Shown one piece after another: positions 1 through 64,000 of a DNA stretch of 64,000 bases. The notes beneath the pieces were generated by a model. That model was not told where the DNA came from and did no database searches. It saw only the letters and a list, made by a program, of their open reading frames with translations. A program made the position numbers and the translations under genes. Within the stretch, counting starts at the first letter, position 1. Every line of letters starts with the position of its first letter. The stretch is from Sulfurirhabdus autotrophica (lineage in GTDB: Bacteria; Pseudomonadota; Gammaproteobacteria; Burkholderiales; SMCO01): positions 1-64,000 of the forward strand of contig NZ_SMCO01000004.1 of assembly GCF_004346685.1 (NCBI RefSeq), written 5' to 3'.

Positions 1-310
1 GATGATTTCAAATCGGCACCAAAATATTTTGCTTTCTAAACCCCGCCCAGATTGGATCTTGGCGGCTCGATTCGCGATTTAACCGGACACTACTGATGGC
101 GCAACATTTATTAATACCACTTTAACAGTAAGGAAATACTGAAACAACTGTTTCAAATTGTAAGCACTAGTGATGCGAAGTTTTAACTAAATTATTTATT
201 TTGACCAACAAACCTGGGAATTTATACAGCGTGTAACCTGATACCTTAATTCAGGCACAGTAAATAGCGCAAAGCTAGACAAGTTCAGTTTCGCGCCCAT
301 TTCTGGATGT
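1..310. other. Left-edge stretch without a recognisable gene
   Basis: No ORF with coding character, tRNA or clear hairpin terminator is visible here. The stretch is AT-rich after about position 100 and lies downstream of the minus-strand gene that ends at 311. It probably holds that gene's 3' region and part of an intergenic region cut by the window edge. Confidence 0.5.
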
Positions 311-1477
311 CTATTCTTTTGGCCAATAGTCAGTACCAATGCCGTCACCCAGATCAGCTTCGATCAAGCGGCGACGAACTTCGAGCAGTTTTTCGACTAA
401 CTGGGTTTCCTTTTTTTCGTAAGCATCTGCATCTGGAACGCGATTCACAACTACGCCCAGCAATTCGGTAATGGCGTTGCCGATGGAATTTTGACTGATG
501 GTAACAATCAATTTCCCTTCATCATTACGGTAAATGAGCTGTTTAAACGCAGGTTGCCAGCGAATAGCATTCGCATATTTCGCATCGATAATGCAGTGAT
601 CGCGTACTTTTTTTGCGGTTTTCAAGAAATCGTTGTTGAACAACAGTACGCTTTCCACTTCATCCGGAAAATAGGCATCAACAGGCATGGGGGCATTGCG
701 CGTAGAAACCTGCGAAAAAAAAGTGCGGTAGAAATCGATAAACCCTTTTAGCACCGCATCGTATTCTTGCCAGAACCGAATATCTTTCAGCGCAGCAGAC
801 CCGCCTTGAACTTCCCAGCTGGGTAACCCTTGCGGATAACCCGTCAGCTCGATACGAGCGTCTGCCTCACTGGCGGGTTTGAGAATTTTCAGATTCAGTG
901 CCTTGTCAAAAAATTCGCGGTAAACATCGCGCATATAGGCTTGAAACAAACTATGCTGGCCGCCGTCAGTCAAGTTGGGATTCTTTGAGTCTGCCAGTTT
1001 GGCGTTACGGAGTTCTTCTTTCGGGAAAACAATAAAGTGGTTATGTAGCATACGAATACTGGGGACCCCGGGAGAAGTGAGCGGCCAGGTAGCATCCAGG
1101 CTGGCTTCGCCTGCTAAAATCAGGGCGTCGTCCGGATTCGGGTAACACTCCAGCATATAGTCGATGATAATCTGGTTCATCCTGTTCCAGGAGTGCAGTA
1201 CGTTGGGTGGTACTTGTGTGCGTCGTACTGGCCGTCCTAGCGGATTGAGAATGCATTGCGAGGTGTTGTAGATAATAGAGGTATCAAATTCGGTGCTGTG
1301 GCCCAAGGCTTTGCGGTACAGCAACAAATTTTCCGAATTGACTAACAGCCCGTTGTTGTTGACCAGGTCGTTGAGGTTTTCAGTGCTGTTGAAGAACTCG
1401 TTATGCTTCATTCCTTCAGGTATTTCAAGGGGAATGGCTCGAAAAGGCGTGACTATTTCGCGTGGGCCGGATTGCAT
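311..1477 (-). CDS. Hypothetical protein, 388 aa
   Basis: I do not recognise the family. The ORF is long and uninterrupted, and a GAGGAA ribosome binding site sits about 7 nt before the ATG at 1477, so the gene is very likely real. The protein is soluble, with no signal peptide or membrane segment. A central stretch near residues 143-152 reads MLHNHFIVFP, which faintly resembles the histidine-rich active-site strand of HIT/GalT-type nucleotidyltransferases, but the full motif is not there. The C-terminal 40 residues are charged and helical. It is transcribed alone, with about 290 nt separating it from the RND operon upstream. No function is assigned. Confidence 0.75.
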   Translation of the reverse strand: MQSGPREIVTPFRAIPLEIPEGMKHNEFFNSTENLNDLVNNNGLLVNSENLLLYRKALGHSTEFDTSIIYNTSQCILNPLGRPVRRTQVPPNVLHSWNRMNQIIIDYMLECYPNPDDALILAGEASLDATWPLTSPGVPSIRMLHNHFIVFPKEELRNAKLADSKNPNLTDGGQHSLFQAYMRDVYREFFDKALNLKILKPASEADARIELTGYPQGLPSWEVQGGSAALKDIRFWQEYDAVLKGFIDFYRTFFSQVSTRNAPMPVDAYFPDEVESVLLFNNDFLKTAKKVRDHCIIDAKYANAIRWQPAFKQLIYRNDEGKLIVTISQNSIGNAITELLGVVVNRVPDADAYEKKETQLVEKLLEVRRRLIEADLGDGIGTDYWPKE

Positions 1478-1767
1478 TAGGGTTCCTCAGGATGACGTTG
1501 TATGACTATGTGCGTAAGTTAATAGTAAATATTCGGCTATTGTTAGGCTGATCAAGCGAAGAGAAAACGGCAATTTATTGTATGTATTAACAGGTTTTGC
1601 CGATTTTGTTTCAGTCAAACAGGCATCTATTTTGCGTGAATAAGGTATCAACCGCCAATAAACTGTTGTTAAGTGTATATAAGTTTGGTGTATGTCCATC
1701 CTGATTGACACCCTCGTCGAGGGCGATAAACGGGATGTCAGGGCTGGTGGTAACGGTCGCTTTCGGA

Positions 1768-4700
1768 TTAACTGACGGGTGGCTTTACCCTGAACCAGGC
1801 GGCATACATGGCTGGCAGAAACAGCAACGTCAAAACGGTGGCAACCAGCAGGCCCCCCATGATGGCAGAGGCCATGGGGCCGAAGAACACGCTGCGAGAA
1901 AGCGGTACCATCGCCAGAATAGCCGCCAAAGCCGTGAGCATGATCGGGCGGAAGCGTCTGACAGCCGCTTCAATAATGGCATCCCAGGTGGATTGGCCGT
2001 CCAGAATATTGCGTTCTATCTGGTCAATCAGAATCACCGAGTTGCGCATAATCATGCCTGTCAGCGCGAGGGTGCCCAGCATGGCAACAAATCCAAACGG
2101 CCGGTTGAGCAGTAACAGCGCCATAGCGACACCAATTAAACCAAGGGGCGCAGTAAGCAGCACCATGATCACTCGCTGGAAACTGTGTAATTGCATGATT
2201 AACAAGGTGATGACAACGATCAGGAAAATAGGCATGCCAGCACTGATGGATTCATTCGCTTTGGCACTTTCTTCCACAGCACCACCGGTTTCCAGCCGGT
2301 AGCCCATGGGTAATTTGGCCCGGATTGCATCCATGCCGGCTTCTACCAGAGCCGAGACTTCTGGTGCCTGAATTTTGCTGTAGATGTCTCCACGTACTGT
2401 GATAGTGGGGATTCGGTTGCGGTGCCAGATCAGTCCTTCTTCCATTTCATAGCGTAAGGTCGCGATTTGCGATAGCGGTACGGTACGACCGGAAGCCGTT
2501 GGGATATTCAGGTTAATGAGTTGGCTAAGGTGTTCGCGCTCCAGTGGTGCACCACGCAATACGACTTCAATCAGCTGATCACGCTCCCGGTAGGTGGTGA
2601 CCTGGCTGCCTTGTATGGCCGATTGCAACAATTGCGAAATGCTTTGCTGGGTAACGCCCAGAGATTGTGCTTTAGCCGGATCAATATCCAGAAAAATGGC
2701 TTTGGTGCGTTCATCCCAATCCAGCTGTACATTCCTTAAATGGGGGTTGTTGCGCATGACGGTGGCCATCTGCTGGGCAATGTCGCGTAACGTACCAAAG
2801 TTTTCCCCGGAAATACGAAATTGCACAGGAAAGCCGACGGGTGGTCCGTTTTCCAGGCGTAATACCCGCCCGCGAATAGCTGCAAAAGCCGGGCCATCCA
2901 GGTAACCAATCAACTGGGTGCGTAATCGCTCCCGGGCCTCTATGCTTTTTGTGGTGATGACGAATTGCGCAAAACTGGGTGCGGGCAATTGCTGATCAAG
3001 GGGCAGATAAAATCGTGGTGCACCACTGCCAATGTAGGTAACGTAATTATCGATATCCCCTTGATGGCTTTTTAACAATTGCTCCATCTTGGTTACTTCA
3101 TGTTCGGTAGCAGGGAGCGAACTGCCTTCCGCGAGCTTCAGGTCAACCAGTAACTCCAGCCGGGTAGCATCCGGAAAAAACTGCTTTTGAACGAATTGGA
3201 AGCTGTATACCGCAAGCATGAAAGTGATCAGGGTCAGTAATATGACTGTTTTACGTTTTGTAACGCACCAGGTTACCAACACGCGAAAGCGTTTGTAGAA
3301 TCCCTCGCTCAGTTTATGCTGCCATGCACTGAACTCGCGCATGTTGCGTGAGATAAAATCAAAACGACCCGGTCCGGATGGGACTTTGTGGGGATCGGGT
3401 AACAGTTTAAAGCCCAGAAAAGGAATCACTACTACGGAGGCAATCCAGGACAGCAGCAACGCAATGGTGACCACTTGAAATAATGAAATAGTGTATTCGC
3501 CAACGGTAGATTGCGCGGTGGAAATGGGAAGAAATCCGGCGGCAGTAATGAGTGTGCCTGTGAGCATAGGTAAGGCAGTGGTAGTAAAGGTGAAGCTCGC
3601 AGCTTTGACACGATCAAAACCTTGTTCCATTTTAACGGACATCATCTCCACGGCAATGATCGCATCGTCCACCAGCAAGCCCAGGGCTAAAATGAGTGCA
3701 CCGAGAGAAATCTTGTGCAGGCCCACGTTAAACAGGCTCATGAAAAAGAACGTTGCTGCCAGCACCAGCGGGATGGATAGTGCTACCACCGCGCCTGCGC
3801 GCAACCCAAGGCTGATAAAACTGACTGCAAGCACAATAATGACGGCCTCCAGCACTGAATTTTGAAATTCAGCGATGGATTTACGCACAGCTTGCGGCTG
3901 GTCGTTGACACGATGAAGCGAAAGGCCGATGGGTAATTGAGATTCTATGCGCTCAATGGTGCTGTAAAGATGTTTGCCAAGGGCAATAATATCGCCCCCT
4001 TTTTTCATGGAAACACCGATGCCGATAGCCGGTGTGCCTTCAAAATGCATACTGGGTTGCGCTGGATCGGCATAGCCGCGTTTTACATCGGCAATTTCTT
4101 TTAATAATACCGTACGTTTGCCGACGCGGATGGGTAGCTCGCGGATTTCAGCCACAGTCTGAAAACGCCCTGAAGGGCGAAGATAGATACGGTCGGTGAT
4201 CGTTTCAAAGCTGCCCGCCGATGCCATTGCATTCCAGGTTTGCAGGGATTTAATGACTTCTTGCGAATCAAAACCCAGGTTGGCGAGTTTTTGGTTAGAC
4301 AATTCCACATAGATTTTTTCATCCTGCACGCCGATGATATCAACCTTGGCGACACCTGGCACCCGCAGCAACTCTTTGCGCAAATCGTCAGCAGTATCCC
4401 GCAGTTGGGCCAGGCTAAAGCCATCGCCCGTCAGGGCAAATACGTTCCCGTAAGTTTCACCGAACTCGTCGTTGAAAAATGGACCCTGAACACCTTGCGG
4501 CAGGGTGTGTTGAATATCCTGAACACGTTTTCTCACCTGATAAAACATATTCGGCATTTCGTCACCGCGAGTGGCATCCTGAGCGCTGACAATGATTTTT
4601 GTCTCGCCTGGGCGAGAAAAGCTTTTTACTATGTCTACGTGGGGGGATTCAAGCAGTACTTTCTCAATACGGTCAGCGACCAGTTTTTCCATTTCCAGCG

Positions 4701-4875
4701 CTGTGGCACCGGGCCAGTAAGCCTGAATCAGCATGACCTTGAAAGTAAAAGGCGGGTCTTCAGATTGCCCCAGCTTGTTATAGCCCATGATGCCCAGTAC
4801 CGTAAACAGCATCATCAGGTAGAGTACAAAAGTGCGATGGCCAAGCGCCCACTCGGAAAGGTTGAAACGACTCAC
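1768..4875 (-). CDS. RND multidrug efflux transporter permease
   Basis: Inner-membrane proton-driven efflux pump of the AcrB/TriC superfamily; its 1035 aa match the family length. An N-terminal transmembrane helix (about residues 13-31) is followed by the first large periplasmic loop. Then comes a block of helices containing LLVDDAIIAVEMM, whose paired aspartates are the conserved proton-relay residues of TM4. A second periplasmic loop and a C-terminal helix block complete the two-fold repeat. The start is GTG at 4875 and overlaps the adaptor stop as GTGA, so the two genes are translationally coupled. No outer-membrane TolC-type gene lies nearby, so the pump probably uses one encoded elsewhere. 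The substrate cannot be read from the sequence. Confidence 0.95.
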   Translation of the reverse strand: MSRFNLSEWALGHRTFVLYLMMLFTVLGIMGYNKLGQSEDPPFTFKVMLIQAYWPGATALEMEKLVADRIEKVLLESPHVDIVKSFSRPGETKIIVSAQDATRGDEMPNMFYQVRKRVQDIQHTLPQGVQGPFFNDEFGETYGNVFALTGDGFSLAQLRDTADDLRKELLRVPGVAKVDIIGVQDEKIYVELSNQKLANLGFDSQEVIKSLQTWNAMASAGSFETITDRIYLRPSGRFQTVAEIRELPIRVGKRTVLLKEIADVKRGYADPAQPSMHFEGTPAIGIGVSMKKGGDIIALGKHLYSTIERIESQLPIGLSLHRVNDQPQAVRKSIAEFQNSVLEAVIIVLAVSFISLGLRAGAVVALSIPLVLAATFFFMSLFNVGLHKISLGALILALGLLVDDAIIAVEMMSVKMEQGFDRVKAASFTFTTTALPMLTGTLITAAGFLPISTAQSTVGEYTISLFQVVTIALLLSWIASVVVIPFLGFKLLPDPHKVPSGPGRFDFISRNMREFSAWQHKLSEGFYKRFRVLVTWCVTKRKTVILLTLITFMLAVYSFQFVQKQFFPDATRLELLVDLKLAEGSSLPATEHEVTKMEQLLKSHQGDIDNYVTYIGSGAPRFYLPLDQQLPAPSFAQFVITTKSIEARERLRTQLIGYLDGPAFAAIRGRVLRLENGPPVGFPVQFRISGENFGTLRDIAQQMATVMRNNPHLRNVQLDWDERTKAIFLDIDPAKAQSLGVTQQSISQLLQSAIQGSQVTTYRERDQLIEVVLRGAPLEREHLSQLINLNIPTASGRTVPLSQIATLRYEMEEGLIWHRNRIPTITVRGDIYSKIQAPEVSALVEAGMDAIRAKLPMGYRLETGGAVEESAKANESISAGMPIFLIVVITLLIMQLHSFQRVIMVLLTAPLGLIGVAMALLLLNRPFGFVAMLGTLALTGMIMRNSVILIDQIERNILDGQSTWDAIIEAAVRRFRPIMLTALAAILAMVPLSRSVFFGPMASAIMGGLLVATVLTLLFLPAMYAAWFRVKPPVS

Positions 4876-5969
4876 GCGTTGCCCTCGGCAGCATGGAGAA
4901 CAGGGCCATCATAAGGGACAGGCCGGATTTTTTGGCCGGGCTGCAATTTATGGGCACCCGCAGCAATGACCTGTGTACCAGCAGGCAACTGACCGCGAAC
5001 CAGTAAGCCATTTTCGCGATACTGCACTACCTGGACGGGCACAGCACTCACTTGTTGCTGTGCGTTTACCACCCAGACCTTGGTTTGTTTACCCACCTGA
5101 AATAATGCCCCTGCGGGCAATGCCACAGTTGAAAATGAATCAGCCAGGTTAACGAATGCTACAGTTGCCGTCATGCCGAGCCGAACAGCTTCATCCGCTT
5201 GATTAATCGTAATTTTCAGTAAATAAGTGCGATTTTCATCAGCAGCAGGGGCTATCTCACGCACAACCCCGGTATAGGCTTTTTGTGTCGCAGCCCACAG
5301 TCTTACCTGGACTTTTGACCCGGCCTTAAACTGTTGCGTTTGCGCTTCCCCCACGCGAATATAGACTTCTTTTTCGCCAGCATAAGCGATTCGCACCAAC
5401 GGCTGGCCTGCGCTCACTACCTGCCCGGTTTCAAAATTTACGCTCGTGACTACTCCGGCAGTATCGGCTTTGAGCGTGGTGTAGCTTAGTTGGTTACCGG
5501 AAATGTTCAATTGGGCCCGGCTTGCGGCCAACCGGGCGCGGGCAGTTTTGTCGGCATTGATGCGCGCATCCAGTGCCGCCTGGCTTAAAAATTGTTGTTT
5601 TACCAATTTTTGTGCGCGGTCCAGTTCGGCGGCAGCATTGGCTACTTCAGATTCAGCCCCTGCCAATTGTGCTCGAGCGCTGGCAGTTGCCAGTTGTGCA
5701 TCCTGTGGATCTAATTGGGCCAGCACTTGTCCTGGTTTTACTTCGCTCCCCAGCTCAACACCTCGTGACGTTACTTTTCCGCCAATTCGGAACCCCAGCT
5801 CTGCTTCACGGCGCGCATGAACTTCACCGGAATAAACGGAAGCTTGGGAGCTGCTATTTTGCGTGACGGTATAAATCATGGCAGGGCGAACTTGTTCCGG
5901 CTTTTCAACTGGTTTGGTGCAGCCAGACAAGAAAAACAGGGTCAGAAGCGGGATGGCAAAAAGATGCAT
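4872..5969 (-). CDS. RND efflux periplasmic adaptor (membrane fusion protein), lipoprotein
   Basis: The adaptor links the inner-membrane RND pump to an outer-membrane channel. The N-terminus is a lipoprotein signal with lipobox LSGC (Cys about residue 17). A biotinyl/lipoyl-like half-motif (LGFRIGGKV ... GSEVKPGQVLAQLDPQD), an alpha-helical hairpin rich in Ala/Glu/Gln (about residues 90-150), a second lipoyl half (LKADTAGVV) and a beta-barrel domain follow. This is the HlyD/AcrA domain order, and 365 aa is typical. It is the first gene of the operon and overlaps the permease start by 4 nt. No TetR or MarR-type regulator sits beside it. Confidence 0.93.
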   Translation of the reverse strand: MHLFAIPLLTLFFLSGCTKPVEKPEQVRPAMIYTVTQNSSSQASVYSGEVHARREAELGFRIGGKVTSRGVELGSEVKPGQVLAQLDPQDAQLATASARAQLAGAESEVANAAAELDRAQKLVKQQFLSQAALDARINADKTARARLAASRAQLNISGNQLSYTTLKADTAGVVTSVNFETGQVVSAGQPLVRIAYAGEKEVYIRVGEAQTQQFKAGSKVQVRLWAATQKAYTGVVREIAPAADENRTYLLKITINQADEAVRLGMTATVAFVNLADSFSTVALPAGALFQVGKQTKVWVVNAQQQVSAVPVQVVQYRENGLLVRGQLPAGTQVIAAGAHKLQPGQKIRPVPYDGPVLHAAEGNA

Positions 5970-6025
5970 GTCATTCTCGAAAAAAAAGTATTAGTTCAGA
6001 TCCAGCAAAGCGCTATGTTACCTGC

Positions 6026-6424
6026 TTATCGTCCCGGCAAGGTGACTTGTACGGTTTTGCCACCGTACCCGTATTTCTGGTCACCTGCCTGAATAGTCAC
6101 GGACTGAATCCCTGCAGGTATGTCCACGCCATAAGGATCCCGTGTAAATGGCTGCTCGCCAGCATGATCATGAAAAAGTTTGCGCACCCCGTAAGTCATG
6201 CCATCCTTATTAATGACGCGAAAAGCATCGGCGTAGCGTTGGGGGGTGTCATATGGCGAAGCAATAGTGGCATCGAAATCAAAACGATTATCGCCCCGGG
6301 CTTGTACTTTGACGGATATAACATCCTGATATTTCTGCCCATTTGCATCATTGTCTTTGGCTTGAGCAACAACCGCCATGGTTACGAAGATCGTGATAAC
6401 AGCAAAACGAATGTAGCGAAACAT
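6026..6424 (-). CDS. Small periplasmic protein of unknown function
   Basis: The start is placed at the ATG at 6424 rather than the longer in-frame start at 6487. An AGGAAG ribosome binding site lies just upstream of 6424, and translation from there gives a normal signal peptide (basic start, hydrophobic core, cleavage after VVAQA). The mature protein is about 110 aa. It looks like a single beta-sandwich, with the distinctive segments FHDHAGEQPFTRD and, near the C-terminus, YGYGGKTVQVTLP. It could be a small copper- or redox-related periplasmic protein given the histidines, but nothing proves that. It sits between the efflux adaptor and a DUF389 gene on the same strand, about 20 nt from the latter. 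Confidence 0.7.
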   Translation of the reverse strand: MFRYIRFAVITIFVTMAVVAQAKDNDANGQKYQDVISVKVQARGDNRFDFDATIASPYDTPQRYADAFRVINKDGMTYGVRKLFHDHAGEQPFTRDPYGVDIPAGIQSVTIQAGDQKYGYGGKTVQVTLPGR

Positions 6425-6446
6425 TTTACTTCCTGATGTCTCGCCG

Positions 6447-7430
6447 CTAGTTAGTATAAGCACGGCGCACATAAATGAATAATACAAGAAAAATCAAGGT
6501 GAATAGCCATACCAGAATGTAAATGACCATTGAATGCTTGGCCTTCTTTTTTTCCCACCCGGTTCGTGGGCGGATGCCTTTAACAAAAAAGACCACTTTG
6601 CTGGATAAGTTCACGCACACCAGATTAATGGCTAGAAGCAAAGCCGCACTAATGGCGAGGTTGATGTTTCCATAGCCCAGCATGAGGCCAAGTGTGACTG
6701 CCGGCGGCAGCAAAGCTACTGCAACCATCACTCCAACCAGCACGCTGGATAAGCCGGTTGTCATGGAAAGCGCAGCTGCTGCGCCCGAAGCAAGTGCCAG
6801 CGCAACGGAATCCATCCCTACCTGAGTACGAGAAACAAGCTCCGGACTGGATACCTCTAAGGGCCAGGCAATGCCAATTATAATTGACAGGATGATCGCT
6901 AAAGCAATGCCAACAGTAGAAGTGAGGACGGATTTGCGCATTAATGCAATATCGCCCAGAGCCGTTCCGAGACCAAATGCCAGGTTTGGGCCAAGTAACG
7001 GCGCAATGACCATGGCTCCGATGACGACAGCCACGTTGTTTTCTATCAGTCCTATAGCAGCAACTGCTGTCGACAAAACGACCAGCACGATAAAATTCAG
7101 ATCCAGCCGTGCATTTTTCTCCACCTCTTCATAGAGCGCCTCACGGGTTGCTGCCGCAGAATCTTCTTCCTCTCTTTCTTCTTCAGTGAGTTTAGGTAGT
7201 GCAATTTCTACGGGTAGTACGACAATTCGTGTGGATGCCTGTTTGCCAAGCAAGGTCTGTAAAGCATCCAGTACTGACTGGAGCTTGTCGTCACCTACGA
7301 GCAGCCGCATAGACTGCATGCCATCATTGCCGACTATGCTCAGACGGAAATCGCTGACTTCATGTTTTTCCGAGATTGCAGCAACCGTGTCAGCACTACC
7401 TGCGTCAGTGATTACTTCAACGTACTTCAT
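6447..7430 (-). CDS. DUF389 (TIGR00341) family membrane protein
   Basis: The protein has a soluble N-terminal domain (residues 1 to about 85), a charged linker (about residues 80-108, including EEEREEEDSAAATREAL) and a membrane domain of about six helices with the glycine- and alanine-rich GAMVIAPLLGPNLAFGLG signature of DUF389. The C-terminus is short and basic. Length (327 aa) and order match the TIGR00341 family of uncharacterised inner-membrane proteins found widely in bacteria and archaea. No transport substrate has been established for the family as far as I know. It lies just upstream of the small periplasmic gene and may be cotranscribed with it. Confidence 0.88.
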   Translation of the reverse strand: MKYVEVITDAGSADTVAAISEKHEVSDFRLSIVGNDGMQSMRLLVGDDKLQSVLDALQTLLGKQASTRIVVLPVEIALPKLTEEEREEEDSAAATREALYEEVEKNARLDLNFIVLVVLSTAVAAIGLIENNVAVVIGAMVIAPLLGPNLAFGLGTALGDIALMRKSVLTSTVGIALAIILSIIIGIAWPLEVSSPELVSRTQVGMDSVALALASGAAAALSMTTGLSSVLVGVMVAVALLPPAVTLGLMLGYGNINLAISAALLLAINLVCVNLSSKVVFFVKGIRPRTGWEKKKAKHSMVIYILVWLFTLIFLVLFIYVRRAYTN

Positions 7431-7523
7431 TTTTCTTCTTATCCTTCGAAAGTAAGTCGTAAAATTGCTCGAGCACCTTGTTCAATCAAATCATAATCTC
7501 CTTGCTGCACTGATTAGTGCTTT

Positions 7524-7871
7524 TTAATGATGTTCCAGCAGGTGCCGGAAGTTCAGGATCGTGGTTTCGTCAGGCATCGTGTCCGTGCCCCCATCCAGTC
7601 CGGCGAAGTGCCGCAGCAACGGTACTTCATGTAAAGCTTCTTCCATCACAGCATCGGAGTAACCGAACCACTGTTGCATGAAGTGGATGCGCAGCATCGT
7701 TGCCAACGCATAAGGCCTACGGCCATTCCCTGCTTTGGAGTAGTGTGGCTCAATCAACGCCAGGAGTCGTGACCACGGCACGACAGCGTCCATTTCCAGT
7801 AAAAACTTCTCCCGTCACGTCTGCTTGGGCTTCTTGGTAAATTCACTGACAGCAAAACTGAGTTGTTTCAT
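7524..7871 (-). pseudogene. IS5-family transposase, N-terminal fragment with a nonsense codon
   Basis: Reading from an ATG at 7871 gives the start typical of IS5-group transposases (MKQLSFAVSEF..., then a KF-LEMD-VVPW-LLALIEPHY core and MLRIHFMQQWFGYSD). The frame is broken by TGA at 7815-7817, where relatives have an arginine codon (CGA to TGA would explain it). The coding sequence then ends after about 115 codons at DETTILNFRHLLEHH, so the DDE catalytic domain is missing. The part after the nonsense codon (7524-7793) is open but cannot encode an active transposase. This is a dead remnant of an insertion. Confidence 0.85.
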
Positions 7872-7933
7872 AAGCTGATCTCGGCGGGATGACAATTCAT
7901 ATTTTACAGGACAGGGACTTGTTCAGAACTTCC
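7524..7933 (-). mobile_element. IS5-family insertion sequence remnant with one terminal repeat
   Basis: Upstream of the transposase fragment, positions 7912-7933 read on the minus strand as GGAAGTTCTGAACAAGTCCC plus two bases, which resembles an IS5-family terminal inverted repeat. The opposite end and the C-terminal half of the transposase are absent, so the right part has been deleted. A short hairpin (GCACT/AGTGC, 7507-7520) and a T-run lie at the broken edge. No target duplication can be defined because one end is lost. Confidence 0.7.
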
Positions 7934-8040
7934 TTAGTTGTGCGCGAATACATAATAAATCAAAGCAAATCATAGTAGCATGTCTTACATTAACATATCC
8001 GCAATGAAACGTACGTCACGATCCCCTAAATCCTCGCGGG

Positions 8041-8373
8041 TTAAGCCGTGACGCCAAAATCTTCGGCTAGCTTATCGGTAATTAGCGTGTTTAAGCTTTT
8101 GTGTTCGCGTCTAGCTGCCACGGCAAGCGCGCGGTGAAGTTTGGGGTTCATCCGTAGCACCAGTTTTCCAGAAAAGGGTTTTTCTGCCTCTATGCCGCTT
8201 TCCTCGCAGAATTTTAGATATTCGTCTACAGAGTCCTGGAAAGCTTGTTTGATCTCCTTGACACTTCTTCCCTGGAAAGTAACTGCGCCTTTTGCTAGCA
8301 GCACATCCCCGTGAAAAATTTCGGCTTCATCGTCATATTTGACTACGCCGTAATAACCTTTGTATTCCATCAT
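8041..8373 (-). CDS. hicB: HicB-family antitoxin
   Basis: Antitoxin of a type II toxin-antitoxin pair. The N-terminal part (MEYKGYYGVVKYDDEAEIFHG ... TFQGRSVKEIKQAFQDSVDEYL) is the partially degraded RNase-H-like HicB fold. The C-terminal part (KLVLRMNPKLHRALAVAARREHKSLNTLI) is a ribbon-helix-helix/HicB DNA-binding domain. It follows hicA with an ATGA overlap, the normal toxin-first order. Two in-frame ATGs (8373 and 8370) are possible; the first makes the overlap. The protein is expected to bind HicA and repress the shared promoter. Confidence 0.92.
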   Translation of the reverse strand: MMEYKGYYGVVKYDDEAEIFHGDVLLAKGAVTFQGRSVKEIKQAFQDSVDEYLKFCEESGIEAEKPFSGKLVLRMNPKLHRALAVAARREHKSLNTLITDKLAEDFGVTA

Positions 8374-8624
8374 GGCTCGATTCCCGCATCAATTAAAAAT
8401 TTACGCACGGACTCCACCGCGCCTTTGTCAGTCTCCTTTTGTGGGTGCGGGCGATGAAACATGCCCGGCACACCATTCAGCAGAAACCGCACCCTTGAAC
8501 CTGCGCCCTCAGATTTTTTTGCCCCTGTTGCTTCAATCATGGCCTCAATGTCCTTCCAGGGAATGTTTGAAAGTATGGGATTAGAGAATATAGCTTTGAG
8601 GGTTTTTCTGTGTTTGCTGTTCAT
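8370..8624 (-). CDS. hicA: HicA-family mRNA interferase toxin
   Basis: 84-aa toxin with a double-stranded-RNA-binding-like fold. The family pattern is visible: a GSRVRF-type segment (GAGSRVRFLLNG) followed by the HRPHPQKE block containing the catalytic histidine. It then ends with the AVESVRKFLIDAGI helix. HicA cleaves mRNA independently of the ribosome, or in some cases on it. The ATG at 8624 gives the N-terminus MNSKHRKTL found in relatives. There is no Shine-Dalgarno sequence before it, and a perfect TATAAT lies 4 nt upstream, suggesting a leaderless message. Confidence 0.92.
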   Translation of the reverse strand: MNSKHRKTLKAIFSNPILSNIPWKDIEAMIEATGAKKSEGAGSRVRFLLNGVPGMFHRPHPQKETDKGAVESVRKFLIDAGIEP

Positions 8625-8628
8625 GATT

Positions 8629-8662
8629 ATTATAGTATCAGAAATTAGTATCGAAAAGATAT
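8629..8662 (-). promoter_or_regulatory. hicAB promoter with candidate operator repeats
   Basis: On the minus strand a consensus -10 box (TATAAT) occupies 8629-8634, only 4 nt before the hicA ATG. Upstream on the plus strand are two near-identical direct repeats, TAGTATCAGAAAT and TAGTATCGAAAAG, lying back to back from about 8633. They overlap the promoter and are good candidates for HicB binding. The -35 region is poor. The placement of the -10 predicts a transcript starting at or within a base or two of the start codon. Confidence 0.5.
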
Positions 8663-8736
8663 ATCAAAAAAAGCGGGCGGCACAACCTTTGCATGAATTC
8701 TCCGCGACCTACATGCAAATTTCAGAAAGATACAGG

Positions 8737-11478
8737 CTAATGCGCCTGCTCCCAATTAGGTCCAACCCCTACTTCTGCCAGTAACGGGACATCCAGTTTG
8801 GCCACTTCGCACATTAACCTTGGCAGTTCCCGTTTGATTTCTTCCAGTTCTGCATCTGGCACTTCCAGCACCAGTTCATCGTGCACCTGCATGATGATCA
8901 TGGATTGTTTTTTGTGATGTTCCAGCCAGCCTTGTACGGCGATCATGGCCAGCTTAATCAGGTCAGCAGCGGTGCCTTGCATCGGTGCGTTGATGGCAGC
9001 GCGTTCTGCAGCCTGTCGGCGCGGGCCGTTTTTCCCGCTGATTTCCGGTAGCCACAGGCGTCGGCCAAATACGGTTTCTACATAGCCTTTGCTTTGGGCT
9101 TCCTCCCGGGTGCGCTGCATGTAGTTGGCTACGCCAGGATAGCGGGCGAAGTAACGGTCAATATAAGCTTGCGCGGCGGAGCGCTCCAAGCCTAGCTGGC
9201 CGGCCAGTCCAAAGGCAGACATGCCGTAAATCAGACCGAAGTTGATTACTTTGGCGTAACGACGCTGTTCGGATGAGACTTCTTCTGGTGCCACGCCAAA
9301 GATTTCCGCTGCGGTAGCGCGGTGCACGTCCTGGCCCTCTGCAAAGGCTTTCAGCAAGCTGGCATCCTGTGAAATATGCGCCATGATGCGCAATTCGATC
9401 TGGGAGTAATCCGCCGAAACGATATGGCTGCCCGCCGGAGCGATAAACGCTTCTCGGATACGCCGACCTTCTGCGCTGCGCACAGGGATGTTTTGAAGGT
9501 TAGGCTCGGAGCTAGCCAGTCGCCCGGTGATAGCAACGGCCTGGTTGTAGTTGGTATGCACGCGCCCGGTCGCAGGGTTCACCATACGCGGGAGCTTGTC
9601 TGTGTAAGTGGATTTTAGTTTGGCGATGCCGCGATATTCCAGTAACAGTTTGGGCAGCGGGTAGTCTTCGGCCAGCTTTTGCAATACGTCTTCATCCGTT
9701 GAAGGGGTACCGCCAGGGGTTTTTTTGATCACTGGCAGGTTTTGCTGGGTGAAAAGAATTTCCTGTATCTGTTTGGGGGAGTTCAGGTTGAACGGCTGCC
9801 CTGCCAGAATATGGGCTTGCTTCTCCAGTTCTTGTATCTTTAAGCCCAGCTCATGACTTTGAATGCCCAGCAGTCTGGAATCCAGCAGTACGCCATTGCG
9901 TTCTATCTGATACAAAATCTGGATCAGGGGCATTTCAATGTGGCGGTACACGTATTCCAGTTTGCTGTCAGCACTGACTTGCGGGTACAGGGATTCGTGT
10001 AATTGCAGGGTGATGTCCGCATCTTCTGCGGCATATTCAGCGGCTGTTTCAATAGAGACATCTTCAAAACCGATCTGGCTCGCCCCTTTACCCGCAACTT
10101 CGGCATAAGCAATGGTTTTAACGCCCAGGTGGCGTAACGCCATGTTGTCCATATCATGGGGGCGATGGCTTTCCAGTACATAGGATTCAAGCAAGGTATC
10201 GTGATGCACGCCCGCCAGTTTGATACCGTGGTTGGCGAAAATGTGCAGATCGTATTTGATGTTTTGCCCCAGTTTGAGCATGCTCGGGTCTTCCAGCCAG
10301 GGTTTCAGGCGTTGCAGCACATAGGCTTCGCTGAGCTGGTCCGGCGCGCCGGGATAGCGATGGTTGAGGGGAATATACGCGCCATGGTGGGTTTCCACCG
10401 AAAGCGAAATGCCAACCAGACGGGCGATCATAGGATCAAGGCCCGTGGTTTCTGTATCAACGGAAACCAGTGCGCTCGCACCGATTCTGGCCAGCCAGTC
10501 ATTCAGCGCTGCTTCGGTTGTAATGGTTTCGTAGTTGCGCGCAACGGTGGGGAGTGTTGTCGTAGCTGCTGTTGAGGCGTCAGTTGCTTCGCCTCCCACT
10601 TCCCTGAGCCAGGTTTTAAATCCAAATTGACCAAACAGTTCAGTCAGTTTGGCCTGGTCCTGAGGTTGAGGGTGTAAGGCTCGGACTTCCACGGGTAAGG
10701 GCACATCGGTTTTAATGGTAACCAGTTTGTAACCCATGGGCAGCCAATCCAGCGCTTTGCGCAGATTATCGCCGACTACTCCTTTAATTTTATCTGCATT
10801 GGCGACCAGGTTGTCCAGTGAACCATATTCTGCCAACCATTTCACGGCTGTTTTGGGGCCGACTTTTTCCACGCCGGGAACATTGTCCACCGTGTCGCCG
10901 ACCAGTGTCAGATAATCCTGTATACGTTCCGGCGGGACGCCAAACTTGTTAATCACCCCTTCCCTGTCCAGCGTTTCATTGGTCATGGTATTGACCAGTG
11001 TGACATGGGGGTTCACCAGCTGGGCCATATCTTTGTCGCCAGTTGAAATGATGGTGCGAATCCCCTCTTTTTCAGCCAGCAAACCCAGTGTGCCAATGAC
11101 ATCGTCCGCTTCAACCCCATCCACAATCAGCAGTGGCCAGCCCATGGCCCGAATGGCCTCCAGCAGCGGTTCGATCTGGCACCGCAGGTCATCCGGCATG
11201 GGGGGGCGATGGGCTTTATATTCCGGAAACCAGTCATCGCGGAAGGTTTTTCCTTTTGCGTCAAACACACACGCGCTATAATCGGCGATGTGGTCTTTAT
11301 GCAGCCGGCGTAACATGTTGAGTACGCCATAAATGGCACCCGTAGGTTCATTGCGCTGATTGCGCAAGTCCGGCATGGCATGAAAGGCACGGTAAAGATA
11401 GGAAGAGCCATCTACCAGTAGCAGTGTTTTAGCGCTGGATGCGGGTTCGACAGGGTTGTTTTGTGATTGCGTTTCCAT
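8737..11478 (-). CDS. polA: DNA polymerase I
   Basis: Repair and Okazaki-fragment-processing polymerase with three domains. The N-terminal 5'-3' exonuclease begins LLLVDGSSYLYRAFHAMP and has the helix-hairpin-helix DNVPGVEKVGPKTA. The 3'-5' proofreading domain keeps its acidic residues (SVDTETTGLDP). The polymerase domain has motif A VSADYSQIELRIMAHIS, the O-helix region YAKVINFGLIYGMSAFGLA and motif C QVHDELVLEVP. The start is set at the ATG at 11478 (METQSQNN...) because the longer reading from 11634 runs 52 codons into the divergent LOG gene and does not look like PolA. It faces the LOG-family gene with only 19 nt between start codons. Confidence 0.95.
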   Translation of the reverse strand: METQSQNNPVEPASSAKTLLLVDGSSYLYRAFHAMPDLRNQRNEPTGAIYGVLNMLRRLHKDHIADYSACVFDAKGKTFRDDWFPEYKAHRPPMPDDLRCQIEPLLEAIRAMGWPLLIVDGVEADDVIGTLGLLAEKEGIRTIISTGDKDMAQLVNPHVTLVNTMTNETLDREGVINKFGVPPERIQDYLTLVGDTVDNVPGVEKVGPKTAVKWLAEYGSLDNLVANADKIKGVVGDNLRKALDWLPMGYKLVTIKTDVPLPVEVRALHPQPQDQAKLTELFGQFGFKTWLREVGGEATDASTAATTTLPTVARNYETITTEAALNDWLARIGASALVSVDTETTGLDPMIARLVGISLSVETHHGAYIPLNHRYPGAPDQLSEAYVLQRLKPWLEDPSMLKLGQNIKYDLHIFANHGIKLAGVHHDTLLESYVLESHRPHDMDNMALRHLGVKTIAYAEVAGKGASQIGFEDVSIETAAEYAAEDADITLQLHESLYPQVSADSKLEYVYRHIEMPLIQILYQIERNGVLLDSRLLGIQSHELGLKIQELEKQAHILAGQPFNLNSPKQIQEILFTQQNLPVIKKTPGGTPSTDEDVLQKLAEDYPLPKLLLEYRGIAKLKSTYTDKLPRMVNPATGRVHTNYNQAVAITGRLASSEPNLQNIPVRSAEGRRIREAFIAPAGSHIVSADYSQIELRIMAHISQDASLLKAFAEGQDVHRATAAEIFGVAPEEVSSEQRRYAKVINFGLIYGMSAFGLAGQLGLERSAAQAYIDRYFARYPGVANYMQRTREEAQSKGYVETVFGRRLWLPEISGKNGPRRQAAERAAINAPMQGTAADLIKLAMIAVQGWLEHHKKQSMIIMQVHDELVLEVPDAELEEIKRELPRLMCEVAKLDVPLLAEVGVGPNWEQAH

Positions 11479-11497
11479 TAAATGCGGGTATCCAGCT

Positions 11498-12229
11498 ATG
11501 AGTTCTATCGATAAATTGCCTAAAATGGCTGATCCGGAGTTACTTGCCAAATCTTCATATACTGCGCGGGAATCATGGCGCGTTTTTGAGATTATGGCAG
11601 AATTTGTTGAATCCACGGAACGCTTAAGTGGCATTCGGCCCGCTGTCAGTATTTTTGGTAGTGCCCGTACCCCGCCTGATGATGCCTATTATATGTTGAC
11701 CGAGCAAATTGCACGGCAACTGTCAGACGCTGGATTCAGTGTGATTTCCGGTGGTGGCCCTGGCATCATGGAGGCTGCAAACAAAGGGGCTTTTTTTGGA
11801 AAATCGCCCAGTGTCGGCCTGAATATTCAACTTCCCCATGAGCAGAATAATAACCCTTATCAGGATATCAGTCAGACGTTTGGCCATTTTTTTGCACGCA
11901 AGGTCATGTTCGTCAAATTTGCGACAGCTTATGTCGTTATGCCGGGCGGTTTCGGCACCATGGATGAACTGATGGAGGCGCTGACACTGGTGCAAACCGG
12001 CAAAACGCGCAAAATTCCGATCATTTTGGTGCATGAGCCTTTTTGGGCAGGTTTAATCGACTGGTTCAAGACGACGTTAGTAAAAGAAGGGATGATCAAC
12101 CCGGAAGATATGGATCTGATCAAGATTATCAATGAACCCAAGGAAGTCGTAGACGCCATCTTCAAGCATTACGAAGCCCGTGGTTTCGAGCCATCTGCAG
12201 AAGAACGCGAGATCCAGCTTAGCCTGTAA
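11498..12229 (+). CDS. LOG-family protein (TIGR00730-like, cytokinin riboside phosphoribohydrolase family)
   Basis: Rossmann-fold protein with the LOG signature MPGGFGTMDELMEALTL and an upstream GGGPGIMEAANKGA phosphate-binding loop. LOG enzymes release the base from nucleoside 5'-monophosphates; the bacterial substrate is usually AMP or a cytokinin nucleotide. The start is set at the ATG at 11498 (MSSIDKLPKMADPELL), since the 14 upstream codons overlap polA's start region and look non-coding. The protein is 243 aa. It is divergent to polA and heads a run of plus-strand genes with DUF2782, thrB and a BPSS1780-type gene. Confidence 0.9.
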   Translation: MSSIDKLPKMADPELLAKSSYTARESWRVFEIMAEFVESTERLSGIRPAVSIFGSARTPPDDAYYMLTEQIARQLSDAGFSVISGGGPGIMEAANKGAFFGKSPSVGLNIQLPHEQNNNPYQDISQTFGHFFARKVMFVKFATAYVVMPGGFGTMDELMEALTLVQTGKTRKIPIILVHEPFWAGLIDWFKTTLVKEGMINPEDMDLIKIINEPKEVVDAIFKHYEARGFEPSAEEREIQLSL

Positions 12230-12277
12230 GCAGGCGGGATAATCATGCTAAAATGGGTTTAAATTAAAGGAAATCCT

Positions 12278-12610
12278 ATGCGCCACACAATCGCTACACT
12301 CATGTTTTGTCTGACTACACTCCCTGCCTATGCAGCAGGTACCGGCACACAACCGAAAGATTTGGAGCCGCTGCCAGAGCCGCCAGCAATGGTGGATGAG
12401 TCTATGGAGCCGCAAGTAACCATTATCAAGCAGGGCGAAGACAAAGTAGAACAGTATCGCCTTAATGGCCGGCTTTATATGCTGAAAGTCACACCGCCAC
12501 ATGGCGTGTCATATTATCTGGTTGATCAGCGTGGCGATGGCCAGTTTGCTCGACAGGATAATCTGGATTCAGGCGTGCGCGTACCCCAGTGGGTTTTGAT
12601 GAAGTTTTAA
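12278..12610 (+). CDS. DUF2782 family periplasmic protein
   Basis: Small secreted protein of 110 aa. A signal peptide (MRHTIATLMFCLTTLPAYAA) is followed by a proline/glutamate-rich linker (EPLPEPPAMVDES). A compact C-terminal domain follows, with EQYRLNGRLYMLKVTPPHG and a terminal VPQWVLMKF typical of DUF2782. Its function is unknown, but the gene is conserved next to polA and thrB in Betaproteobacteria, as seen here. An AAAGGAAA ribosome binding site lies before the ATG, and a TAAAAT-like -10 lies about 20 nt further upstream. Confidence 0.88.
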   Translation: MRHTIATLMFCLTTLPAYAAGTGTQPKDLEPLPEPPAMVDESMEPQVTIIKQGEDKVEQYRLNGRLYMLKVTPPHGVSYYLVDQRGDGQFARQDNLDSGVRVPQWVLMKF

Positions 12611-12661
12611 GGATAAGCAGTATTCATCATGCTTTTTCTGTTTATCCTCTACGATTAAATT

Positions 12662-13612
12662 ATGTCTGTTTATACAACCGTCTCCACAGAGCAGCTGACT
12701 CTCTGGCTCAAGCGCTATGCGATTGGCTCCCTGAGCGATTTACAGGGAATCGCTTCCGGCATCGAAAACACCAATTACTTTGTCACAACCAGTCATGGCC
12801 GTTTTGTGCTGACCCTGTTTGAGAAATTGACGGCGAAAGAATTGCCCTATTTCATCAATCTGATGGCGCATCTCTCCAGTCATGGTGTGCCCTGCCCCAG
12901 CCCGATAGCCAGTCAGGACAATTCTTTTCTGGGCGAATTGGAAGGCAAGCCTGCCTGCCTCGTCAGCTGCCTGCAAGGCAAATCCATCGAACTGGCTACA
13001 GCGCATCATTGCGCGCAAGTAGGCGAAATGCTGGCCGATATTCATCTGGCGGGAAAATCCTATGGCGCAACCATGGAAAACTCGCGTGGCCCCCACTGGT
13101 GGAAAGTGACTGCCCCCGAAGTGTTACCCAAACTGCCACCGGCAGAAGCTGAAATGCTCAAGGAAGAATTGCGTTATCAGGCGTTATACCGTTTTCAGGA
13201 TTTGCCTAGAGGGGTTATCCATGCAGATCTGTTCCGCGATAATGTCCTGTTTAATGGCGACACCATTGGTGGGGTCATTGATTTTTACTATGCGTGCAAC
13301 GATGCCTGGCTTTACGATGTAGCCATTACCGTGAATGACTGGTGTGTGGATGCTGATGGGCAGCTGGACCGCGAACGCATGCTGGCATTGCTGAAGGCAT
13401 ACCATGCTACGCGCCCTTTTACAGCACTGGAACGCGGTGCCTGGCCAGTTATGCTACGCGCCGGGGCTTTACGTTTCTGGCTATCCCGCTTGTACGATTT
13501 TCACTTCCCGAGGGCTGGCGAACTGACTCATGCCAAAGACCCTTCTCACTTTCAGCGTATCCTGCAAGGCCACATTACTGCTCAGAACGAACTGCAGCGG
13601 TTGTGGGTCTGA
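12662..13612 (+). CDS. thrB: Homoserine kinase (type II, APH-fold)
   Basis: Phosphorylates homoserine on the route to threonine, in the cytoplasm. This is the aminoglycoside-phosphotransferase-like form used by Betaproteobacteria and pseudomonads, not the GHMP kinase of enterics. The nucleotide-binding N-lobe is followed by the catalytic loop [13 protein letters not shown] and the metal-binding [20 protein letters not shown]. The C-terminal helices end near [11 protein letters not shown]. Length (316 aa) is normal. It follows DUF2782 by about 50 nt and precedes the BPSS1780-type gene by about 20 nt, so the three are probably one operon. Confidence 0.95.
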
Positions 13613-13632
13613 TCTAAACTTGAATTAAATAA

Positions 13633-14457
13633 ATGGTTATACGTAAATTAAATCCACTTTATGGGTGGAAATGGCTCCGAGATGGTTGGCACATATTTTT
13701 AGCTAACCCCTCGTTGTGGATGGCAATCATGGCGTTGTCTTTTTTTGGCAGCCTGTTTCTGATGGCAGTACCGGTGATCGGCATTGTGGCTTTTTTTATG
13801 TTATGGCCAATACTGCAAGCGGGGTTGCTGCTCGGTGTGAAAGATCTGGAAGAAGGCAAACCGCTAGAACTCAAACACCTCCTGGCCGGGTTTAAATCTA
13901 CCCCTAAACCACTTGTAGCCATAGGCGGTTTTTCGTTGCTGGCTGCGATGATTACCATCTGGATATTAACGATGGGATGGGGAACCGAGTTTGACGCCCT
14001 TTTGAAGCTGATGGCTTCAGAGAGCTCAGATGTAGAAGCCTTTAAAGAAGCCAGCAGCAACCTGATCTGGCCGTCCATCGTAGGCTTGCTCATTTTTTTG
14101 CCATTTACCACCGCCGTCTGGTTTGCGCCGGCACTGGTAATATTTGATAAAGTGCCCCCTGTAGCTGCCATGGTCCTGTCTTTCAAGGCATCCATCCGCA
14201 ACATGTGGCCATTTCTGGTTTATGGCATGTTGTATTTGCTGGCTGATTTAATCGTGTCTTATTTGCTGGGTATTATTATTGCGATATTCAGCAAGCTGGG
14301 TGGCCCTGCAATGGGGCAAACCATTGCGACGCTGCTGGTTTTTCCAGTGATATTCATCTTTTTTGTTTTATTGGTGGGTTCCATCTACAGTGGATACAGG
14401 GATATTTTCGTATCACCTGAGCCGGAATCAACAACACCTGATCCAGTCGCTGATTAA
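13633..14457 (+). CDS. BPSS1780-family inner-membrane protein
   Basis: 274-aa integral membrane protein with about six hydrophobic helices. It begins with the family's characteristic LNPLYGWKWLRDGWHIFLANPSLW segment (residues 6-29), and a WFAPALVIFDKVPP motif sits in the middle. BPSS1780/DUF2189-like proteins are conserved downstream of thrB in Betaproteobacteria; their function is unknown. The proline- and acid-rich tail (SPEPESTTPDPVAD) is cytoplasmic or periplasmic and probably disordered. It ends the plus-strand operon; the next gene faces it. Confidence 0.85.
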   Translation: MVIRKLNPLYGWKWLRDGWHIFLANPSLWMAIMALSFFGSLFLMAVPVIGIVAFFMLWPILQAGLLLGVKDLEEGKPLELKHLLAGFKSTPKPLVAIGGFSLLAAMITIWILTMGWGTEFDALLKLMASESSDVEAFKEASSNLIWPSIVGLLIFLPFTTAVWFAPALVIFDKVPPVAAMVLSFKASIRNMWPFLVYGMLYLLADLIVSYLLGIIIAIFSKLGGPAMGQTIATLLVFPVIFIFFVLLVGSIYSGYRDIFVSPEPESTTPDPVAD

Positions 14458-14604
14458 CTTACTGCCTGGTGATGTAATAAATTATCAGGGTTTCGGGTTT
14501 TCCTGTGGGCCATTTGTTAAATCCTTCAACGGCTAATTCGAGTTAGTTTGGTTTAAGGTCAGAAAACTGGCTGCAAAATGCAGCATCTGTAGCTGACTTG
14601 ATTA

Positions 14605-15597
14605 TTACGACCGAAGCAATTCATTCCATACCGGCAAACAAAGCTGCCATGTGGGCATCAGGCGCGGAAACATTTCTATTCCGGCAAGTGCGCTTTGCAG
14701 GCGATTCCAGCGCATTAGATCAAAAGAATCCCGGTACAAGTACGCCATCCAGTCCGCCAATAGCACAGCTGCATGGGATTCTGCATCGCTGGTATCACAG
14801 GTAGAAAGCCCCGCACTGTGCTGGTATCCAGTCACAATGGTTTCCGCGTCATAGCCCCAGCGATGCAGTGCAATCGCTGCTGTGCCTGCACGAAATGTCA
14901 CGTCTTCAGGCAAACTAGATTCTGCTGCCGAGGCAATAGGATCGAGCGTTACCGGAAATTCAGAGAAATTAAGGTTGGCAAACAAAGCTTGAACGTGTGC
15001 CGCCAGTTCGGGCGTGTTCGCCATGTGCCAGAAATTGAAGACTATGGTTTGGCGTGGCTGGGTAACTTCAGTAACGCCATGATAAGAATCCTCGTGCAAC
15101 AGAAAGCCAACGGCTTTGTTGTATTCAGGATTAACACTGAATTCGGCTTCTCCCTCTGGAGATGAGAATAATTCCAAAACACCGCCATGTTCAGCTTGCC
15201 ATTGCTTATTGAATTGCACGACCAGCCGCACAATTTCATAGCCTAATAGCGGCCGGTCACTGTGTATACCAATGACTTGTCCGGGCAGCATTCGTTGAGC
15301 CGTGACCACCACACGATTGACGAGTGGTAATCCAGTAATCTCGCGCATTCTTGCGAGTATTTCGGTCTGAAACGTTGCTGGAATACTCTCGGTAACGTTG
15401 CAAAGAGAACAGCGGTAAAACTCACCATCCTGATGCTGCCATTCACTGTCTTGCAAAAATAGCTGCTCAAGCGCAGCGCATTGTTCTTCAGAAAATGCGG
15501 CTTTCACAAAGAAAAAGGGGAATGGGTGATGGTGGTGCTCGGGGTGTAAGAGCAATGACTCGACTCCTTTATGAATGATATGTGAACGTATTTGCAC
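14605..15597 (-). CDS. 2OG-Fe(II) oxygenase superfamily protein
   Basis: The N-terminal 200 residues form a prolyl-4-hydroxylase-like double-stranded beta helix. The iron ligands are visible as HSD (in GQVIGIHSDRP) and the distal His in YHGVTEV, followed by the 2-oxoglutarate-binding arginine in TQPRQTIVFNFW. A histidine-rich stretch (HPEHHHHPFPFFF) precedes the fold. The C-terminal 120 residues form a separate helical region with no recognised domain. The start is GTG at 15597; no strong ribosome binding site is seen. The gene begins about 30 nt beyond the last attC-like site, so it marks the downstream edge of the cassette cluster. The substrate is unknown. Confidence 0.82.
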   Translation of the reverse strand: MQIRSHIIHKGVESLLLHPEHHHHPFPFFFVKAAFSEEQCAALEQLFLQDSEWQHQDGEFYRCSLCNVTESIPATFQTEILARMREITGLPLVNRVVVTAQRMLPGQVIGIHSDRPLLGYEIVRLVVQFNKQWQAEHGGVLELFSSPEGEAEFSVNPEYNKAVGFLLHEDSYHGVTEVTQPRQTIVFNFWHMANTPELAAHVQALFANLNFSEFPVTLDPIASAAESSLPEDVTFRAGTAAIALHRWGYDAETIVTGYQHSAGLSTCDTSDAESHAAVLLADWMAYLYRDSFDLMRWNRLQSALAGIEMFPRLMPTWQLCLPVWNELLRS

Positions 15598-15628
15598 CTA
15601 CGATTTGCTGAATTCTTTTTTTATTGAT

Positions 15629-15690
15629 CTTTAACGACCATGCTCAGCAGCGCGCGCTTTTGGCGCGTCCGCTGGAGCTACTTGTTAAGT
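15629..15690 (-). repeat. attC-like integron recombination site 1
   Basis: On the minus strand the site opens with ACTTAAC (fits RYYYAAC), six bases after the stop of the preceding ORF. It closes with GTTAAAG, one base off GTTRRRY. Between them is the typical inner arm pair, CTCCAGCGGACGCGC against GCGCGCGCTGCTGAG, with a CAAAA-type loop and unpaired bases as in attC extrahelical positions. The size (62 nt) is in the normal range. It follows the broken cassette gene at 15696-16190. Confidence 0.85.
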
Positions 15691-15695
15691 TTCGA

Positions 15696-16190
15696 TTAGG
15701 CATACACATGCAAGCCACTTTTTGAAGCTAGATCGCTTAGGTACTCTGTAATCTTGTCGTTAATATAGAAAAATATAACCGTGTCATCCCATGATTGGTA
15801 ATAGATTGCCTCATATTCAGGCAAGGCAACGAAGAAGTGTGGCCATGAAAATGGATTTATATATTCTAGAGCTGTTTTGTCTGTGTTGAATTGTTTGAAT
15901 AGCACTCGATCCTTTTTTCTGCCACGTAAACTCACCTTGTAACATGCCGTGCTCTGAATGAGAATTTCATTGAATTTGCAAAAAGCATCATCTCTTCTTT
16001 TTTGCTCTTCAAGTGAAACTTTATCCAGTAGTTAACTTGCTTCTTCAAGACCCAAACAGTGATCAAAGATGGACATGAATGTTTTTTTGTAATCATACGG
16101 CTCAATGTTACAAATCAAATTAACCAAGTCAGGAAATACTTTTCTCAGTCGATCTTGTTCTGATTTGGGAATATTTGTAAGGTATCTCAT
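15696..16190 (-). pseudogene. Cassette gene of unknown function interrupted by an in-frame TAA
   Basis: Reading from the ATG at 16190 (MRYLTNIPKSEQDRLRKVFP...) gives 52 codons, then TAA at 16032-16034. The same frame continues without further stops to 15696, ending ASKSGLHVYA. The two halves join as one acidic soluble protein of about 164 residues. The downstream 79-codon piece (from 15935) is open but lacks a plausible start. The ATG lies 8 nt after the core of attC-like site 2, as expected of a gene cassette. I do not recognise the family. Either the gene is dead or the stop is read through. Confidence 0.75.
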
Positions 16191-16197
16191 TTCAGGA

Positions 16198-16271
16198 GCT
16201 TAACGTAGAGTTAACCGGTGAGCTTCAGCGCCGTCCAACGACCGGAGGGAGCGAGGTTGACCGGGTTAGCC
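16198..16271 (-). repeat. attC-like integron recombination site 2
   Basis: On the minus strand the site runs from GGCTAAC to GTTAAGC (the latter fits GTTRRRY exactly). Just before the end core it contains GGTTAACTCTACGTTAAGC, which is laid out like the L' and R' boxes of classical attC sites (compare GGCTTAACTCAAGCGTTAGA). Complementary arms GGTCAACC/GGTTAAC and CCGGT/ACCGG give the imperfect hairpin. The stop of the TPR gene lies 10 nt upstream and the next ATG 8 nt downstream. The size is 74 nt. Confidence 0.8.
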
Positions 16272-16281
16272 ACATTCCCGC

Positions 16282-17001
16282 CTAGTTGGGTTCTGGTAGC
16301 TTTTGTTCTAGAGCATGAAGAAATGTTGGTGGAAGCGGCCGTGCATTTTGCACCCGCGCTTTCTTAACCTTCTCCCATGCACCTGCATAGTTGCCTTGTT
16401 CATATGAGGACATGGCCCAACGTCGCCAGCTATTCCCGTAAGTTGGATCAAGGGCTGTGCTCTCGGAAAAATTCTGATTGGCCAAAGAAAACAATCGTGC
16501 TCTATCCTGCACCTTTTCCATCGGCGTGCTCTCGGCTTGTGCAGAATATGCTGAGCCCAGATCAGAAAGCAGAGCTGTTTTTTGAAACGGATCATCTGCG
16601 AGTTGTTTGGATTTCTCCAGGTACTGGATTGCTTCTTCAAATTTCCCGCGCTGAAGCATCACACGACCAAAACCCCAATAAGGTTGGTAGTTGTTTGGAT
16701 TCAATAACCACGACTGGTTATACCGACGCATTGCAAAGTCGAGATCATCTTTTGCAACGAATTGTTCAGCTTGTGCAAACCAGGCCTTACTCGCGGCCTC
16801 CCTGTTTCCAAATCCTTCGGATGCTTGCTTGATGAAATCTTCGTCCGCTTGCTTGAGGAAGTCGGGGCGAGGTATCGCAGGTTGGCCATACATAGGAATG
16901 TTGTCGATCCGCTTTTCGGCTGGCGCCGACGCGCATCCCGATAGGGCCATCAGACCAAGCGCTGTGAAGGCGAGAAGCGATTGTGCAATTCGGTGGCTCA
17001 T
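16282..17001 (-). CDS. Tetratricopeptide-repeat lipoprotein (gene cassette)
   Basis: The start is set at the ATG at 17001, where a GAGAG ribosome binding site precedes a clean lipoprotein signal (SHRIAQSLLAFTALGLMALSGC, Cys about residue 23 by this start). A longer reading from 17094 would run through the attC-like site. The mature part has two to three TPR-like helix pairs (YQPYWGFGRVMLQRGKFEEAIQYLEKSKQL; LFSLANQNFSESTALDPTYGNSWRRWAMSSYEQGNYAGAW, given here only as landmarks around residues 100-210). It probably sits in the outer membrane facing the periplasm. It is flanked on both sides by attC-like hairpins, so it is one cassette. The partner is unknown. Confidence 0.82.
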   Translation of the reverse strand: MSHRIAQSLLAFTALGLMALSGCASAPAEKRIDNIPMYGQPAIPRPDFLKQADEDFIKQASEGFGNREAASKAWFAQAEQFVAKDDLDFAMRRYNQSWLLNPNNYQPYWGFGRVMLQRGKFEEAIQYLEKSKQLADDPFQKTALLSDLGSAYSAQAESTPMEKVQDRARLFSLANQNFSESTALDPTYGNSWRRWAMSSYEQGNYAGAWEKVKKARVQNARPLPPTFLHALEQKLPEPN

Positions 17002-17015
17002 GAATTCTCTCTTGT

Positions 17016-17083
17016 GGCTACGTCTGAAATGAGCGGCCTCGCGCGGTTTTATGCGCGAGATCCACTCGATTGATGGGTTGGGC
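17016..17083 (-). repeat. attC-like integron recombination site 3 (core worn)
   Basis: On the minus strand it opens with GCCCAAC (fits RYYYAAC), 7 nt after the stop of the WapI-like gene. The hairpin arms are GAGTGGATCTCGCGC and GCGCGAGGCCGCTC around a short ATAAAAC loop. The end core reads CGTAGCC, which is GTTAGCC with one T missing, so this site may no longer recombine well. The layout, length (68 nt) and position between two ORFs match the other two sites. Confidence 0.8.
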
Positions 17084-17090
17084 GTCTGCT

Positions 17091-17555
17091 TCACCGTTGC
17101 AGCGCCTCCGGTTCTCTGAGAGGGAACTTGTCCAGAATCGCTTTGCAGCCCCCGATTATTGGCGGAAGGTATGTTTGATCGAAACCGTCGGTGTATGAGT
17201 GCGACTCGGTCATGTGGTCTGGCGTGATGGATATCTTGACCCGAATGTGCCCACCAGTTTGTGCTTGAAGCTCAACTCCAAGATTCGGCTCAATGCACCG
17301 CAACTCTGCTTGCCCCTGAAGTGTTTGATGCAGCGCTTCCACTTCTCGGTGCAGGCCGTGGATTTCTCCGAGGTGGACAAAGGAGCCGTGCACACAAACT
17401 GAAGATTGTGGGTATGAGCAATACGCTGTAACTCTGAGCCAGTTTCCATCCCAATAGTCTTGCAATTGAGGAAACTGGCGGCCATGTACCCAGACGCGAA
17501 GCCCCGCAATTTGGAGGTCCGGCTCACCAAGAGCTTCAAGTTCACGATCACTCAT
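17091..17555 (-). CDS. WapI-family-like immunity protein (gene cassette)
   Basis: The start is set at the ATG at 17555 (MSDRELEALGEPDLQIAGL). The protein is 154 aa and soluble. The pattern resembles the WapI-type immunity family: an N-terminal strand with LRVWVHGRQFP, a central YWDGNWLRVTAYCSYPQSS and a C-terminal VKISITPDHMTESHSY. Members neutralise secreted nuclease toxins, but orphan copies are common in cassettes and no toxin gene is present here. The sequence GTTGGGT, which fits the attC/attI end core GTTRRRY, lies at 17565-17571 just before the gene. An attC-like site lies 7 nt after its stop, so it is a complete cassette. Confidence 0.68.
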   Translation of the reverse strand: MSDRELEALGEPDLQIAGLRVWVHGRQFPQLQDYWDGNWLRVTAYCSYPQSSVCVHGSFVHLGEIHGLHREVEALHQTLQGQAELRCIEPNLGVELQAQTGGHIRVKISITPDHMTESHSYTDGFDQTYLPPIIGGCKAILDKFPLREPEALQR

Positions 17556-17564
17556 GCTTAAGAC

Positions 17565-17571
17565 ACCCAAC
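17565..17571 (-). repeat. Cassette boundary core site GTTGGGT
   Basis: A single GTTRRRY core marks the upstream end of the first cassette. No attC hairpin is visible in the 260 nt between it and uvrD, so it could be a remnant of an attI site or of an eroded attC. A consensus TATAAT lies immediately upstream at 17576-17581 on the same strand, though with a poor -35, and could drive the cassettes. Confidence 0.45.
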
Positions 17572-17835
17572 AGTTATTATACGGACCCAGAGGTCAGAAT
17601 TATTGTTAATAAGAAAGCGTGCTTATTTCCATTAAGTTGTTGATTCAATGCAACTCCATAAATTATCCTGTCCGTATCTGATGTAATAATACTGCAAATC
17701 AATAACCTCATTGCATAAAGCTTTAGTTTTGGATGGATTTTGCCGACGGGATGGCCGCTATTGAATCGCATTACGGACAGAAGATGATGAGCTTGTGACT
17801 GCTGGATTAGGAGCGATAGCACCAGTTAGTAAGGG

Positions 17836-20013
17836 TTAAGCAGGTTCCAGTTTGGCATATTCCAATGCCAGCCATTTAGCCCCGGACTGGCTGAAATTCA
17901 CTTGTACTCTGGCATCGCCTCCCTTCCCTTCATGGTTGATAATCACCCCGGCACCAAATTTGGGATGAGTCACGCTTTGCCCAATGTGCCAGGGGGAGTC
18001 ATTGTTACTGGATCGGTTTATGGGCTTGCTGGCAGATTTAGTGGAATAAGTTTGTTCGGCATAGGCCGGTTGCGCCCAGGTATTAATGCGCTTGAGCAGT
18101 TCAGGAGGTAATTCGGATAAAAAGCGTGAAGGTATGCCGTAACGGATTTGCCCGTGCAGCATGCGGCTTTGAGCCAGGCTTAAATACAATCTGCGCTTGG
18201 CACGGGTAATGGCAACATACATCAATCGCCGTTCTTCTTCGATGCCATCTCTTTCATTCAGGCTTTGTTCGTGAGGGAATAGGCCTTCTTCTATCCCGCT
18301 CAAAAATACCGCATGAAACTCCAATCCCTTGGCAGCATGTACGGTCATTAACTGTAACGCATCGGAACCCGCAATGGCCTGATGCTCCCCTGCTTCCAGA
18401 GAAGCGTGGGTGAGAAATGAGGCCAGTACATCTTGTTGTTCACTATCCGCTTGCTGCTGGTTTTCAAAGTCATTCATGAACAGTGTGGCTGCATTCACCA
18501 GTTCATCCAGATTTTCAACGCGGTCTGATTCGGTTTTGCTGTTCTGGTAGTGCGTATACAAACCGCTATGAACCAGAATATGTTCCATTTGTTCTTGTAG
18601 CGGAAGCCCGGTGCAGGTTTCGCGCATGGAGTTGATCAATTGAATAAATGTAGCGATATTGCTGCCGGCCTTTCCACTTAATGCACCCGATGTGGCAGCC
18701 TGCCACAGGCTGATGTTTTGTTGCTTTGCTATATCCTGAAGCTGTTCCAGACTGCGGTTACCAATACCTCTCGTGGGGAAATTGATAATACGCAAGAACG
18801 CGCCGTCATCATTGGCATTGGCTGTGAGGCGCAGATAGGCCAGCGCATGCTTGATCTCCTGGCGTTCAAAAAATCGCAGGCCACCGTACACTTTATAGGG
18901 AATATTTGCACTGAAGAGCGCGTGCTCCAAAATGCGGGATTGCGCATTGGAACGGTAAAGCAGGGCCATGTTAGAAAGCGCCAAGCCTTCATTTTTGTGC
19001 AAGTTGCGCACTTCATCTACGATAAAAGACGCTTCCTCCAGGTCAGAAGCCGCTTCATACAGGCGGATCGGTTCGCCTGAGCCTTCAGAGGTCCACAGGT
19101 TTTTACCCAAACGCCCTCTGTTCTGGCTGATCAGTGCATTGGCGGCGTCCAGAATATTGCCATGTGAACGGTAGTTTTGCTCCAGCTTAATGACTTTCTC
19201 TACGGCAAAATCCTGTTCAAAATCGCGCATGTTGCCGGAATGGGCGCCACGGAAGGCATAAATGGACTGATCATCGTCACCCACAGCAAAAACAGCACTG
19301 TTACTACCTGCCAATAGCTTCAACCAAAGGTATTGCAGGCGGTTGGTATCCTGGAATTCGTCCACCAGAATATAATTGAATCTTCGCTGATAATGCTCCC
19401 GCAGTATTTCATTTCGGCTGAGCAGTTCATAGCAGCGCAACAGTAATTCGGCAAAGTCCACGACCCCTTCACGGATGCATTGTTCGTCGTAGGCCGCATA
19501 TAGCTCAGTCAGTTTGTGGGTGAAAGCATCATAGCTTTCTACCTTGGCCGCACGGATGCCGGACTCTTTGTTGCTATTGATAAAATGCTGTACCTGTTTG
19601 GGGGGATATTTTTCATCGTCTACATTCAGGCTCTTCAATAAGCGTTTGATGGTGGCAAGCTGGTCTGCACTGTCCAGAATCTGAAATAGTGCCGGCAGTC
19701 CTGCGTCATGATAATGAGCACGAAGTAAGCGGTTACATAGCCCATGGAATGTGCCAATCCACATGCCGCGAAGGTTGATGGGCAGCATTGTAGAAAGACG
19801 CGCCAGCATTTCTTTTGCGGCTTTATTGGTAAAGGTCACCGCTAAAATACCGTTTGGGCTGGTTTGTCCGGTTTGGATCAGGTGAGCGATTCGGGTAGTG
19901 AGTACCCGTGTTTTACCGCTCCCCGCGCCTGCTAAAATCAGCGCGGATTCATGGGGCAACGTGACTGCTTCAAGTTGAGGAGGGTTGAGACCAGATAAAA
20001 TTGAAGAAGGCAT
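17836..20013 (-). CDS. uvrD: UvrD/Rep-family DNA helicase II
   Basis: Superfamily 1A 3'-5' helicase acting in nucleotide excision and mismatch repair. Walker A is ILAGAGSGKTRVL. The helicase motifs TFTNKAAKEM (Ia), LVDEFQDTN (II), VGDDDQSIYAFRGA (III) and LEQNYRS (IV) follow. Then come TVHAAKGLEFHAVFLSGIEEG (V) and EERRLMYVAITRAKRRL (VI). The C-terminus ends in the Tudor-like PKFGAGVIINHEGKGGDARVQ segment typical of UvrD and PcrA. Length (725 aa) is normal. The cassette cluster lies directly downstream on the same strand. Confidence 0.95.
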   Translation of the reverse strand: MPSSILSGLNPPQLEAVTLPHESALILAGAGSGKTRVLTTRIAHLIQTGQTSPNGILAVTFTNKAAKEMLARLSTMLPINLRGMWIGTFHGLCNRLLRAHYHDAGLPALFQILDSADQLATIKRLLKSLNVDDEKYPPKQVQHFINSNKESGIRAAKVESYDAFTHKLTELYAAYDEQCIREGVVDFAELLLRCYELLSRNEILREHYQRRFNYILVDEFQDTNRLQYLWLKLLAGSNSAVFAVGDDDQSIYAFRGAHSGNMRDFEQDFAVEKVIKLEQNYRSHGNILDAANALISQNRGRLGKNLWTSEGSGEPIRLYEAASDLEEASFIVDEVRNLHKNEGLALSNMALLYRSNAQSRILEHALFSANIPYKVYGGLRFFERQEIKHALAYLRLTANANDDGAFLRIINFPTRGIGNRSLEQLQDIAKQQNISLWQAATSGALSGKAGSNIATFIQLINSMRETCTGLPLQEQMEHILVHSGLYTHYQNSKTESDRVENLDELVNAATLFMNDFENQQQADSEQQDVLASFLTHASLEAGEHQAIAGSDALQLMTVHAAKGLEFHAVFLSGIEEGLFPHEQSLNERDGIEEERRLMYVAITRAKRRLYLSLAQSRMLHGQIRYGIPSRFLSELPPELLKRINTWAQPAYAEQTYSTKSASKPINRSSNNDSPWHIGQSVTHPKFGAGVIINHEGKGGDARVQVNFSQSGAKWLALEYAKLEPA

Positions 20014-20170
20014 GTGCTAGAATTTCCGGATGGTAGCCAAGAGCAAAACCGTATGACCCTGTTTTTATTAAAGTTCACAAATAACCAGGAAACAGGCGAA
20101 TCAAAAATACTGGTTTTTAGCGTTGTGGTGAAACTTGGCGAAAAGATTAATTGAGAAGGTATTATAAATC

Positions 20171-20554
20171 ATGGCGATGACGCTTGGGGATTTCGTGCGC
20201 GAAGCACGCAAACAGATCAATGAATGGGATGCTGACACAGCAAAAGACAATCTCGAAGAAGAGAAAGTCCTGGTTGTGGACATCAGAGAACCCTATGAGT
20301 TTGAAAAAAGCCATTTACCCGGCGCAATTTGCATTCCCCGTGGGTTGCTGGAGGGCGCTGCAGACGCCGGTACCAAGTATAGGGATGAGCGACTGTGTCA
20401 TGCACAGGATGAAACTATCCTGCTTTATTGCCAAAGCGGGGGGCGCAGTGCTCTGGCTGCACTGACATTGCAGCAAATGGGTTTTGCAACCGTATATAAC
20501 CTGGCAGGCGGTGTTGAATTATGGGACGCGGAAGGCTACCCCCTTGAAAAATAA
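20171..20554 (+). CDS. Rhodanese-like domain protein
   Basis: Single rhodanese domain of 127 aa. The active-site loop is CQSGGRS with the persulfide-forming cysteine, preceded by VVDIREPYEFEKSHLPGAICIPRG, the CDC25/rhodanese CH2A-like signature. It is cytoplasmic and would carry sulfane sulfur to an acceptor. It is followed after 21 nt by a DedA gene and then a MoaD/ThiS-like gene, so the sulfur-carrier theme repeats within one operon. Confidence 0.9.
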   Translation: MAMTLGDFVREARKQINEWDADTAKDNLEEEKVLVVDIREPYEFEKSHLPGAICIPRGLLEGAADAGTKYRDERLCHAQDETILLYCQSGGRSALAALTLQQMGFATVYNLAGGVELWDAEGYPLEK

Positions 20555-20575
20555 TCGGGCAAATTTAAGGTTAGC

Positions 20576-21136
20576 GTGACACTCCAATCATTCATCGAAA
20601 ATTATGGTTACTTCGCCGTTTTACTAGGTACTTTTCTGGAAGGTGAAACGGTTCTGGTGATGGCCGGATTTGCCGCATTTCGTGGTTATCTCGATCTGCC
20701 GCTAGTAATCGCGGTGGCATTTGCAGGCAGTTTTCTAGGCGATCAACTTTATTTTTTACTTGGTCAGCATAAAGGTGTTGCGATTCTGGCGCGTTACCCA
20801 CGGTTGGCCGAGCGCGCAACCCATGTTCAATCATTGCTGCACAAATATCATACCCTGCTTATTTTAGTCATCCGTTTTCTCTACGGTTTGCGAATTGTTG
20901 GACCGGTTGCCATAGGGATGAGCGGCATACTGTGGCACCGATTTTTGATATTGAATATGGTGGGTGCAGCCGTTTGGGCTGTTGTAATAGGTACGCTGGG
21001 TTACTTTTTTGGCAGTGTGCTTGAATTACTGATAGCAGACATACGCCACTATGAAGAAGCCATATTAGGATTTTTCTTGCTGGCTGGTTTGCTCATGTGG
21101 GCAATTTACCGTTGGCGAAACAGGGGACAAAAATGA
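20576..21136 (+). CDS. DedA-family membrane protein (SNARE-associated / VTT domain)
   Basis: Polytopic inner-membrane protein of 186 aa, starting GTG at 20576. The VTT motif region FLEGETVLVMAGFAAFRGYL and the conserved basic RFLYGLRIVGPVAIGMSGI are both visible, with about four to five hydrophobic segments. DedA proteins are lipid scramblases or flippases linked to undecaprenyl phosphate or phospholipid recycling and to membrane potential. It overlaps the next gene as ATGA, so the two are translationally coupled. Confidence 0.9.
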   Translation: MTLQSFIENYGYFAVLLGTFLEGETVLVMAGFAAFRGYLDLPLVIAVAFAGSFLGDQLYFLLGQHKGVAILARYPRLAERATHVQSLLHKYHTLLILVIRFLYGLRIVGPVAIGMSGILWHRFLILNMVGAAVWAVVIGTLGYFFGSVLELLIADIRHYEEAILGFFLLAGLLMWAIYRWRNRGQK

Positions 21137-21381
21137 TAAAAATATTGTATTTCATGGGATTGGTGGACGTGATTGGTTGCGCTCAGGAAGAAATACCGTT
21201 GCCTGAAGACGTGCTGGATGTGAAATCTTTGTTGGAAAGTCTCATAAAACGTGGTCAGCAGTATCAAAAGGCCCTGGCCGATGTAACGAAGCTTCAGATC
21301 ACTATAAATAAGCGTTTTGTTGAACCGGATGCCCCCGTTCAGAATGGTGACGAGATCGCATTTTTCCCTACATTAAAATGA
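21133..21381 (+). CDS. MoaD/ThiS-like ubiquitin-fold protein lacking the terminal Gly-Gly
   Basis: Small beta-grasp protein of 82 aa; the start at 21133 overlaps the DedA stop by 4 nt. The fold is recognisable from IKILYFMGLVDVIG, an internal helix SLLESLIKRG and ITINKRFVEPDAPVQNGDEIAFFP. In MoaD this last strand is followed by P-x-x-GG, whose diglycine is adenylated and thiocarboxylated. Here the protein ends IAFFPTLK, so it cannot act as a classical sulfur carrier. It may be a divergent MoaD with another role, or an inactivated copy. Confidence 0.72.
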   Translation: MIKILYFMGLVDVIGCAQEEIPLPEDVLDVKSLLESLIKRGQQYQKALADVTKLQITINKRFVEPDAPVQNGDEIAFFPTLK

Positions 21382-21463
21382 AGGCAGAGGTTGGTGCATG
21401 ATGATTTGAGAGTGGTTCAGGGTGTTTACAGTAAATGGGGATATAGATCCTGAAGAGACCCTC

Positions 21464-21488
21464 ATCGTTGGTCAGGTTATCCAACGAT
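21464..21488 (+). terminator. Hairpin downstream of the rhodanese-DedA-MoaD operon
   Basis: Perfect 8-bp inverted repeat ATCGTTGG / CCAACGAT around a 9-nt loop, about 80 nt after the MoaD-like stop. There is no T-run on either side, so it is not a canonical intrinsic terminator. It could pause or terminate with Rho, or end the convergent DsrE-family gene. Confidence 0.35.
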
Positions 21489-21528
21489 TCGAGTCATTTG
21501 CCGGTTGTGGGCCAGTTCCAAAATGGCA

Positions 21529-22149
21529 TTAAATGTATAAACATACATCCGCTTTGGCAGCCAATGGAAGGAAGCTCGCTGCTCCAACCCATTCAGCGAC
21601 TTCCGGCACAAAGTCCGTTTTGCTATATCCGAATAAATCCACCGTCATCTGGCACGCAACCAATTTAACTTCAGCTTCAATGCAGGCAGAACGTAGCTCT
21701 TCAATACTCGCAACACCCTTCTGCTTTAAGGTACTGTTAAACATCGATTTGGCCATCAACTCAAATCCTGGAATATTGCCCATCACTATATTCGGAATTT
21801 TCCAGTCAATACCACGAAACCATTCTGGTCCAATGGGCATTTTCATGGGCATGGCTGGATTCCCCAGTGGCGACACACCTAGCTGCAAGTCTTTTTTCAA
21901 TAACTCCAAGCCATAGAAACTAAAAAAGATAGACACTTCCCACCCGAGTGCTGATGCCGTGGAGGCCAAGATAAAAGGTGGGTATGCCCAATCCAATGTA
22001 CCTTTGGTTGCAATCAACGCCATGGTATTGGTTTTAGCCTCTGCACGAATATTGCTTTCCTTTTCAAATTCCTCCTTAAACCACTGGTTAAATCTATCCC
22101 GTTCCAACTGATCGGATTCGCTCACAATAGCTAATGATGTCCTATTCAT
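21529..22149 (-). CDS. DsrE/DsrF/DrsH-like family protein
   Basis: COG2210-type DsrE2-like protein of about 206 aa. The start is set at the ATG at 22149 (MNRTSLAIVSESDQ), with an AAAGGGG ribosome binding site 8 nt upstream; the track's longer N-terminus adds 22 codons. Features are ALIATKGTLDWAYPPFILAS, a hydrophobic GWEVSIFFSFYGLELL, and the conserved cysteine in LVACQMTVDLFGYS. DsrE2 proteins are sulfurtransferases of sulfur-oxidising bacteria or general peroxiredoxin-like proteins. No dsrAB, hdr or tusA gene is in the window. It is divergent to a LysR gene, which probably regulates it. Confidence 0.8.
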   Translation of the reverse strand: MNRTSLAIVSESDQLERDRFNQWFKEEFEKESNIRAEAKTNTMALIATKGTLDWAYPPFILASTASALGWEVSIFFSFYGLELLKKDLQLGVSPLGNPAMPMKMPIGPEWFRGIDWKIPNIVMGNIPGFELMAKSMFNSTLKQKGVASIEELRSACIEAEVKLVACQMTVDLFGYSKTDFVPEVAEWVGAASFLPLAAKADVCLYI

Positions 22150-22281
22150 AATATTTGCCCCTTTCATATTAAATTGCGCCACAACCAAAATCCTAATTGG
22201 CAGAAACATCATCATCTACTATTCGCGTTAATTTGATAATTGCTTATATAATTGATTCACTTTCTCTATTTAGTTAACAAT
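22150..22281. promoter_or_regulatory. Divergent promoter region of the DsrE-family and LysR genes
   Basis: About 130 nt between two divergent start codons. The half nearest lysR is AT-rich and holds the short inverted repeat ATAA-TTGC-TTAT together with repeated ATAATTG elements (about 22232-22255). These resemble a LysR-type T-N11-A operator. This layout is the usual one for LysR self-regulation and control of the neighbour. Confidence 0.4.
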
Positions 22282-23196
22282 ATGCTGGTTGAAAACATCA
22301 CTGACTTGGTTATTTTTGTCGCCGTTATAAAAGCCGGAAGTTTGTCTGCCGCTGGACGAGAGTTGGGATTTTCAAGCGCGGTTGTCAGTAAGCGGTTGCA
22401 ACGCCTTGAAGAACAGTTGGGCGTTCGTTTACTCAATCGCTCGACTAGAAAACTGTGCATAACGGAAGAAGGAATTCGCTATCATGACTATTGTGTGCGA
22501 GTACTGGCCGAGCTTGATGAAGCAGAAACGCTCATTACCAGCGGGCATAGCCAACCTAAAGGCACTTTACGTGTCACCGTCCCAGCTGCATTTGGACGTT
22601 TGCATATTGCCACTCTGGTTCCCGAGTTTTTAAGGCGTTACCCGGATTTGCGTTTATCACTTCATTTATCGGACACTAAAGTTGATATTATTGAAGAAGG
22701 ATACGATGTTGCTGTCCGTATTGGCGACATGAAAGATTCTAATTTAGTAGCAAGGCATCTTGGAATAGATCGAAGAAAAGTAGTTGCGACACCTTCTTAT
22801 CTTAAAAAATTCGGCAGCCCCCAAACACCTGATGATCTTATTAATCATAATGTGCTGTTATTTGCCAATCCAACTCCTTTAGATCAATGGCAATTCATCA
22901 ACTCAAACGGTAAACCCCACAGTGTAAAAGTAACCGGTAATTTTGAAACGAATAATTGTGATGCTTTAAGAGCAGCTATTTATGCCGATGCAGGAATTGC
23001 ATTGCGCCCTGTCTGGGATGTATGGGAAGACATAAAAGCAGGAAACTTGCAGGTATTATTACCTGAATACACACACCCTTCAGTCAACATACAGGCGGTT
23101 TATCCTAGTAGGCGACATTTGTCGCAAAAAGTAAGGGTATTTATTGATCTGCTGTGCGAATCATTTGGCGAAACGCCATATTGGGATTTACCTTAA
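22282..23196 (+). CDS. LysR-family transcriptional regulator
   Basis: 304-aa regulator; the start is set at the ATG at 22282 (MLVENITDLVIFVAVIKAG). The winged helix-turn-helix lies in the first 60 residues (SLSAAGRELGFSSAVVSKRL, then LEEQLGVRLLNRSTRKLCIT). The C-terminal effector domain has two Rossmann-like halves (LRVTVPAAFGRLHIA; LRLSLHLSDTKVDIIEEGYDVAVRIG). It belongs to the DmlR/AaeR-like group by its VRIG-DSNLVARHLG pattern. It is divergent to the DsrE-family gene. The inducer is unknown. Confidence 0.93.
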   Translation: MLVENITDLVIFVAVIKAGSLSAAGRELGFSSAVVSKRLQRLEEQLGVRLLNRSTRKLCITEEGIRYHDYCVRVLAELDEAETLITSGHSQPKGTLRVTVPAAFGRLHIATLVPEFLRRYPDLRLSLHLSDTKVDIIEEGYDVAVRIGDMKDSNLVARHLGIDRRKVVATPSYLKKFGSPQTPDDLINHNVLLFANPTPLDQWQFINSNGKPHSVKVTGNFETNNCDALRAAIYADAGIALRPVWDVWEDIKAGNLQVLLPEYTHPSVNIQAVYPSRRHLSQKVRVFIDLLCESFGETPYWDLP

Positions 23197-23473
23197 AGGG
23201 AAAATATCCCCAAAAATTGGGTGAAGCACTAACCAATTATCACTTTATGAATTCTTTAACGTCAGGTATAAATTTGAATCAGTTTTACTCCACTGTAAGC
23301 GAAGGTCAGGGGCTAAGCACGGAACGGTCGAATGGTAATGCTGCGCAAGTAAAATGATCGTGAAGATTTTCGGTAAGTCCAGGAAGTCACTTGCGTGTAC
23401 AGTTGGAAAAAATTCGGCTTTGATAAGACGCAAATTAGCGGAAGAGTAAAATCAATTGTTATAGAGTTAGCAG

Positions 23474-23517
23474 AATAAAAAAACCGGCAAGTAAAGCAAC
23501 TGCTTCACTATGCCGGT
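23474..23517 (-). terminator. Intrinsic terminator of the phosphoribulokinase gene
   Basis: On the minus strand, 22 nt after the prk stop, ACCGGCA ... TGCCGGT forms a stem that continues through AGTGAAGCA / TGCTTTACT. It is followed by a run of seven Ts. Strong GC base, long stem and U-tract are all present, so this is a canonical Rho-independent terminator. It also fills part of the 340-nt gap after the LysR gene; nothing else is recognisable there. Confidence 0.9.
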
Positions 23518-23538
23518 CTGAAAATACGGAGGAACCCG

Positions 23539-24414
23539 TTATTTCGCTTTTTTCTTGTTCAAAATCATTTCATGAATCAGCGGTGTCAGAATCACTTCCA
23601 TCGCAAAGCCCATTTTCGCGCCAGGCACGACGATGGTGTTAGGACGGGACATGAAAGAACCGTTAATCATGTTAAGCATGTAAGGGAAATCCACTTTCTT
23701 GGCATCCTTGAAGCGGATAACGATGAAGCTCTCATCCGGTGTGGGGATATCACGAGCGATAAACGGGTTTGATGTATCAACCGTTGGCACGCGCTGGAAG
23801 TTAACATGGCTGCGAGAAAATTGCGGTGTGATGTAGTGCACATAGTCGTGCATACGGCGCAAAATCGTGTCAGTGACAGCTTCAGCGGAGTAACCACGCT
23901 CAGCGCAATCGCGATGAATTTTCTGGATCCACTCCAGATTCACAATAGGCACAACGCCAATCAGCAAATCCGCATACTTGGATACGTCAACCTTGCCATT
24001 TACAACGCCGCCATGCAAACCTTCATAAAACAGCAGGTCGCTTCCTTTGGGAATCGCTTTCCAAGGGGTAAAAGTACCAGCAGCCTGCTTGTATGGAGCA
24101 GCCTCTTCGTCATTGTGCAGGTAGAAGCGACGCTTGCCCGAACCGGTTTCACCATAGGTTTTGAACAACTCTTCAATTTTGTCGAAGTGGTTGGCTTCTG
24201 GCCCAAAGTGACTAGGTGCGCGGGTTTTGGCTTTTTCAGCCTTGGCTACCGCTTCTTTGAATGCGGTGCGATCCAAGCTGTGAAAGCTATCACCTTCGAC
24301 AATGGCAGGGTTCAGATTTTCACGGCGGAAAATATGCTCGAAAGCACGTTTTACCGTGGTAGTACCGGCGCCGGATGAACCGGTCACAGCGATAACAGGA
24401 TGCTTCTTGGACAT
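23539..24414 (-). CDS. prk: Phosphoribulokinase (class I)
   Basis: Makes ribulose 1,5-bisphosphate from ribulose 5-phosphate and ATP, the step before Rubisco in the Calvin-Benson-Bassham cycle. The P-loop is GSSGAGTTTVKRAF. The class I (proteobacterial, octameric) features are its 291-aa length, HFDKIEELFKTYGETGSGKRR, FYEGLHGG (Walker B region) and RRMHDYVHYITPQFSRSHVNFQRVP (landmark near residues 185-210). The gene stands alone with its own terminator; no cbbL, cbbM or cbbR is in the window. It is the strongest evidence for an autotrophic host. Confidence 0.96.
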   Translation of the reverse strand: MSKKHPVIAVTGSSGAGTTTVKRAFEHIFRRENLNPAIVEGDSFHSLDRTAFKEAVAKAEKAKTRAPSHFGPEANHFDKIEELFKTYGETGSGKRRFYLHNDEEAAPYKQAAGTFTPWKAIPKGSDLLFYEGLHGGVVNGKVDVSKYADLLIGVVPIVNLEWIQKIHRDCAERGYSAEAVTDTILRRMHDYVHYITPQFSRSHVNFQRVPTVDTSNPFIARDIPTPDESFIVIRFKDAKKVDFPYMLNMINGSFMSRPNTIVVPGAKMGFAMEVILTPLIHEMILNKKKAK

Positions 24415-24830
24415 CAGGCTCTCCTACAGCTTTTAAATGATAAAAATGAGTCAGTATAGCTTCTTAGCGCTGCTTTTGTCACTAGGTGGCACGGAATCGC
24501 AGCGGGTGGCTTGAGAAACTATCGGCAACAGATTGAAGGGGATCAAATTTTGGGGCAATTGGTTTGAAAACATCATTTTGCAATAATCTGTGAATAAAGC
24601 CCGGAATGTTTGTCGGCTGTAATTTGCAGACCAGGCCAGACTATGTGCCGCAAGTCGCAGGCAAACGTGCATGTGGATAATAGCGGTTATAATAGTTGTC
24701 TGTTTTAGCGAATGATTACATCTTTTGGTAGTGTTGAGAACAAAGAAGGTAAAAACGGCGCCCCGCATCTGGTTTGAGAAGTTGGAGCAAGCCCTTGTTG
24801 GTCGATCGGTTTTTTTGAGGATAAGGTTGG
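24415..24830. other. Long intergenic region between prk and the transglycosylase gene
   Basis: These 416 nt must hold the promoters of two divergent genes. A TTATAAT box (about 24687-24693, plus strand) is a possible -10 for the transglycosylase, though the message would then carry a leader of more than 100 nt. The open frame on the minus strand here (24451-25077) overlaps the transglycosylase and has no coding character. No RNA gene is recognised. Confidence 0.45.
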
Positions 24831-26159
24831 ATGAGAAAAATGAATAAGAAAATAGCTGCAAAAGCAGCCGCATTTTTAGTTTCGATGACAATCTTCGGCT
24901 GTGCAGCAAATGGGCAAGCGGTGAAAGCTTCCCCCGAACAAAGTCAGCCACAGAAGGCTGAGCCATGTCCCAATTGTGGTTTAAAGGACGTGGATCAGGC
25001 AGTGGCGAAGCAGGAGGGGATGCTATTTTCTGACTGGCTTGCCGGTTTTCGCATTCGGTTGAGCAATGCGGGTGCAAAGCCTGAGACGATAGCCTCCATG
25101 CTTGATGGGCTTGAGCCCGATGAGCGGATTATTGAGCGTGATCAAAGCCAGCCGGAATTTGTACGTCCGATCTGGTCCTATCTTGAGAGTGCGGCATCAG
25201 ATTTGCGGATATTCAACGGAAGGGAGGCCTATGCATCCCGTCGTAAAACAATTAATGCGATAGCTGCACGCTATGGCGTACGCGCTGAAATTTTGCTTGC
25301 CGTATGGGGGCTGGAAAGTTCCTACGGTACGATTACCGGCAATAATGACATTATTCGATCTCTGGCAACCCTGGCGTGGGAAGGCCGTCGTCGCGAGTGG
25401 GCAGAAAGCCAGCTAATTGCTGCAGCGCAAATGATTGATCGCGGCTTTGCAACACGAGATCAACTTACCGGCTCGTGGGCCGGAGCAATGGGCCAGACTC
25501 AATTTATCCCGACTGCTTATCTTGAGTGGTCCGCTGACTGGGATGGTGATGGTCGCCGCAATATCTGGACTGATGAGTTTGATGCTTTGGCTTCTGCAGC
25601 TAATTTGCTCAAGCAGGCAGGGTGGCAGTCAGGTGCTCCGGTAGTGCAGGAAGTGGTTGTCCCCGACACATTTAAACTGGACCAGTGGGATCCGGAGCGC
25701 AGTTATCTGGTCAGCGAATGGGCGGCGCGCGGGCTTCGTCGTGCTGGCGGTGAAGCCTGGAGCGCTGAAGACCTTGAACGAGCTGCAAGGCTGGAACTAC
25801 CTGCAGGGAGGGGTGGCCCAGGATTTTTAACTTTCCCGAATTTCAGGGTGATCAAACGCTATAATAATTCCACATCATATGCGCTCGGTGTTGCGTATCT
25901 GGCCGAAGGGATTGCCGGTGGCGCAACTATTACTGGCGCCTGGCCGAAGGATAACGTGCCGTTGACCACCTCTCAAACCCGCGAATTGCAGGTTGCGCTT
26001 AATGTGCTGGGATATAATTCGGGCCAGCCAGACGGTTTGGCCGGACCCAATACTCGCCGCGCATTGCGGGATTTTCAGCGTGCCAAGCATCTCGATGCCG
26101 ATGGTTATGTCGGTTCTTCAGCGTATAACGCAGTGATGGCGGCTGCCGCGAGTAAGTAG
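24831..26159 (+). CDS. Lytic murein transglycosylase, MltB family with C-terminal peptidoglycan-binding domain
   Basis: Cleaves the glycan strand of peptidoglycan to 1,6-anhydromuropeptides. The N-terminus is a lipoprotein signal with the lipobox in MTIFGCAANG (Cys about residue 24). The catalytic domain (about residues 65-360) has LAVWGLESSYGTITG with the catalytic glutamate, WAGAMGQTQFIPTAYL and DWDGDGRRNIW. A PG_binding_1 domain follows (LQVALNVLGYNSGQPDGLAGPNTRRAL, used as a landmark near residues 385-435). This is the TIGR02283 (MltB_2) architecture, and 442 aa fits. A CPNCG motif near residue 46 is unusual but lies in the linker. Confidence 0.92.
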   Translation: MRKMNKKIAAKAAAFLVSMTIFGCAANGQAVKASPEQSQPQKAEPCPNCGLKDVDQAVAKQEGMLFSDWLAGFRIRLSNAGAKPETIASMLDGLEPDERIIERDQSQPEFVRPIWSYLESAASDLRIFNGREAYASRRKTINAIAARYGVRAEILLAVWGLESSYGTITGNNDIIRSLATLAWEGRRREWAESQLIAAAQMIDRGFATRDQLTGSWAGAMGQTQFIPTAYLEWSADWDGDGRRNIWTDEFDALASAANLLKQAGWQSGAPVVQEVVVPDTFKLDQWDPERSYLVSEWAARGLRRAGGEAWSAEDLERAARLELPAGRGGPGFLTFPNFRVIKRYNNSTSYALGVAYLAEGIAGGATITGAWPKDNVPLTTSQTRELQVALNVLGYNSGQPDGLAGPNTRRALRDFQRAKHLDADGYVGSSAYNAVMAAAASK

Positions 26160-26334
26160 CCCATTCGCTAAGGCAGGGAAAGCAAAATGCTTCTCTGCCT
26201 GCTAATCAGTATGCAGCGTAAGCCTGCCGTCAATGTCCCTTTCTTGTGAACGCTGAGCCTCGAATTGATGAGATATCCGGGTAAAGCCTCCTTGCTGTAT
26301 AATGCTGGTTTTTCAAGGTAATCACGGATTTTGA

Positions 26335-28809
<2,475 letters not shown>

Positions 28810-28850
28810 TGGTTTTGAACCCCTTATTACAAACTGTTAGGGAGCTGTGA

Positions 28851-29336
28851 GTGCGTATTTTATTTGTTGCAGTACTGAGTCTGATGCTGGCATCTTGTGG
28901 ATTCCATTTGCGCGGCCAGGCAACTTTGCCTTTTGAAACGCTCTATATTGATGGAAACCGTGATTCTCCGTTTGTTAATGAACTGAAACGTGCGGTCAGA
29001 TCAGGTAGTGCAACAAAACTCGTCGATAATCCTTCCGAAGCACAAGGCATAGTGCAAATCGTGGGTGAAACCAGGCAGAAAGTTATTCTGACCTTGAGCG
29101 GTGGCGGTCGGGTACGGGAATATAAGTTACTTTATAATATTGCTTACCGAGTGCATGATGGAAAGGGAAAAGATTTGAGACCCCAAGGTGAAATTTCGCT
29201 GAAAAGGGAAGTTTCCTATGATGATACGCAGTTACTTGCCAAGGAATCGGAAGAAGCTTTGCTTTATCGTGATATGCAGTCTGATGCGGTCCAGCAGCTG
29301 TTCCGACGGTTGCAAGTGCCCAAGTTGAACCAGTAA
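28851..29336 (+). CDS. lptE: LPS-assembly lipoprotein LptE
   Basis: Outer-membrane lipoprotein that plugs LptD and helps deliver LPS to the surface. It starts GTG at 28851 with GGGAG upstream. The lipoprotein signal is short, with lipobox LMLASC (Cys about residue 16). It is followed by GFHLRGQATLPFETLYIDG, the LptE/RlpB opening, and a mixed alpha-beta domain; 161 aa is normal. It sits 41 nt after leuS and 4 nt before holA, as in E. coli. Confidence 0.94.
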   Translation: MRILFVAVLSLMLASCGFHLRGQATLPFETLYIDGNRDSPFVNELKRAVRSGSATKLVDNPSEAQGIVQIVGETRQKVILTLSGGGRVREYKLLYNIAYRVHDGKGKDLRPQGEISLKREVSYDDTQLLAKESEEALLYRDMQSDAVQQLFRRLQVPKLNQ

Positions 29337-29340
29337 CAAT

Positions 29341-30357
29341 ATGAATGTGCGGCCAGAACAACTCGCTCAGCATTTGCAGGGAAAGTTGGCGCCGCTGTAT
29401 GTCGTGCATGGCGATGAGCCATTGCTGGCATTAGAAGCGGCTGACTGGATACGGGCAGCCGCCAAAAAATCGGGTTATGCGGGAAGGGAAATCTTTACCG
29501 TTGAAGCCGGATTCAGCTGGGAAAACCTGCTTTTTTCAGGGAACAGTTTTTCGCTGTTTGGGGATCAGCGGCTGCTGGATGTGCGCATCCCCAGCGGAAA
29601 GCCGGGCATAGAAGGCGGCAAGGTTATTCAGCAATATTGCGGGTCGCTGCCTCAGGATACGGTCACACTGGTGACGTTGCCCAAACTTGAACGGCAAACG
29701 CAAAATTCCCAATGGTTCAAATCGCTGGAAAGCGCCGGGGTTGTGGTGGCGGTATATCCAGTAGAACGAAACCGTCTGCCCCAGTGGATTCAGCAACGCC
29801 TCTCTAATCAAGGCCAGCAGGCGGATAAAGAAACCCTTGAATTTCTGGCGGATAGTGTTGAAGGCAATTTAACCGCAGCAAAGCAGGAAATCCAGAAACT
29901 ATCATTGCTGTTGCCACAAGGCAGATTATCTTTTGAAGAAGTCAAAAATGCGGTACTGGATGTGTCTCGTTACGACGTTTTCAAACTGGGTGACACCATG
30001 TTGATGGGTGATACCATCCGATTTGCTAAAATGGTAGAAGGACTGCAAGGAGAGGGTGAAGCGCCAACACTCATATTGTGGGTACTGAGCAATGAAATCC
30101 GGGCCCTGATGAAAATCAAGCAAGGGCAACGCAAGGGCGCGGCGCTGAACCAGTTGATGCGATCCGCCAGGATCTGGGAATCCCGTCAGCCGTTGGTAGA
30201 AAAAGCATTAATGCGAGTGGCAGAGCCCACCCTCAAGCTGGCATTGCAGCAAGCTGCAGCGCTGGATAAATTGATAAAGGGTCTGCGTTCCGGCGATGTC
30301 TGGGACGAAATTTTACAACTGGGGTTATTGCTCACTGCGCCAATGCAGAAAAAATAG
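29341..30357 (+). CDS. holA: DNA polymerase III subunit delta
   Basis: Clamp-loader subunit that opens the beta sliding clamp. The N-terminal AAA+-like fold opens with LAPLYVVHGDEPLLALEAADWIR and lacks a functional P-loop, as normal for delta. LADSVEGNLTAAKQEIQKL (about residues 163-181) is the family's sensor-like signature, and the C-terminal helical collar follows. Length 338 aa. It starts 4 nt after the lptE stop, so the two are coupled. Confidence 0.94.
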   Translation: MNVRPEQLAQHLQGKLAPLYVVHGDEPLLALEAADWIRAAAKKSGYAGREIFTVEAGFSWENLLFSGNSFSLFGDQRLLDVRIPSGKPGIEGGKVIQQYCGSLPQDTVTLVTLPKLERQTQNSQWFKSLESAGVVVAVYPVERNRLPQWIQQRLSNQGQQADKETLEFLADSVEGNLTAAKQEIQKLSLLLPQGRLSFEEVKNAVLDVSRYDVFKLGDTMLMGDTIRFAKMVEGLQGEGEAPTLILWVLSNEIRALMKIKQGQRKGAALNQLMRSARIWESRQPLVEKALMRVAEPTLKLALQQAAALDKLIKGLRSGDVWDEILQLGLLLTAPMQKK

Positions 30358-30429
30358 TGATGATTCAAGTGGTTATTTAAGCAATTCGTGTATATTTGCA
30401 ATTGAAAAAGTTTTTAAGAGGTAAGCAAG

Positions 30430-31686
30430 ATGGATGTGAAAGTCTATATGCAGCAAGTGGGCCGTCAGGCTCGGGCAGCATCGCGTGAAATGGCAAAGTC
30501 AGACACCAATGCCAAGAACACCGCTTTGACCGCTATGGCACATGCCATTCAGCGTGACGCTGCCAAACTGTTGGAAGCAAACGCAATAGATATGGCTGCA
30601 GCAAAAACGGCCGGACTGGATAGCGCCATGCTGGACCGTTTGTCCCTGACAGAAAAAGGGATTGTTTCCATGGCAGAAGGGTTGCTCCAAATTGCTGCAT
30701 TACCGGACCCGGTAGGAGAAATTACCGATCTTAATTTCCGGCCATCCGGTATTCAGGTTGGGCGTATGCGTGTGCCATTGGGCGTGGTTGGAATTATCTA
30801 CGAAGCCCGTCCTAATGTAACGGCAGATGCTGCCGGGTTATGCCTGAAATCAGGCAATGCCGCTATTCTGCGTGGCGGATCCGAGGCGATGCACTCTAAT
30901 CAGGCAATTGCAGCGTGCGTGAGAGAAGGTTTGAAAGCCGCCGGGTTGCCAGAAAACTCCGTTCAGGTGATTGAAACCACCGATCGTGCTGCCGTTGGTG
31001 AGTTGATTACCATGCGGGAATTTGTTGACGTGATTGTGCCACGTGGTGGCAAGGGGCTGATCGAGCGTTTAATCAATGAAGCGCGTATCCCGGTTATCAA
31101 GCATTTGCATGGTGTGTGCCACGTGTATATTGATGATAAAGCCGATCAGGAAAAGGCGATCAAGATTGCCGATAATGCCAAAACTTCTCGATATGGTACT
31201 TGCAACACGATGGAAACTTTGCTGGTAGCTGAAGGCGTGGCGCAATCAGTACTGCCACCGCTGTGCAAAATTTATCAGGATAAAGGCGTTGAACTACGTG
31301 GCTGTGAGGCATCCCGCGCAATCGTACCGCAGATGTTGGCAGCAACCGAGGAGGACTGGACCACCGAATATTTGGCACCGATTCTGTCGATCCGCGTGGT
31401 AAAGGATATGGATGCTGCAATCGATCATATCAATACGTATAGTTCACAGCATACGGAATCCATCGTGACAGAAGACTACAGTCGTGCCCGTCGTTTTTTA
31501 CGGGAAGTGGATTCCAGTTCAGTGATGGTGAACGCGTCCACACGCTTTGCGGATGGTTTTGAATACGGATTAGGTGCCGAGATTGGTATTTCCACGGACA
31601 AGATTCACGCACGCGGCCCGGTAGGTCTGGAAGGACTTACTTCGCAGAAATACATTGTGCTGGGTGAAGGTCATGTTCGAGGCTAG
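30430..31686 (+). CDS. proA: Glutamate-5-semialdehyde dehydrogenase (gamma-glutamyl phosphate reductase)
   Basis: Second step of proline synthesis, reducing gamma-glutamyl phosphate with NADPH. It has an aldehyde dehydrogenase fold of 418 aa. The catalytic cysteine lies in [14 protein letters not shown]. Other family signatures are [35 protein letters not shown] and the C-terminal [24 protein letters not shown]. It starts about 70 nt after holA with a good AAGAGGTAAG ribosome binding site. The partner proC lies 8 kb away on the minus strand; proB is not in the window. Confidence 0.96.
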
Positions 31687-31829
31687 CAGTTGAACCTGGG
31701 TGATACAGGCGTATTCAACAACATCGAGCTATCGAATGATCAATCTGGTCGTGAAATCCCGAAGATACGGTTTGTGCCGTGCAAAGATTGTTCGCGATCA
31801 GGGGTGTTTTGTTTGCATGTGTTTAGCCG

Positions 31830-32492
31830 ATGAGCACGTTGTTAGCCCCGATAGGTATTTTTGGCGGCACTTTTGACCCTGTCCACTTTGGGCATTTGCG
31901 GCTTGCGCAGGAACTGCTGACTGAGCTGGCTTTAAAAGAGGTGCGGTTTATTCCGGCGGGCCGCCCTCCTCACCGTGCTGAACCTGCGGTTTCATCCTCT
32001 CAGCGTTTGGAAATGGTGCAACTGGCGATTGAAGCAAATTCGCGGTTCGTTCTGGATGAGCGTGAAGTACGAAAAGATGGTCTCTGTTATACTGTTGATA
32101 CATTGGGTGAATTGCGCCATGAGATGGGGCCGGAGCAACCGTTGTGTTTATTAATGGGTGCAGACCAGTTTCTTGGTTTGCCATCCTGGCATAACTGGCA
32201 GGCATTATTTGCGTTAGCCCATGTTGTGGTAGCACACCGTCCCGGATTTCCCCAGATTTCATGGGCAGACAATATGCCTGATGCGTTACAAAAAGAGGTG
32301 ATTTCACGTCAGCGGACAGAAGTGAATGCTTTGTATACATTGCCAAGTGGTCACATCTACACCCAACCTATTACCCCACTGGATATTTCTGCAACCAGCA
32401 TACGGAACAGTTTGCAAAGGGGACAAAGTCCCCGTTATTTGCTACCCGATGCAGTTCTCGATTATATTCAAACCAATAACTTATATATGTAG
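31830..32492 (+). CDS. nadD: Nicotinate-nucleotide adenylyltransferase
   Basis: Makes deamido-NAD from nicotinate mononucleotide and ATP. The nucleotidyltransferase signature is IGIFGGTFDPVHFGHLRLA with the HxGH pair (HFGH), and the second signature is ITPLDISATSIRNSLQRG with the ISxTxxR motif. Length 220 aa. The 143 nt before it hold no other gene. It is followed by rsfS, whose ribosome binding site overlaps the nadD stop (TAGAGG), so translation is probably coupled. Confidence 0.95.
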   Translation: MSTLLAPIGIFGGTFDPVHFGHLRLAQELLTELALKEVRFIPAGRPPHRAEPAVSSSQRLEMVQLAIEANSRFVLDEREVRKDGLCYTVDTLGELRHEMGPEQPLCLLMGADQFLGLPSWHNWQALFALAHVVVAHRPGFPQISWADNMPDALQKEVISRQRTEVNALYTLPSGHIYTQPITPLDISATSIRNSLQRGQSPRYLLPDAVLDYIQTNNLYM

Positions 32493-32499
32493 AGGCAAA

Positions 32500-32874
32500 A
32501 TGGATACAAACGAAATGCAACAAGCCGTTGTTGCGGCACTGGAAGACATCAAGGCAAAGGATATTACTGTACTGGACGTCAAAAAACTGACTTCCATGTG
32601 TGAAGCCATGATTATCGCTACGGGTGACTCAAACCGCCAGACCAAGGCGCTAGCCAACAATGTAATCGTGAAATTAAAAGAGCGTGGCGCTACGGTCTTG
32701 GGCGTGGAAGGTCAGGACAGTGGGGAATGGGTGCTGGTTGATCTGGGCGATGTCGTGGTTCATATCATGATACCGGTTACCCGTGAATACTATAACCTCG
32801 AACAATTGTGGGGTGCCGCAGAGGATCGCCGTAAAAAAGCAGAAGGTACGGAAGGAACTGTGACACCCAAGTAA
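32500..32874 (+). CDS. rsfS: Ribosomal silencing factor RsfS
   Basis: Binds uL14 of the large ribosomal subunit and blocks subunit joining when nutrients are short. The start is set at the ATG at 32500 (MDTNEMQQAVVAALEDIKAKDITVLDV), because the longer reading lies inside nadD. The DUF143 fold is seen in MIIATGDSNRQTKALANNV, GQDSGEWVLVDLGDVVVHIM and YYNLEQLWG. Length is 124 aa. It lies between nadD and rlmH, the conserved order. Confidence 0.95.
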   Translation: MDTNEMQQAVVAALEDIKAKDITVLDVKKLTSMCEAMIIATGDSNRQTKALANNVIVKLKERGATVLGVEGQDSGEWVLVDLGDVVVHIMIPVTREYYNLEQLWGAAEDRRKKAEGTEGTVTPK

Positions 32875-32881
32875 TACATAG

Positions 32882-33352
32882 ATGAAGCTCTGGATTTTTG
32901 CTGTTGGTAACAAAATGCCAGGCTGGGTGGTGGCCGGTTTTGAAGAGTATACGAAGCGCATGCCCCGCGAGGCCAGAATAGAGCTGGTTGAAATTAAGCC
33001 GGAGAAACGCGGCAGCGGAAAATCTACTCAGCAAATCATGGAAGCAGAACGTGACCGATTGTTGGCCGCCATCCCCCCCCAGGCAATGAAAGTAGTGCTG
33101 GACGAACGGGGTAAAGGCATGCCAACACCGCAATTAGCGAGCGCAATGACTGAATGGATGCGTTCAGGGCGTGATGTGGCATTTGTTATTGGCGGTGCAG
33201 ATGGATTACACGAAGATATGCGGCGCAGCGGCGATTTACTGATGTCTCTGTCAGCGATGGTGCTGCCCCATGGGCTTGTGCGTGTGATTTTGGCGGAGCA
33301 GTTGTATCGGGCGATCTCGATCATTCAGAATCATCCGTATCATCGAGAATAA
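32882..33352 (+). CDS. rlmH: 23S rRNA pseudouridine-1915 N3-methyltransferase
   Basis: SPOUT-class methyltransferase modifying pseudouridine 1915 of 23S rRNA. The knot region is [20 protein letters not shown] followed by [20 protein letters not shown] and the invariant C-terminal HPYHRE. Length 156 aa. It starts 7 nt after the rsfS stop and precedes maf by 15 nt. Confidence 0.96.
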
Positions 33353-33367
33353 TAATGAGAAAAAAGC

Positions 33368-33985
33368 GTGATCAATAATCTGAGTATTTACCTGGCCTCT
33401 GCCAGTCCGCGCCGCAGAGAGTTGCTGCAGCAGATCCATGTAAAATACGAAGTATTGCTTCTCAGAACAGAGCATGGCCGTAATGGCGTAGATGAAACCC
33501 CAGAGAAAGGGGAATCGCCGGAAACCTATGTCCAGCGCATTGCACAGAATAAGGCAGAGGCAGGCTGGAAGGCTGTACTAGGACGACATTTGCCAAAGCG
33601 GGTGGTGCTGGCGGCGGATACGATGGTTAGCCTCGAAGGAGAGATTTTAGGTAAACCGGATAGCCGCGAGCATGCAGAATCGATGTTGAAAAAGCTTTCG
33701 GGTAAAACTCATCAAGTGCTGACTTGCGTAGCGGTGGCTTTTGATGAGAAAGTGGAAATGTTGCTTTCAACCTCAACCGTTACTTTTGCAGTGTTAAGTG
33801 AGTCTGAAATAAAACATTACATCATGACAGGGGAGCCACTGGATAAAGCGGGTGGATACGCCATACAGGGGATTGCGGCAGCGTTTATTACACGCATTGA
33901 AGGCAGTTATTCTGGTGTAATGGGGCTTCCGCTTTATGAAACTGTACAATTATTAAAAAAATATGAGGGCAATGTGTTGTCTTAG
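33368..33985 (+). CDS. maf: Maf-family nucleoside triphosphate pyrophosphatase
   Basis: House-cleaning pyrophosphatase, probably the YhdE type acting on dTTP/UTP and modified nucleotides, judged from its place between rlmH and rng. The signatures are LASASPRRRELLQQ, PETYVQRIAQNKAEAG and VVLAADTMVSLEGEILGKP, with the C-terminal GYAIQGIAAAFITRIEGSYSG. The start is GTG at 33368; the ribosome binding site is weak. Length 205 aa. Confidence 0.93.
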   Translation: MINNLSIYLASASPRRRELLQQIHVKYEVLLLRTEHGRNGVDETPEKGESPETYVQRIAQNKAEAGWKAVLGRHLPKRVVLAADTMVSLEGEILGKPDSREHAESMLKKLSGKTHQVLTCVAVAFDEKVEMLLSTSTVTFAVLSESEIKHYIMTGEPLDKAGGYAIQGIAAAFITRIEGSYSGVMGLPLYETVQLLKKYEGNVLS

Positions 33986-34066
33986 ATACGGCAAGGTATC
34001 TTTCAATTAGATAGATCAAAATAATCCAGACACACGACAGCCCGTTCAATTAGCGAATCCAGGAAT

Positions 34067-35518
34067 ATGAGCGACGAAATCTTAATTAACGTTACCCCAC
34101 AGGAAACACGTGTTGCTGTAATGCAATTTGGCGTAGTGCAAGAGCTCCATATTGAACGCAGCTCTGCACGTGGGCTAGTGGGTAACATTTATCAGGGCCG
34201 GGTTTGCCGGGTATTGCCCGGTATGCAATCGGCTTTTATAGAGATAGGGCTGGAGCGCGCTGCATTTCTGCATGTGGCAGATATCTGGGCACAGAGAACG
34301 GATGAAGAACAAAAGCCGATTGAAAAGCTATTGTTTGAAGGTCAGTCTCTGTTGGTACAGGTAATCAAGGACCCGATTGGCACCAAAGGTGCCCGCTTAT
34401 CTACCCAAATCAGTTTTGCCGGGCGGTTTCTGGTGTATTTGCCCCAGGAAACGCACATCGGTATTTCTCAGCGAATAGAAGATGAAGCTGAACGCGTTAT
34501 CTTGCGCGAGAAATTGCAGCAGTTGATGCCACCGGAGGAACATGGTGGATTTATCATCAGGACCATGGCAGAAACGGCAGAAAATAATGAACTGCTGGCT
34601 GATATAGAGTACTTGCGAAAGTTATGGAATGATATTGCAGAAAAGTCGAAAACTGCCCCGCAAAAAACCTTGTTGTATCAGGATCTCAATCTGGCATTGC
34701 GAGTATTGCGCGACTTTGTGAATGAGCAAACGGATCGGCTTTTGGTTGATTCACGTGAAACCTATCTGAAAATGCAGTCTTTCGCCCAGGCCTATACCAG
34801 TAACGTATTACCCAAGCTGGAGCATTATTCCGGTGAAAGGCCTTTGTTTGATTTATACGTCATCGAAGATGAGATTGAAAAAGCGCTCTCGCGCAAGGTA
34901 GAACTGAAATCCGGTGGCTATTTGATTATTGATCAAACCGAAGCGCTAACAACGATTGATGTAAATACCGGGGGCTTTGTCGGAGTACGCAGTTTTGATG
35001 ATACAATTTTCAAAACCAATCTGGAAGCCTCTCAGGTGATTGCGCGCCAACTACGATTGCGAAATCTGGGCGGTATCATTATCGTGGATTTTATTGATAT
35101 GGATAATGAAGAGCACCGCGAAGCTGTATTGGCGGAGTTCAAAAAAGGGCTGTCACGTGACCGAACCCGCATGACTATCAACGGCTTTACTGCACTAGGA
35201 CTGGTAGAAATGACGCGCAAACGAACGCGCGAAAGTCTTGCCCATATTCTGTGTGAACCCTGCCCTACTTGCCAGGGACGCGGCGAAGTGAAAACTGCAA
35301 AGACCGTCTGTTATCAAATTCTGCGGGATATCGTGCGTGAGGCTCGTCAATTTAATGCGCGGGAATACCGGATATTGGCATCTCAAAATGTGATAGATAT
35401 GTTCCTGGAGGAAGAGTCACAAAGTCTGGCGCAGTTGGGTGATTTCATCGCCAAACCCATTTCCCTGCAGGTTGAAAGCCAATATACCCAGGAACAATAT
35501 GATGTGGTATTAATGTAG
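34067..35518 (+). CDS. rng: Ribonuclease G
   Basis: Endoribonuclease of the RNase E/G family that matures the 5' end of 16S rRNA and decays mRNAs. It has an S1 domain near the N-terminus (GNIYQGRVCRVLPGMQSAFIEIG), then the RNase H-like and DNase I-like regions with LTTIDVNTGGFVG and GGIIIVDFIDM. The zinc-link cysteines are in CEPCPTCQGRG. At 483 aa it lacks the long C-terminal scaffold of RNase E. Its 3' end overlaps the convergent dynamin-like gene by 9 nt. Confidence 0.95.
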   Translation: MSDEILINVTPQETRVAVMQFGVVQELHIERSSARGLVGNIYQGRVCRVLPGMQSAFIEIGLERAAFLHVADIWAQRTDEEQKPIEKLLFEGQSLLVQVIKDPIGTKGARLSTQISFAGRFLVYLPQETHIGISQRIEDEAERVILREKLQQLMPPEEHGGFIIRTMAETAENNELLADIEYLRKLWNDIAEKSKTAPQKTLLYQDLNLALRVLRDFVNEQTDRLLVDSRETYLKMQSFAQAYTSNVLPKLEHYSGERPLFDLYVIEDEIEKALSRKVELKSGGYLIIDQTEALTTIDVNTGGFVGVRSFDDTIFKTNLEASQVIARQLRLRNLGGIIIVDFIDMDNEEHREAVLAEFKKGLSRDRTRMTINGFTALGLVEMTRKRTRESLAHILCEPCPTCQGRGEVKTAKTVCYQILRDIVREARQFNAREYRILASQNVIDMFLEEESQSLAQLGDFIAKPISLQVESQYTQEQYDVVLM

Positions 35519-37465
35519 CAGGGCCGTATTGTGCTCAATTGCCTTGTCGGGGGTTTCCCCTTGCGGGTTTGAAAACTGTTTCATGATGCCATCAAGAAAA
35601 GCGACATGTTCTTCCAAATGCCTGATAGTACTTTGCTGGTCGTTGATACGCTGTTTCAGAGTGTCCACATTTTCATGAATTTTTTTGACGTTATCCAGTC
35701 GTTTTTGTAAATGGACTTTATATTCCTTAATTTCACTAAACAAAGGATTGAGTGCGCTTTTTAACCAGTTGCCTGCATCATATCTCGCCAAAATAAAGAC
35801 ATCTTCTGCCTGACCCACCAGTGCCAGGTAGAATTTCTTAATGAGAAAATGCTTTTCAGTCATGACGTTGACTGGGTCATTACAGAAATCTGACGTAGAC
35901 TGAATTAACTCTGTCAGCTTGGCATGATGCATTTCCAGATTTAAAGCGGGTGGGTTGACCCGCTTAAGCTGATGTTTTTTATAAAAACGCGTATACGCTG
36001 TGTCAAGCAGGCGTTGAATATGCATGCTGCCTTCCTGAGTGCTTTCAAACTGACTCATGAGTAGTGCCAATAAAGATTGCATGCCGCGCATCAGGCCAGT
36101 TGTTGTCCACCTGTCCTGAATAGACAGGCGGCTTTTATCCAGCGTTTCTTCAAGCCATTGCTGATCAAGGTTGGCTAGCATTGCACTGCCCTGTTGTGAT
36201 AAAGCCTGCTTGGTCAGGTTGAAATTTTTTACAGAAGAGTCGTACTGTTTTTTGTCTTCAAGAATTTTTTCCCGAAGCATTTCAATGACCCCACGGTTTT
36301 TTCCGGTCAGGGAAACCAGTTCAGATAGCTCATGACGGGAAGAAAGCAGCTGATTGTCGATTTGTTGACGAGATGATGCGACCATGTCGCCGATTTCTTT
36401 AAGTACTGAGTTGCATACAATGACCTGTTTGCCGGGAATAAAATCATTTGCAAACAGGCTTTCCAATTTTTCAATGCCACTTTTTTCCAACAACACAGCA
36501 TCATTACGAATTTTTGCTAACAATGCTTTTTGCGCTGAAATCGTAATCACGCTTTCAGGTGGCAGATTGAGCTGACTGGCTGTTTTTTCCAGTTGCCGTT
36601 GAATACTGTCTTCGATCTGTTTTTGTGATTTCAAATCATCCCATACGGTATCAATTTTATTTAATACAGCAACACGGCGTTGTGCATGGGGTTCAACAAA
36701 TTGACGCCAGATAACCATATCCGATTGCGTCACACCCGTATCGGTTGCCAGTAAAAACAACACAGCATGGGCGTTAGGAATGATATTAAGGGTTAATTCC
36801 GGCTCGGTACCGAGTGCATTTAAACCTGGGGTATCAAGAATGACCAGCCCGCTATTAAGCAAGGGGTGGGGATAATTGATTTGCGCATAGCGCCAGGAAG
36901 GGACTTCAATCTTGCCGTTATGGCCAATCATATTTATCAAGGCCGGATCATCGCTCCATAGCCCTAATTTTTTTGCTTCATCCGGGGTGACCATTTTGGT
37001 TTCAGTCAGCCGCTGCATTGCGGCAAGCATCTCATCCGGCGAACTCAGGTCGAGTTTAATCCGGTTCCATTCTTTAGATAGTTTTTTAAGTGCACCAATA
37101 CTGTCATCCCGGGCGCGCGTCTCAATCGGTAACAAGCGAATATACGGAGCCTGGCCCGGCTCAGAAAAAATTTCAGTGGGGCACATGGTCGTGCGGCCCA
37201 CGTCAGAAGGTAAAAGACGCTGATTAAAGTCTGAAAAAAACAGTGCGTTAATCAGCTCAGTCTTGCCACGGGAGAATTCAGCAACAAAAGCCAGGGTCAT
37301 ATGGTCGTGCTTCAGGCTTTCCAGCAGTTCGGATAACCGCAGAGATTGGCTGGCGTCCTGGTTGCCGGACTTTTCAAGCCACGATGCATAGGCGGTGATG
37401 GCTTGTATCAGTTCCTCACGCCAGTGCTGGTAGTGTTCAATTTGCGCTTTTAGTTGGGTGGTCAT
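35510..37465 (-). CDS. Dynamin-family GTPase
   Basis: Large GTPase of 651 aa. G1 is FVAEFSRGKTELINALF, G2 lies around GRTTMCPTEI, G3 is VILDTPGLNALG and G4 is AVLNKIDTVWDDL. The rest is long alpha-helix (about residues 330-640) with coiled-coil stretches near the C-terminus (HEHVDTLKQR-like heptads). Bacterial dynamin-like proteins act on membranes, but this family (often next to DUF167) has no established role. It overlaps the DUF167 gene stop (ATGA) upstream and the 3' end of rng downstream. Confidence 0.85.
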   Translation of the reverse strand: MTTQLKAQIEHYQHWREELIQAITAYASWLEKSGNQDASQSLRLSELLESLKHDHMTLAFVAEFSRGKTELINALFFSDFNQRLLPSDVGRTTMCPTEIFSEPGQAPYIRLLPIETRARDDSIGALKKLSKEWNRIKLDLSSPDEMLAAMQRLTETKMVTPDEAKKLGLWSDDPALINMIGHNGKIEVPSWRYAQINYPHPLLNSGLVILDTPGLNALGTEPELTLNIIPNAHAVLFLLATDTGVTQSDMVIWRQFVEPHAQRRVAVLNKIDTVWDDLKSQKQIEDSIQRQLEKTASQLNLPPESVITISAQKALLAKIRNDAVLLEKSGIEKLESLFANDFIPGKQVIVCNSVLKEIGDMVASSRQQIDNQLLSSRHELSELVSLTGKNRGVIEMLREKILEDKKQYDSSVKNFNLTKQALSQQGSAMLANLDQQWLEETLDKSRLSIQDRWTTTGLMRGMQSLLALLMSQFESTQEGSMHIQRLLDTAYTRFYKKHQLKRVNPPALNLEMHHAKLTELIQSTSDFCNDPVNVMTEKHFLIKKFYLALVGQAEDVFILARYDAGNWLKSALNPLFSEIKEYKVHLQKRLDNVKKIHENVDTLKQRINDQQSTIRHLEEHVAFLDGIMKQFSNPQGETPDKAIEHNTALLH

Positions 37466-37770
37466 GGATTGTGTACATCACTGAGCAAGGTTATGGGGTT
37501 TATGCTTGAGCCTTGAACTTCAACTACCTTGTGCCGCGAGTGTTCTCCCTGTTTTAGCTTGATTTGACGTAATGGAACTTCAAATTCCTTTGCCAAAAAT
37601 GCCAGTAGTCTGGCATTTGCCTGTCCATCTACGGCAGCTGCTGCAATCTTGATCTTCAGGGCATCACCATGTAACCCAGTGATAGCCGTCTTCCGCGCAT
37701 TGGGTTGAACATGCAATGTCAAAGTCAAAATTTGCGCATCTGTTGTAATACGAAACCATGAATCACTCAT
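37462..37770 (-). CDS. yggU: DUF167 (YggU) family protein
   Basis: Small soluble protein of 102 aa; the start is set at the ATG at 37770 (MSDSWFRITTDAQ), ten codons inside the longest frame. The conserved core is LTLHVQPNARKTAITGLHGDALKIKI, then VDGQANARLLAFLAKEF and GEHSRHKVVEVQG. Function is unknown. It follows yggT and overlaps the dynamin-like gene start by 4 nt, so the three are one operon. Confidence 0.92.
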   Translation of the reverse strand: MSDSWFRITTDAQILTLTLHVQPNARKTAITGLHGDALKIKIAAAAVDGQANARLLAFLAKEFEVPLRQIKLKQGEHSRHKVVEVQGSSINPITLLSDVHNP

Positions 37771-37822
37771 ATCGGCAGATAGAACAATTTCTTTAATCAA
37801 AAATCATCACCACAGCAGCGGT

Positions 37823-38398
37823 CTAGATCAAGCTTTTCGCCAAACCAGTTAGAAATGCGACGGGTAACATGAGCATGAGCTGGCAAGCCAGTACAATCAC
37901 CATCGGTGAAAGATCAACATTGCCTATAGGAGGGATAAATTTTTGTACTATCTTCGTGAAAGGGCGGGACAAACTGCTGATCACAGACATATAGGGGCTG
38001 TGCGGATTGGCAAAGCTCAGGACAAAAAGCATGATTTGAACAAAAATCAGCAAATAAAGGCTTTTTTCAATAATGGTGACAGCAGCAAGTAAAATGAAGC
38101 CAAGATAGGCGGATGGATTAGCGAGCAGAAACGGATAACCATTGAGAAAATAAATCCCGACAGTAAGCAGCAATGCAGTAATCCAGGCTAAAAATAGCGT
38201 GGAAAGATCGACACCAAACAGCCCGGGGATGATTTTTCGGGCAGGTTTGACAACAAAGTCAGTGAGTGCCGCGATAAATTGCGAAATCGGGTTGCTATAA
38301 GCGGCGCGCATTAATTGAAGATAAAAACGCAATAACAGGGCGTAGATAAATAAGCCCAGTATCGTGTCCAAGATAAATTGCAGGGCCTGAATTAGCAT
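37823..38398 (-). CDS. yggT: YggT family membrane protein
   Basis: 191-aa inner-membrane protein with two copies of the YGGT domain, each with a hydrophobic helix pair (FYLQLMRAAYSNPISQFIAAL with DFVVKPARKIIPG in the first; FVLSFANPHSPYMSVISSL with RPFTKIVQKFIPPIG in the second). It lies between proC and yggU, as in many proteobacteria. The role is unproven; osmotic stress tolerance and cell-division links have been reported for relatives. Confidence 0.93.
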   Translation of the reverse strand: MLIQALQFILDTILGLFIYALLLRFYLQLMRAAYSNPISQFIAALTDFVVKPARKIIPGLFGVDLSTLFLAWITALLLTVGIYFLNGYPFLLANPSAYLGFILLAAVTIIEKSLYLLIFVQIMLFVLSFANPHSPYMSVISSLSRPFTKIVQKFIPPIGNVDLSPMVIVLACQLMLMLPVAFLTGLAKSLI

Positions 38399-38445
38399 GG
38401 CTAGGTACTTTCCTTTATAAACATTAAGTTAATGTGGGGCGTATG

Positions 38446-39258
38446 TTATTTTTTCCCAAGCTCGTCGCCGAGTTCTCGGGACCGCTCCGCTGCGGATTGA
38501 ATGGCTTCAATAATGTGACGTTTGACTGTTGCGGCTTCCATAGTGTGCAAGGCGCGTTCCGTTGTGCCACCTTTGGATGTGACCCGTGCGCGTAAGGTAG
38601 CAATGTCCTCATCGCTTTTGCTGGCCAGCAGGCTGGCTCCGAAGAAGGTTTCGAGACTTAACTGACGGGCTTGTTTCGCATCCAGTCCTAGCTGAATAGC
38701 TGCCTCTTCAAGGGCTTCGATAAAATAAAATACATAGGCAGGACCACTGCCCGAAATCGCGGTGATGGTGTCCATATGGTGTTCGTCTTCAACCCATAAC
38801 GTGGAACCCACTGCCTGTAAAATCCCTTCCGCTTTTTGTTTTTGTTCTGCACTGACACTAGGCAGGGCATACATGCCAGATACTCCGTGCATCACCATTG
38901 CAGGTGTATTGGGCATCACCCGGACTACCAGACTGAAACCGCCTAACCAGCGTGAAAGGTCGTTGCTGCGGATACCGGCAGCAATAGATATTACTAACTG
39001 TTCTTTGAGTGACGGAGCAAGTTGCGAGGCAACTTCGTGTAACTGCTGTGGTTTCACTGCCAGAATAACAATATCGCTGCCTTCTATGGCTGGTGCGAGA
39101 TCAGTAAATGTCTTGATGTTGTATTCCTGCATGATTTGCCGGCGGTTTTCGTCCGAAATATCAACAACACGTATCGAATCTGCAGCAAAACCTTTTCGCA
39201 GCATCCCGCTGATAAGCGCTTTAGCCATATTGCCGCCGCCGATAAAAGTGATAATCAT
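38446..39258 (-). CDS. proC: Pyrroline-5-carboxylate reductase
   Basis: Last step of proline synthesis, NAD(P)H-dependent. It has a Rossmann N-terminus (IITFIGGGNMAKALISGMLRKG) and the P5CR signature GPAYVFYFIEALEEAAIQLGL. VTSKGGTTERALHTME lies near the C-terminus. Length 270 aa. It is the first gene of the proC-yggT-yggU-dynamin minus-strand run and lies about 90 nt downstream of yggS. Confidence 0.95.
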   Translation of the reverse strand: MIITFIGGGNMAKALISGMLRKGFAADSIRVVDISDENRRQIMQEYNIKTFTDLAPAIEGSDIVILAVKPQQLHEVASQLAPSLKEQLVISIAAGIRSNDLSRWLGGFSLVVRVMPNTPAMVMHGVSGMYALPSVSAEQKQKAEGILQAVGSTLWVEDEHHMDTITAISGSGPAYVFYFIEALEEAAIQLGLDAKQARQLSLETFFGASLLASKSDEDIATLRARVTSKGGTTERALHTMEAATVKRHIIEAIQSAAERSRELGDELGKK

Positions 39259-39346
39259 GTTTAGTTCCTTCTGGGTTTTCTAGTTATTGTCAGTGCTTTC
39301 GACATGTTGATATCTAATAAATATGTTTAATTTAAGCTTATGCAAG

Positions 39347-40036
39347 TCAATATTTTTCACGTGTACCAAAAATGGCAGATCCTACTCTCACAATGGTGGC
39401 ACCCTCAACGATAGCGGCTTCCATATCATGTGACATACCCATTGATAGCGTATCCATCTTTAAGCCGATCTCATTAAGCTCCGACATGAGTACTTTAAGC
39501 ATTCTAAACTGCGCACGCTGTTCTGCGTAATCTTCAGAAGCTTTAGGGATGGCCATCAGCCCCCTCAATTTGAGCCTGGGGAGTAATTGTACTGCTTGTG
39601 CGAGCGCCGTAACTTCCTCGGGTAAAGCGCCACTTTTGGTTGTTTCTCTGCTGATGTTCACTTGCAGGGTGACATTGAGTGGAGGCAATTCAGTCGGTCT
39701 GGCCTCGGAAAGTCGCTCGGCTACCTTCAGGCGATCCACGCTATGTACCCAGTCGAAATGGGCTGCAATTGGGCGTGTTTTATTACTCTGGATGGGGCCG
39801 ATAAAGTGCCATTCCAAATGCAGGTCCTGCAACGCAGCGATCTTGTCTAGCGCCTCTTGCAGATAGCTTTCGCCAAATGCGATTTGACCTGCAGCATTTG
39901 CTTCGCGTACAGACTGGGCCGGCCAGGTTTTGCTTACCGCAAGCAACAAAATATCCTCACAAGGTCGCCCTGCACTCGCTGCGGCTAGCGCGAGGCGACT
40001 CTTTACGGCTTGCAAGTTATCAGAAATTATTGTCAT
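39347..40036 (-). CDS. yggS: YggS-family pyridoxal 5'-phosphate homeostasis protein
   Basis: PLP-binding, alanine-racemase-like barrel without racemase activity. The start is set at the ATG at 40036 (MTIISDNLQAVKS), with an AAGGGC ribosome binding site just upstream. The lysine that binds PLP is in ILLLAVSKTWPAQ. Further signatures are WHFIGPIQSNKTRPI, VQVNIS-like LQVNISRETTKSG and LSMGMSHDMEAAI. Length is about 229 aa. It is divergent to pilT, the common betaproteobacterial layout. Confidence 0.95.
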   Translation of the reverse strand: MTIISDNLQAVKSRLALAAASAGRPCEDILLLAVSKTWPAQSVREANAAGQIAFGESYLQEALDKIAALQDLHLEWHFIGPIQSNKTRPIAAHFDWVHSVDRLKVAERLSEARPTELPPLNVTLQVNISRETTKSGALPEEVTALAQAVQLLPRLKLRGLMAIPKASEDYAEQRAQFRMLKVLMSELNEIGLKMDTLSMGMSHDMEAAIVEGATIVRVGSAIFGTREKY

Positions 40037-40227
40037 AATGCCCTTGTGCAACGAATAAACAGGTCGTGTGCTATATAGTCGATTTTATCTCAATCATCAG
40101 GCTGTAGCTGTGCTTCATGGGATATTTATTGATTGTGAGCGATTGCCTAATTAATGTGAGGTGAATGCGAGATTGGAAAGCATTTTGATTGTACGCATCT
40201 CGTTACAGTGTAATCAGGGGATTATAA

Positions 40228-41271
40228 ATGGAAATTGCTGAACTGCTCGCCTTCTCGGTAAAGAACAAGGCATCCGATCTTCATCTGTCAGCCGGGCTGC
40301 CACCCATGATCCGGGTGCATGGTGATGTTCGACGCATCAACGTACCCGCGCTTGATCACAAGGCCGTACATAGCATGGTTTATGACATCATGAATGATGG
40401 TCAGCGGAAGTTTTACGAAGAAAATCTGGAAGTAGATTTTTCTTTTGAAGTCCCGAATCTTGCGCGTTTCCGGGTGAATGCCTTTGTACAAAATCGAGGT
40501 GCAGGCGCTGTATTTCGTACCATTCCTTCCAAAGTATTATCCTTGGAAGAATTGAATGCCCCGACTATTTTCAAGGAAATTTCCGATCAGCCTCGGGGTA
40601 TTGTCCTGGTAACCGGCCCTACGGGTTCTGGTAAATCCACTACCCTGGCGGCTATGATCGATTATGTAAATGATAAAGAATTCGGTCATATTCTTACCGT
40701 AGAAGACCCGATCGAATTTGTGCACCAAAGCAAAAAGTGTCTGATCAACCAGCGTGAAGTCGGTCCCCATACACTGAGCTTCAACAACGCGCTTCGCTCC
40801 GCATTGCGTGAAGATCCCGACGTTATTCTTGTGGGTGAGTTGCGTGATCTGGAAACCATCCGTCTGGCACTGACAGCAGCTGAAACCGGTCACCTGGTGT
40901 TTGGTACGCTACACACCAGTTCTGCTGCAAAAACGGTGGATCGTATTATTGACGTTTTCCCTGCCGCTGAAAAAGAAATGGTTCGTTCCATGTTGTCAGA
41001 GAGCTTGCGTGCTGTTATTTCACAGACCTTGCTTAAAACCAAAGATGGTACCGGTCGGATTGCCGCGCATGAAATCATGATTGGAACCCCCGCTATTCGA
41101 AACCTGATTCGCGAAAATAAAATCGCCCAGATGTATTCGTCCATACAGACAGGCCAGAACGTAGGAATGCAGACGCTGGATCAGAACCTGACAGAATTGG
41201 TACGCCGCAATGTAGTTGCTGTAGGTGAAGCACGGACAAAAGCGATGAATAAAGATGCGTTTGCCGGTTAA
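40228..41271 (+). CDS. pilT: Type IV pilus retraction ATPase PilT
   Basis: Hexameric motor that depolymerises type IV pili for twitching, DNA uptake or surface sensing. Walker A is VTGPTGSGKSTTLAAMIDYV, the Asp box HILTVEDPIEFVHQ, Walker B DVILVGELRDLETI and the His box GTLHTSSAAKTVDRI. The AIRNLIRE signature lies near residues 290-297. Length 347 aa, the standard size. An AGGGGA ribosome binding site precedes the ATG. pilU follows after 56 nt. Confidence 0.97.
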   Translation: MEIAELLAFSVKNKASDLHLSAGLPPMIRVHGDVRRINVPALDHKAVHSMVYDIMNDGQRKFYEENLEVDFSFEVPNLARFRVNAFVQNRGAGAVFRTIPSKVLSLEELNAPTIFKEISDQPRGIVLVTGPTGSGKSTTLAAMIDYVNDKEFGHILTVEDPIEFVHQSKKCLINQREVGPHTLSFNNALRSALREDPDVILVGELRDLETIRLALTAAETGHLVFGTLHTSSAAKTVDRIIDVFPAAEKEMVRSMLSESLRAVISQTLLKTKDGTGRIAAHEIMIGTPAIRNLIRENKIAQMYSSIQTGQNVGMQTLDQNLTELVRRNVVAVGEARTKAMNKDAFAG

Positions 41272-41327
41272 CGATAAATTGAGTAATGGCTCGTCTGATG
41301 AATCAGTAGAGTCAGGAGATAAAGATA

Positions 41328-42464
41328 ATGGCAAGTGATCAGTCCTTGAAATTTATGCAAGATTTGCTGCGCCTTATGCTCAGTAAAAATGGTTCCGATT
41401 TGTTTATTACTGCAGGGTTTCCTGCTGCGATTAAGGTCGATGGCAAATTAACGCCGGTTTCTCCACAGACGCTTACGCCGCAGCACACTCGTGAATTGGC
41501 CCGCGCTATCATGAATGATAAGCAGGCACGTGAGTTTGAAGAAACCCGGGAATGTAATTTTGCTATTTCTCAGCCCGACTTAGGGCGCTTCCGTGTCAAT
41601 GCCTATGTGCAGCAGGGTAGGACTGGTCTCGTGTTGCGGACTATTACCACTAAAATTCCAAAGTTTGAAGAGCTGGGATTGCCAGAAGTGCTCAGGGATG
41701 TGGCCATGACCAAACGCGGTCTGGTGATTTTCGTCGGTGGTACGGGTTCCGGTAAGTCCACCTCGCTGGCTGCCATGGTGGGTTATCGCAATGAAAACAG
41801 TTACGGGCACATCATCACCATTGAAGACCCTGTGGAATACGTGCATGAACACAAGAATTGCATTATTTCCCAGCGTGAAGTCGGGGTGGATACCGATAAC
41901 TGGTTTTCAGCGCTCAAGAACACCTTGCGGCAAGCACCCGACGTGATTCTGATCGGTGAGATACGCGACCGGGAAACCATGGACTATGCCATCGCCTTTG
42001 CTGAAACAGGTCATTTGTGCCTGTCTACGTTGCATGCCAACAGTGCCAACCAGGCGCTGGATCGTATCATCAACTTTTTCCCGGAAGAGCGCCGTCAGCA
42101 GTTGTTAATGGATCTTTCGCTTAACCTGAAAGCGTTTATTTCCCAGCGGTTATTACCCAAGAAAGACAGTGCCGGTCGTGTAGCCGCGGTCGAAATCATG
42201 CTGAACTCCCCGCTGATTTCTGATCTGATTTTCAAAGGCGATGTGCACGAGATCAAGGAAGTGATGTCCAGATCCAGAGAATTAGGCATGCAGACATTCG
42301 ATCAGGCATTATTTGATCTGTATGAGGCCAGACTGATCGGTTACGAGGATGCGTTGCGTAATGCGGACTCACTCAACGACCTGCGCCTGAATATCAAACT
42401 TCACGGTCAGGATACGAAAGACCGCGACATGATGTCAGGTCTGGACCATCTGGATATTATTTAA
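41328..42464 (+). CDS. pilU: PilT-dependent retraction ATPase PilU
   Basis: Paralogue of PilT that strengthens retraction and works with it. The Walker A is VGGTGSGKSTSLAAM (GG where PilT has GP), the Asp box HIITIEDPVEYVHEHK, Walker B DVILIGEIRDRETM and the His box STLHANSANQALDRI. The C-terminal extension (NADSLNDLRLNIKLHGQD) is PilU-typical. Length 378 aa. A CAGGAGAT ribosome binding site precedes the ATG. Confidence 0.96.
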   Translation: MASDQSLKFMQDLLRLMLSKNGSDLFITAGFPAAIKVDGKLTPVSPQTLTPQHTRELARAIMNDKQAREFEETRECNFAISQPDLGRFRVNAYVQQGRTGLVLRTITTKIPKFEELGLPEVLRDVAMTKRGLVIFVGGTGSGKSTSLAAMVGYRNENSYGHIITIEDPVEYVHEHKNCIISQREVGVDTDNWFSALKNTLRQAPDVILIGEIRDRETMDYAIAFAETGHLCLSTLHANSANQALDRIINFFPEERRQQLLMDLSLNLKAFISQRLLPKKDSAGRVAAVEIMLNSPLISDLIFKGDVHEIKEVMSRSRELGMQTFDQALFDLYEARLIGYEDALRNADSLNDLRLNIKLHGQDTKDRDMMSGLDHLDII

Positions 42465-42482
42465 GGGCAGTAAATTTCAGGC

Positions 42483-42508
42483 ACCAAACACACGATAGTG
42501 TGTTTGGT
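42483..42508. terminator. Strong hairpin between convergent pilU and the methyltransferase gene
   Basis: Perfect 11-bp inverted repeat ACCAAACACAC / GTGTGTTTGGT around a GATA loop, 18 nt after the pilU stop and 13 nt after the convergent methyltransferase stop. No long T-run follows on either strand, so this is probably a bidirectional terminator acting on both transcripts, possibly with Rho. Confidence 0.6.
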
Positions 42509-42521
42509 CATAAGAAGTGGA

Positions 42522-43694
42522 TCAGGCTTTTTCAGGTTTTTCTCGTCGCATTCCCCCCGCCACTACTTTATATTCAAACAACCGGCATTCCAGTGCGCCA
42601 TTGAAAAGTGGCGTGCGGCGTGAGGTGGTCAGGCGAATCAAGTTGGGCAAGCGTAAATCAGCTGTAAAAATATAGGCATTCCAGCCAGCAAATTTTTGTT
42701 TCAATGCATCGCCTAAGCGGGGATAAAACTCAGCGAGTCGCTCCAGTTCATCAAGACGCACACCGTAAGGCGGATTAGTGACCAGCACGCCTTCTTCGGC
42801 AGGTGGGGATATTTCCACGACATTGGCCTGGTTCAGGCTGATCACTTCACTCAGACCTGCCGCTTCGATATTTTCCTTGGCCAGGTTCAGCATTTCACCA
42901 AAAAGATCGCTGCCATAAATGGGCTGGGTAGTTCGAGGCAGTTGTTTGGCCTCGCTTTCCTGCCTCATTGCAGCCCATGCTTGCGAGTCAAAGTTGTTCA
43001 TTTTTTCAAAGGCGAAATTTCTGCCGAGGCCTGGAGAAATATTGAGCGCCATTTGCGCGGCTTCCATCAAAAATGTGCCGCTACCACACATGGGATCAAG
43101 GAAAGGAACGCCGGGTTTCCATCCGCTGAGCATGATGATACCGGCAGCCAGGTTTTCACGGATTGGCGCTTCTCCCGCCACTTGGCGGAGTCCTCTTTTA
43201 AAAAGTGCCTGGCCTGAGGTATCCAGATAAAGCGTGAAATTGGATTCATCCAGGAAAGCATGAATACGAATATCCGGTTCGGCAGTATTCACACTGGGAC
43301 GTTTACCATCGTTGTTTTCACGAAACTTGTCACATACTGCATCTTTGATTTTCAGAGTAACAAAATCCAGGCTGCGCAGCGGACACCTTTGTGCGCTGAC
43401 TTTGACCATAATGGTGCGATCAACACTAAACCAATCATTCCATGGCAGAGAGAAAACAGCTTTATACACATCTTCTTCTGAGCGGTACCCTCCGTGCGCA
43501 ACCTGCCAAAGCACTCTGCTGGCAATACGGCTTTCCAGATTGACGCGATAGCACAAAGTGAACGGACCAGAGAAACTGACGCCACCATCAGTTTGTTTAA
43601 CGAACTGTGCACCCAGTTGGGTAAGTTCCTCATTTAAAGGTGTTTCCAGGCCGCGTGGACATGGGGCAAAAAAACGATGGGTCTCTTGATTCAT
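42522..43694 (-). CDS. Class I SAM-dependent RNA methyltransferase (RlmL N-terminal / THUMP type)
   Basis: 390-aa enzyme related to the guanine-N2 methyltransferase half of RlmL, which modifies G2445 of 23S rRNA. It opens with the THUMP-type FFAPCPRGLETPLNEEL (ferredoxin-like) region. The methyltransferase part has DPMCGSGTFLMEAA (SAM motif I) and VTNPPYGVRLDE (motif IV, NPPY). The second half of E. coli RlmL (RlmK) is absent, as is common in Betaproteobacteria. It is convergent to pilU and follows hemJ on the minus strand after 11 nt. Confidence 0.9.
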   Translation of the reverse strand: MNQETHRFFAPCPRGLETPLNEELTQLGAQFVKQTDGGVSFSGPFTLCYRVNLESRIASRVLWQVAHGGYRSEEDVYKAVFSLPWNDWFSVDRTIMVKVSAQRCPLRSLDFVTLKIKDAVCDKFRENNDGKRPSVNTAEPDIRIHAFLDESNFTLYLDTSGQALFKRGLRQVAGEAPIRENLAAGIIMLSGWKPGVPFLDPMCGSGTFLMEAAQMALNISPGLGRNFAFEKMNNFDSQAWAAMRQESEAKQLPRTTQPIYGSDLFGEMLNLAKENIEAAGLSEVISLNQANVVEISPPAEEGVLVTNPPYGVRLDELERLAEFYPRLGDALKQKFAGWNAYIFTADLRLPNLIRLTTSRRTPLFNGALECRLFEYKVVAGGMRREKPEKA

Positions 43695-43705
43695 GATATG
43701 TGCTC

Positions 43706-44122
43706 TTAAAATTCAGGTTTGATTTCAACTAGAATGATCACTGCAATGAGGATCAATACCGGGAATTCATTAAACCACCGGTAAAAAACATGGTTGTGCT
43801 GGTTGCGGTCATGCTTGAAATCCAGTAACAATTTTCCGCAATAGATATGGTAAAAGACCAGTATAGTCACAAGTGTGACTTTGGCATGTAGCCAGGCACC
43901 ACTGAAGCCATAACCTAACCACAACCATAAACCGAGTGCGATAGTGATTATACCGCCCGGCGTCATGATGCCGTAGAACAACTTTCTTTCCATGATTTTA
44001 AAACGCTGGTTGCTGGCGTCATCTTCACTCATGGCATGGTATACAAACAGGCGCGGCAGGTAAAAGAGCCCGGCAAACCAGGTCACCATGAAAATAATGT
44101 GAAACGATTTGATCCAGAGCAT
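43706..44122 (-). CDS. hemJ: Protoporphyrinogen oxidase HemJ / CopD-family membrane protein
   Basis: 138-aa four-helix inner-membrane protein that oxidises protoporphyrinogen IX in heme synthesis. The start MLWIKSFHIIFMVTWFAGLFYLPRL is the HemJ signature, with the conserved heme-binding histidine near residue 8. A second conserved basic region is FYGIMTPGGIITIALGLWLWL. The C-terminal RWFNEFPVLILIAVIILVEIKP is also typical. It lies 11 nt upstream of the methyltransferase gene. Confidence 0.88.
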   Translation of the reverse strand: MLWIKSFHIIFMVTWFAGLFYLPRLFVYHAMSEDDASNQRFKIMERKLFYGIMTPGGIITIALGLWLWLGYGFSGAWLHAKVTLVTILVFYHIYCGKLLLDFKHDRNQHNHVFYRWFNEFPVLILIAVIILVEIKPEF

Positions 44123-44199
44123 GTCTTAATTTTCCTTGGTTAATTCTCAGAAACAGTATTTTGCCTGAACGGGCACACTATAATCGATCCTTAGTGATC

Positions 44200-44745
44200 A
44201 TGAAAGAAACAGGAAAGCATTTGTCACTCATTGAGCGCATTAAAAAATTTCGTCCAGGCCCGGTAAATTTGATTCTGATCGGGTTGATTGCTTATGTATG
44301 GTTTCGTCCGCCCGCCTGGGTGACAGATGAAAATAAACCCGTGCCGCAATTCACCGTATTAAAGACAAATGGGCAATCAGTCTCGCTTGAATCGTTGCGC
44401 GGCAAAGTAGTGCTGGTTAACTTCTGGGCAACGTGGTGTCCCTATTGCCGTCATGAAATGCCAGCCATGGAAAAATTCTATACTGAATATCAGGCTAAGG
44501 GTTTTGAAATACTTGCCCTCAGCATCGACGATGACCCGGCTAAAGTGGTTTCATTTATGCGTGATGAAAAATATCATTTTCCAACGGCAATGAGTAATTC
44601 CTCCCTGGATACTATCTTTGGGGGGGTGAGTAAGGTGCCCACTTCTTACCTGATCGACAAACAAGGCCGTATCCGCAAAAAAATCAGCGGGCAGGTGCAT
44701 TACGCCCGTCTGGAAGAACTGGTGGTTCCCCTGTTAAAAGAGTAG
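44200..44745 (+). CDS. TlpA-family thiol:disulfide protein 1
   Basis: Membrane-anchored thioredoxin-like reductase, 181 aa. The start is set at the ATG at 44200 (MKETGKHLSLIERIKKF), 14 codons inside the longest frame; a TATAAT box lies just upstream at 44179-44184. A single N-terminal anchor (PVNLILIGLIAYVWF) is followed by the TlpA/ResA fold with active site WATWCPYCRHEMPAM and the cis-proline strand KVPTSYLIDKQG. It likely reduces periplasmic disulfides, for example in cytochrome c maturation. It is convergent to dinB. Confidence 0.92.
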   Translation: MKETGKHLSLIERIKKFRPGPVNLILIGLIAYVWFRPPAWVTDENKPVPQFTVLKTNGQSVSLESLRGKVVLVNFWATWCPYCRHEMPAMEKFYTEYQAKGFEILALSIDDDPAKVVSFMRDEKYHFPTAMSNSSLDTIFGGVSKVPTSYLIDKQGRIRKKISGQVHYARLEELVVPLLKE

Positions 44746-44750
44746 TCGTG

Positions 44751-45287
44751 TTACGGATGTTGCTTGCTATGCTCCAGATGGGCATCCATTTCGCGCTTGT
44801 AATAAAGGTAGTCCATTTCCGCAACGGGGGCACCCAGGCGTGTAGCGACGGCTGAAAGCTGTCCCCGGTGATGCACCATGTGCGTCATCATGTGGGTTAG
44901 CAGGTCACGTACCCAGTTGGTGCGAACCTGATTATTGGCGCTTGGGTAGCTTATCTGCGATTCGAAAAAGTCTTCGGATTGCGCTTCCAGCCAGTGCTGC
45001 ATGGCCCGAACATCATGGCGAAGCGCATTTTTCAACTCTTTCCAGTCAGGATAAAGTACGACGCCGTAGCCGATAGCCTGCTTGTCCTGTTGTAAGCGCC
45101 ACATCCAGTTGCGTGAGACTACCAGCATGTGATCCGTCGTTTTGTGAATGCTGTCAAAGAACAGCCCTTGCGAACTGTTGCGCGAAGCGTCATCCAGATG
45201 GTCGAGTGAAGCAAATAAAATATCATTGGCCCAATGTTGATAGTCAGCCTGATAGATGAAGTAGTTTTTCCAGGTCATTGCTGTCAT
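44751..45287 (-). CDS. DinB-family protein
   Basis: Four-helix-bundle protein of 178 aa with the metal-binding histidine triad of the DinB/YfiT family: the first in SIHKTTDHMLV, and two in MMTHMVHHRGQLSAVA. Members include thiol S-transferases that use bacillithiol or mycothiol; in Betaproteobacteria the substrate is not known. It overlaps the upstream TlpA-like gene by 4 nt (ATGA), so the pair is coupled, which suggests a redox or thiol role. Confidence 0.85.
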   Translation of the reverse strand: MTAMTWKNYFIYQADYQHWANDILFASLDHLDDASRNSSQGLFFDSIHKTTDHMLVVSRNWMWRLQQDKQAIGYGVVLYPDWKELKNALRHDVRAMQHWLEAQSEDFFESQISYPSANNQVRTNWVRDLLTHMMTHMVHHRGQLSAVATRLGAPVAEMDYLYYKREMDAHLEHSKQHP

Positions 45288-45787
45288 ATTGCCTCCTTTA
45301 ATTTTTCTTCGATTAATGCATGGAGCTTTGCAAAATCCGGCTCTCCCAGCACCTGCTGAATGATGTTACCCTTTATATCTATCAGGAAGGAGGTGGGTGT
45401 AAGTTTGATATCACCAAAAGCCTGGGCTATCTCACCCTTCATATCCAGGGTGACCATAAAGGGCAAGGCATTTTTTTCAACGTAGGTGAGTACATAGTTG
45501 GGTGGGTCGTAACTCATCGCCACGGCGATAGTTTCAAAGCCTTGTGCATGGAACTTCTGATAAGTGTCTTTCAGTTCCGGCATTTCTTTAATGCAGCCTG
45601 GGCAACTGGTCGCCCAGAAATTGACCAGTACCACTTTGCCTCGCATATTCTCTAAAGTGAGTTGCTCGCCTTTGAGCGTGGTGAATGCGATAGAGGGCGC
45701 CGCTTTTTGTTGGGATAGTCCTGCTGAAATGGCTGCAAAAAGCACGATGGCAGCGATTAGGAGTAAAATGAGTTTCTTGCTTTTCAT
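45284..45787 (-). CDS. TlpA-family thiol:disulfide protein 2
   Basis: Second TlpA-like reductase, 167 aa from the ATG at 45787 (MKSKKLILLLIAAIVLF). A signal anchor is followed by the thioredoxin fold with active site WATSCPGCIKEMPEL and cis-proline strand KLTPTSFLIDIKG. CPGC, rather than CPYC, suggests a different redox potential from the neighbour at 44200. It is the first gene of a pair with the DinB gene and is divergent to DUF4197. Confidence 0.9.
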   Translation of the reverse strand: MKSKKLILLLIAAIVLFAAISAGLSQQKAAPSIAFTTLKGEQLTLENMRGKVVLVNFWATSCPGCIKEMPELKDTYQKFHAQGFETIAVAMSYDPPNYVLTYVEKNALPFMVTLDMKGEIAQAFGDIKLTPTSFLIDIKGNIIQQVLGEPDFAKLHALIEEKLKEAI

Positions 45788-45823
45788 GAAAGGCACACTA
45801 TTTTCACTGGTTGGAGGTTAAAT

Positions 45824-46603
45824 ATGAATAACATTGTCTGGTTTTTTGCACTACTTGTCATCAGTGCCAATGCAAGCGCATTTGATCTTGGCGGTTTAAT
45901 CAATAATGACACACTGGATACGATAAAAAATGCGGCGGGTCAAAATCCAAGTATAGCCGCTCCTGCCGGAAACAATTCAAAACTTGATGCATTAAGCGAT
46001 GGCGATGTGGTTAAAGGCCTTAAAGAAGCGCTGAGTCAGAGTTCTTCTACTGCAGTATCCAAACTCGGCGCAGTGAATGGCTTCCTGGGAAATGAAAAAG
46101 TTAAAATCCCCCTGCCTTCACCGCTGGATAAAGTAGAAGGCACCATGCGTACCTTCGGCCAGGGTAAAATGGTGGATGATCTGATCACCACCATGAACCG
46201 TGCCGCAGAAGCAGCTGTGCCCGAGGCAAAAACATTGTTAATGGCAGCGATAAAGAAAATGTCTGTTCAGGATGCCAAGAATATCCTGACCGGCGGCAAT
46301 GATGCAGCAACACGTTATTTTCGTAATGCCACGGAGTCAGACCTGCATACTAAATTCTTGCCCATCGTCACTAAAACCACCAGCAAGCTGGGTGCAGCGG
46401 AAAAATACAACCAATATGCCGGGAAAGCCTCCAAATTGGGGCTGGTTGATGACAAACAGGCTAGCGTTCAGGAGTATGTCACTTCCAAAGCGCTGGATGG
46501 GCTGTTTTTGATGATGGCAGAAGAGGAACAGGCAATTCGTGCCAATCCGGTTGAGCGCACTGGCTATTGGGTCAAAAAGGTATTTGGCACGCAAGTGCAA
46601 TAA
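45824..46603 (+). CDS. DUF4197 family secreted protein
   Basis: 259-aa protein with a signal peptide (VWFFALLVISANASA) and a helical DUF4197 domain. The family blocks are DVVKGLKEALSQSSSTAVSKLG near the N-terminus, VEGTMRTFGQGKMVDDLITTMNRAAEAA in the middle (landmark residues 104-131) and LDGLFLMMAEEEQAIRANP near the end. Function is unknown. A GGAGG ribosome binding site precedes the ATG. Confidence 0.9.
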   Translation: MNNIVWFFALLVISANASAFDLGGLINNDTLDTIKNAAGQNPSIAAPAGNNSKLDALSDGDVVKGLKEALSQSSSTAVSKLGAVNGFLGNEKVKIPLPSPLDKVEGTMRTFGQGKMVDDLITTMNRAAEAAVPEAKTLLMAAIKKMSVQDAKNILTGGNDAATRYFRNATESDLHTKFLPIVTKTTSKLGAAEKYNQYAGKASKLGLVDDKQASVQEYVTSKALDGLFLMMAEEEQAIRANPVERTGYWVKKVFGTQVQ

Positions 46604-46633
46604 CCCGGGCAGCGTTTATTCAGACAACCTACT

Positions 46634-47380
46634 ATGGTAAAAGTATTGATCGTGTTGACTGCTGCGTCAGAACTGCCTTTGGCAGGGAGTGAGGTTGTGC
46701 CTGCCGGTTTCTGGGCGCAGGAACTGGTGATTCCACATCATATTTTTATGGAACATGGGTTTGAAGTGCATATTGCCACTCCGCGAGGTAAACCAGCTCC
46801 CTTAGATTTAGTATCGCTTGATCCCCAATACCACGGTAATGATGTTGGCCGGGCGCTGAATCTCAAAGAGCAGCTTTTTGAAATAGAAGCCTGGCAAGCC
46901 CCCTTATCCCTCGAAAGACTGGCATTAAGTACGACTGATTATGGCGCTGTATTTTTCCCTGGTGGCTACGGTCCGATGGTCGATTTGGTTAATTCCGGTT
47001 CGACCGGAAATATCATCAAGCGAGTTCTTGCAAAAGACGGCTTGATTGGGGCGGTCTGTCACGGTCAGGCGACGCTTTTGGCGGCACGCCATGAAACTCA
47101 GTGGCTTTTTGCCGGATATCGCATGACCTGCTTTAGCCCGGAAGAAGAAAAAGCCAATGATTTTGCACTTCAATTGCCGTGGTTGCTGGCGGATCGTTTG
47201 AAAAATGAAGGCGCCGAATTAAGTTTTGCGGCTCCGGGCCTTGAACACGTTGTGATTGATCGTCAGTTATACACCGGTCAAAACCCGGCTTCAGCAGGGA
47301 AACTTGCCTGGGAAATGGCGCGCAAGCTCAAGAAGCTGTCTGCTTTAGATAAAGCGGCCTGTGGTGTGCCATGCGATTGA
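46634..47380 (+). CDS. DJ-1/PfpI-family (type 1 glutamine amidotransferase-like) protein
   Basis: 248 aa with a class I glutamine-amidotransferase-like fold. The nucleophile elbow is LIGAVCHGQATLLAARH, with the cysteine followed by the histidine of the Hsp31-like pair, and GAVFFPGGYGPMVDL precedes it. The large N-terminal insertion (ELPLAGSEVVPAGFWAQELVIPHHIF) is typical of the Hsp31/glyoxalase III branch. It may remove glycation damage or act as a chaperone. It starts 30 nt after DUF4197. Confidence 0.88.
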   Translation: MVKVLIVLTAASELPLAGSEVVPAGFWAQELVIPHHIFMEHGFEVHIATPRGKPAPLDLVSLDPQYHGNDVGRALNLKEQLFEIEAWQAPLSLERLALSTTDYGAVFFPGGYGPMVDLVNSGSTGNIIKRVLAKDGLIGAVCHGQATLLAARHETQWLFAGYRMTCFSPEEEKANDFALQLPWLLADRLKNEGAELSFAAPGLEHVVIDRQLYTGQNPASAGKLAWEMARKLKKLSALDKAACGVPCD

Positions 47381-47410
47381 TTACTTTTTTGTGCCAAAAG
47401 AATAGCCTCT

Positions 47411-47830
47411 GTGTCGTTTGATTTTGGTTTGACTGAGGATGCCAGCCTCCTTTCCCTGTTTCTAAGCAGCTTTCTTGGTGCCACCTTATTGCCAGGTGGT
47501 TCTGAATTAGTCCTGTTTGGTGTATTAAAAATGCATCCCAATTTGTTTGCTTCTGCGTTGGTTGTGGCGACGATCGGTAACACGCTGGGCGGGATGAGCT
47601 CTTATTTAATCGGGAGAATATTGCCCGAAAGAAAACCGGGCAAAGGGCTGGCCTGGGTTCAGCAATATGGTGTGTTTGCGCTGCTGTTTGCCTGGGCACC
47701 AATCATTGGCGATGCATTGTGCGTGGCGGCTGGTTGGTTGCGGTTAAACGCATTGCAGGTTGTATTGTTAATGGCACTGGGCAAATTTGTGCGGTATTGG
47801 GTGGTGGCACAAACATCAAGTCTGTTTTAA
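47411..47830 (+). CDS. YqaA-family (SNARE-associated) small membrane protein
   Basis: 139-aa inner-membrane protein of the DedA/VTT superfamily, starting GTG at 47411. The pattern FLGATLLPGGSELVLFGVL ... ATIGNTLGGMSSYLIGRILP ... FAWAPIIGDALCVAAGWLR matches YqaA proteins. The charged residues of VTT are conserved (E in GGSELVL). It is likely a lipid transporter. It follows the DJ-1-like gene by 30 nt and ends the plus-strand run before the accessory island. Confidence 0.88.
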   Translation: MSFDFGLTEDASLLSLFLSSFLGATLLPGGSELVLFGVLKMHPNLFASALVVATIGNTLGGMSSYLIGRILPERKPGKGLAWVQQYGVFALLFAWAPIIGDALCVAAGWLRLNALQVVLLMALGKFVRYWVVAQTSSLF

Positions 47831-47997
47831 TGATTATTGTAATTATAAGTATTTGTAGTATTATAATTTTTGGAGATTTGTGCGATTTATCGCTTAATTG
47901 TGAAGCTGTCAAAATTTCACTTTAAATGATAAATTTCTCGCAGGATTTCAATAGCGAATTGGATAGCACTAGTGTCTAATGCAGCTTGCGAGTACTA
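47831..47997. other. AT-rich gap at the left edge of the accessory island
   Basis: No gene is seen. A 6-bp inverted repeat CTCGCA / TGCGAG spans 56 nt (about 47938-47993) just after the broken Sel1 gene, with CACTAGTG inside it. It does not have the inner arms or core boxes of an attC site. The AT content is higher than on either side. Confidence 0.4.
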
Positions 47998-48624
47998 TTA
48001 TTTTTCAAAAGATTTTCTGTTCTTCAAATAGAGTTCTTCAGCTTTATTCTTTTGTTCTTCGCTCATTTCTTTCAATACTTCGGAATATGTTTCCGAAAGC
48101 TGCTGAGGAGAGAAGGATCTTCCTCCCGCAAATTCACAACAAAAAAAGATGGCATATCCTTTTGTTTCATCAATTACGGCACGGATATTAAGGTAAGCTT
48201 GTTCAAGATTTTTCTCAATCCCTATGCCTTTTAAATAAATATTAGCGAGATTGTATTGAGCAATGCGTGCATCACTATTTTGATTTAAATAACCATTAGG
48301 GCCAACAGTTCCAACCATCTGACCCTCTGCCCAACCACCACTGGCTTTTTGAAGTGCTGCTTTTTGGTACCATTCAACGGCTTTTGGAATACTCTTTTCT
48401 ACACCCCAACCATTTTCATACATGATACCGAATCTTAGTTGTGCCCATGGTTTTCCGCTCTCTGCATGTGGTCTAGCTGTTTCAATTGCGTCTTTGTAGT
48501 GCCCACTCATCCATCCCATATCGGTAGTTCTTTATCCAATATTCGGATTGGGCCCAGCACACCCCGCCGTCGCAATTAATAATACTAAGTGGGCGAGAAC
48601 TTTTGTGATGTTATTTTTCCTCAT
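47998..48624 (-). pseudogene. Sel1-repeat lipoprotein interrupted by TAA after the signal peptide
   Basis: A GGGGA ribosome binding site and ATG at 48624 give a lipoprotein signal (NNITKVLAHLVLLIATAGC) followed by AGPNPNIG, then TAA at 48532-48534. The same frame continues for 178 codons without stops, as RTTDMGWMSGHYKDAIETA, one or two Sel1/TPR repeats (AQLRFGIMYENGWG; AQYNLANIYLKGIG) and a charged C-terminus. A GAA to TAA change would explain the break. The downstream piece alone (from 48519) would stay in the cytoplasm. The gene shares the strand and short spacing (48 nt) with the next lipoprotein. Confidence 0.78.
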
Positions 48625-48672
48625 GATATTCCCCACTCGCATGATTTTTAAAGTGCCATTTGTCCAACCGAA

Positions 48673-49137
48673 TTAATTGGTTTCCTTTGGTGTAGCATTG
48701 CGAAGTTTGTCAAACATCTCGCTAACCAGATTCTGGACAACTTCCTTGCTGTCACGAAAGCCGTGAAGAGCGGAGTCGCTCCAGTTACCTGCTACCAGAA
48801 GGTCTCCTGATTGCGCATCAAATAATCGAATTGAAACTGACTTTAAGTACATCACCAGATCCCATCTCCAAACGTCAGAATAGCTAACGATCGCATCAAC
48901 TTCGGTAGACTTTCGTGCGTCAGCTGGTAATGGAGCCTTAATAGTGAGGCCCTCTTTGGAAAGTGCAGACTGCAAATTTGTATTCATGTCAGATGAGTTG
49001 CCCTCCTGTAGCGCTTGGGCAACTATTTTTACCGGATGCGTTGGTGTGGCTTTTGCTAACATGACATCTTTCGTCGTAGCACAACCAAACAGTAAAAATG
49101 AAACTAATGCGGTGCTGAGAATTGTTGTTTTATTCAT
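48673..49137 (-). CDS. Small lipoprotein of unknown function
   Basis: 154-aa lipoprotein; the start is set at the ATG at 49137 (MNKTTILSTALVSFLLFGC), which gives a clean lipobox with Cys about residue 19. The longer frame adds 11 codons without a signal. The mature part is one alpha/beta domain (VDAIVSYSDVWRWDLVMYLKS, ISIRLFDAQSGDLLVAGNW-like, then EVVQNLVSEMFDKL). The pattern resembles small lipoproteins with a DUF4136-like fold, but I cannot assign it. It lies directly upstream of the broken Sel1 lipoprotein. Confidence 0.72.
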   Translation of the reverse strand: MNKTTILSTALVSFLLFGCATTKDVMLAKATPTHPVKIVAQALQEGNSSDMNTNLQSALSKEGLTIKAPLPADARKSTEVDAIVSYSDVWRWDLVMYLKSVSIRLFDAQSGDLLVAGNWSDSALHGFRDSKEVVQNLVSEMFDKLRNATPKETN

Positions 49138-49324
49138 TGTTTGTTTTTCCAATTGACGTAGAAAAGTCACTGCCTGTTTTAAAAAATGCTGGTTTAAACG
49201 TGCGGTTAATGTTTTTATGAAATATAGGCAGCTGGAGGGGTATTATGCCTTTGTTCTGAAATAACCGCTACGGGATATAGAATGAGAATTTAAAATTTAG
49301 AGGTAATTACTGAAAGTCTGCTTG

Positions 49325-49529
49325 ATGGGTGTAACCGACAAGATGTGGGATGCAATTACCACAGTCATCAAAATGAATGACAAGGTGGAGCGCATGGCAG
49401 CTTACCCAGCAGCAGCAGAAAATAGAGAGCCTGACAGAGCGGGTGATTCGCTTGGAAACGGCATTGGAAATAGGTTTGGCGCAGGCTGTCAGGACCAAAA
49501 CGTCACGCAGAATAGAACACAAAGATTAG
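49325..49529 (+). pseudogene. Small coiled-coil protein gene with a frameshift
   Basis: The ATG at 49325 opens MGVTDKMWDAITTVIKMNDKVERM; the frame then leaves coding sense. Shifting by one base near 49395 (one extra G in ATGG) restores QLTQQQQKIESLTERVIRLE, then TALEIGLAQ and a basic end, stopping at 49529. The repaired protein is about 68 aa with heptads typical of a coiled coil. It is either a real frameshift or a sequencing error; a reading without the shift gives an unlikely low-complexity tail. Confidence 0.7.
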
Positions 49530-49671
49530 GGTTTAAATCAACAGGCTGATAAATACATCGGTTTGTTCTAAATAACCCTCAAGGTAAGTAAGCCTTTCAT
49601 TCCCCTGTGGTTTGTGCGAAAAATCATCCAAATATGTTACTATTCGAATTTAGTATGCAGCTTTGAGCTTT

Positions 49672-52600
49672 ATGACCGCGCGCCTTCGAGAAATTCCCTA
49701 CAATTACACCTCATTTTCCGATCGGGAAATTGTCATCCGTTTACTGGGCGAGCAAGCCTGGGCTCTGCTGAATGAATTGCGCGGGGAGCGCAAGACGGGC
49801 CGTTCTGCACGCATGTTGTTTGAAGTGCTGGGTGATATTTGGGTCGTGTCCCGCAACCCGTATCTGGAAGATGATTTGCTGGCCAATCCCAAACGGTTGG
49901 CAGCGCTGGTAGAAGCTTTACGCCATCGCTTAAACGAGATTGATGCGCGCAGGCAAAACAATGAACTGGTTGCTCAATTACTTGGTGCTGCGCATAAGGC
50001 TGTCGATACCTTTGAAGCGGATTTCAATCAAACGGCTTCTTTGCGCAAGCAAATTTTGAAAAGACTTTTGCCTGTTACGCGCCGCGATAATATTCAGTTT
50101 GATGGATTAGCCCGTGTTTCTCATGTCACGGATGCAACCGACTGGCGTATTGAATATCCTTTTGTTGTACTCAACCCCGATACCGAGCAGGAAATAGCAT
50201 TGCTGGTGCAGGGCTGCATAGAGTTAGGGCTTACTATCATTCCTCGTGGTGGTGGTACAGGGTATACCGGGGGCGCGATTCCGCTCTCCAAAATGTCTGC
50301 TGTCATTAACACGGAAAAACTTGATACCTTGAGCGCTGTAGATGCGATTAAGTTGCCAGGCGTTTCTGAACCGGTTGCAACGATCCATTGTGGTGCGGGG
50401 GTGGTGACCAAACGCGTGATGGAAAAAGCGGAAGCGGCTGGCTATGTGTTTGCGGTAGACCCTACCTCGGCCGATGCGTCGTGTATTGGCGGCAACGTAT
50501 CCATGAACGCTGGCGGTAAAAAAGCCGTGTTGTGGGGAACGGCGCTAGATAATCTGGCATCCTGGCGCATGGTGACACCCGATGCCACATGGCTGGAAGT
50601 GATCCGGCTGGATCATAATCGGGGCAAAATTCACGATATCGCGCTAGCGCGTTTTCAGATTACTCGCTACGCAGCAGATGGAAAAAAGCAGCTGGGTGAA
50701 CCTGAAATGCTGGAAATCCCGGGCAACCGTTTCCGTAAAATTGGTTTAGGTAAAGATGTAACCGACAAATTTTTGTCCGGCTTACCTGGAATTCAAAAAG
50801 AAGGATGTGATGGCATTATCACGTCAGCACGCTTCATTTTGCACAAAATGCCAAAATTTACCCGCACTGTATGTCTGGAGTTTTTTGGCCAGGTAAGGGA
50901 TGCGGTACCGGCGATTGTAGAAATCAAAGATTACCTGGACGCTCACCCACATTCAATATTGGCTGGGTTGGAACATCTTGACGAGCGATACCTCAAGGCG
51001 GTTGGTTACGCCACTAAAGCGAATCGCGCCGAGCGCCCCAAAATGGTGCTGCTGGCCGATGTGGTGTCAGAAGATGAAAATGCCGTAGGTGAAGCGGCTT
51101 CGCAGATTGTGAAACTGGCTAATATTCGGGGTGGTGAAGGGTTTATCGCGGTCAGTCCAGATGCCCGCAAGAAATTCTGGCTGGACCGCGCACGGACTGC
51201 CGCGATAGCAGCCCATACCAACGCTTTCAAAATAAATGAAGACGTGGTGATCCCGCTGGATAAGCTGGCTGATTACTCTGATGGTATTGAGCGCATTAAC
51301 ATCGAGCTATCGATAAAAAACAAGCTCAAGTTGCTGCCGGCACTTCAAGCCTTTTTCCAGGGCACCCTTCCTTTGCAGCAGGACGATGAAAATGTCCCGT
51401 ACGAAGAATTATTGGGTGACCGCAGAGAGCGAGCACTTGCTTTGCTGGAAGCGGTTCAGGTGCGATGGTCGAATTTGTTGAATAACCTGGATTCACCTTG
51501 TGATGAATACCACCCGGATGGCAATCTGGTAAAACCTGGCTCAACGGTATTCCAAGTGTTGCAGGATCATAGCTTGCGCGTTTCCTGGAAACTGGAAGTG
51601 CGTAGCGAGCTTCAGCGGCTATTTAGCGGGCGAGAGTTTATGCCTGTGCTGGAAAGCTGTGATGCGATCCACAAGCAAGTGCTGAAAAGCCGAGTGTTTG
51701 TTGCGTTGCACATGCATGCCGGGGATGGCAATATACATACCAATATTCCGGTGAATTCCGATGATTACCCTATGCTGCAGGAAGCCAATCAGGCTGTAGT
51801 GCGAATCATGCATCTGGCGAAAGACTTGGGTGGTGTGATTTCCGGTGAGCACGGCATCGGCATTACCAAGTTGGAGTTCCTCGATCCTGAGCAAATTGAG
51901 ACTTTTGCTGCTTATAAACGGGAAGTGGATCCGGAAGGCCGTTTCAACCGCGGTAAGTTGTTGCCAGGGGGTGATTTAAGAAACGCTTATACCCCCAGTT
52001 TCAGTTTGCTGGAGGCGGAATCGCTCATTATGGAGCAAAGTGAAATTGGCGAAATTGCTGATTCCATCAAGGATTGTCTGCGTTGCGGCAAGTGTAAACC
52101 AGTGTGCAACACGCACATTCCCCGCGCCAATCTGCTCTATAGCCCGCGCAATAAAATTCTTGGCACCAGTTTGTTAATCGAAGCATTTTTGTATGAAGAG
52201 CAGACCCGGCGGGGCGTGTCCTTTAAACATTTTGATGAATTTGGCGATGTTGCCGATCATTGCACGATTTGCCACAAATGCCTGAACCCTTGCCCGGTAA
52301 ATATTGATTTTGGTGATGTGTCCATTGCCATGCGTAATTTCTTGCGCAAGCGCGGTAAGAAGAAATTTAACCCAGGCAGTTTTGCGTCCATGATGTTCCT
52401 CAACGCGACCGATCCGACCACGATCAAAATGACGCGTAAGGTCATGATAGAATGGGGATACAAGGCGCAACGCATTGGTTATCAGGTTGCAAAAAAATTG
52501 GGTTTGGCCAAAGCACAAACTCAGCATCCGCCGGCCACGCTGGGTAAGGCAAAGATTGTGCCGCAGGTGATTCATTTCATAAACAAGCCGATGCCGGGCG

Positions 52601-53478
52601 GACTGCCCAAGAAAACCTCGCGCGCATTGATGGGGTTGGAAGATAGCACCATTGTGCCGGTGATTCGTGATCCTCAAAAAGTGAACGAGGATTCCGATGC
52701 GGTGTTTTATTTCCCCGGCTGCGGATCGGAACGGCTGTTTAGTCAGGTAGGGCTTGCTACGCAGGCAATGCTGTACGAAATCGGTACGCAAACCGTATTG
52801 CCACCTGGCTATCTGTGCTGCGGCTATCCGCAGACGGCAACGGGCAACAAGGATAAAGGTGATGAGATCACCACGGACAACCGCGTATTGTTCCACCGTG
52901 TGGCGAACACTCTGAATTATCTGGATATCAAAACGGTGATTGTGTCCTGCGGAACCTGCATGGACCAACTAATGAAATATCAGTTTGACAAGATTTTCCC
53001 AGGTTGTCGTTTACTGGATATCCACGAATATCTCATGGAAAAAGGCATCAAGCTTGAGGGGGCCAAGGGCGTGCGCTACATGTATCATGACCCATGCCAC
53101 ACCCCGATGAAAGTATACAATCCCATGAAAGTGGTTAACGCACTCATGGGTGAAGAGGTGAAACTATCCGAGCGCTGCTGTGGCGAATCTGGCACATTGG
53201 CGGTATCGCGTCCGGATATTTCTACACAGATACGCTCGCGAAAACTGGAAGAAATCCAGACTGTATCTGCTGAAATACGTCAGGGTCAGGAGACTGAAAT
53301 TAAAATGCTGACATCCTGCCCCTCTTGTCTTCAGGGACTTTCCCGGTATAGTGATGATACGGCTATAGAAGCGGATTATATTGTTGTTGAAATGGCAAAG
53401 CATTTGCTGGGCAAAAGCTGGATGGAAGATTATCTGGCCAAGGCCGCAAATGGGGGGATTGAGCGAGTATTGTTATAA
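49672..53478 (+). CDS. DUF3683 FAD-linked oxidase fused to a 4Fe-4S/CCG-domain reductase (lactate/glycolate dehydrogenase-like)
   Basis: Giant fused oxidoreductase of 1268 aa. DUF3683 is at the N-terminus (residues 1-130). An FAD-binding PCMH-type domain follows with [17 protein letters not shown], then an FAD-oxidase C-terminal domain containing [16 protein letters not shown] and [15 protein letters not shown]. Two 4Fe-4S motifs ([11 protein letters not shown] and [12 protein letters not shown]) and a GlcF-like part with CCG motifs ([34 protein letters not shown]) complete it. It probably oxidises a 2-hydroxy acid such as D-lactate or glycolate and passes electrons to quinone. The start is set at the ATG at 49672 ([12 protein letters not shown]). 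Confidence 0.92.
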
Positions 53479-53555
53479 ATTAAAATTGCGGCCGAAGTCG
53501 CTGCGATGGCTGGATATGAAGTCAATTTAATTATCCAATTTTGCGGAAGCTGGTA

Positions 53556-53963
53556 ATGACCTGCGAACTGTGCGATCAAAGCAGTGGCGAACTGCTGTGG
53601 CAAGATGAATTATGCCGGGTAATTTGGGTAAATGATCCGGATTACCCAGGGTTTTGCCGCGTCATATGGAAAGCCCACGTGAAGGAAATGACAGATCTGC
53701 CCCCTCAGGCTCGCGTTCACCTGATGTCGGTCGTATTTGCAGTAGAGCAAGCCATACGGGAGGTGTTAACGCCTGATAAAATCAATCTGGCCAGTTTGGG
53801 CAATGTGGTCCCACATTTACATTGGCACGTAATCCCCCGATTCAACACAGACCGGCATTTCCCTAATCCAATCTGGGGAACGCCGATGCGTGAACCCCTT
53901 TCAGTTGTGACGGAAAATCTCAAGCAGAAGCTGCAAAATAAAATTCACCAAATTTGTGTGTGA
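53556..53963 (+). CDS. HIT-family hydrolase
   Basis: 135-aa histidine-triad protein; the start is set at the ATG at 53556 (MTCELCDQ), with GGAAGC upstream. The triad HLHWHVIPRF sits near residues 86-95. A CELC motif near the start may bind zinc, as in many proteobacterial HIT proteins. Members hydrolyse nucleotidyl phosphoramidates or dinucleoside polyphosphates. It starts about 80 nt after the large oxidoreductase and 24 nt before the next gene. Confidence 0.92.
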   Translation: MTCELCDQSSGELLWQDELCRVIWVNDPDYPGFCRVIWKAHVKEMTDLPPQARVHLMSVVFAVEQAIREVLTPDKINLASLGNVVPHLHWHVIPRFNTDRHFPNPIWGTPMREPLSVVTENLKQKLQNKIHQICV

Positions 53964-53987
53964 TAACGTTAACCATGGAACCTGCCA

Positions 53988-55583
53988 ATGGATGATGGAA
54001 TAAGCCTCAAGATAAAAGATGCCAAAGCCTGTAAGCAATGGCTGGCATCCCTGCCTCTTACCAATGTATCTATAGCTCATAAAGAAATATCAAATCAACT
54101 GACACAATTAAACCAGTTCACGCTGACACCGTTAGAACGGCTGAAGATAAACGAGCAATTACGTGAACCCGTGGCGTTCTTGCAAGGTGAGCTGGCTAAA
54201 AAATACGCGGGCAAACCCATTCCTTTTGGTGATGCTGAACGTAGCGCATGGAATCAAGCTATTGCCTTGTGGCAGATCATGGGTGAAGCCTATCAGTTGT
54301 GCTTGCAAGGATGTCTGGAAGGGGATGCAGAGGTTTCTGAACATGTTGCACTGATTGTTCATCGTTGCTTGCGTTTCAACGGCTGGATTATGCTGGAGCA
54401 TTATCGTGCCCACCGACAGACTGAGGCCGTGTTGTGGTACCAGGTACACACGCTTTATGCTTACGCAGAAGAGAATAAATTTGCAGGCAAGGCGGTAAAA
54501 GACAGCCTGAACCAAATGTCAGATGCCAGCAGCTGCACTGCAATGTATGTTCAGATCCTGCTCACCAGTCTGGCAAATCCCTATCAGCTATCCGCCAGGC
54601 AGCTTTTGTTGCTGGATCGTTGGCTGGATAAATGGGGATTGCGTGTGCCACTTGTCATGTCTAACCCATCCCAAGCTGGTTTTCCCTCGGTAGTCGTAGA
54701 TATTGAAAGTTCGGCACCGCCTATGATGGGTAATCCAGAGTTTCAGATTAAATCACCACGTTATCTGGAAACCACTCGGTTAGCAGAAGGTTTGCGCAAA
54801 AGAATCAAATTTTTGCGTAAAGGTGGAGCACCTGAAGAGTTGGACGTAGGAGAAGCATGTATCCAGCCGGCTTGTGAAGCCTTTCTGATGACATTGTACA
54901 GGGAGTGGTGCGAAGCGCCGACTAACCGTAATTTTGAACGAAATGTTTCGCGAGCAATGGCTCAGGTTTGTCTGGGTATGGCAGCTATGCATTTTTTTAT
55001 TAACGATGAAAAACAGCTGGAACACCCTAAAAAACCTGCCAGTATAGGGTATCAGGAAACTCAGGAACTGCAGCTGTTTGGGCGAATCATGGAACGAAAC
55101 GATGATCGTCCAAGTTCGGCTCAACTCGGTTTTTCACTGGAAACCTGGAGTATTCAGGATGAAAGTGCGCTGGGTTTCGGTCTTAAACGTCAGGAGAATG
55201 GCAAATATCAGGTCAGCCATAATCAACTGGTAGCGCTGCGGCCTGATGACTGCAAACAGTTTGTGTTAGGTGTCGTACGCTGGCTCAGCCATACCTTGAC
55301 GGGCGAATTGCAGTTGGGTATCAGGACATTGCCAGGCGTTCCAGTGGCTATTGGTGTTAAGCCAGTCGTGCTAAATCAATCAGCTCAGAATGAATTTGTA
55401 CCTGTTTTGCGTTTACCGGAAGTGCCCGCGTTGCAAAGCAAAGAGAGTTTAATTATTCCGCTGGGGTGGTTTCAACCGGGGAAATTGCTGGAAGTGCTGT
55501 CCCAACCAAAGCAAACCTATAAGCTACAAAGTCTATTGGAGAAAGGGTGTGATTTCGAGCGGGTCAGTTTTATTATTGTGTAA
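53988..55583 (+). CDS. Conserved betaproteobacterial protein with a PilZ-like C-terminal region
   Basis: 531 aa, soluble, no signal peptide. Most of it is predicted helical (ALWQIMGEAYQLCLQGCLEG, CLRFNGWIMLEHYRAHRQTE). Near residues 385-400 the strand-rich segment LETWSIQDESALGFGLKRQ resembles the W-x-(V/I)-x-(D/N)-E-S-x-x-G-x-G pattern of PilZ-type domains, followed by LVALRPDDCKQFVLGVVRWL. I judge a c-di-GMP role possible but unproven, because the RxxxR arginines are not obvious. Its neighbours are HIT upstream and phoR, convergent, downstream. Confidence 0.65.
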   Translation: MDDGISLKIKDAKACKQWLASLPLTNVSIAHKEISNQLTQLNQFTLTPLERLKINEQLREPVAFLQGELAKKYAGKPIPFGDAERSAWNQAIALWQIMGEAYQLCLQGCLEGDAEVSEHVALIVHRCLRFNGWIMLEHYRAHRQTEAVLWYQVHTLYAYAEENKFAGKAVKDSLNQMSDASSCTAMYVQILLTSLANPYQLSARQLLLLDRWLDKWGLRVPLVMSNPSQAGFPSVVVDIESSAPPMMGNPEFQIKSPRYLETTRLAEGLRKRIKFLRKGGAPEELDVGEACIQPACEAFLMTLYREWCEAPTNRNFERNVSRAMAQVCLGMAAMHFFINDEKQLEHPKKPASIGYQETQELQLFGRIMERNDDRPSSAQLGFSLETWSIQDESALGFGLKRQENGKYQVSHNQLVALRPDDCKQFVLGVVRWLSHTLTGELQLGIRTLPGVPVAIGVKPVVLNQSAQNEFVPVLRLPEVPALQSKESLIIPLGWFQPGKLLEVLSQPKQTYKLQSLLEKGCDFERVSFIIV

Positions 55584-55635
55584 AAACCCGGGTAGTAGCA
55601 GGTATTGGAATCAACAACATTGACATAAATGCTGC

Positions 55636-56964
55636 CTATCCAGCAATTTCATCAGAGATCAATGCGCTGGATTTGATGATGCGATTAGCGGGAAAACAGG
55701 CGCTGAAAGTACTACCCTTCCCCACTTCACTCGTTACCTCCAGTTTGCCTTGATGGCGCGACAAAACATGTTTTACGATGGCCAAGCCCAATCCAGTACC
55801 CCCCGTTTCGCGTGAGCGACTGCGGTCAACTCGATAAAAGCGTTCAGTGAGCCGGGGTATATGTTGGGGGCTGATACCCTCCCCTGTATCCTGAACGCTG
55901 AAGATGGCTTCGTCACCTTTTTGCGCCCAGCGCAGTGTGATATTGCCACCTTCATGGGTATAGCGCACTGCATTACTGATGAGATTGCCAAATGCGCTTC
56001 GCAGCTCATGCTCATTTCCGCGCAGCCAGCAATCTGAGTCCAGGGTCAGGCTGATTTTGTGCTGACCACCACTCAGGGATGCAGCCTCATCACATAATTT
56101 TTCGACAAGAGCAGGGATATTAACAGGATCTTCTGTCAGCACATTCTGCTCGCTTTCAAGCCGGGAAAGCGTGAGCAAATCTTCAACCAGATGCTGCATC
56201 CGATGGGTTTGATCCAGCATAAGTTGCATGTGTTGTCGGGTTTGCTTCTTATCAAGGTGCTCCATATCCAGCAGTGTTTCCAGGAAGCCACCTACTACAG
56301 TCAGCGGGGTACGCATTTCATGGGAAACGTTCGCTACAAAGTCGCGTCTTATGGTTTCAGTTTGTTCTAGCAGTGTTATATCACGGCTGATAAGTAATTT
56401 TTGTTTGTCACCATAAGGTACTAGCTGGATCGAAAGCGTCACACCTTGATTGCGGGTGGAGACCAGTTTAAGCGGTTCATTGTAATTATGGGCACTCAGA
56501 TAATCGGCAAACTGCGACTGTCGTAACAGGTAAGAAATATGTTGGCCATGATCTCGCTCATTGTCCAGGCCGAAGTGGGTTTCAGCCATGAAATTACACC
56601 ATTCAATTTTATCGGCATCCCCAAGAATAATGATGCCATCCGGCATGGCTTTTGCCGCATTCTGTAGGCGTAAGACGGCAGATTTTAATTCTTGCTTGGT
56701 GCGTTTATGCTTTTGCACCACTTTGTAAAGTGAAGCAAAAGAATGCTCCCAAATGCCAGAACCGTGAGGTACGTTATTGGGAGAAGCTTTGAATAGCCAA
56801 TTATCAAGTTCTTGAAGATTGCGTAAATGAAAAAATAATATTAGCAGTAGGGAGAAGCTGAACAGGATGAGTGCCACGACGGCGCTGAATATCGCCCAAA
56901 CTACCAGCGAAGAAAAGGTCAGAAAGCCCAGGGTGGTGAGCGGACGCAACCAGAAATCAGACAC
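55636..56964 (-). CDS. phoR: Phosphate regulon sensor histidine kinase PhoR
   Basis: Inner-membrane sensor that phosphorylates PhoB when phosphate is low. Two N-terminal hydrophobic helices (about residues 12-45) are followed by a charged linker, a PAS domain (AMPDGIIILGDADKIEWCN), the HisKA box FVANVSHEMRTPLTVVGGF with His 215, and the HATPase domain (FGNLISNAVRYTHEGG, FSVQDTGEGIS, RETGGTGLGLAIVKHVLSRH). Length 442 aa. phoB lies 63 nt upstream on the same strand; no pst or phoU gene is in the window, so signal transfer from PstSCAB must come from elsewhere. Confidence 0.95.
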   Translation of the reverse strand: MSDFWLRPLTTLGFLTFSSLVVWAIFSAVVALILFSFSLLLILFFHLRNLQELDNWLFKASPNNVPHGSGIWEHSFASLYKVVQKHKRTKQELKSAVLRLQNAAKAMPDGIIILGDADKIEWCNFMAETHFGLDNERDHGQHISYLLRQSQFADYLSAHNYNEPLKLVSTRNQGVTLSIQLVPYGDKQKLLISRDITLLEQTETIRRDFVANVSHEMRTPLTVVGGFLETLLDMEHLDKKQTRQHMQLMLDQTHRMQHLVEDLLTLSRLESEQNVLTEDPVNIPALVEKLCDEAASLSGGQHKISLTLDSDCWLRGNEHELRSAFGNLISNAVRYTHEGGNITLRWAQKGDEAIFSVQDTGEGISPQHIPRLTERFYRVDRSRSRETGGTGLGLAIVKHVLSRHQGKLEVTSEVGKGSTFSACFPANRIIKSSALISDEIAG

Positions 56965-57027
56965 GTATGAGTATCCTGCCCATTTAAAACGTCTATTATG
57001 GCATAAAGTTTGGTGAGTTACCGCAGG

Positions 57028-57717
57028 TTAAGGATTGCCCGATAATCGGTAGCCCGCACCCCTGACTGTTTGAATAAGATAATCATGTTTGGTTGGTTCC
57101 AAAGCAGAGCGAAGTCTGCGAATATGTACATCTACGGTACGTTCTTCCACAAAGACATGATCACCCCACACTTGGTCAAGCAATTGCGAACGAGAGTAAA
57201 CGCGCTCCGGGTGGGTAATTAAATAATGCAACAGGCGAAATTCAGTGGGCCCTAATTCTAGTTGCGTGTTATTGCCGGTAACGCGATGGCTACCAGGATC
57301 GAGGCGTAACCCGTGGACCTCTACCGGATCCTCTGTCATCTGGGGGGCACGGCGACGCAATACAGCCTTGATGCGGGCGATTAATTCCCGGGGTGAAAAT
57401 GGTTTTGTAATGTAGTCATCCGCTCCTACATCCAGGCCAACTAATTTGTCCTGCTCTTCACCGCGCGCTGTCAGCATGATAATAGGGACCGCGCTGGTGC
57501 GGCTATCGGACCGAATTTTTTTAGCCAATTCAATGCCGCTCATCCCGGGAAGCATCCAGTCCAGCAAAATCAGATCAGGCAGTGTTTCGCGTATTGAAGT
57601 AAGTGCACGCTCTGCGTTTAGCGCACTAATTACTGTATGTCCTGCCTGATTCAGGTTGAATTTTATTAATTCCTGAATGCCTGGTTCGTCTTCTACCAGG
57701 AGAATAGTTGCTGACAT
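57028..57717 (-). CDS. phoB: Phosphate regulon response regulator PhoB
   Basis: 229-aa OmpR/PhoB-type regulator. The receiver domain has the acidic pocket LLVEDE, phosphoacceptor Asp 53 in LLDWMLPGMSG, and LTARGEEQDKLVGLDVGADDYITKPFSPREL. The winged-helix domain carries LELGPTEFRLLHYLITHPERVYSRSQLLDQVWG and VDVHIRRLRSALEPTKHDYLIQTVRGAGYRL (landmarks, residues 155-225). A candidate Pho box lies about 100 nt upstream (57818-57835), so it is probably autoregulated. Confidence 0.96.
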   Translation of the reverse strand: MSATILLVEDEPGIQELIKFNLNQAGHTVISALNAERALTSIRETLPDLILLDWMLPGMSGIELAKKIRSDSRTSAVPIIMLTARGEEQDKLVGLDVGADDYITKPFSPRELIARIKAVLRRRAPQMTEDPVEVHGLRLDPGSHRVTGNNTQLELGPTEFRLLHYLITHPERVYSRSQLLDQVWGDHVFVEERTVDVHIRRLRSALEPTKHDYLIQTVRGAGYRLSGNP

Positions 57718-57817
57718 GATTAACCCCTAAAATAAGCCGTAATCTGATCCAAAATAAATTCCGCAGGTATCTTCACGTTTCTCCTGCTCATAATACTGTG
57801 TTCTCTGGAAGCATAAT

Positions 57818-57835
57818 ATGTCATTAATATTACAG
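57818..57835 (-). promoter_or_regulatory. Candidate Pho box upstream of phoB
   Basis: On the minus strand CTGTAAT-ATTA-ATGACAT has the two 7-nt PhoB half-sites (consensus CTGTCAT) spaced by 4 nt; 6 of 7 and 5 of 7 positions match. It sits about 100 nt before the phoB ATG, as expected for positive autoregulation. A TATTAT sequence about 20 nt downstream could be the -10. This is a weak match, so confidence is moderate. Confidence 0.45.
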
Positions 57836-58012
57836 GTTTGTTACATAAGCTTATACCGTATAAATTCTATTTTGGCATGTGTGTGAGCAGGGTGTGCTGT
57901 GTATTTAGGTGGATATTGAATAGAGCGACACAGTACTGGTTTTAGTTTCGCCCTAAAACGGTTATGATTTCATATTCTGTTTCGTACACAAGTTAGGGTT
58001 TTAAGGATAATT

Positions 58013-58408
58013 ATGGCAACTTCAGACAATACCCCCCACCCAACTGATCTTAAGTTGCATCAGAAGTCACGGCAATTGGAAGTGTCATTTGATAATGGCG
58101 ATACGTTTAAGCTGCCTTGCGAGTTTCTGCGTGTTTATTCACCATCTGCAGAAGTGCAGGGACATGCGCAGGGTCAGGAAGTATTACAGGTAGGTAAGCG
58201 GGATGTGGAAATCAGCCGGATTGAACCTGTTGGTAACTACGCCGTCCAGCTAACTTTTTCAGACGGGCACGATAGCGGTCTTTATTCCTGGGACTACTTA
58301 TACGAACTGGGAAGAAACTACCTGTCGTTGTGGGATAAGTATTTGGCGCGAATGGAAGCCGCAGGCGCAGACCGTGCCCCTGCCTCGGCAGCGTTCAATA
58401 AACCCTGA
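58013..58408 (+). CDS. DUF971 (gamma-butyrobetaine hydroxylase-like N-terminal domain) protein
   Basis: 131-aa soluble protein consisting of the DUF971 domain alone, which in eukaryotes is the N-terminal zinc-binding part of gamma-butyrobetaine hydroxylase. The core is LKLHQKSRQLEVSFDNGDTF ... LPCEFLRVYSPSAEV and SDGHDSGLYSWDYLYELG. It is conserved upstream of ubiE in Betaproteobacteria, as here (22-nt gap). An AAGGA ribosome binding site precedes the ATG. A role in Fe-S or Fe-dependent assembly has been suggested for relatives, but I cannot confirm it. Confidence 0.9.
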   Translation: MATSDNTPHPTDLKLHQKSRQLEVSFDNGDTFKLPCEFLRVYSPSAEVQGHAQGQEVLQVGKRDVEISRIEPVGNYAVQLTFSDGHDSGLYSWDYLYELGRNYLSLWDKYLARMEAAGADRAPASAAFNKP

Positions 58409-58430
58409 TATGTTCCGCTGAGTAACGCAA

Positions 58431-59165
58431 ATGGATAAAACGACTCACTTTGGCTTTAAAACCGTTGATGAATCAGAAAAGGCGCAAAAAGTTGCAGATG
58501 TATTTCATTCTGTAGCCAGCCGCTATGATCTGATGAACGATCTGATGTCGGCAGGCCTGCATCGCGTGTGGAAAATCTTTACTATTGAACAAAGTGGCGT
58601 CAAGGAAGGTTCACGCGTTCTGGATATTGCAGGAGGAACAGCGGATTTATCCATCGCATTTGCTAAACGTGTGGGGAAAACCGGCCAAGTTGTGCTGACA
58701 GATATAAACAGCTCCATGCTGACAGTAGGCAGAGACAGAATGCTGGATCAGGGTTTTGCTATGCCTGCTGTGCAATGTGACGCAGAAAAAATCCCGTTTC
58801 CGGATAACTATTTTGATTGTGTAACGGTCGCGTTTGGTTTGCGTAACATGACCCATAAAGATGCAGCCTTACAGGAAATGTATCGAGTATTAAAACCGGG
58901 TGGCAGATTGCTGGTACTGGAGTTTTCCAAAGTATGGAAACCCCTGCAACCTGCGTACGACCTGTATTCATTTAAGCTGTTGCCACTCATGGGACAGATA
59001 TTTGCCAAAGATTCCGAAAGTTATCGCTATCTGGCAGAGTCTATTCGCATGCATCCTTCCCAGGAAGATTTGAAGCAGATGATGGAACAAGCCAGCTTTG
59101 AACGTGTGCAATACTTCAATCTGACGGCGGGTGTGGTGGCGTTACATAAAGGCTACAAATTTTAA
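58431..59165 (+). CDS. ubiE: Ubiquinone/menaquinone biosynthesis methyltransferase
   Basis: C-methylates the benzoquinol ring of ubiquinone precursors (and demethylmenaquinol) with SAM. The fold and motifs are clear: [41 protein letters not shown] (motif I), [34 protein letters not shown] and [12 protein letters not shown] at the end. Motif I ends GGTAD where GGTGD is usual, a Gly to Ala change of no certain effect. Length is 244 aa. It heads the ubiE-ubiJ-ubiB operon. Confidence 0.95.
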
Positions 59166-59197
59166 TATCAGTTCTACAGATTAATTAGTTTAAAGAA

Positions 59198-59818
59198 ATG
59201 ACATTGGATACGCAGGAAGTAAATACCAAAGTTTCGCCCTCACCGTTCAATGCGCCTCCAATAGCATTTGTGAACCATGTGTTGCGCGGTCAGTCATGGG
59301 CCCTGGAACGACTTAAACCCTATGCGGGTAAAGCAGCCCAGTTTACAGTAACACCTTTCAGTTTCGTTTTTGTGATCCAGGAAAATGGGGAGTTTGCTTC
59401 AACGTCTGCAGAAACAAATGCTGACGTTTCTCTTTCTTTTTCATCAGGTGTGTTGTTACGTATTATCGCTGCCGATAACGCAGCCATGAGCGAAGTAGCC
59501 ATGTCGGGTGATACCGCGCTAGCAGGAGAAATTGGCTACATCGCCAAAAATACTCGCTGGGATGCAGAAGAAGATTTAAGCCGTATTTTTGGTGACATTG
59601 TTGCGCACCGGATGGTAAACACGGCTGAAAAGCTTTGGGAATGGCGTAAGAACTCTCTGTTTGGTTTTGCGCAAACCCTTGTTGAGTACTGGACGGAAGA
59701 ACGTCCACTGCTGGCAAAATCGCTGCCGCTACAAAAATTCATTCGTGACGTAGATACCCTTCGTGATGATGCGGAACGCCTTGAAAAAAGGATTGCCAGA
59801 CTGGAACGCCAACCCTGA
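59198..59818 (+). CDS. ubiJ: Ubiquinone biosynthesis accessory factor UbiJ (SCP2 domain)
   Basis: 206-aa cytoplasmic factor with an SCP2-like lipid-binding domain that organises the Ubi complex with UbiK. The domain covers about residues 15-115, with the hydrophobic face near VNHVLRGQSWALERLKPYAG and SLSFSSGVLLRIIA. The C-terminus (FIRDVDTLRDDAERLEKRIARLER) is a coiled coil that could bind UbiK. It starts 33 nt after ubiE and ends 7 nt before ubiB, which fixes its identity. Confidence 0.92.
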   Translation: MTLDTQEVNTKVSPSPFNAPPIAFVNHVLRGQSWALERLKPYAGKAAQFTVTPFSFVFVIQENGEFASTSAETNADVSLSFSSGVLLRIIAADNAAMSEVAMSGDTALAGEIGYIAKNTRWDAEEDLSRIFGDIVAHRMVNTAEKLWEWRKNSLFGFAQTLVEYWTEERPLLAKSLPLQKFIRDVDTLRDDAERLEKRIARLERQP

Positions 59819-59824
59819 TTTTCT

Positions 59825-61399
59825 ATGCGATTATTCCGACTACTTAAAATAATTACAGTATCTGTCCGTTTCGGGCTGGATGAATTTTTCCTCGGCCATG
59901 AGCGATTTCGCGCGCTGCGTTTCCTGATCCGTTTCATGTTGTTCTGGCGGCGCCTGTCGCAACCCCGTTCGGTACGTCTGCGTCTGGCATTGGAGGCGTT
60001 AGGCCCCATTTTTGTTAAATTCGGACAAATGCTTTCTACCCGACGTGATTTGCTGCCGCTGGATATCGCCGATGAATTGGCCAAGCTGCAAGATCAAGTC
60101 CCCCCTTTTTCTTCTGCAAGAGTCTTGGCCACGCTGGAACGGGTTTATGGCAAACCGGTTAACCTGGTATTCAAGGTGTTTGATTCACTTCCGGTAGCCA
60201 GTGCATCTGTAGCGCAAGTTCACTTTGCGTTGTTACAGGATGGCAAAGAAGCTGCAGTCAAAGTGTTGCGGCCCGGTATAGCGCAAATCATTACCAATGA
60301 TCTTGCATTACTGGATATTGGTGCAGGCTTGATTGAAACTCTGTGGGCAGATGGTAAACGACTGCGTCCGCGGGAGGTGGTATCCGAATTTAAAAAGCAT
60401 TTGCACGACGAGTTAGACCTGATGCGCGAGGCATCCAACGCCAGTCAGTTGCGACGCAATTTTGAAGGGTCTAAATTACTGGTTGTGCCGGAAGTGTATT
60501 GGGACTATTGCCACAGTGAAGTGATGGTAATGGAACGTATGCACGGTACACCGATCAGTCAGGTTACCCGGTTGCGTGAACAGGAGATCAACGTACCGCG
60601 ATTAGCGGAAGCCGGCGTGGAGATTTTTTTCACCCAGGTGTTTCGTGACGGTTTTTTTCATGCTGATATGCACCCAGGCAATATCTTTGTTGCACCCAAT
60701 GGGCAATACATCGCGCTGGATTTCGGTATTATGGGGACCCTGACAGATGTGGACAAGAATTACCTGGCACAGAATTTTTTGGCATTCTTCAAACGGGATT
60801 ATAAACGGGTCGCTTTGGCCCATATCGAAGCAGGCTGGGCGCCGGCAGACACGCGTGTGGATGAATTTGAGTCGGCCATTCGCGCGGTTTGTGAACCCAT
60901 TTTTGATAAGCCGCTAAAAGAAATTTCTTTCGGCAAGGTATTGCTTCGGTTGTTTCAGACTTCACGACGCTTCAATGTGCAAATCCAGCCTCAGCTTGTC
61001 TTGCTTCAAAAAACACTTCTCAATATTGAAGGCCTGGGACGGCAGCTTGATCCTGATCTGGATCTGTGGAAGACAGCCAAACCTTTTCTTGAGCGCTGGA
61101 TGAGCGAGCAGATGGGCTGGCGTGGGTTAGTGCGTTCGCTTAAAACAGAAGCCCCGCAATGGGCGGCAATACTTCCCCAACTGCCCCGACTGGCGCATCA
61201 GGCATTGAAAACGGACAACTGGGAGCGGGCGGAACTAGGTTTTAGTCTTTTGCTCGCCGAGCAGCGCAAGCGAAACCGCTGGCTGGCAGTTATAGCCGTG
61301 TTATTGGGGCTGCTGGTTGGCTGGCTGGTGCTGACATCCTATCTACCACAGATTGATGAAGGAACAGACGCGCCAGCAAGAATTGACGTGCAGATATGA
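59825..61399 (+). CDS. ubiB: Ubiquinone biosynthesis regulatory protein kinase-like UbiB
   Basis: 524-aa atypical kinase-like ATPase (COQ8/UbiB family) needed for ubiquinone synthesis. The KxGQ region is [19 protein letters not shown]. An AAVKVLRPG lysine strand, a [13 protein letters not shown] catalytic loop and an LDFGIMGTL metal-binding loop follow. The C-terminus has one or two membrane helices ([22 protein letters not shown]). It ends the ubi operon 21 nt before the symporter. Confidence 0.95.
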
Positions 61400-61419
61400 T
61401 ATAGAAAGGTAGAACAGAC

Positions 61420-62922
61420 ATGTTGATCGGTTTTGTGATTTTGTATTTGATGGTGTCGATTGGTATCGGCCTCTATGCCGCTACAAAAGTCAAAAACGCC
61501 AGAGACTATGTCATCGCGGGCCGTAGTCTGCCGCTTTATATCGTTGTTGCAACCGTATTCGCCACCTGGTTTGGTTCTGAAACAGTATTAGGGATTTCAG
61601 GCAGGTTTGTACAGGAAGGGTTGAGAGGTATTGTTGAAGACCCGTTTGGCGCCAGCATGTGTCTGATTCTGGTTGGTGTGTTTTTTGCAGCAAAGCTCTA
61701 CAAAATGAATTTGCTGACGATAGGTGATTACTATCGTCAGCGTTATAACCGTACCGTGGAGGTGATGACCAGTCTGGCCATTATTGCCTCCTATCTGGGG
61801 TGGGTCTCAGCCCAGATAGTCGCGTTGGGCCTGGTGTTTTCTGTTGTATCCCAAGGTGCTGTAACTCCTTCAGAAGGCATGCTTATCGGCGCAGGTATCG
61901 TACTGATGTATACGCTGTTCGGTGGTATGTGGTCAGTGGCACTTACCGATTTCTTCCAGATGACGATCATTGTTGTCGGTATGCTTTATCTGGCTTACCT
62001 CTTAAGTGGGATGGCAGGTGGCGTTGGTGTGGTGATTAATCATGCGGCTGCAGCAGGTAAGTTCGAGTTCTGGCCAAAGCTGGAAACCAAGGACATGCTT
62101 GCCTTCATTGGCGCATGGGTAACCATGATGTTTGGTTCTATTCCTCAGCAGGACGTTTTTCAGCGTGTAATGTCCGCAAAAACTTCCCGTATTGCGGTAA
62201 GTGGCGCGGTGCTGGGTGGGGGGCTATATTTTTTATTCGCGTTTATCCCCTTATTTCTCGCCTATTCAGCTTCGCTGATAGATCCCAAAATGGTTGCCGG
62301 ACTAATCGAAAAAGACCCTCAGCACATATTGCCGACACTGATTATGGGACACACGCCGATATTTGCTCAGGTCATATTCTTTGGTGCCCTGCTATCAGCG
62401 ATCATGAGTACCGCAAGCGGGACATTACTTGCTCCGTCCGTAACGTTTACAGAAAATATATTGAAAGGTATTGTCGGGCCTCAAACGGACAAAAGGTTCC
62501 TGTTGACCATGCGTATCGTTGTGGTCTGTTTCGCCACCATTGTGACGCTTTTCGCACTTAATTCTTCGTCCAGCATTTATGAAATGGTGGGAAATGCTTA
62601 TAAAGTGACTTTGGTAGTGGCATTCATCCCACTGGTAATGGGTCTGTATTGGAAGCGAGCCAATACTCAGGGTGCATTGTTTGCTGTTATTGCGGGGTTT
62701 TCCACCTGGATTCTGCTTGAGATGTTTGCAGCAGATGGACTGTGGCCTCCACAGTTGCTTGGATTGTTAGCAAGTTTCTTGGGGATGTTGGCAGGATCAT
62801 TACTGCCGCACTATGTTGGTAAACCAACCCCGCTGAAATTAACCCACAGTCAGTTGCATCATCATGCGGCAGCACAGACTCAGCATGTGGCAGAAATTCC
62901 ATCTCAACGCCACAAAGACTAA
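61420..62922 (+). CDS. Sodium:solute symporter family protein
   Basis: 500-aa transporter of the SSS family with about thirteen hydrophobic helices. It starts MLIGFVILYLMVSIGIGLYAATKV. The family motifs YVIAGRSLPLYIVVATVFATWFGSETVLG and GGMWSVALTDFFQM are visible. The C-terminal tail is histidine-rich (HSQLHHHAAAQTQH). The solute cannot be assigned; pantothenate-, proline- and urea-like members exist. It lies 21 nt downstream of ubiB and may be read through from the ubi promoter. No terminator with a T-run is obvious after its stop. Confidence 0.88.
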   Translation: MLIGFVILYLMVSIGIGLYAATKVKNARDYVIAGRSLPLYIVVATVFATWFGSETVLGISGRFVQEGLRGIVEDPFGASMCLILVGVFFAAKLYKMNLLTIGDYYRQRYNRTVEVMTSLAIIASYLGWVSAQIVALGLVFSVVSQGAVTPSEGMLIGAGIVLMYTLFGGMWSVALTDFFQMTIIVVGMLYLAYLLSGMAGGVGVVINHAAAAGKFEFWPKLETKDMLAFIGAWVTMMFGSIPQQDVFQRVMSAKTSRIAVSGAVLGGGLYFLFAFIPLFLAYSASLIDPKMVAGLIEKDPQHILPTLIMGHTPIFAQVIFFGALLSAIMSTASGTLLAPSVTFTENILKGIVGPQTDKRFLLTMRIVVVCFATIVTLFALNSSSSIYEMVGNAYKVTLVVAFIPLVMGLYWKRANTQGALFAVIAGFSTWILLEMFAADGLWPPQLLGLLASFLGMLAGSLLPHYVGKPTPLKLTHSQLHHHAAAQTQHVAEIPSQRHKD

Positions 62923-63041
62923 TTTTTATCGAGGCGGCCACAAGTTAACCCTGTCTATCATCCAGATAAAGCACAACGTATTGCCCATACAATAAAGAGG
63001 TGCGTTCTTTTACGATGATATGCGATAAAAAACTTCAATTT

Positions 63042-63060
63042 TGTCGAAATATTTTACATA
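63042..63060 (+). promoter_or_regulatory. Upstream element copy 1 (candidate enhancer-binding site)
   Basis: TGTCGAAATATTTTACATA, with TGT and ACA in a palindromic arrangement. It repeats with three mismatches at 63231-63250 and lies about 250 nt before the sigma-54 core. Paired elements of this kind upstream of a -24/-12 promoter are typical binding sites for a sigma-54 activator. Confidence 0.5.
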
Positions 63061-63230
63061 TCAATGTGTTGGAATTTTTCCCTTATTAGCAGCAATGTTT
63101 TTATAACTTGCTGTAATTCATGAACTTATTTTAATCTCCCTAGGGCTTCATTAATATTGTGTTTTGATTTCAATAACCTTGAAATCTATTTTTAATGTGC
63201 TATTAGTTCAAGCGTATTTGACATGAATTT

Positions 63231-63250
63231 CGTCAGAATTTTTTACATAT
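63231..63250 (+). promoter_or_regulatory. Upstream element copy 2 (candidate enhancer-binding site)
   Basis: CGTCAGAATTTTTTACATAT, matching copy 1 at 16 of 19 positions over the shared GTC...ACATAT. It lies about 60 nt upstream of the sigma-54 core, a common distance for activator sites. Confidence 0.55.
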
Positions 63251-63308
63251 TCTTGGTAAATCCTCAGAAATAAATTTTTTTACTTTAAAATACAGTCACA
63301 TAAGAGTG

Positions 63309-63324
63309 TGGTATGAAAATTGCT
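63309..63324 (+). promoter_or_regulatory. Sigma-54 (RpoN) promoter
   Basis: TGGTATGAAAATTGCT matches the -24/-12 consensus TGGCACGRNNNTTGCW at all but two of the defined positions. GG and GC are separated by exactly 10 nt, the strict requirement. The expected start is near 63335, giving a leader of about 85 nt to the ATG at 63420. It needs an enhancer-binding ATPase; in PEP-CTERM systems this is usually PrsR. Confidence 0.75.
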
Positions 63325-63419
63325 AATTACTTATGTGCCTACTTGGCGTAATGCAGATGTAGAGTTGGTAAACAAATGCTTTATCTGCGTGCCCATAATA
63401 CAGTGATAAGGAGATTGTA

Positions 63420-64000
63420 ATGTTGAATACCAAGATAATGAAAAGCACCTTGATGGCGACTACAGCCACTCTCGTGCTAGTGGGGGCGGCTCTGCAGCCA
63501 GTCCAAGCCCAGCCACAGTCTTCGAACGTGGCTTACATTAATTCCCTGACTGTCTCCAATGGTGGCAGCTTCCCCTCAAACACCACCAACGCGGCTTTTA
63601 CAGCCTTTAATTTTTTCAACTTGCCCTATAATACGGCCAGTTACTCTACAGCATTAGGACCGGGTGGAGTCTGTGGCGCATCAGCATGCGACACTGTGTT
63701 TCTGAATGTTGCCAGTCCTTCACCATTTCGATGTAATGTTAATGGCCTGCTAGGTACGCAGCAGAAGACTGATCTTGTCAGCTTCGTCAGCAACGGCGGC
63801 AAGCTGATCATCTACGACAGCGAGTGTTCCACCCAGAACTACTCCTGGTTGCCCTATCCCTTCACCACAAACAATCCTGGCGCACGTGGTGGAAGAGGTA
63901 CAGTGAACATCGTAGAGGATAATGCACTGTCTACCAAGGTGGGAGATCCTAGTTGCACTGGGGGAGATCCGCGCTGTATCAATGCGACTACCTTAGGTGC
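63420..64000 (+). CDS. Secreted protein, partial at the right window edge
   Basis: ATG at 63420 with a strong AAGGAGA ribosome binding site 5 nt before it; 193 codons are visible and the frame is open at 64000. The signal peptide is clear (MLNTKIMKSTLMATTATLVL, then cleavage after PVQA). The mature part is Asn/Ser/Thr/Gly-rich with seven cysteines visible, and contains DTVFLNVASPSPFRCN and FVSNGGKLIIYDSECS. The latter looks like the core strand and turn of a ThuA/glutamine-amidotransferase-like fold. The C-terminus, which would show any PEP-CTERM sorting signal, is outside the window. The upstream sigma-54 promoter makes a PEP-CTERM protein likely. Confidence 0.75.
   Translation, partial: MLNTKIMKSTLMATTATLVLVGAALQPVQAQPQSSNVAYINSLTVSNGGSFPSNTTNAAFTAFNFFNLPYNTASYSTALGPGGVCGASACDTVFLNVASPSPFRCNVNGLLGTQQKTDLVSFVSNGGKLIIYDSECSTQNYSWLPYPFTTNNPGARGGRGTVNIVEDNALSTKVGDPSCTGGDPRCINATTLG

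Follow-up and report, generated by a model that had tools for sequence, protein, structure and literature searches.

The gene under study lies in a 64,000-nucleotide stretch of the Sulfurirhabdus autotrophica genome (the window) and encodes a MoaD-like protein without the C-terminal diglycine (GG). MoaD is a ubiquitin-like protein that carries sulfur, and it needs its GG end to be active. The moaD-like gene is the third in a tight string on one strand, behind a rhodanese gene and a DedA gene (Table 1), with a 21-nt gap between the first two and an overlap (ATGA) between the DedA gene and its own start. The string, described as an operon in the initial annotation, fits an operon, and the three genes are probably co-transcribed. 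Among NCBIfam models, the rhodanese best matches the N-terminal portion of one for rhodanese-MoeB (77.1/449 bits, far under the cut-off). A LysR regulator gene is divergent from the dsrE2 gene that neighbours the moaD-like gene.

Table 1. Features of the window discussed in the text, numbered from its first nucleotide
Feature	Position	Strand	Basis
UvrD helicase gene, divergent	17836..20013	-	Neighbourhood
Single-domain rhodanese, first in string	20171..20554	+	Pfam, 85 bits
DedA/VTT-domain membrane protein	20576..21136	+	Pfam; 4-nt overlap with moaD-like start
GG-less MoaD-like protein, 82 aa	21133..21381	+	ORF, Pfam, AlphaFold model, fold match
Subfamily signature T-I-N-K-R-F, codons 57-62	21301..21318	+	Alignment columns
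Tail IAFFPTLK, codons 75-82 (canonical, ..FFPPVTGG)	21355..21378	+	Alignment
Sulfur carrier DsrE2, convergent neighbour	21529..22152	-	NCBIfam NF047629, 217.2 (cut-off 210)
Phosphoribulokinase	23539..24414	-	NCBIfam; neighbourhood
Stand-alone DUF971 (GBBH-like_N, PF06155), candidate trans partner	58013..58408	+	Partnership suggested by fusions elsewhere

The open reading frame ends in GDEIAFFPTLK, and its translation upholds the earlier statement that the chain stops at IAFFPTLK without a diglycine; inspection of the whole translation finds no GG anywhere in the product. The MoaD fold and length assigned from the sequence hold up as well. The protein matches Pfam ThiS (E 1.9e-9, 38.4 bits, cut-off 22.5), and its AlphaFold model (pLDDT 93.6, pTM 0.83) is closest among solved structures to E. 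coli MoaD (1fm0_D, TM 0.89, 32% identity). Fold, length and ThiS family are thus shared with MoaD, and the two align column by column to residue 77. On the NCBIfam moaD model (TIGR01682), however, the protein scores 53 bits, under the curated equivalog cut-off of 66.15, compared with 81.8 bits for the genome's canonical MoaD. MoaD has GG and Arg11 and its gene adjoins moaE, while the window protein lacks all three along with PPVT, keeping Phe78 and the beta-grasp fold; it has both marks of the GG-less subfamily described below, a T-x-N-[K/R]-x-F motif and no GG. As for RnfH, ThiS is the sole Pfam match reported for the protein, and among the 16 best fold matches the sole Rnf-complex chain is 8ahx_H, at rank 15 with TM 0.61.

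Pfam ThiS finds four places in the window's genome. The canonical MoaD, which ends in FFPPVTGG, is encoded on C6 between moaE and moeA, so that the GG-less protein, which is kept alongside it, is not the genome's only MoaD; the second, canonical moaD with moaE for which the initial annotation proposed a search does exist. Another match is a ThiS-like protein ending in GGG, and the remaining one is a stretch inside a 715-aa protein that reads as SpoT/RelA-like. The genome (G000) also encodes AprA (C35:15662) and DsrA (C6:47603). Two RuBisCO large-subunit genes are present, at C2:131528 and C12:76021.

Sixty-four GG-less members were read, 61 of them distinct and aligned, from the Burkholderiales and from further orders of its class. 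Of 60 relatives searched, 52 gave matches, and three of the best loci read lack GG and have ITVNK-type residues in common. The window protein and these three gave a profile (A2) that, applied to 399 Burkholderiales genomes, found 26 GG-less loci including that of the window, and nine more were read afterwards. A second profile, of 26 GG-less rows (A3), was used on 369 genomes in the class and added 29 loci, 26 of them GG-less, with three more GG-less members read later. Carriers of the gene span six families in the order and 19 in the class, and the families f34 and f52 mix carriers and non-carriers. No further GG-less member outside the class turned up when 378 genomes from the phylum were sampled; the 22 places at E ≤ 1e-18 in the search of other phylum classes include only the window's and G042's as GG-less, and 18 end in GG. 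At the other two places, L199 and L206, from those other classes, MoaD domains lie in longer frames that run on past them. A second GG-less branch (L150, L152, L160, L162, L166 and L167) has tails like IAFIPERLK and, in most cases, VMVN where ITVNK would stand. The absence of GG is a conserved trait of the whole subfamily. The alignment of orthologues called for in the initial annotation therefore finds the missing GG conserved, and relatives with GG at this position, named there as the possible refutation, are not borne out.

Comparison of the 61 GG-less rows with 72 canonical GG MoaD rows, in which Arg11, Phe78 and the PPVTGG tail are near-invariant, shows that more than the tail differs. 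Arg11, which presumably sits at the MoeB/MoaE interface of MoaD, occurs in 69/72 canonical and 0/61 GG-less rows, and Phe78 in 71/72 and 1/61, the one being the window protein. Conversely, Thr57 (0/72 against 56/61), Lys/Arg60 (4/72 against 61/61) and Phe62 (0/72 against 52/61) mark the GG-less rows, giving T-x-N-K/R-x-F in place of the A-x-N-Q-x-M/L of MoaD. Since Arg11 and Phe78 are also lost, the whole carrier surface has changed, beyond the last two residues. In a tree from which the tail columns were omitted, a single change parts GG-less from canonical sequences (SH-aLRT 92), and none of 500 shuffles gave so low a number; the tree was made by a quick method from 76 columns and leaves many forks open. 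This shows the loss of GG to be one ancient event. Close GG-less pairs have dN/dS of 0.07-0.21 in 12 of 15 cases and 0.36-0.61 in the other three, showing purifying selection in most of them. Over several orders, carrier chemistry would thus have been given up once and the fold kept under selection. Because the absent GG is conserved in relatives and dN/dS is low in most pairs, a local mutation or sequencing error is ruled out; gene decay or an assembly fault, with nothing beyond the absent tail in its favour and 64 GG-less sequences in many genomes against it, has a negligible probability.

The GG end of MoaD is the group that is adenylated by MoeB and thiocarboxylated, and its loss removes that group; the GG-less protein would not be adenylated. 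CysO and QbsE are processed ubiquitin-like carriers with the ThiS/MoaD fold, and some of their precursors have residues after the GG. The window protein, unlike these, has no internal GG with removable residues behind it that could be exposed. The initial annotation had left room for a partner that supplies the tail. The operon-like string with a rhodanese would suit a true sulfur carrier of this kind, with GG from a partner or from processing, but GG is absent from the last 12 residues of all 61 aligned rows, Cys occurs in the last eight residues of only one, and the other carrier residues are gone too, which makes this reading very improbable and leaves the supplied tail without support. The other suggestion made there, a non-canonical role, is supported. 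A review (PMC12687455) describes MoaD as contacting MoeB via its beta-sheet and C terminus. Because the other carrier residues have been lost as well, neither MoeB nor MoaE is a likely partner.

The neighbourhood of the GG-less gene varies from family to family. The uvrD gene adjoins it in the window, and the same holds for at least 8 of the 25 other loci read in the Burkholderiales, in several of which phosphoribulokinase and leuS come after; phosphoribulokinase is also near it at L091 and at other loci with the same block. The block uvrD - moaD-like - phosphoribulokinase - leuS (17836-28809 in the window) is repeated at L084-L086, L089 and L091. The tight, one-stranded rhodanese-DedA-moaD string noted initially is real in the window, but as an operon it is ruled out as a family trait: among the 25 other loci a rhodanese neighbour occurs at L089 only, where it lies directly ahead of the GG-less gene, 1 nt apart and without DedA, and a DedA neighbour occurs at none. 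At L147 (G495) a uvrD homologue directly follows the GG-less gene on the same strand, and at L125 (G551) about 0.9 kb separates a canonical GG MoaD from a uvrD homologue.

It is conceivable that the protein regulates molybdopterin synthase or serves as a decoy for it, occupying MoaE or MoeB instead of the canonical MoaD and tuning the supply of molybdenum cofactor. The MoaD fold agrees with such a role, as does the presence of a canonical MoaD/MoaE pair in the window's genome. It is nevertheless improbable, given the loss of Arg11 and Phe78 and the replaced PPVTGG tail, the absence of moaE, moeA and moeB beside the GG-less gene in the loci read, and an association that is instead with DUF971 and AprA/DsrA genomes. 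The neighbourhoods read lend no support to a molybdenum cofactor role, and annotation of GG-less genes as molybdopterin synthase subunits would mislead.

DUF971 (PF06155) is a domain of unknown function that forms an in-frame N-terminal fusion with the GG-less domain in 19 genomes, all from outside the order. By tblastn the fusion is found at 16 of the 29 class loci (two of them, L115 and L118, truncated at a contig end), with three more read later, and Pfam GBBH-like_N and ThiS are both found in 8/8 fusions tested. Of the 19 fusion genomes, 17 have at least two PF06155 matches, so that the fused DUF971 comes on top of another copy; 10 GG-less genomes without a fusion and 19 controls have 0-1. 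At L132 the fusion has sat on one side and aprBA on the other, and at L131 it lies ahead of aprBA. The window gene and the 25 other Burkholderiales loci aligned are stand-alone, without the fusion. In the order, 366 of 399 genomes have DUF971, and among those with the GG-less gene only the window's and G285 have two copies; the domain is nearly universal there, so its copy number gives no co-occurrence signal. The window's genome has stand-alone DUF971 genes in the window, ahead of ubiE, and at C8:115590-115841 (L129). Their products are 63% identical, and the window copy is followed not only by ubiE but also by an SCP2-like and a UbiB-like gene (these two by reading). Neither copy can be singled out as the unfused counterpart, both being about equally like the fusions.

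DUF971 is also the C-terminal domain of HCF101, an Fe-S protein arranged as DUF59 - P-loop NTPase - DUF971, according to two papers (PMC5890173, PMC7980591), the second of which reports a CxCxxC motif in the DUF971. The fusions share the domain with HCF101 but have no NTPase or DUF59, and CxCxxC is absent from the fused DUF971 in 14/14 checked. Fe-S binding through this motif is thereby rejected for them, and the Fe-S reading is weakened.

RuBisCO was found in all 36 genomes of the order taken as GG-less-positive and in 18/44 others; 35 of the 36 are verified; of the MoaD matches in G144, the first, read as L155, ends in GG, and without G144 the count is 35/35. For the class, the figures are 27/29 carriers and 17/51 others, the carriers without RuBisCO being G696 and G612 (77% complete). 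Autotrophy was separated from sulfur oxidation by using as controls RuBisCO-positive genomes without a detected GG-less gene; detection required E ≤ 1e-13 with A2 in the order and E ≤ 1e-20 with A3 in the class, and weak members may therefore be missed. The comparison covers 53/65 positives and 27/35 such controls (G028, G034, G038, G048, G409, G430, G442 and G450 were left out). AprA is encoded by 51/53 carriers and 12/27 controls (Fisher p 2e-7), DsrA by 51/53 and 15/27 (p 2e-5), and one or the other by 53/53 and 16/27 (p 1e-6), all p values ignoring relatedness. Among the genomes tested, the GG-less gene is therefore shown to be restricted to those with AprA or DsrA. Because AprA/DsrA separates carriers among RuBisCO-positive genomes, the distribution of the gene agrees better with sulfur oxidation than with carbon fixation. 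The link does not run the other way, as the 16 controls with AprA or DsrA have no detected GG-less gene; the gene is not required for sulfur oxidation, since many sulfur oxidisers appear to lack it.

The protein may instead function elsewhere, in carbon fixation or in DUF971-linked Fe-S or quinone chemistry, with the sulfur link reflecting only its chemolithoautotrophic hosts. The RuBisCO counts, the phosphoribulokinase in the same block, the ubiE gene beside the window DUF971 and the place of DUF971 in HCF101 all speak for this, yet it is rather unlikely, as AprA/DsrA still parts carriers from non-carriers once RuBisCO is held constant and the fusion stands beside aprBA in two genomes.

The GG-less protein probably has a different job in sulfur-oxidising bacteria. 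The reading preferred here, at a rough probability of 0.45, is that it is a non-carrier descendant of MoaD that acts, with a DUF971 partner, as a docking (adaptor or assembly) subunit of dissimilatory sulfur oxidation. A docking role is suggested by the conserved fold, the new conserved edge, the fusion partner and the pathway link together, and the rhodanese and DsrE2 genes beside the window gene also speak for the reading. The beta-grasp domain would have been kept while the GG tail, Arg11 and Phe78, with MoeB adenylation and MoaE insertion, were given up and the T-x-N-[K/R]-x-F edge arose. The fusion and the neighbourhood point to the proteins that might be docked. The partner is most likely the DUF971 protein, fused in many lineages outside the order and presumably acting in trans in the window's genome. 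Because the gene is probably co-expressed with a rhodanese in the window, its likely job would be to assist in recruiting proteins of sulfur relay or cofactor maturation to the Dsr/Apr machinery. More tentatively, the GG-less domain and DUF971 may together be a so far undescribed accessory module for sulfur oxidation by the reverse-Dsr/Apr route, in which a former sulfur carrier has become a permanent docking subunit and organises either the cytoplasmic sulfur relay (rhodanese, DsrE2) or the maturation of the Dsr/Apr enzymes. Counting against the docking reading, the window protein retains the Phe78 that the other 60 have lost, neighbourhoods differ between families, and DUF971 is uninformative within the order.

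The RnfH, TmoB and YukD families are not known to have a GG tail. In two papers (PMC1779556, PMC1949818), these are described as stand-alone beta-grasp proteins that serve as adaptor, assembly or stability factors. Beta-grasp docking in place of sulfur transfer is, by analogy, the role proposed for the GG-less protein, although its sequence puts it with MoaD. The open-licence literature searched yielded no paper that describes a GG-less MoaD or connects DUF971 or such a MoaD with sulfur oxidation. The fusion and the tie to Dsr/Apr make both domains testable in one pathway. In a proteome table of a purple sulfur bacterium (PMC6413534), one DUF971 protein is among those differentially expressed.
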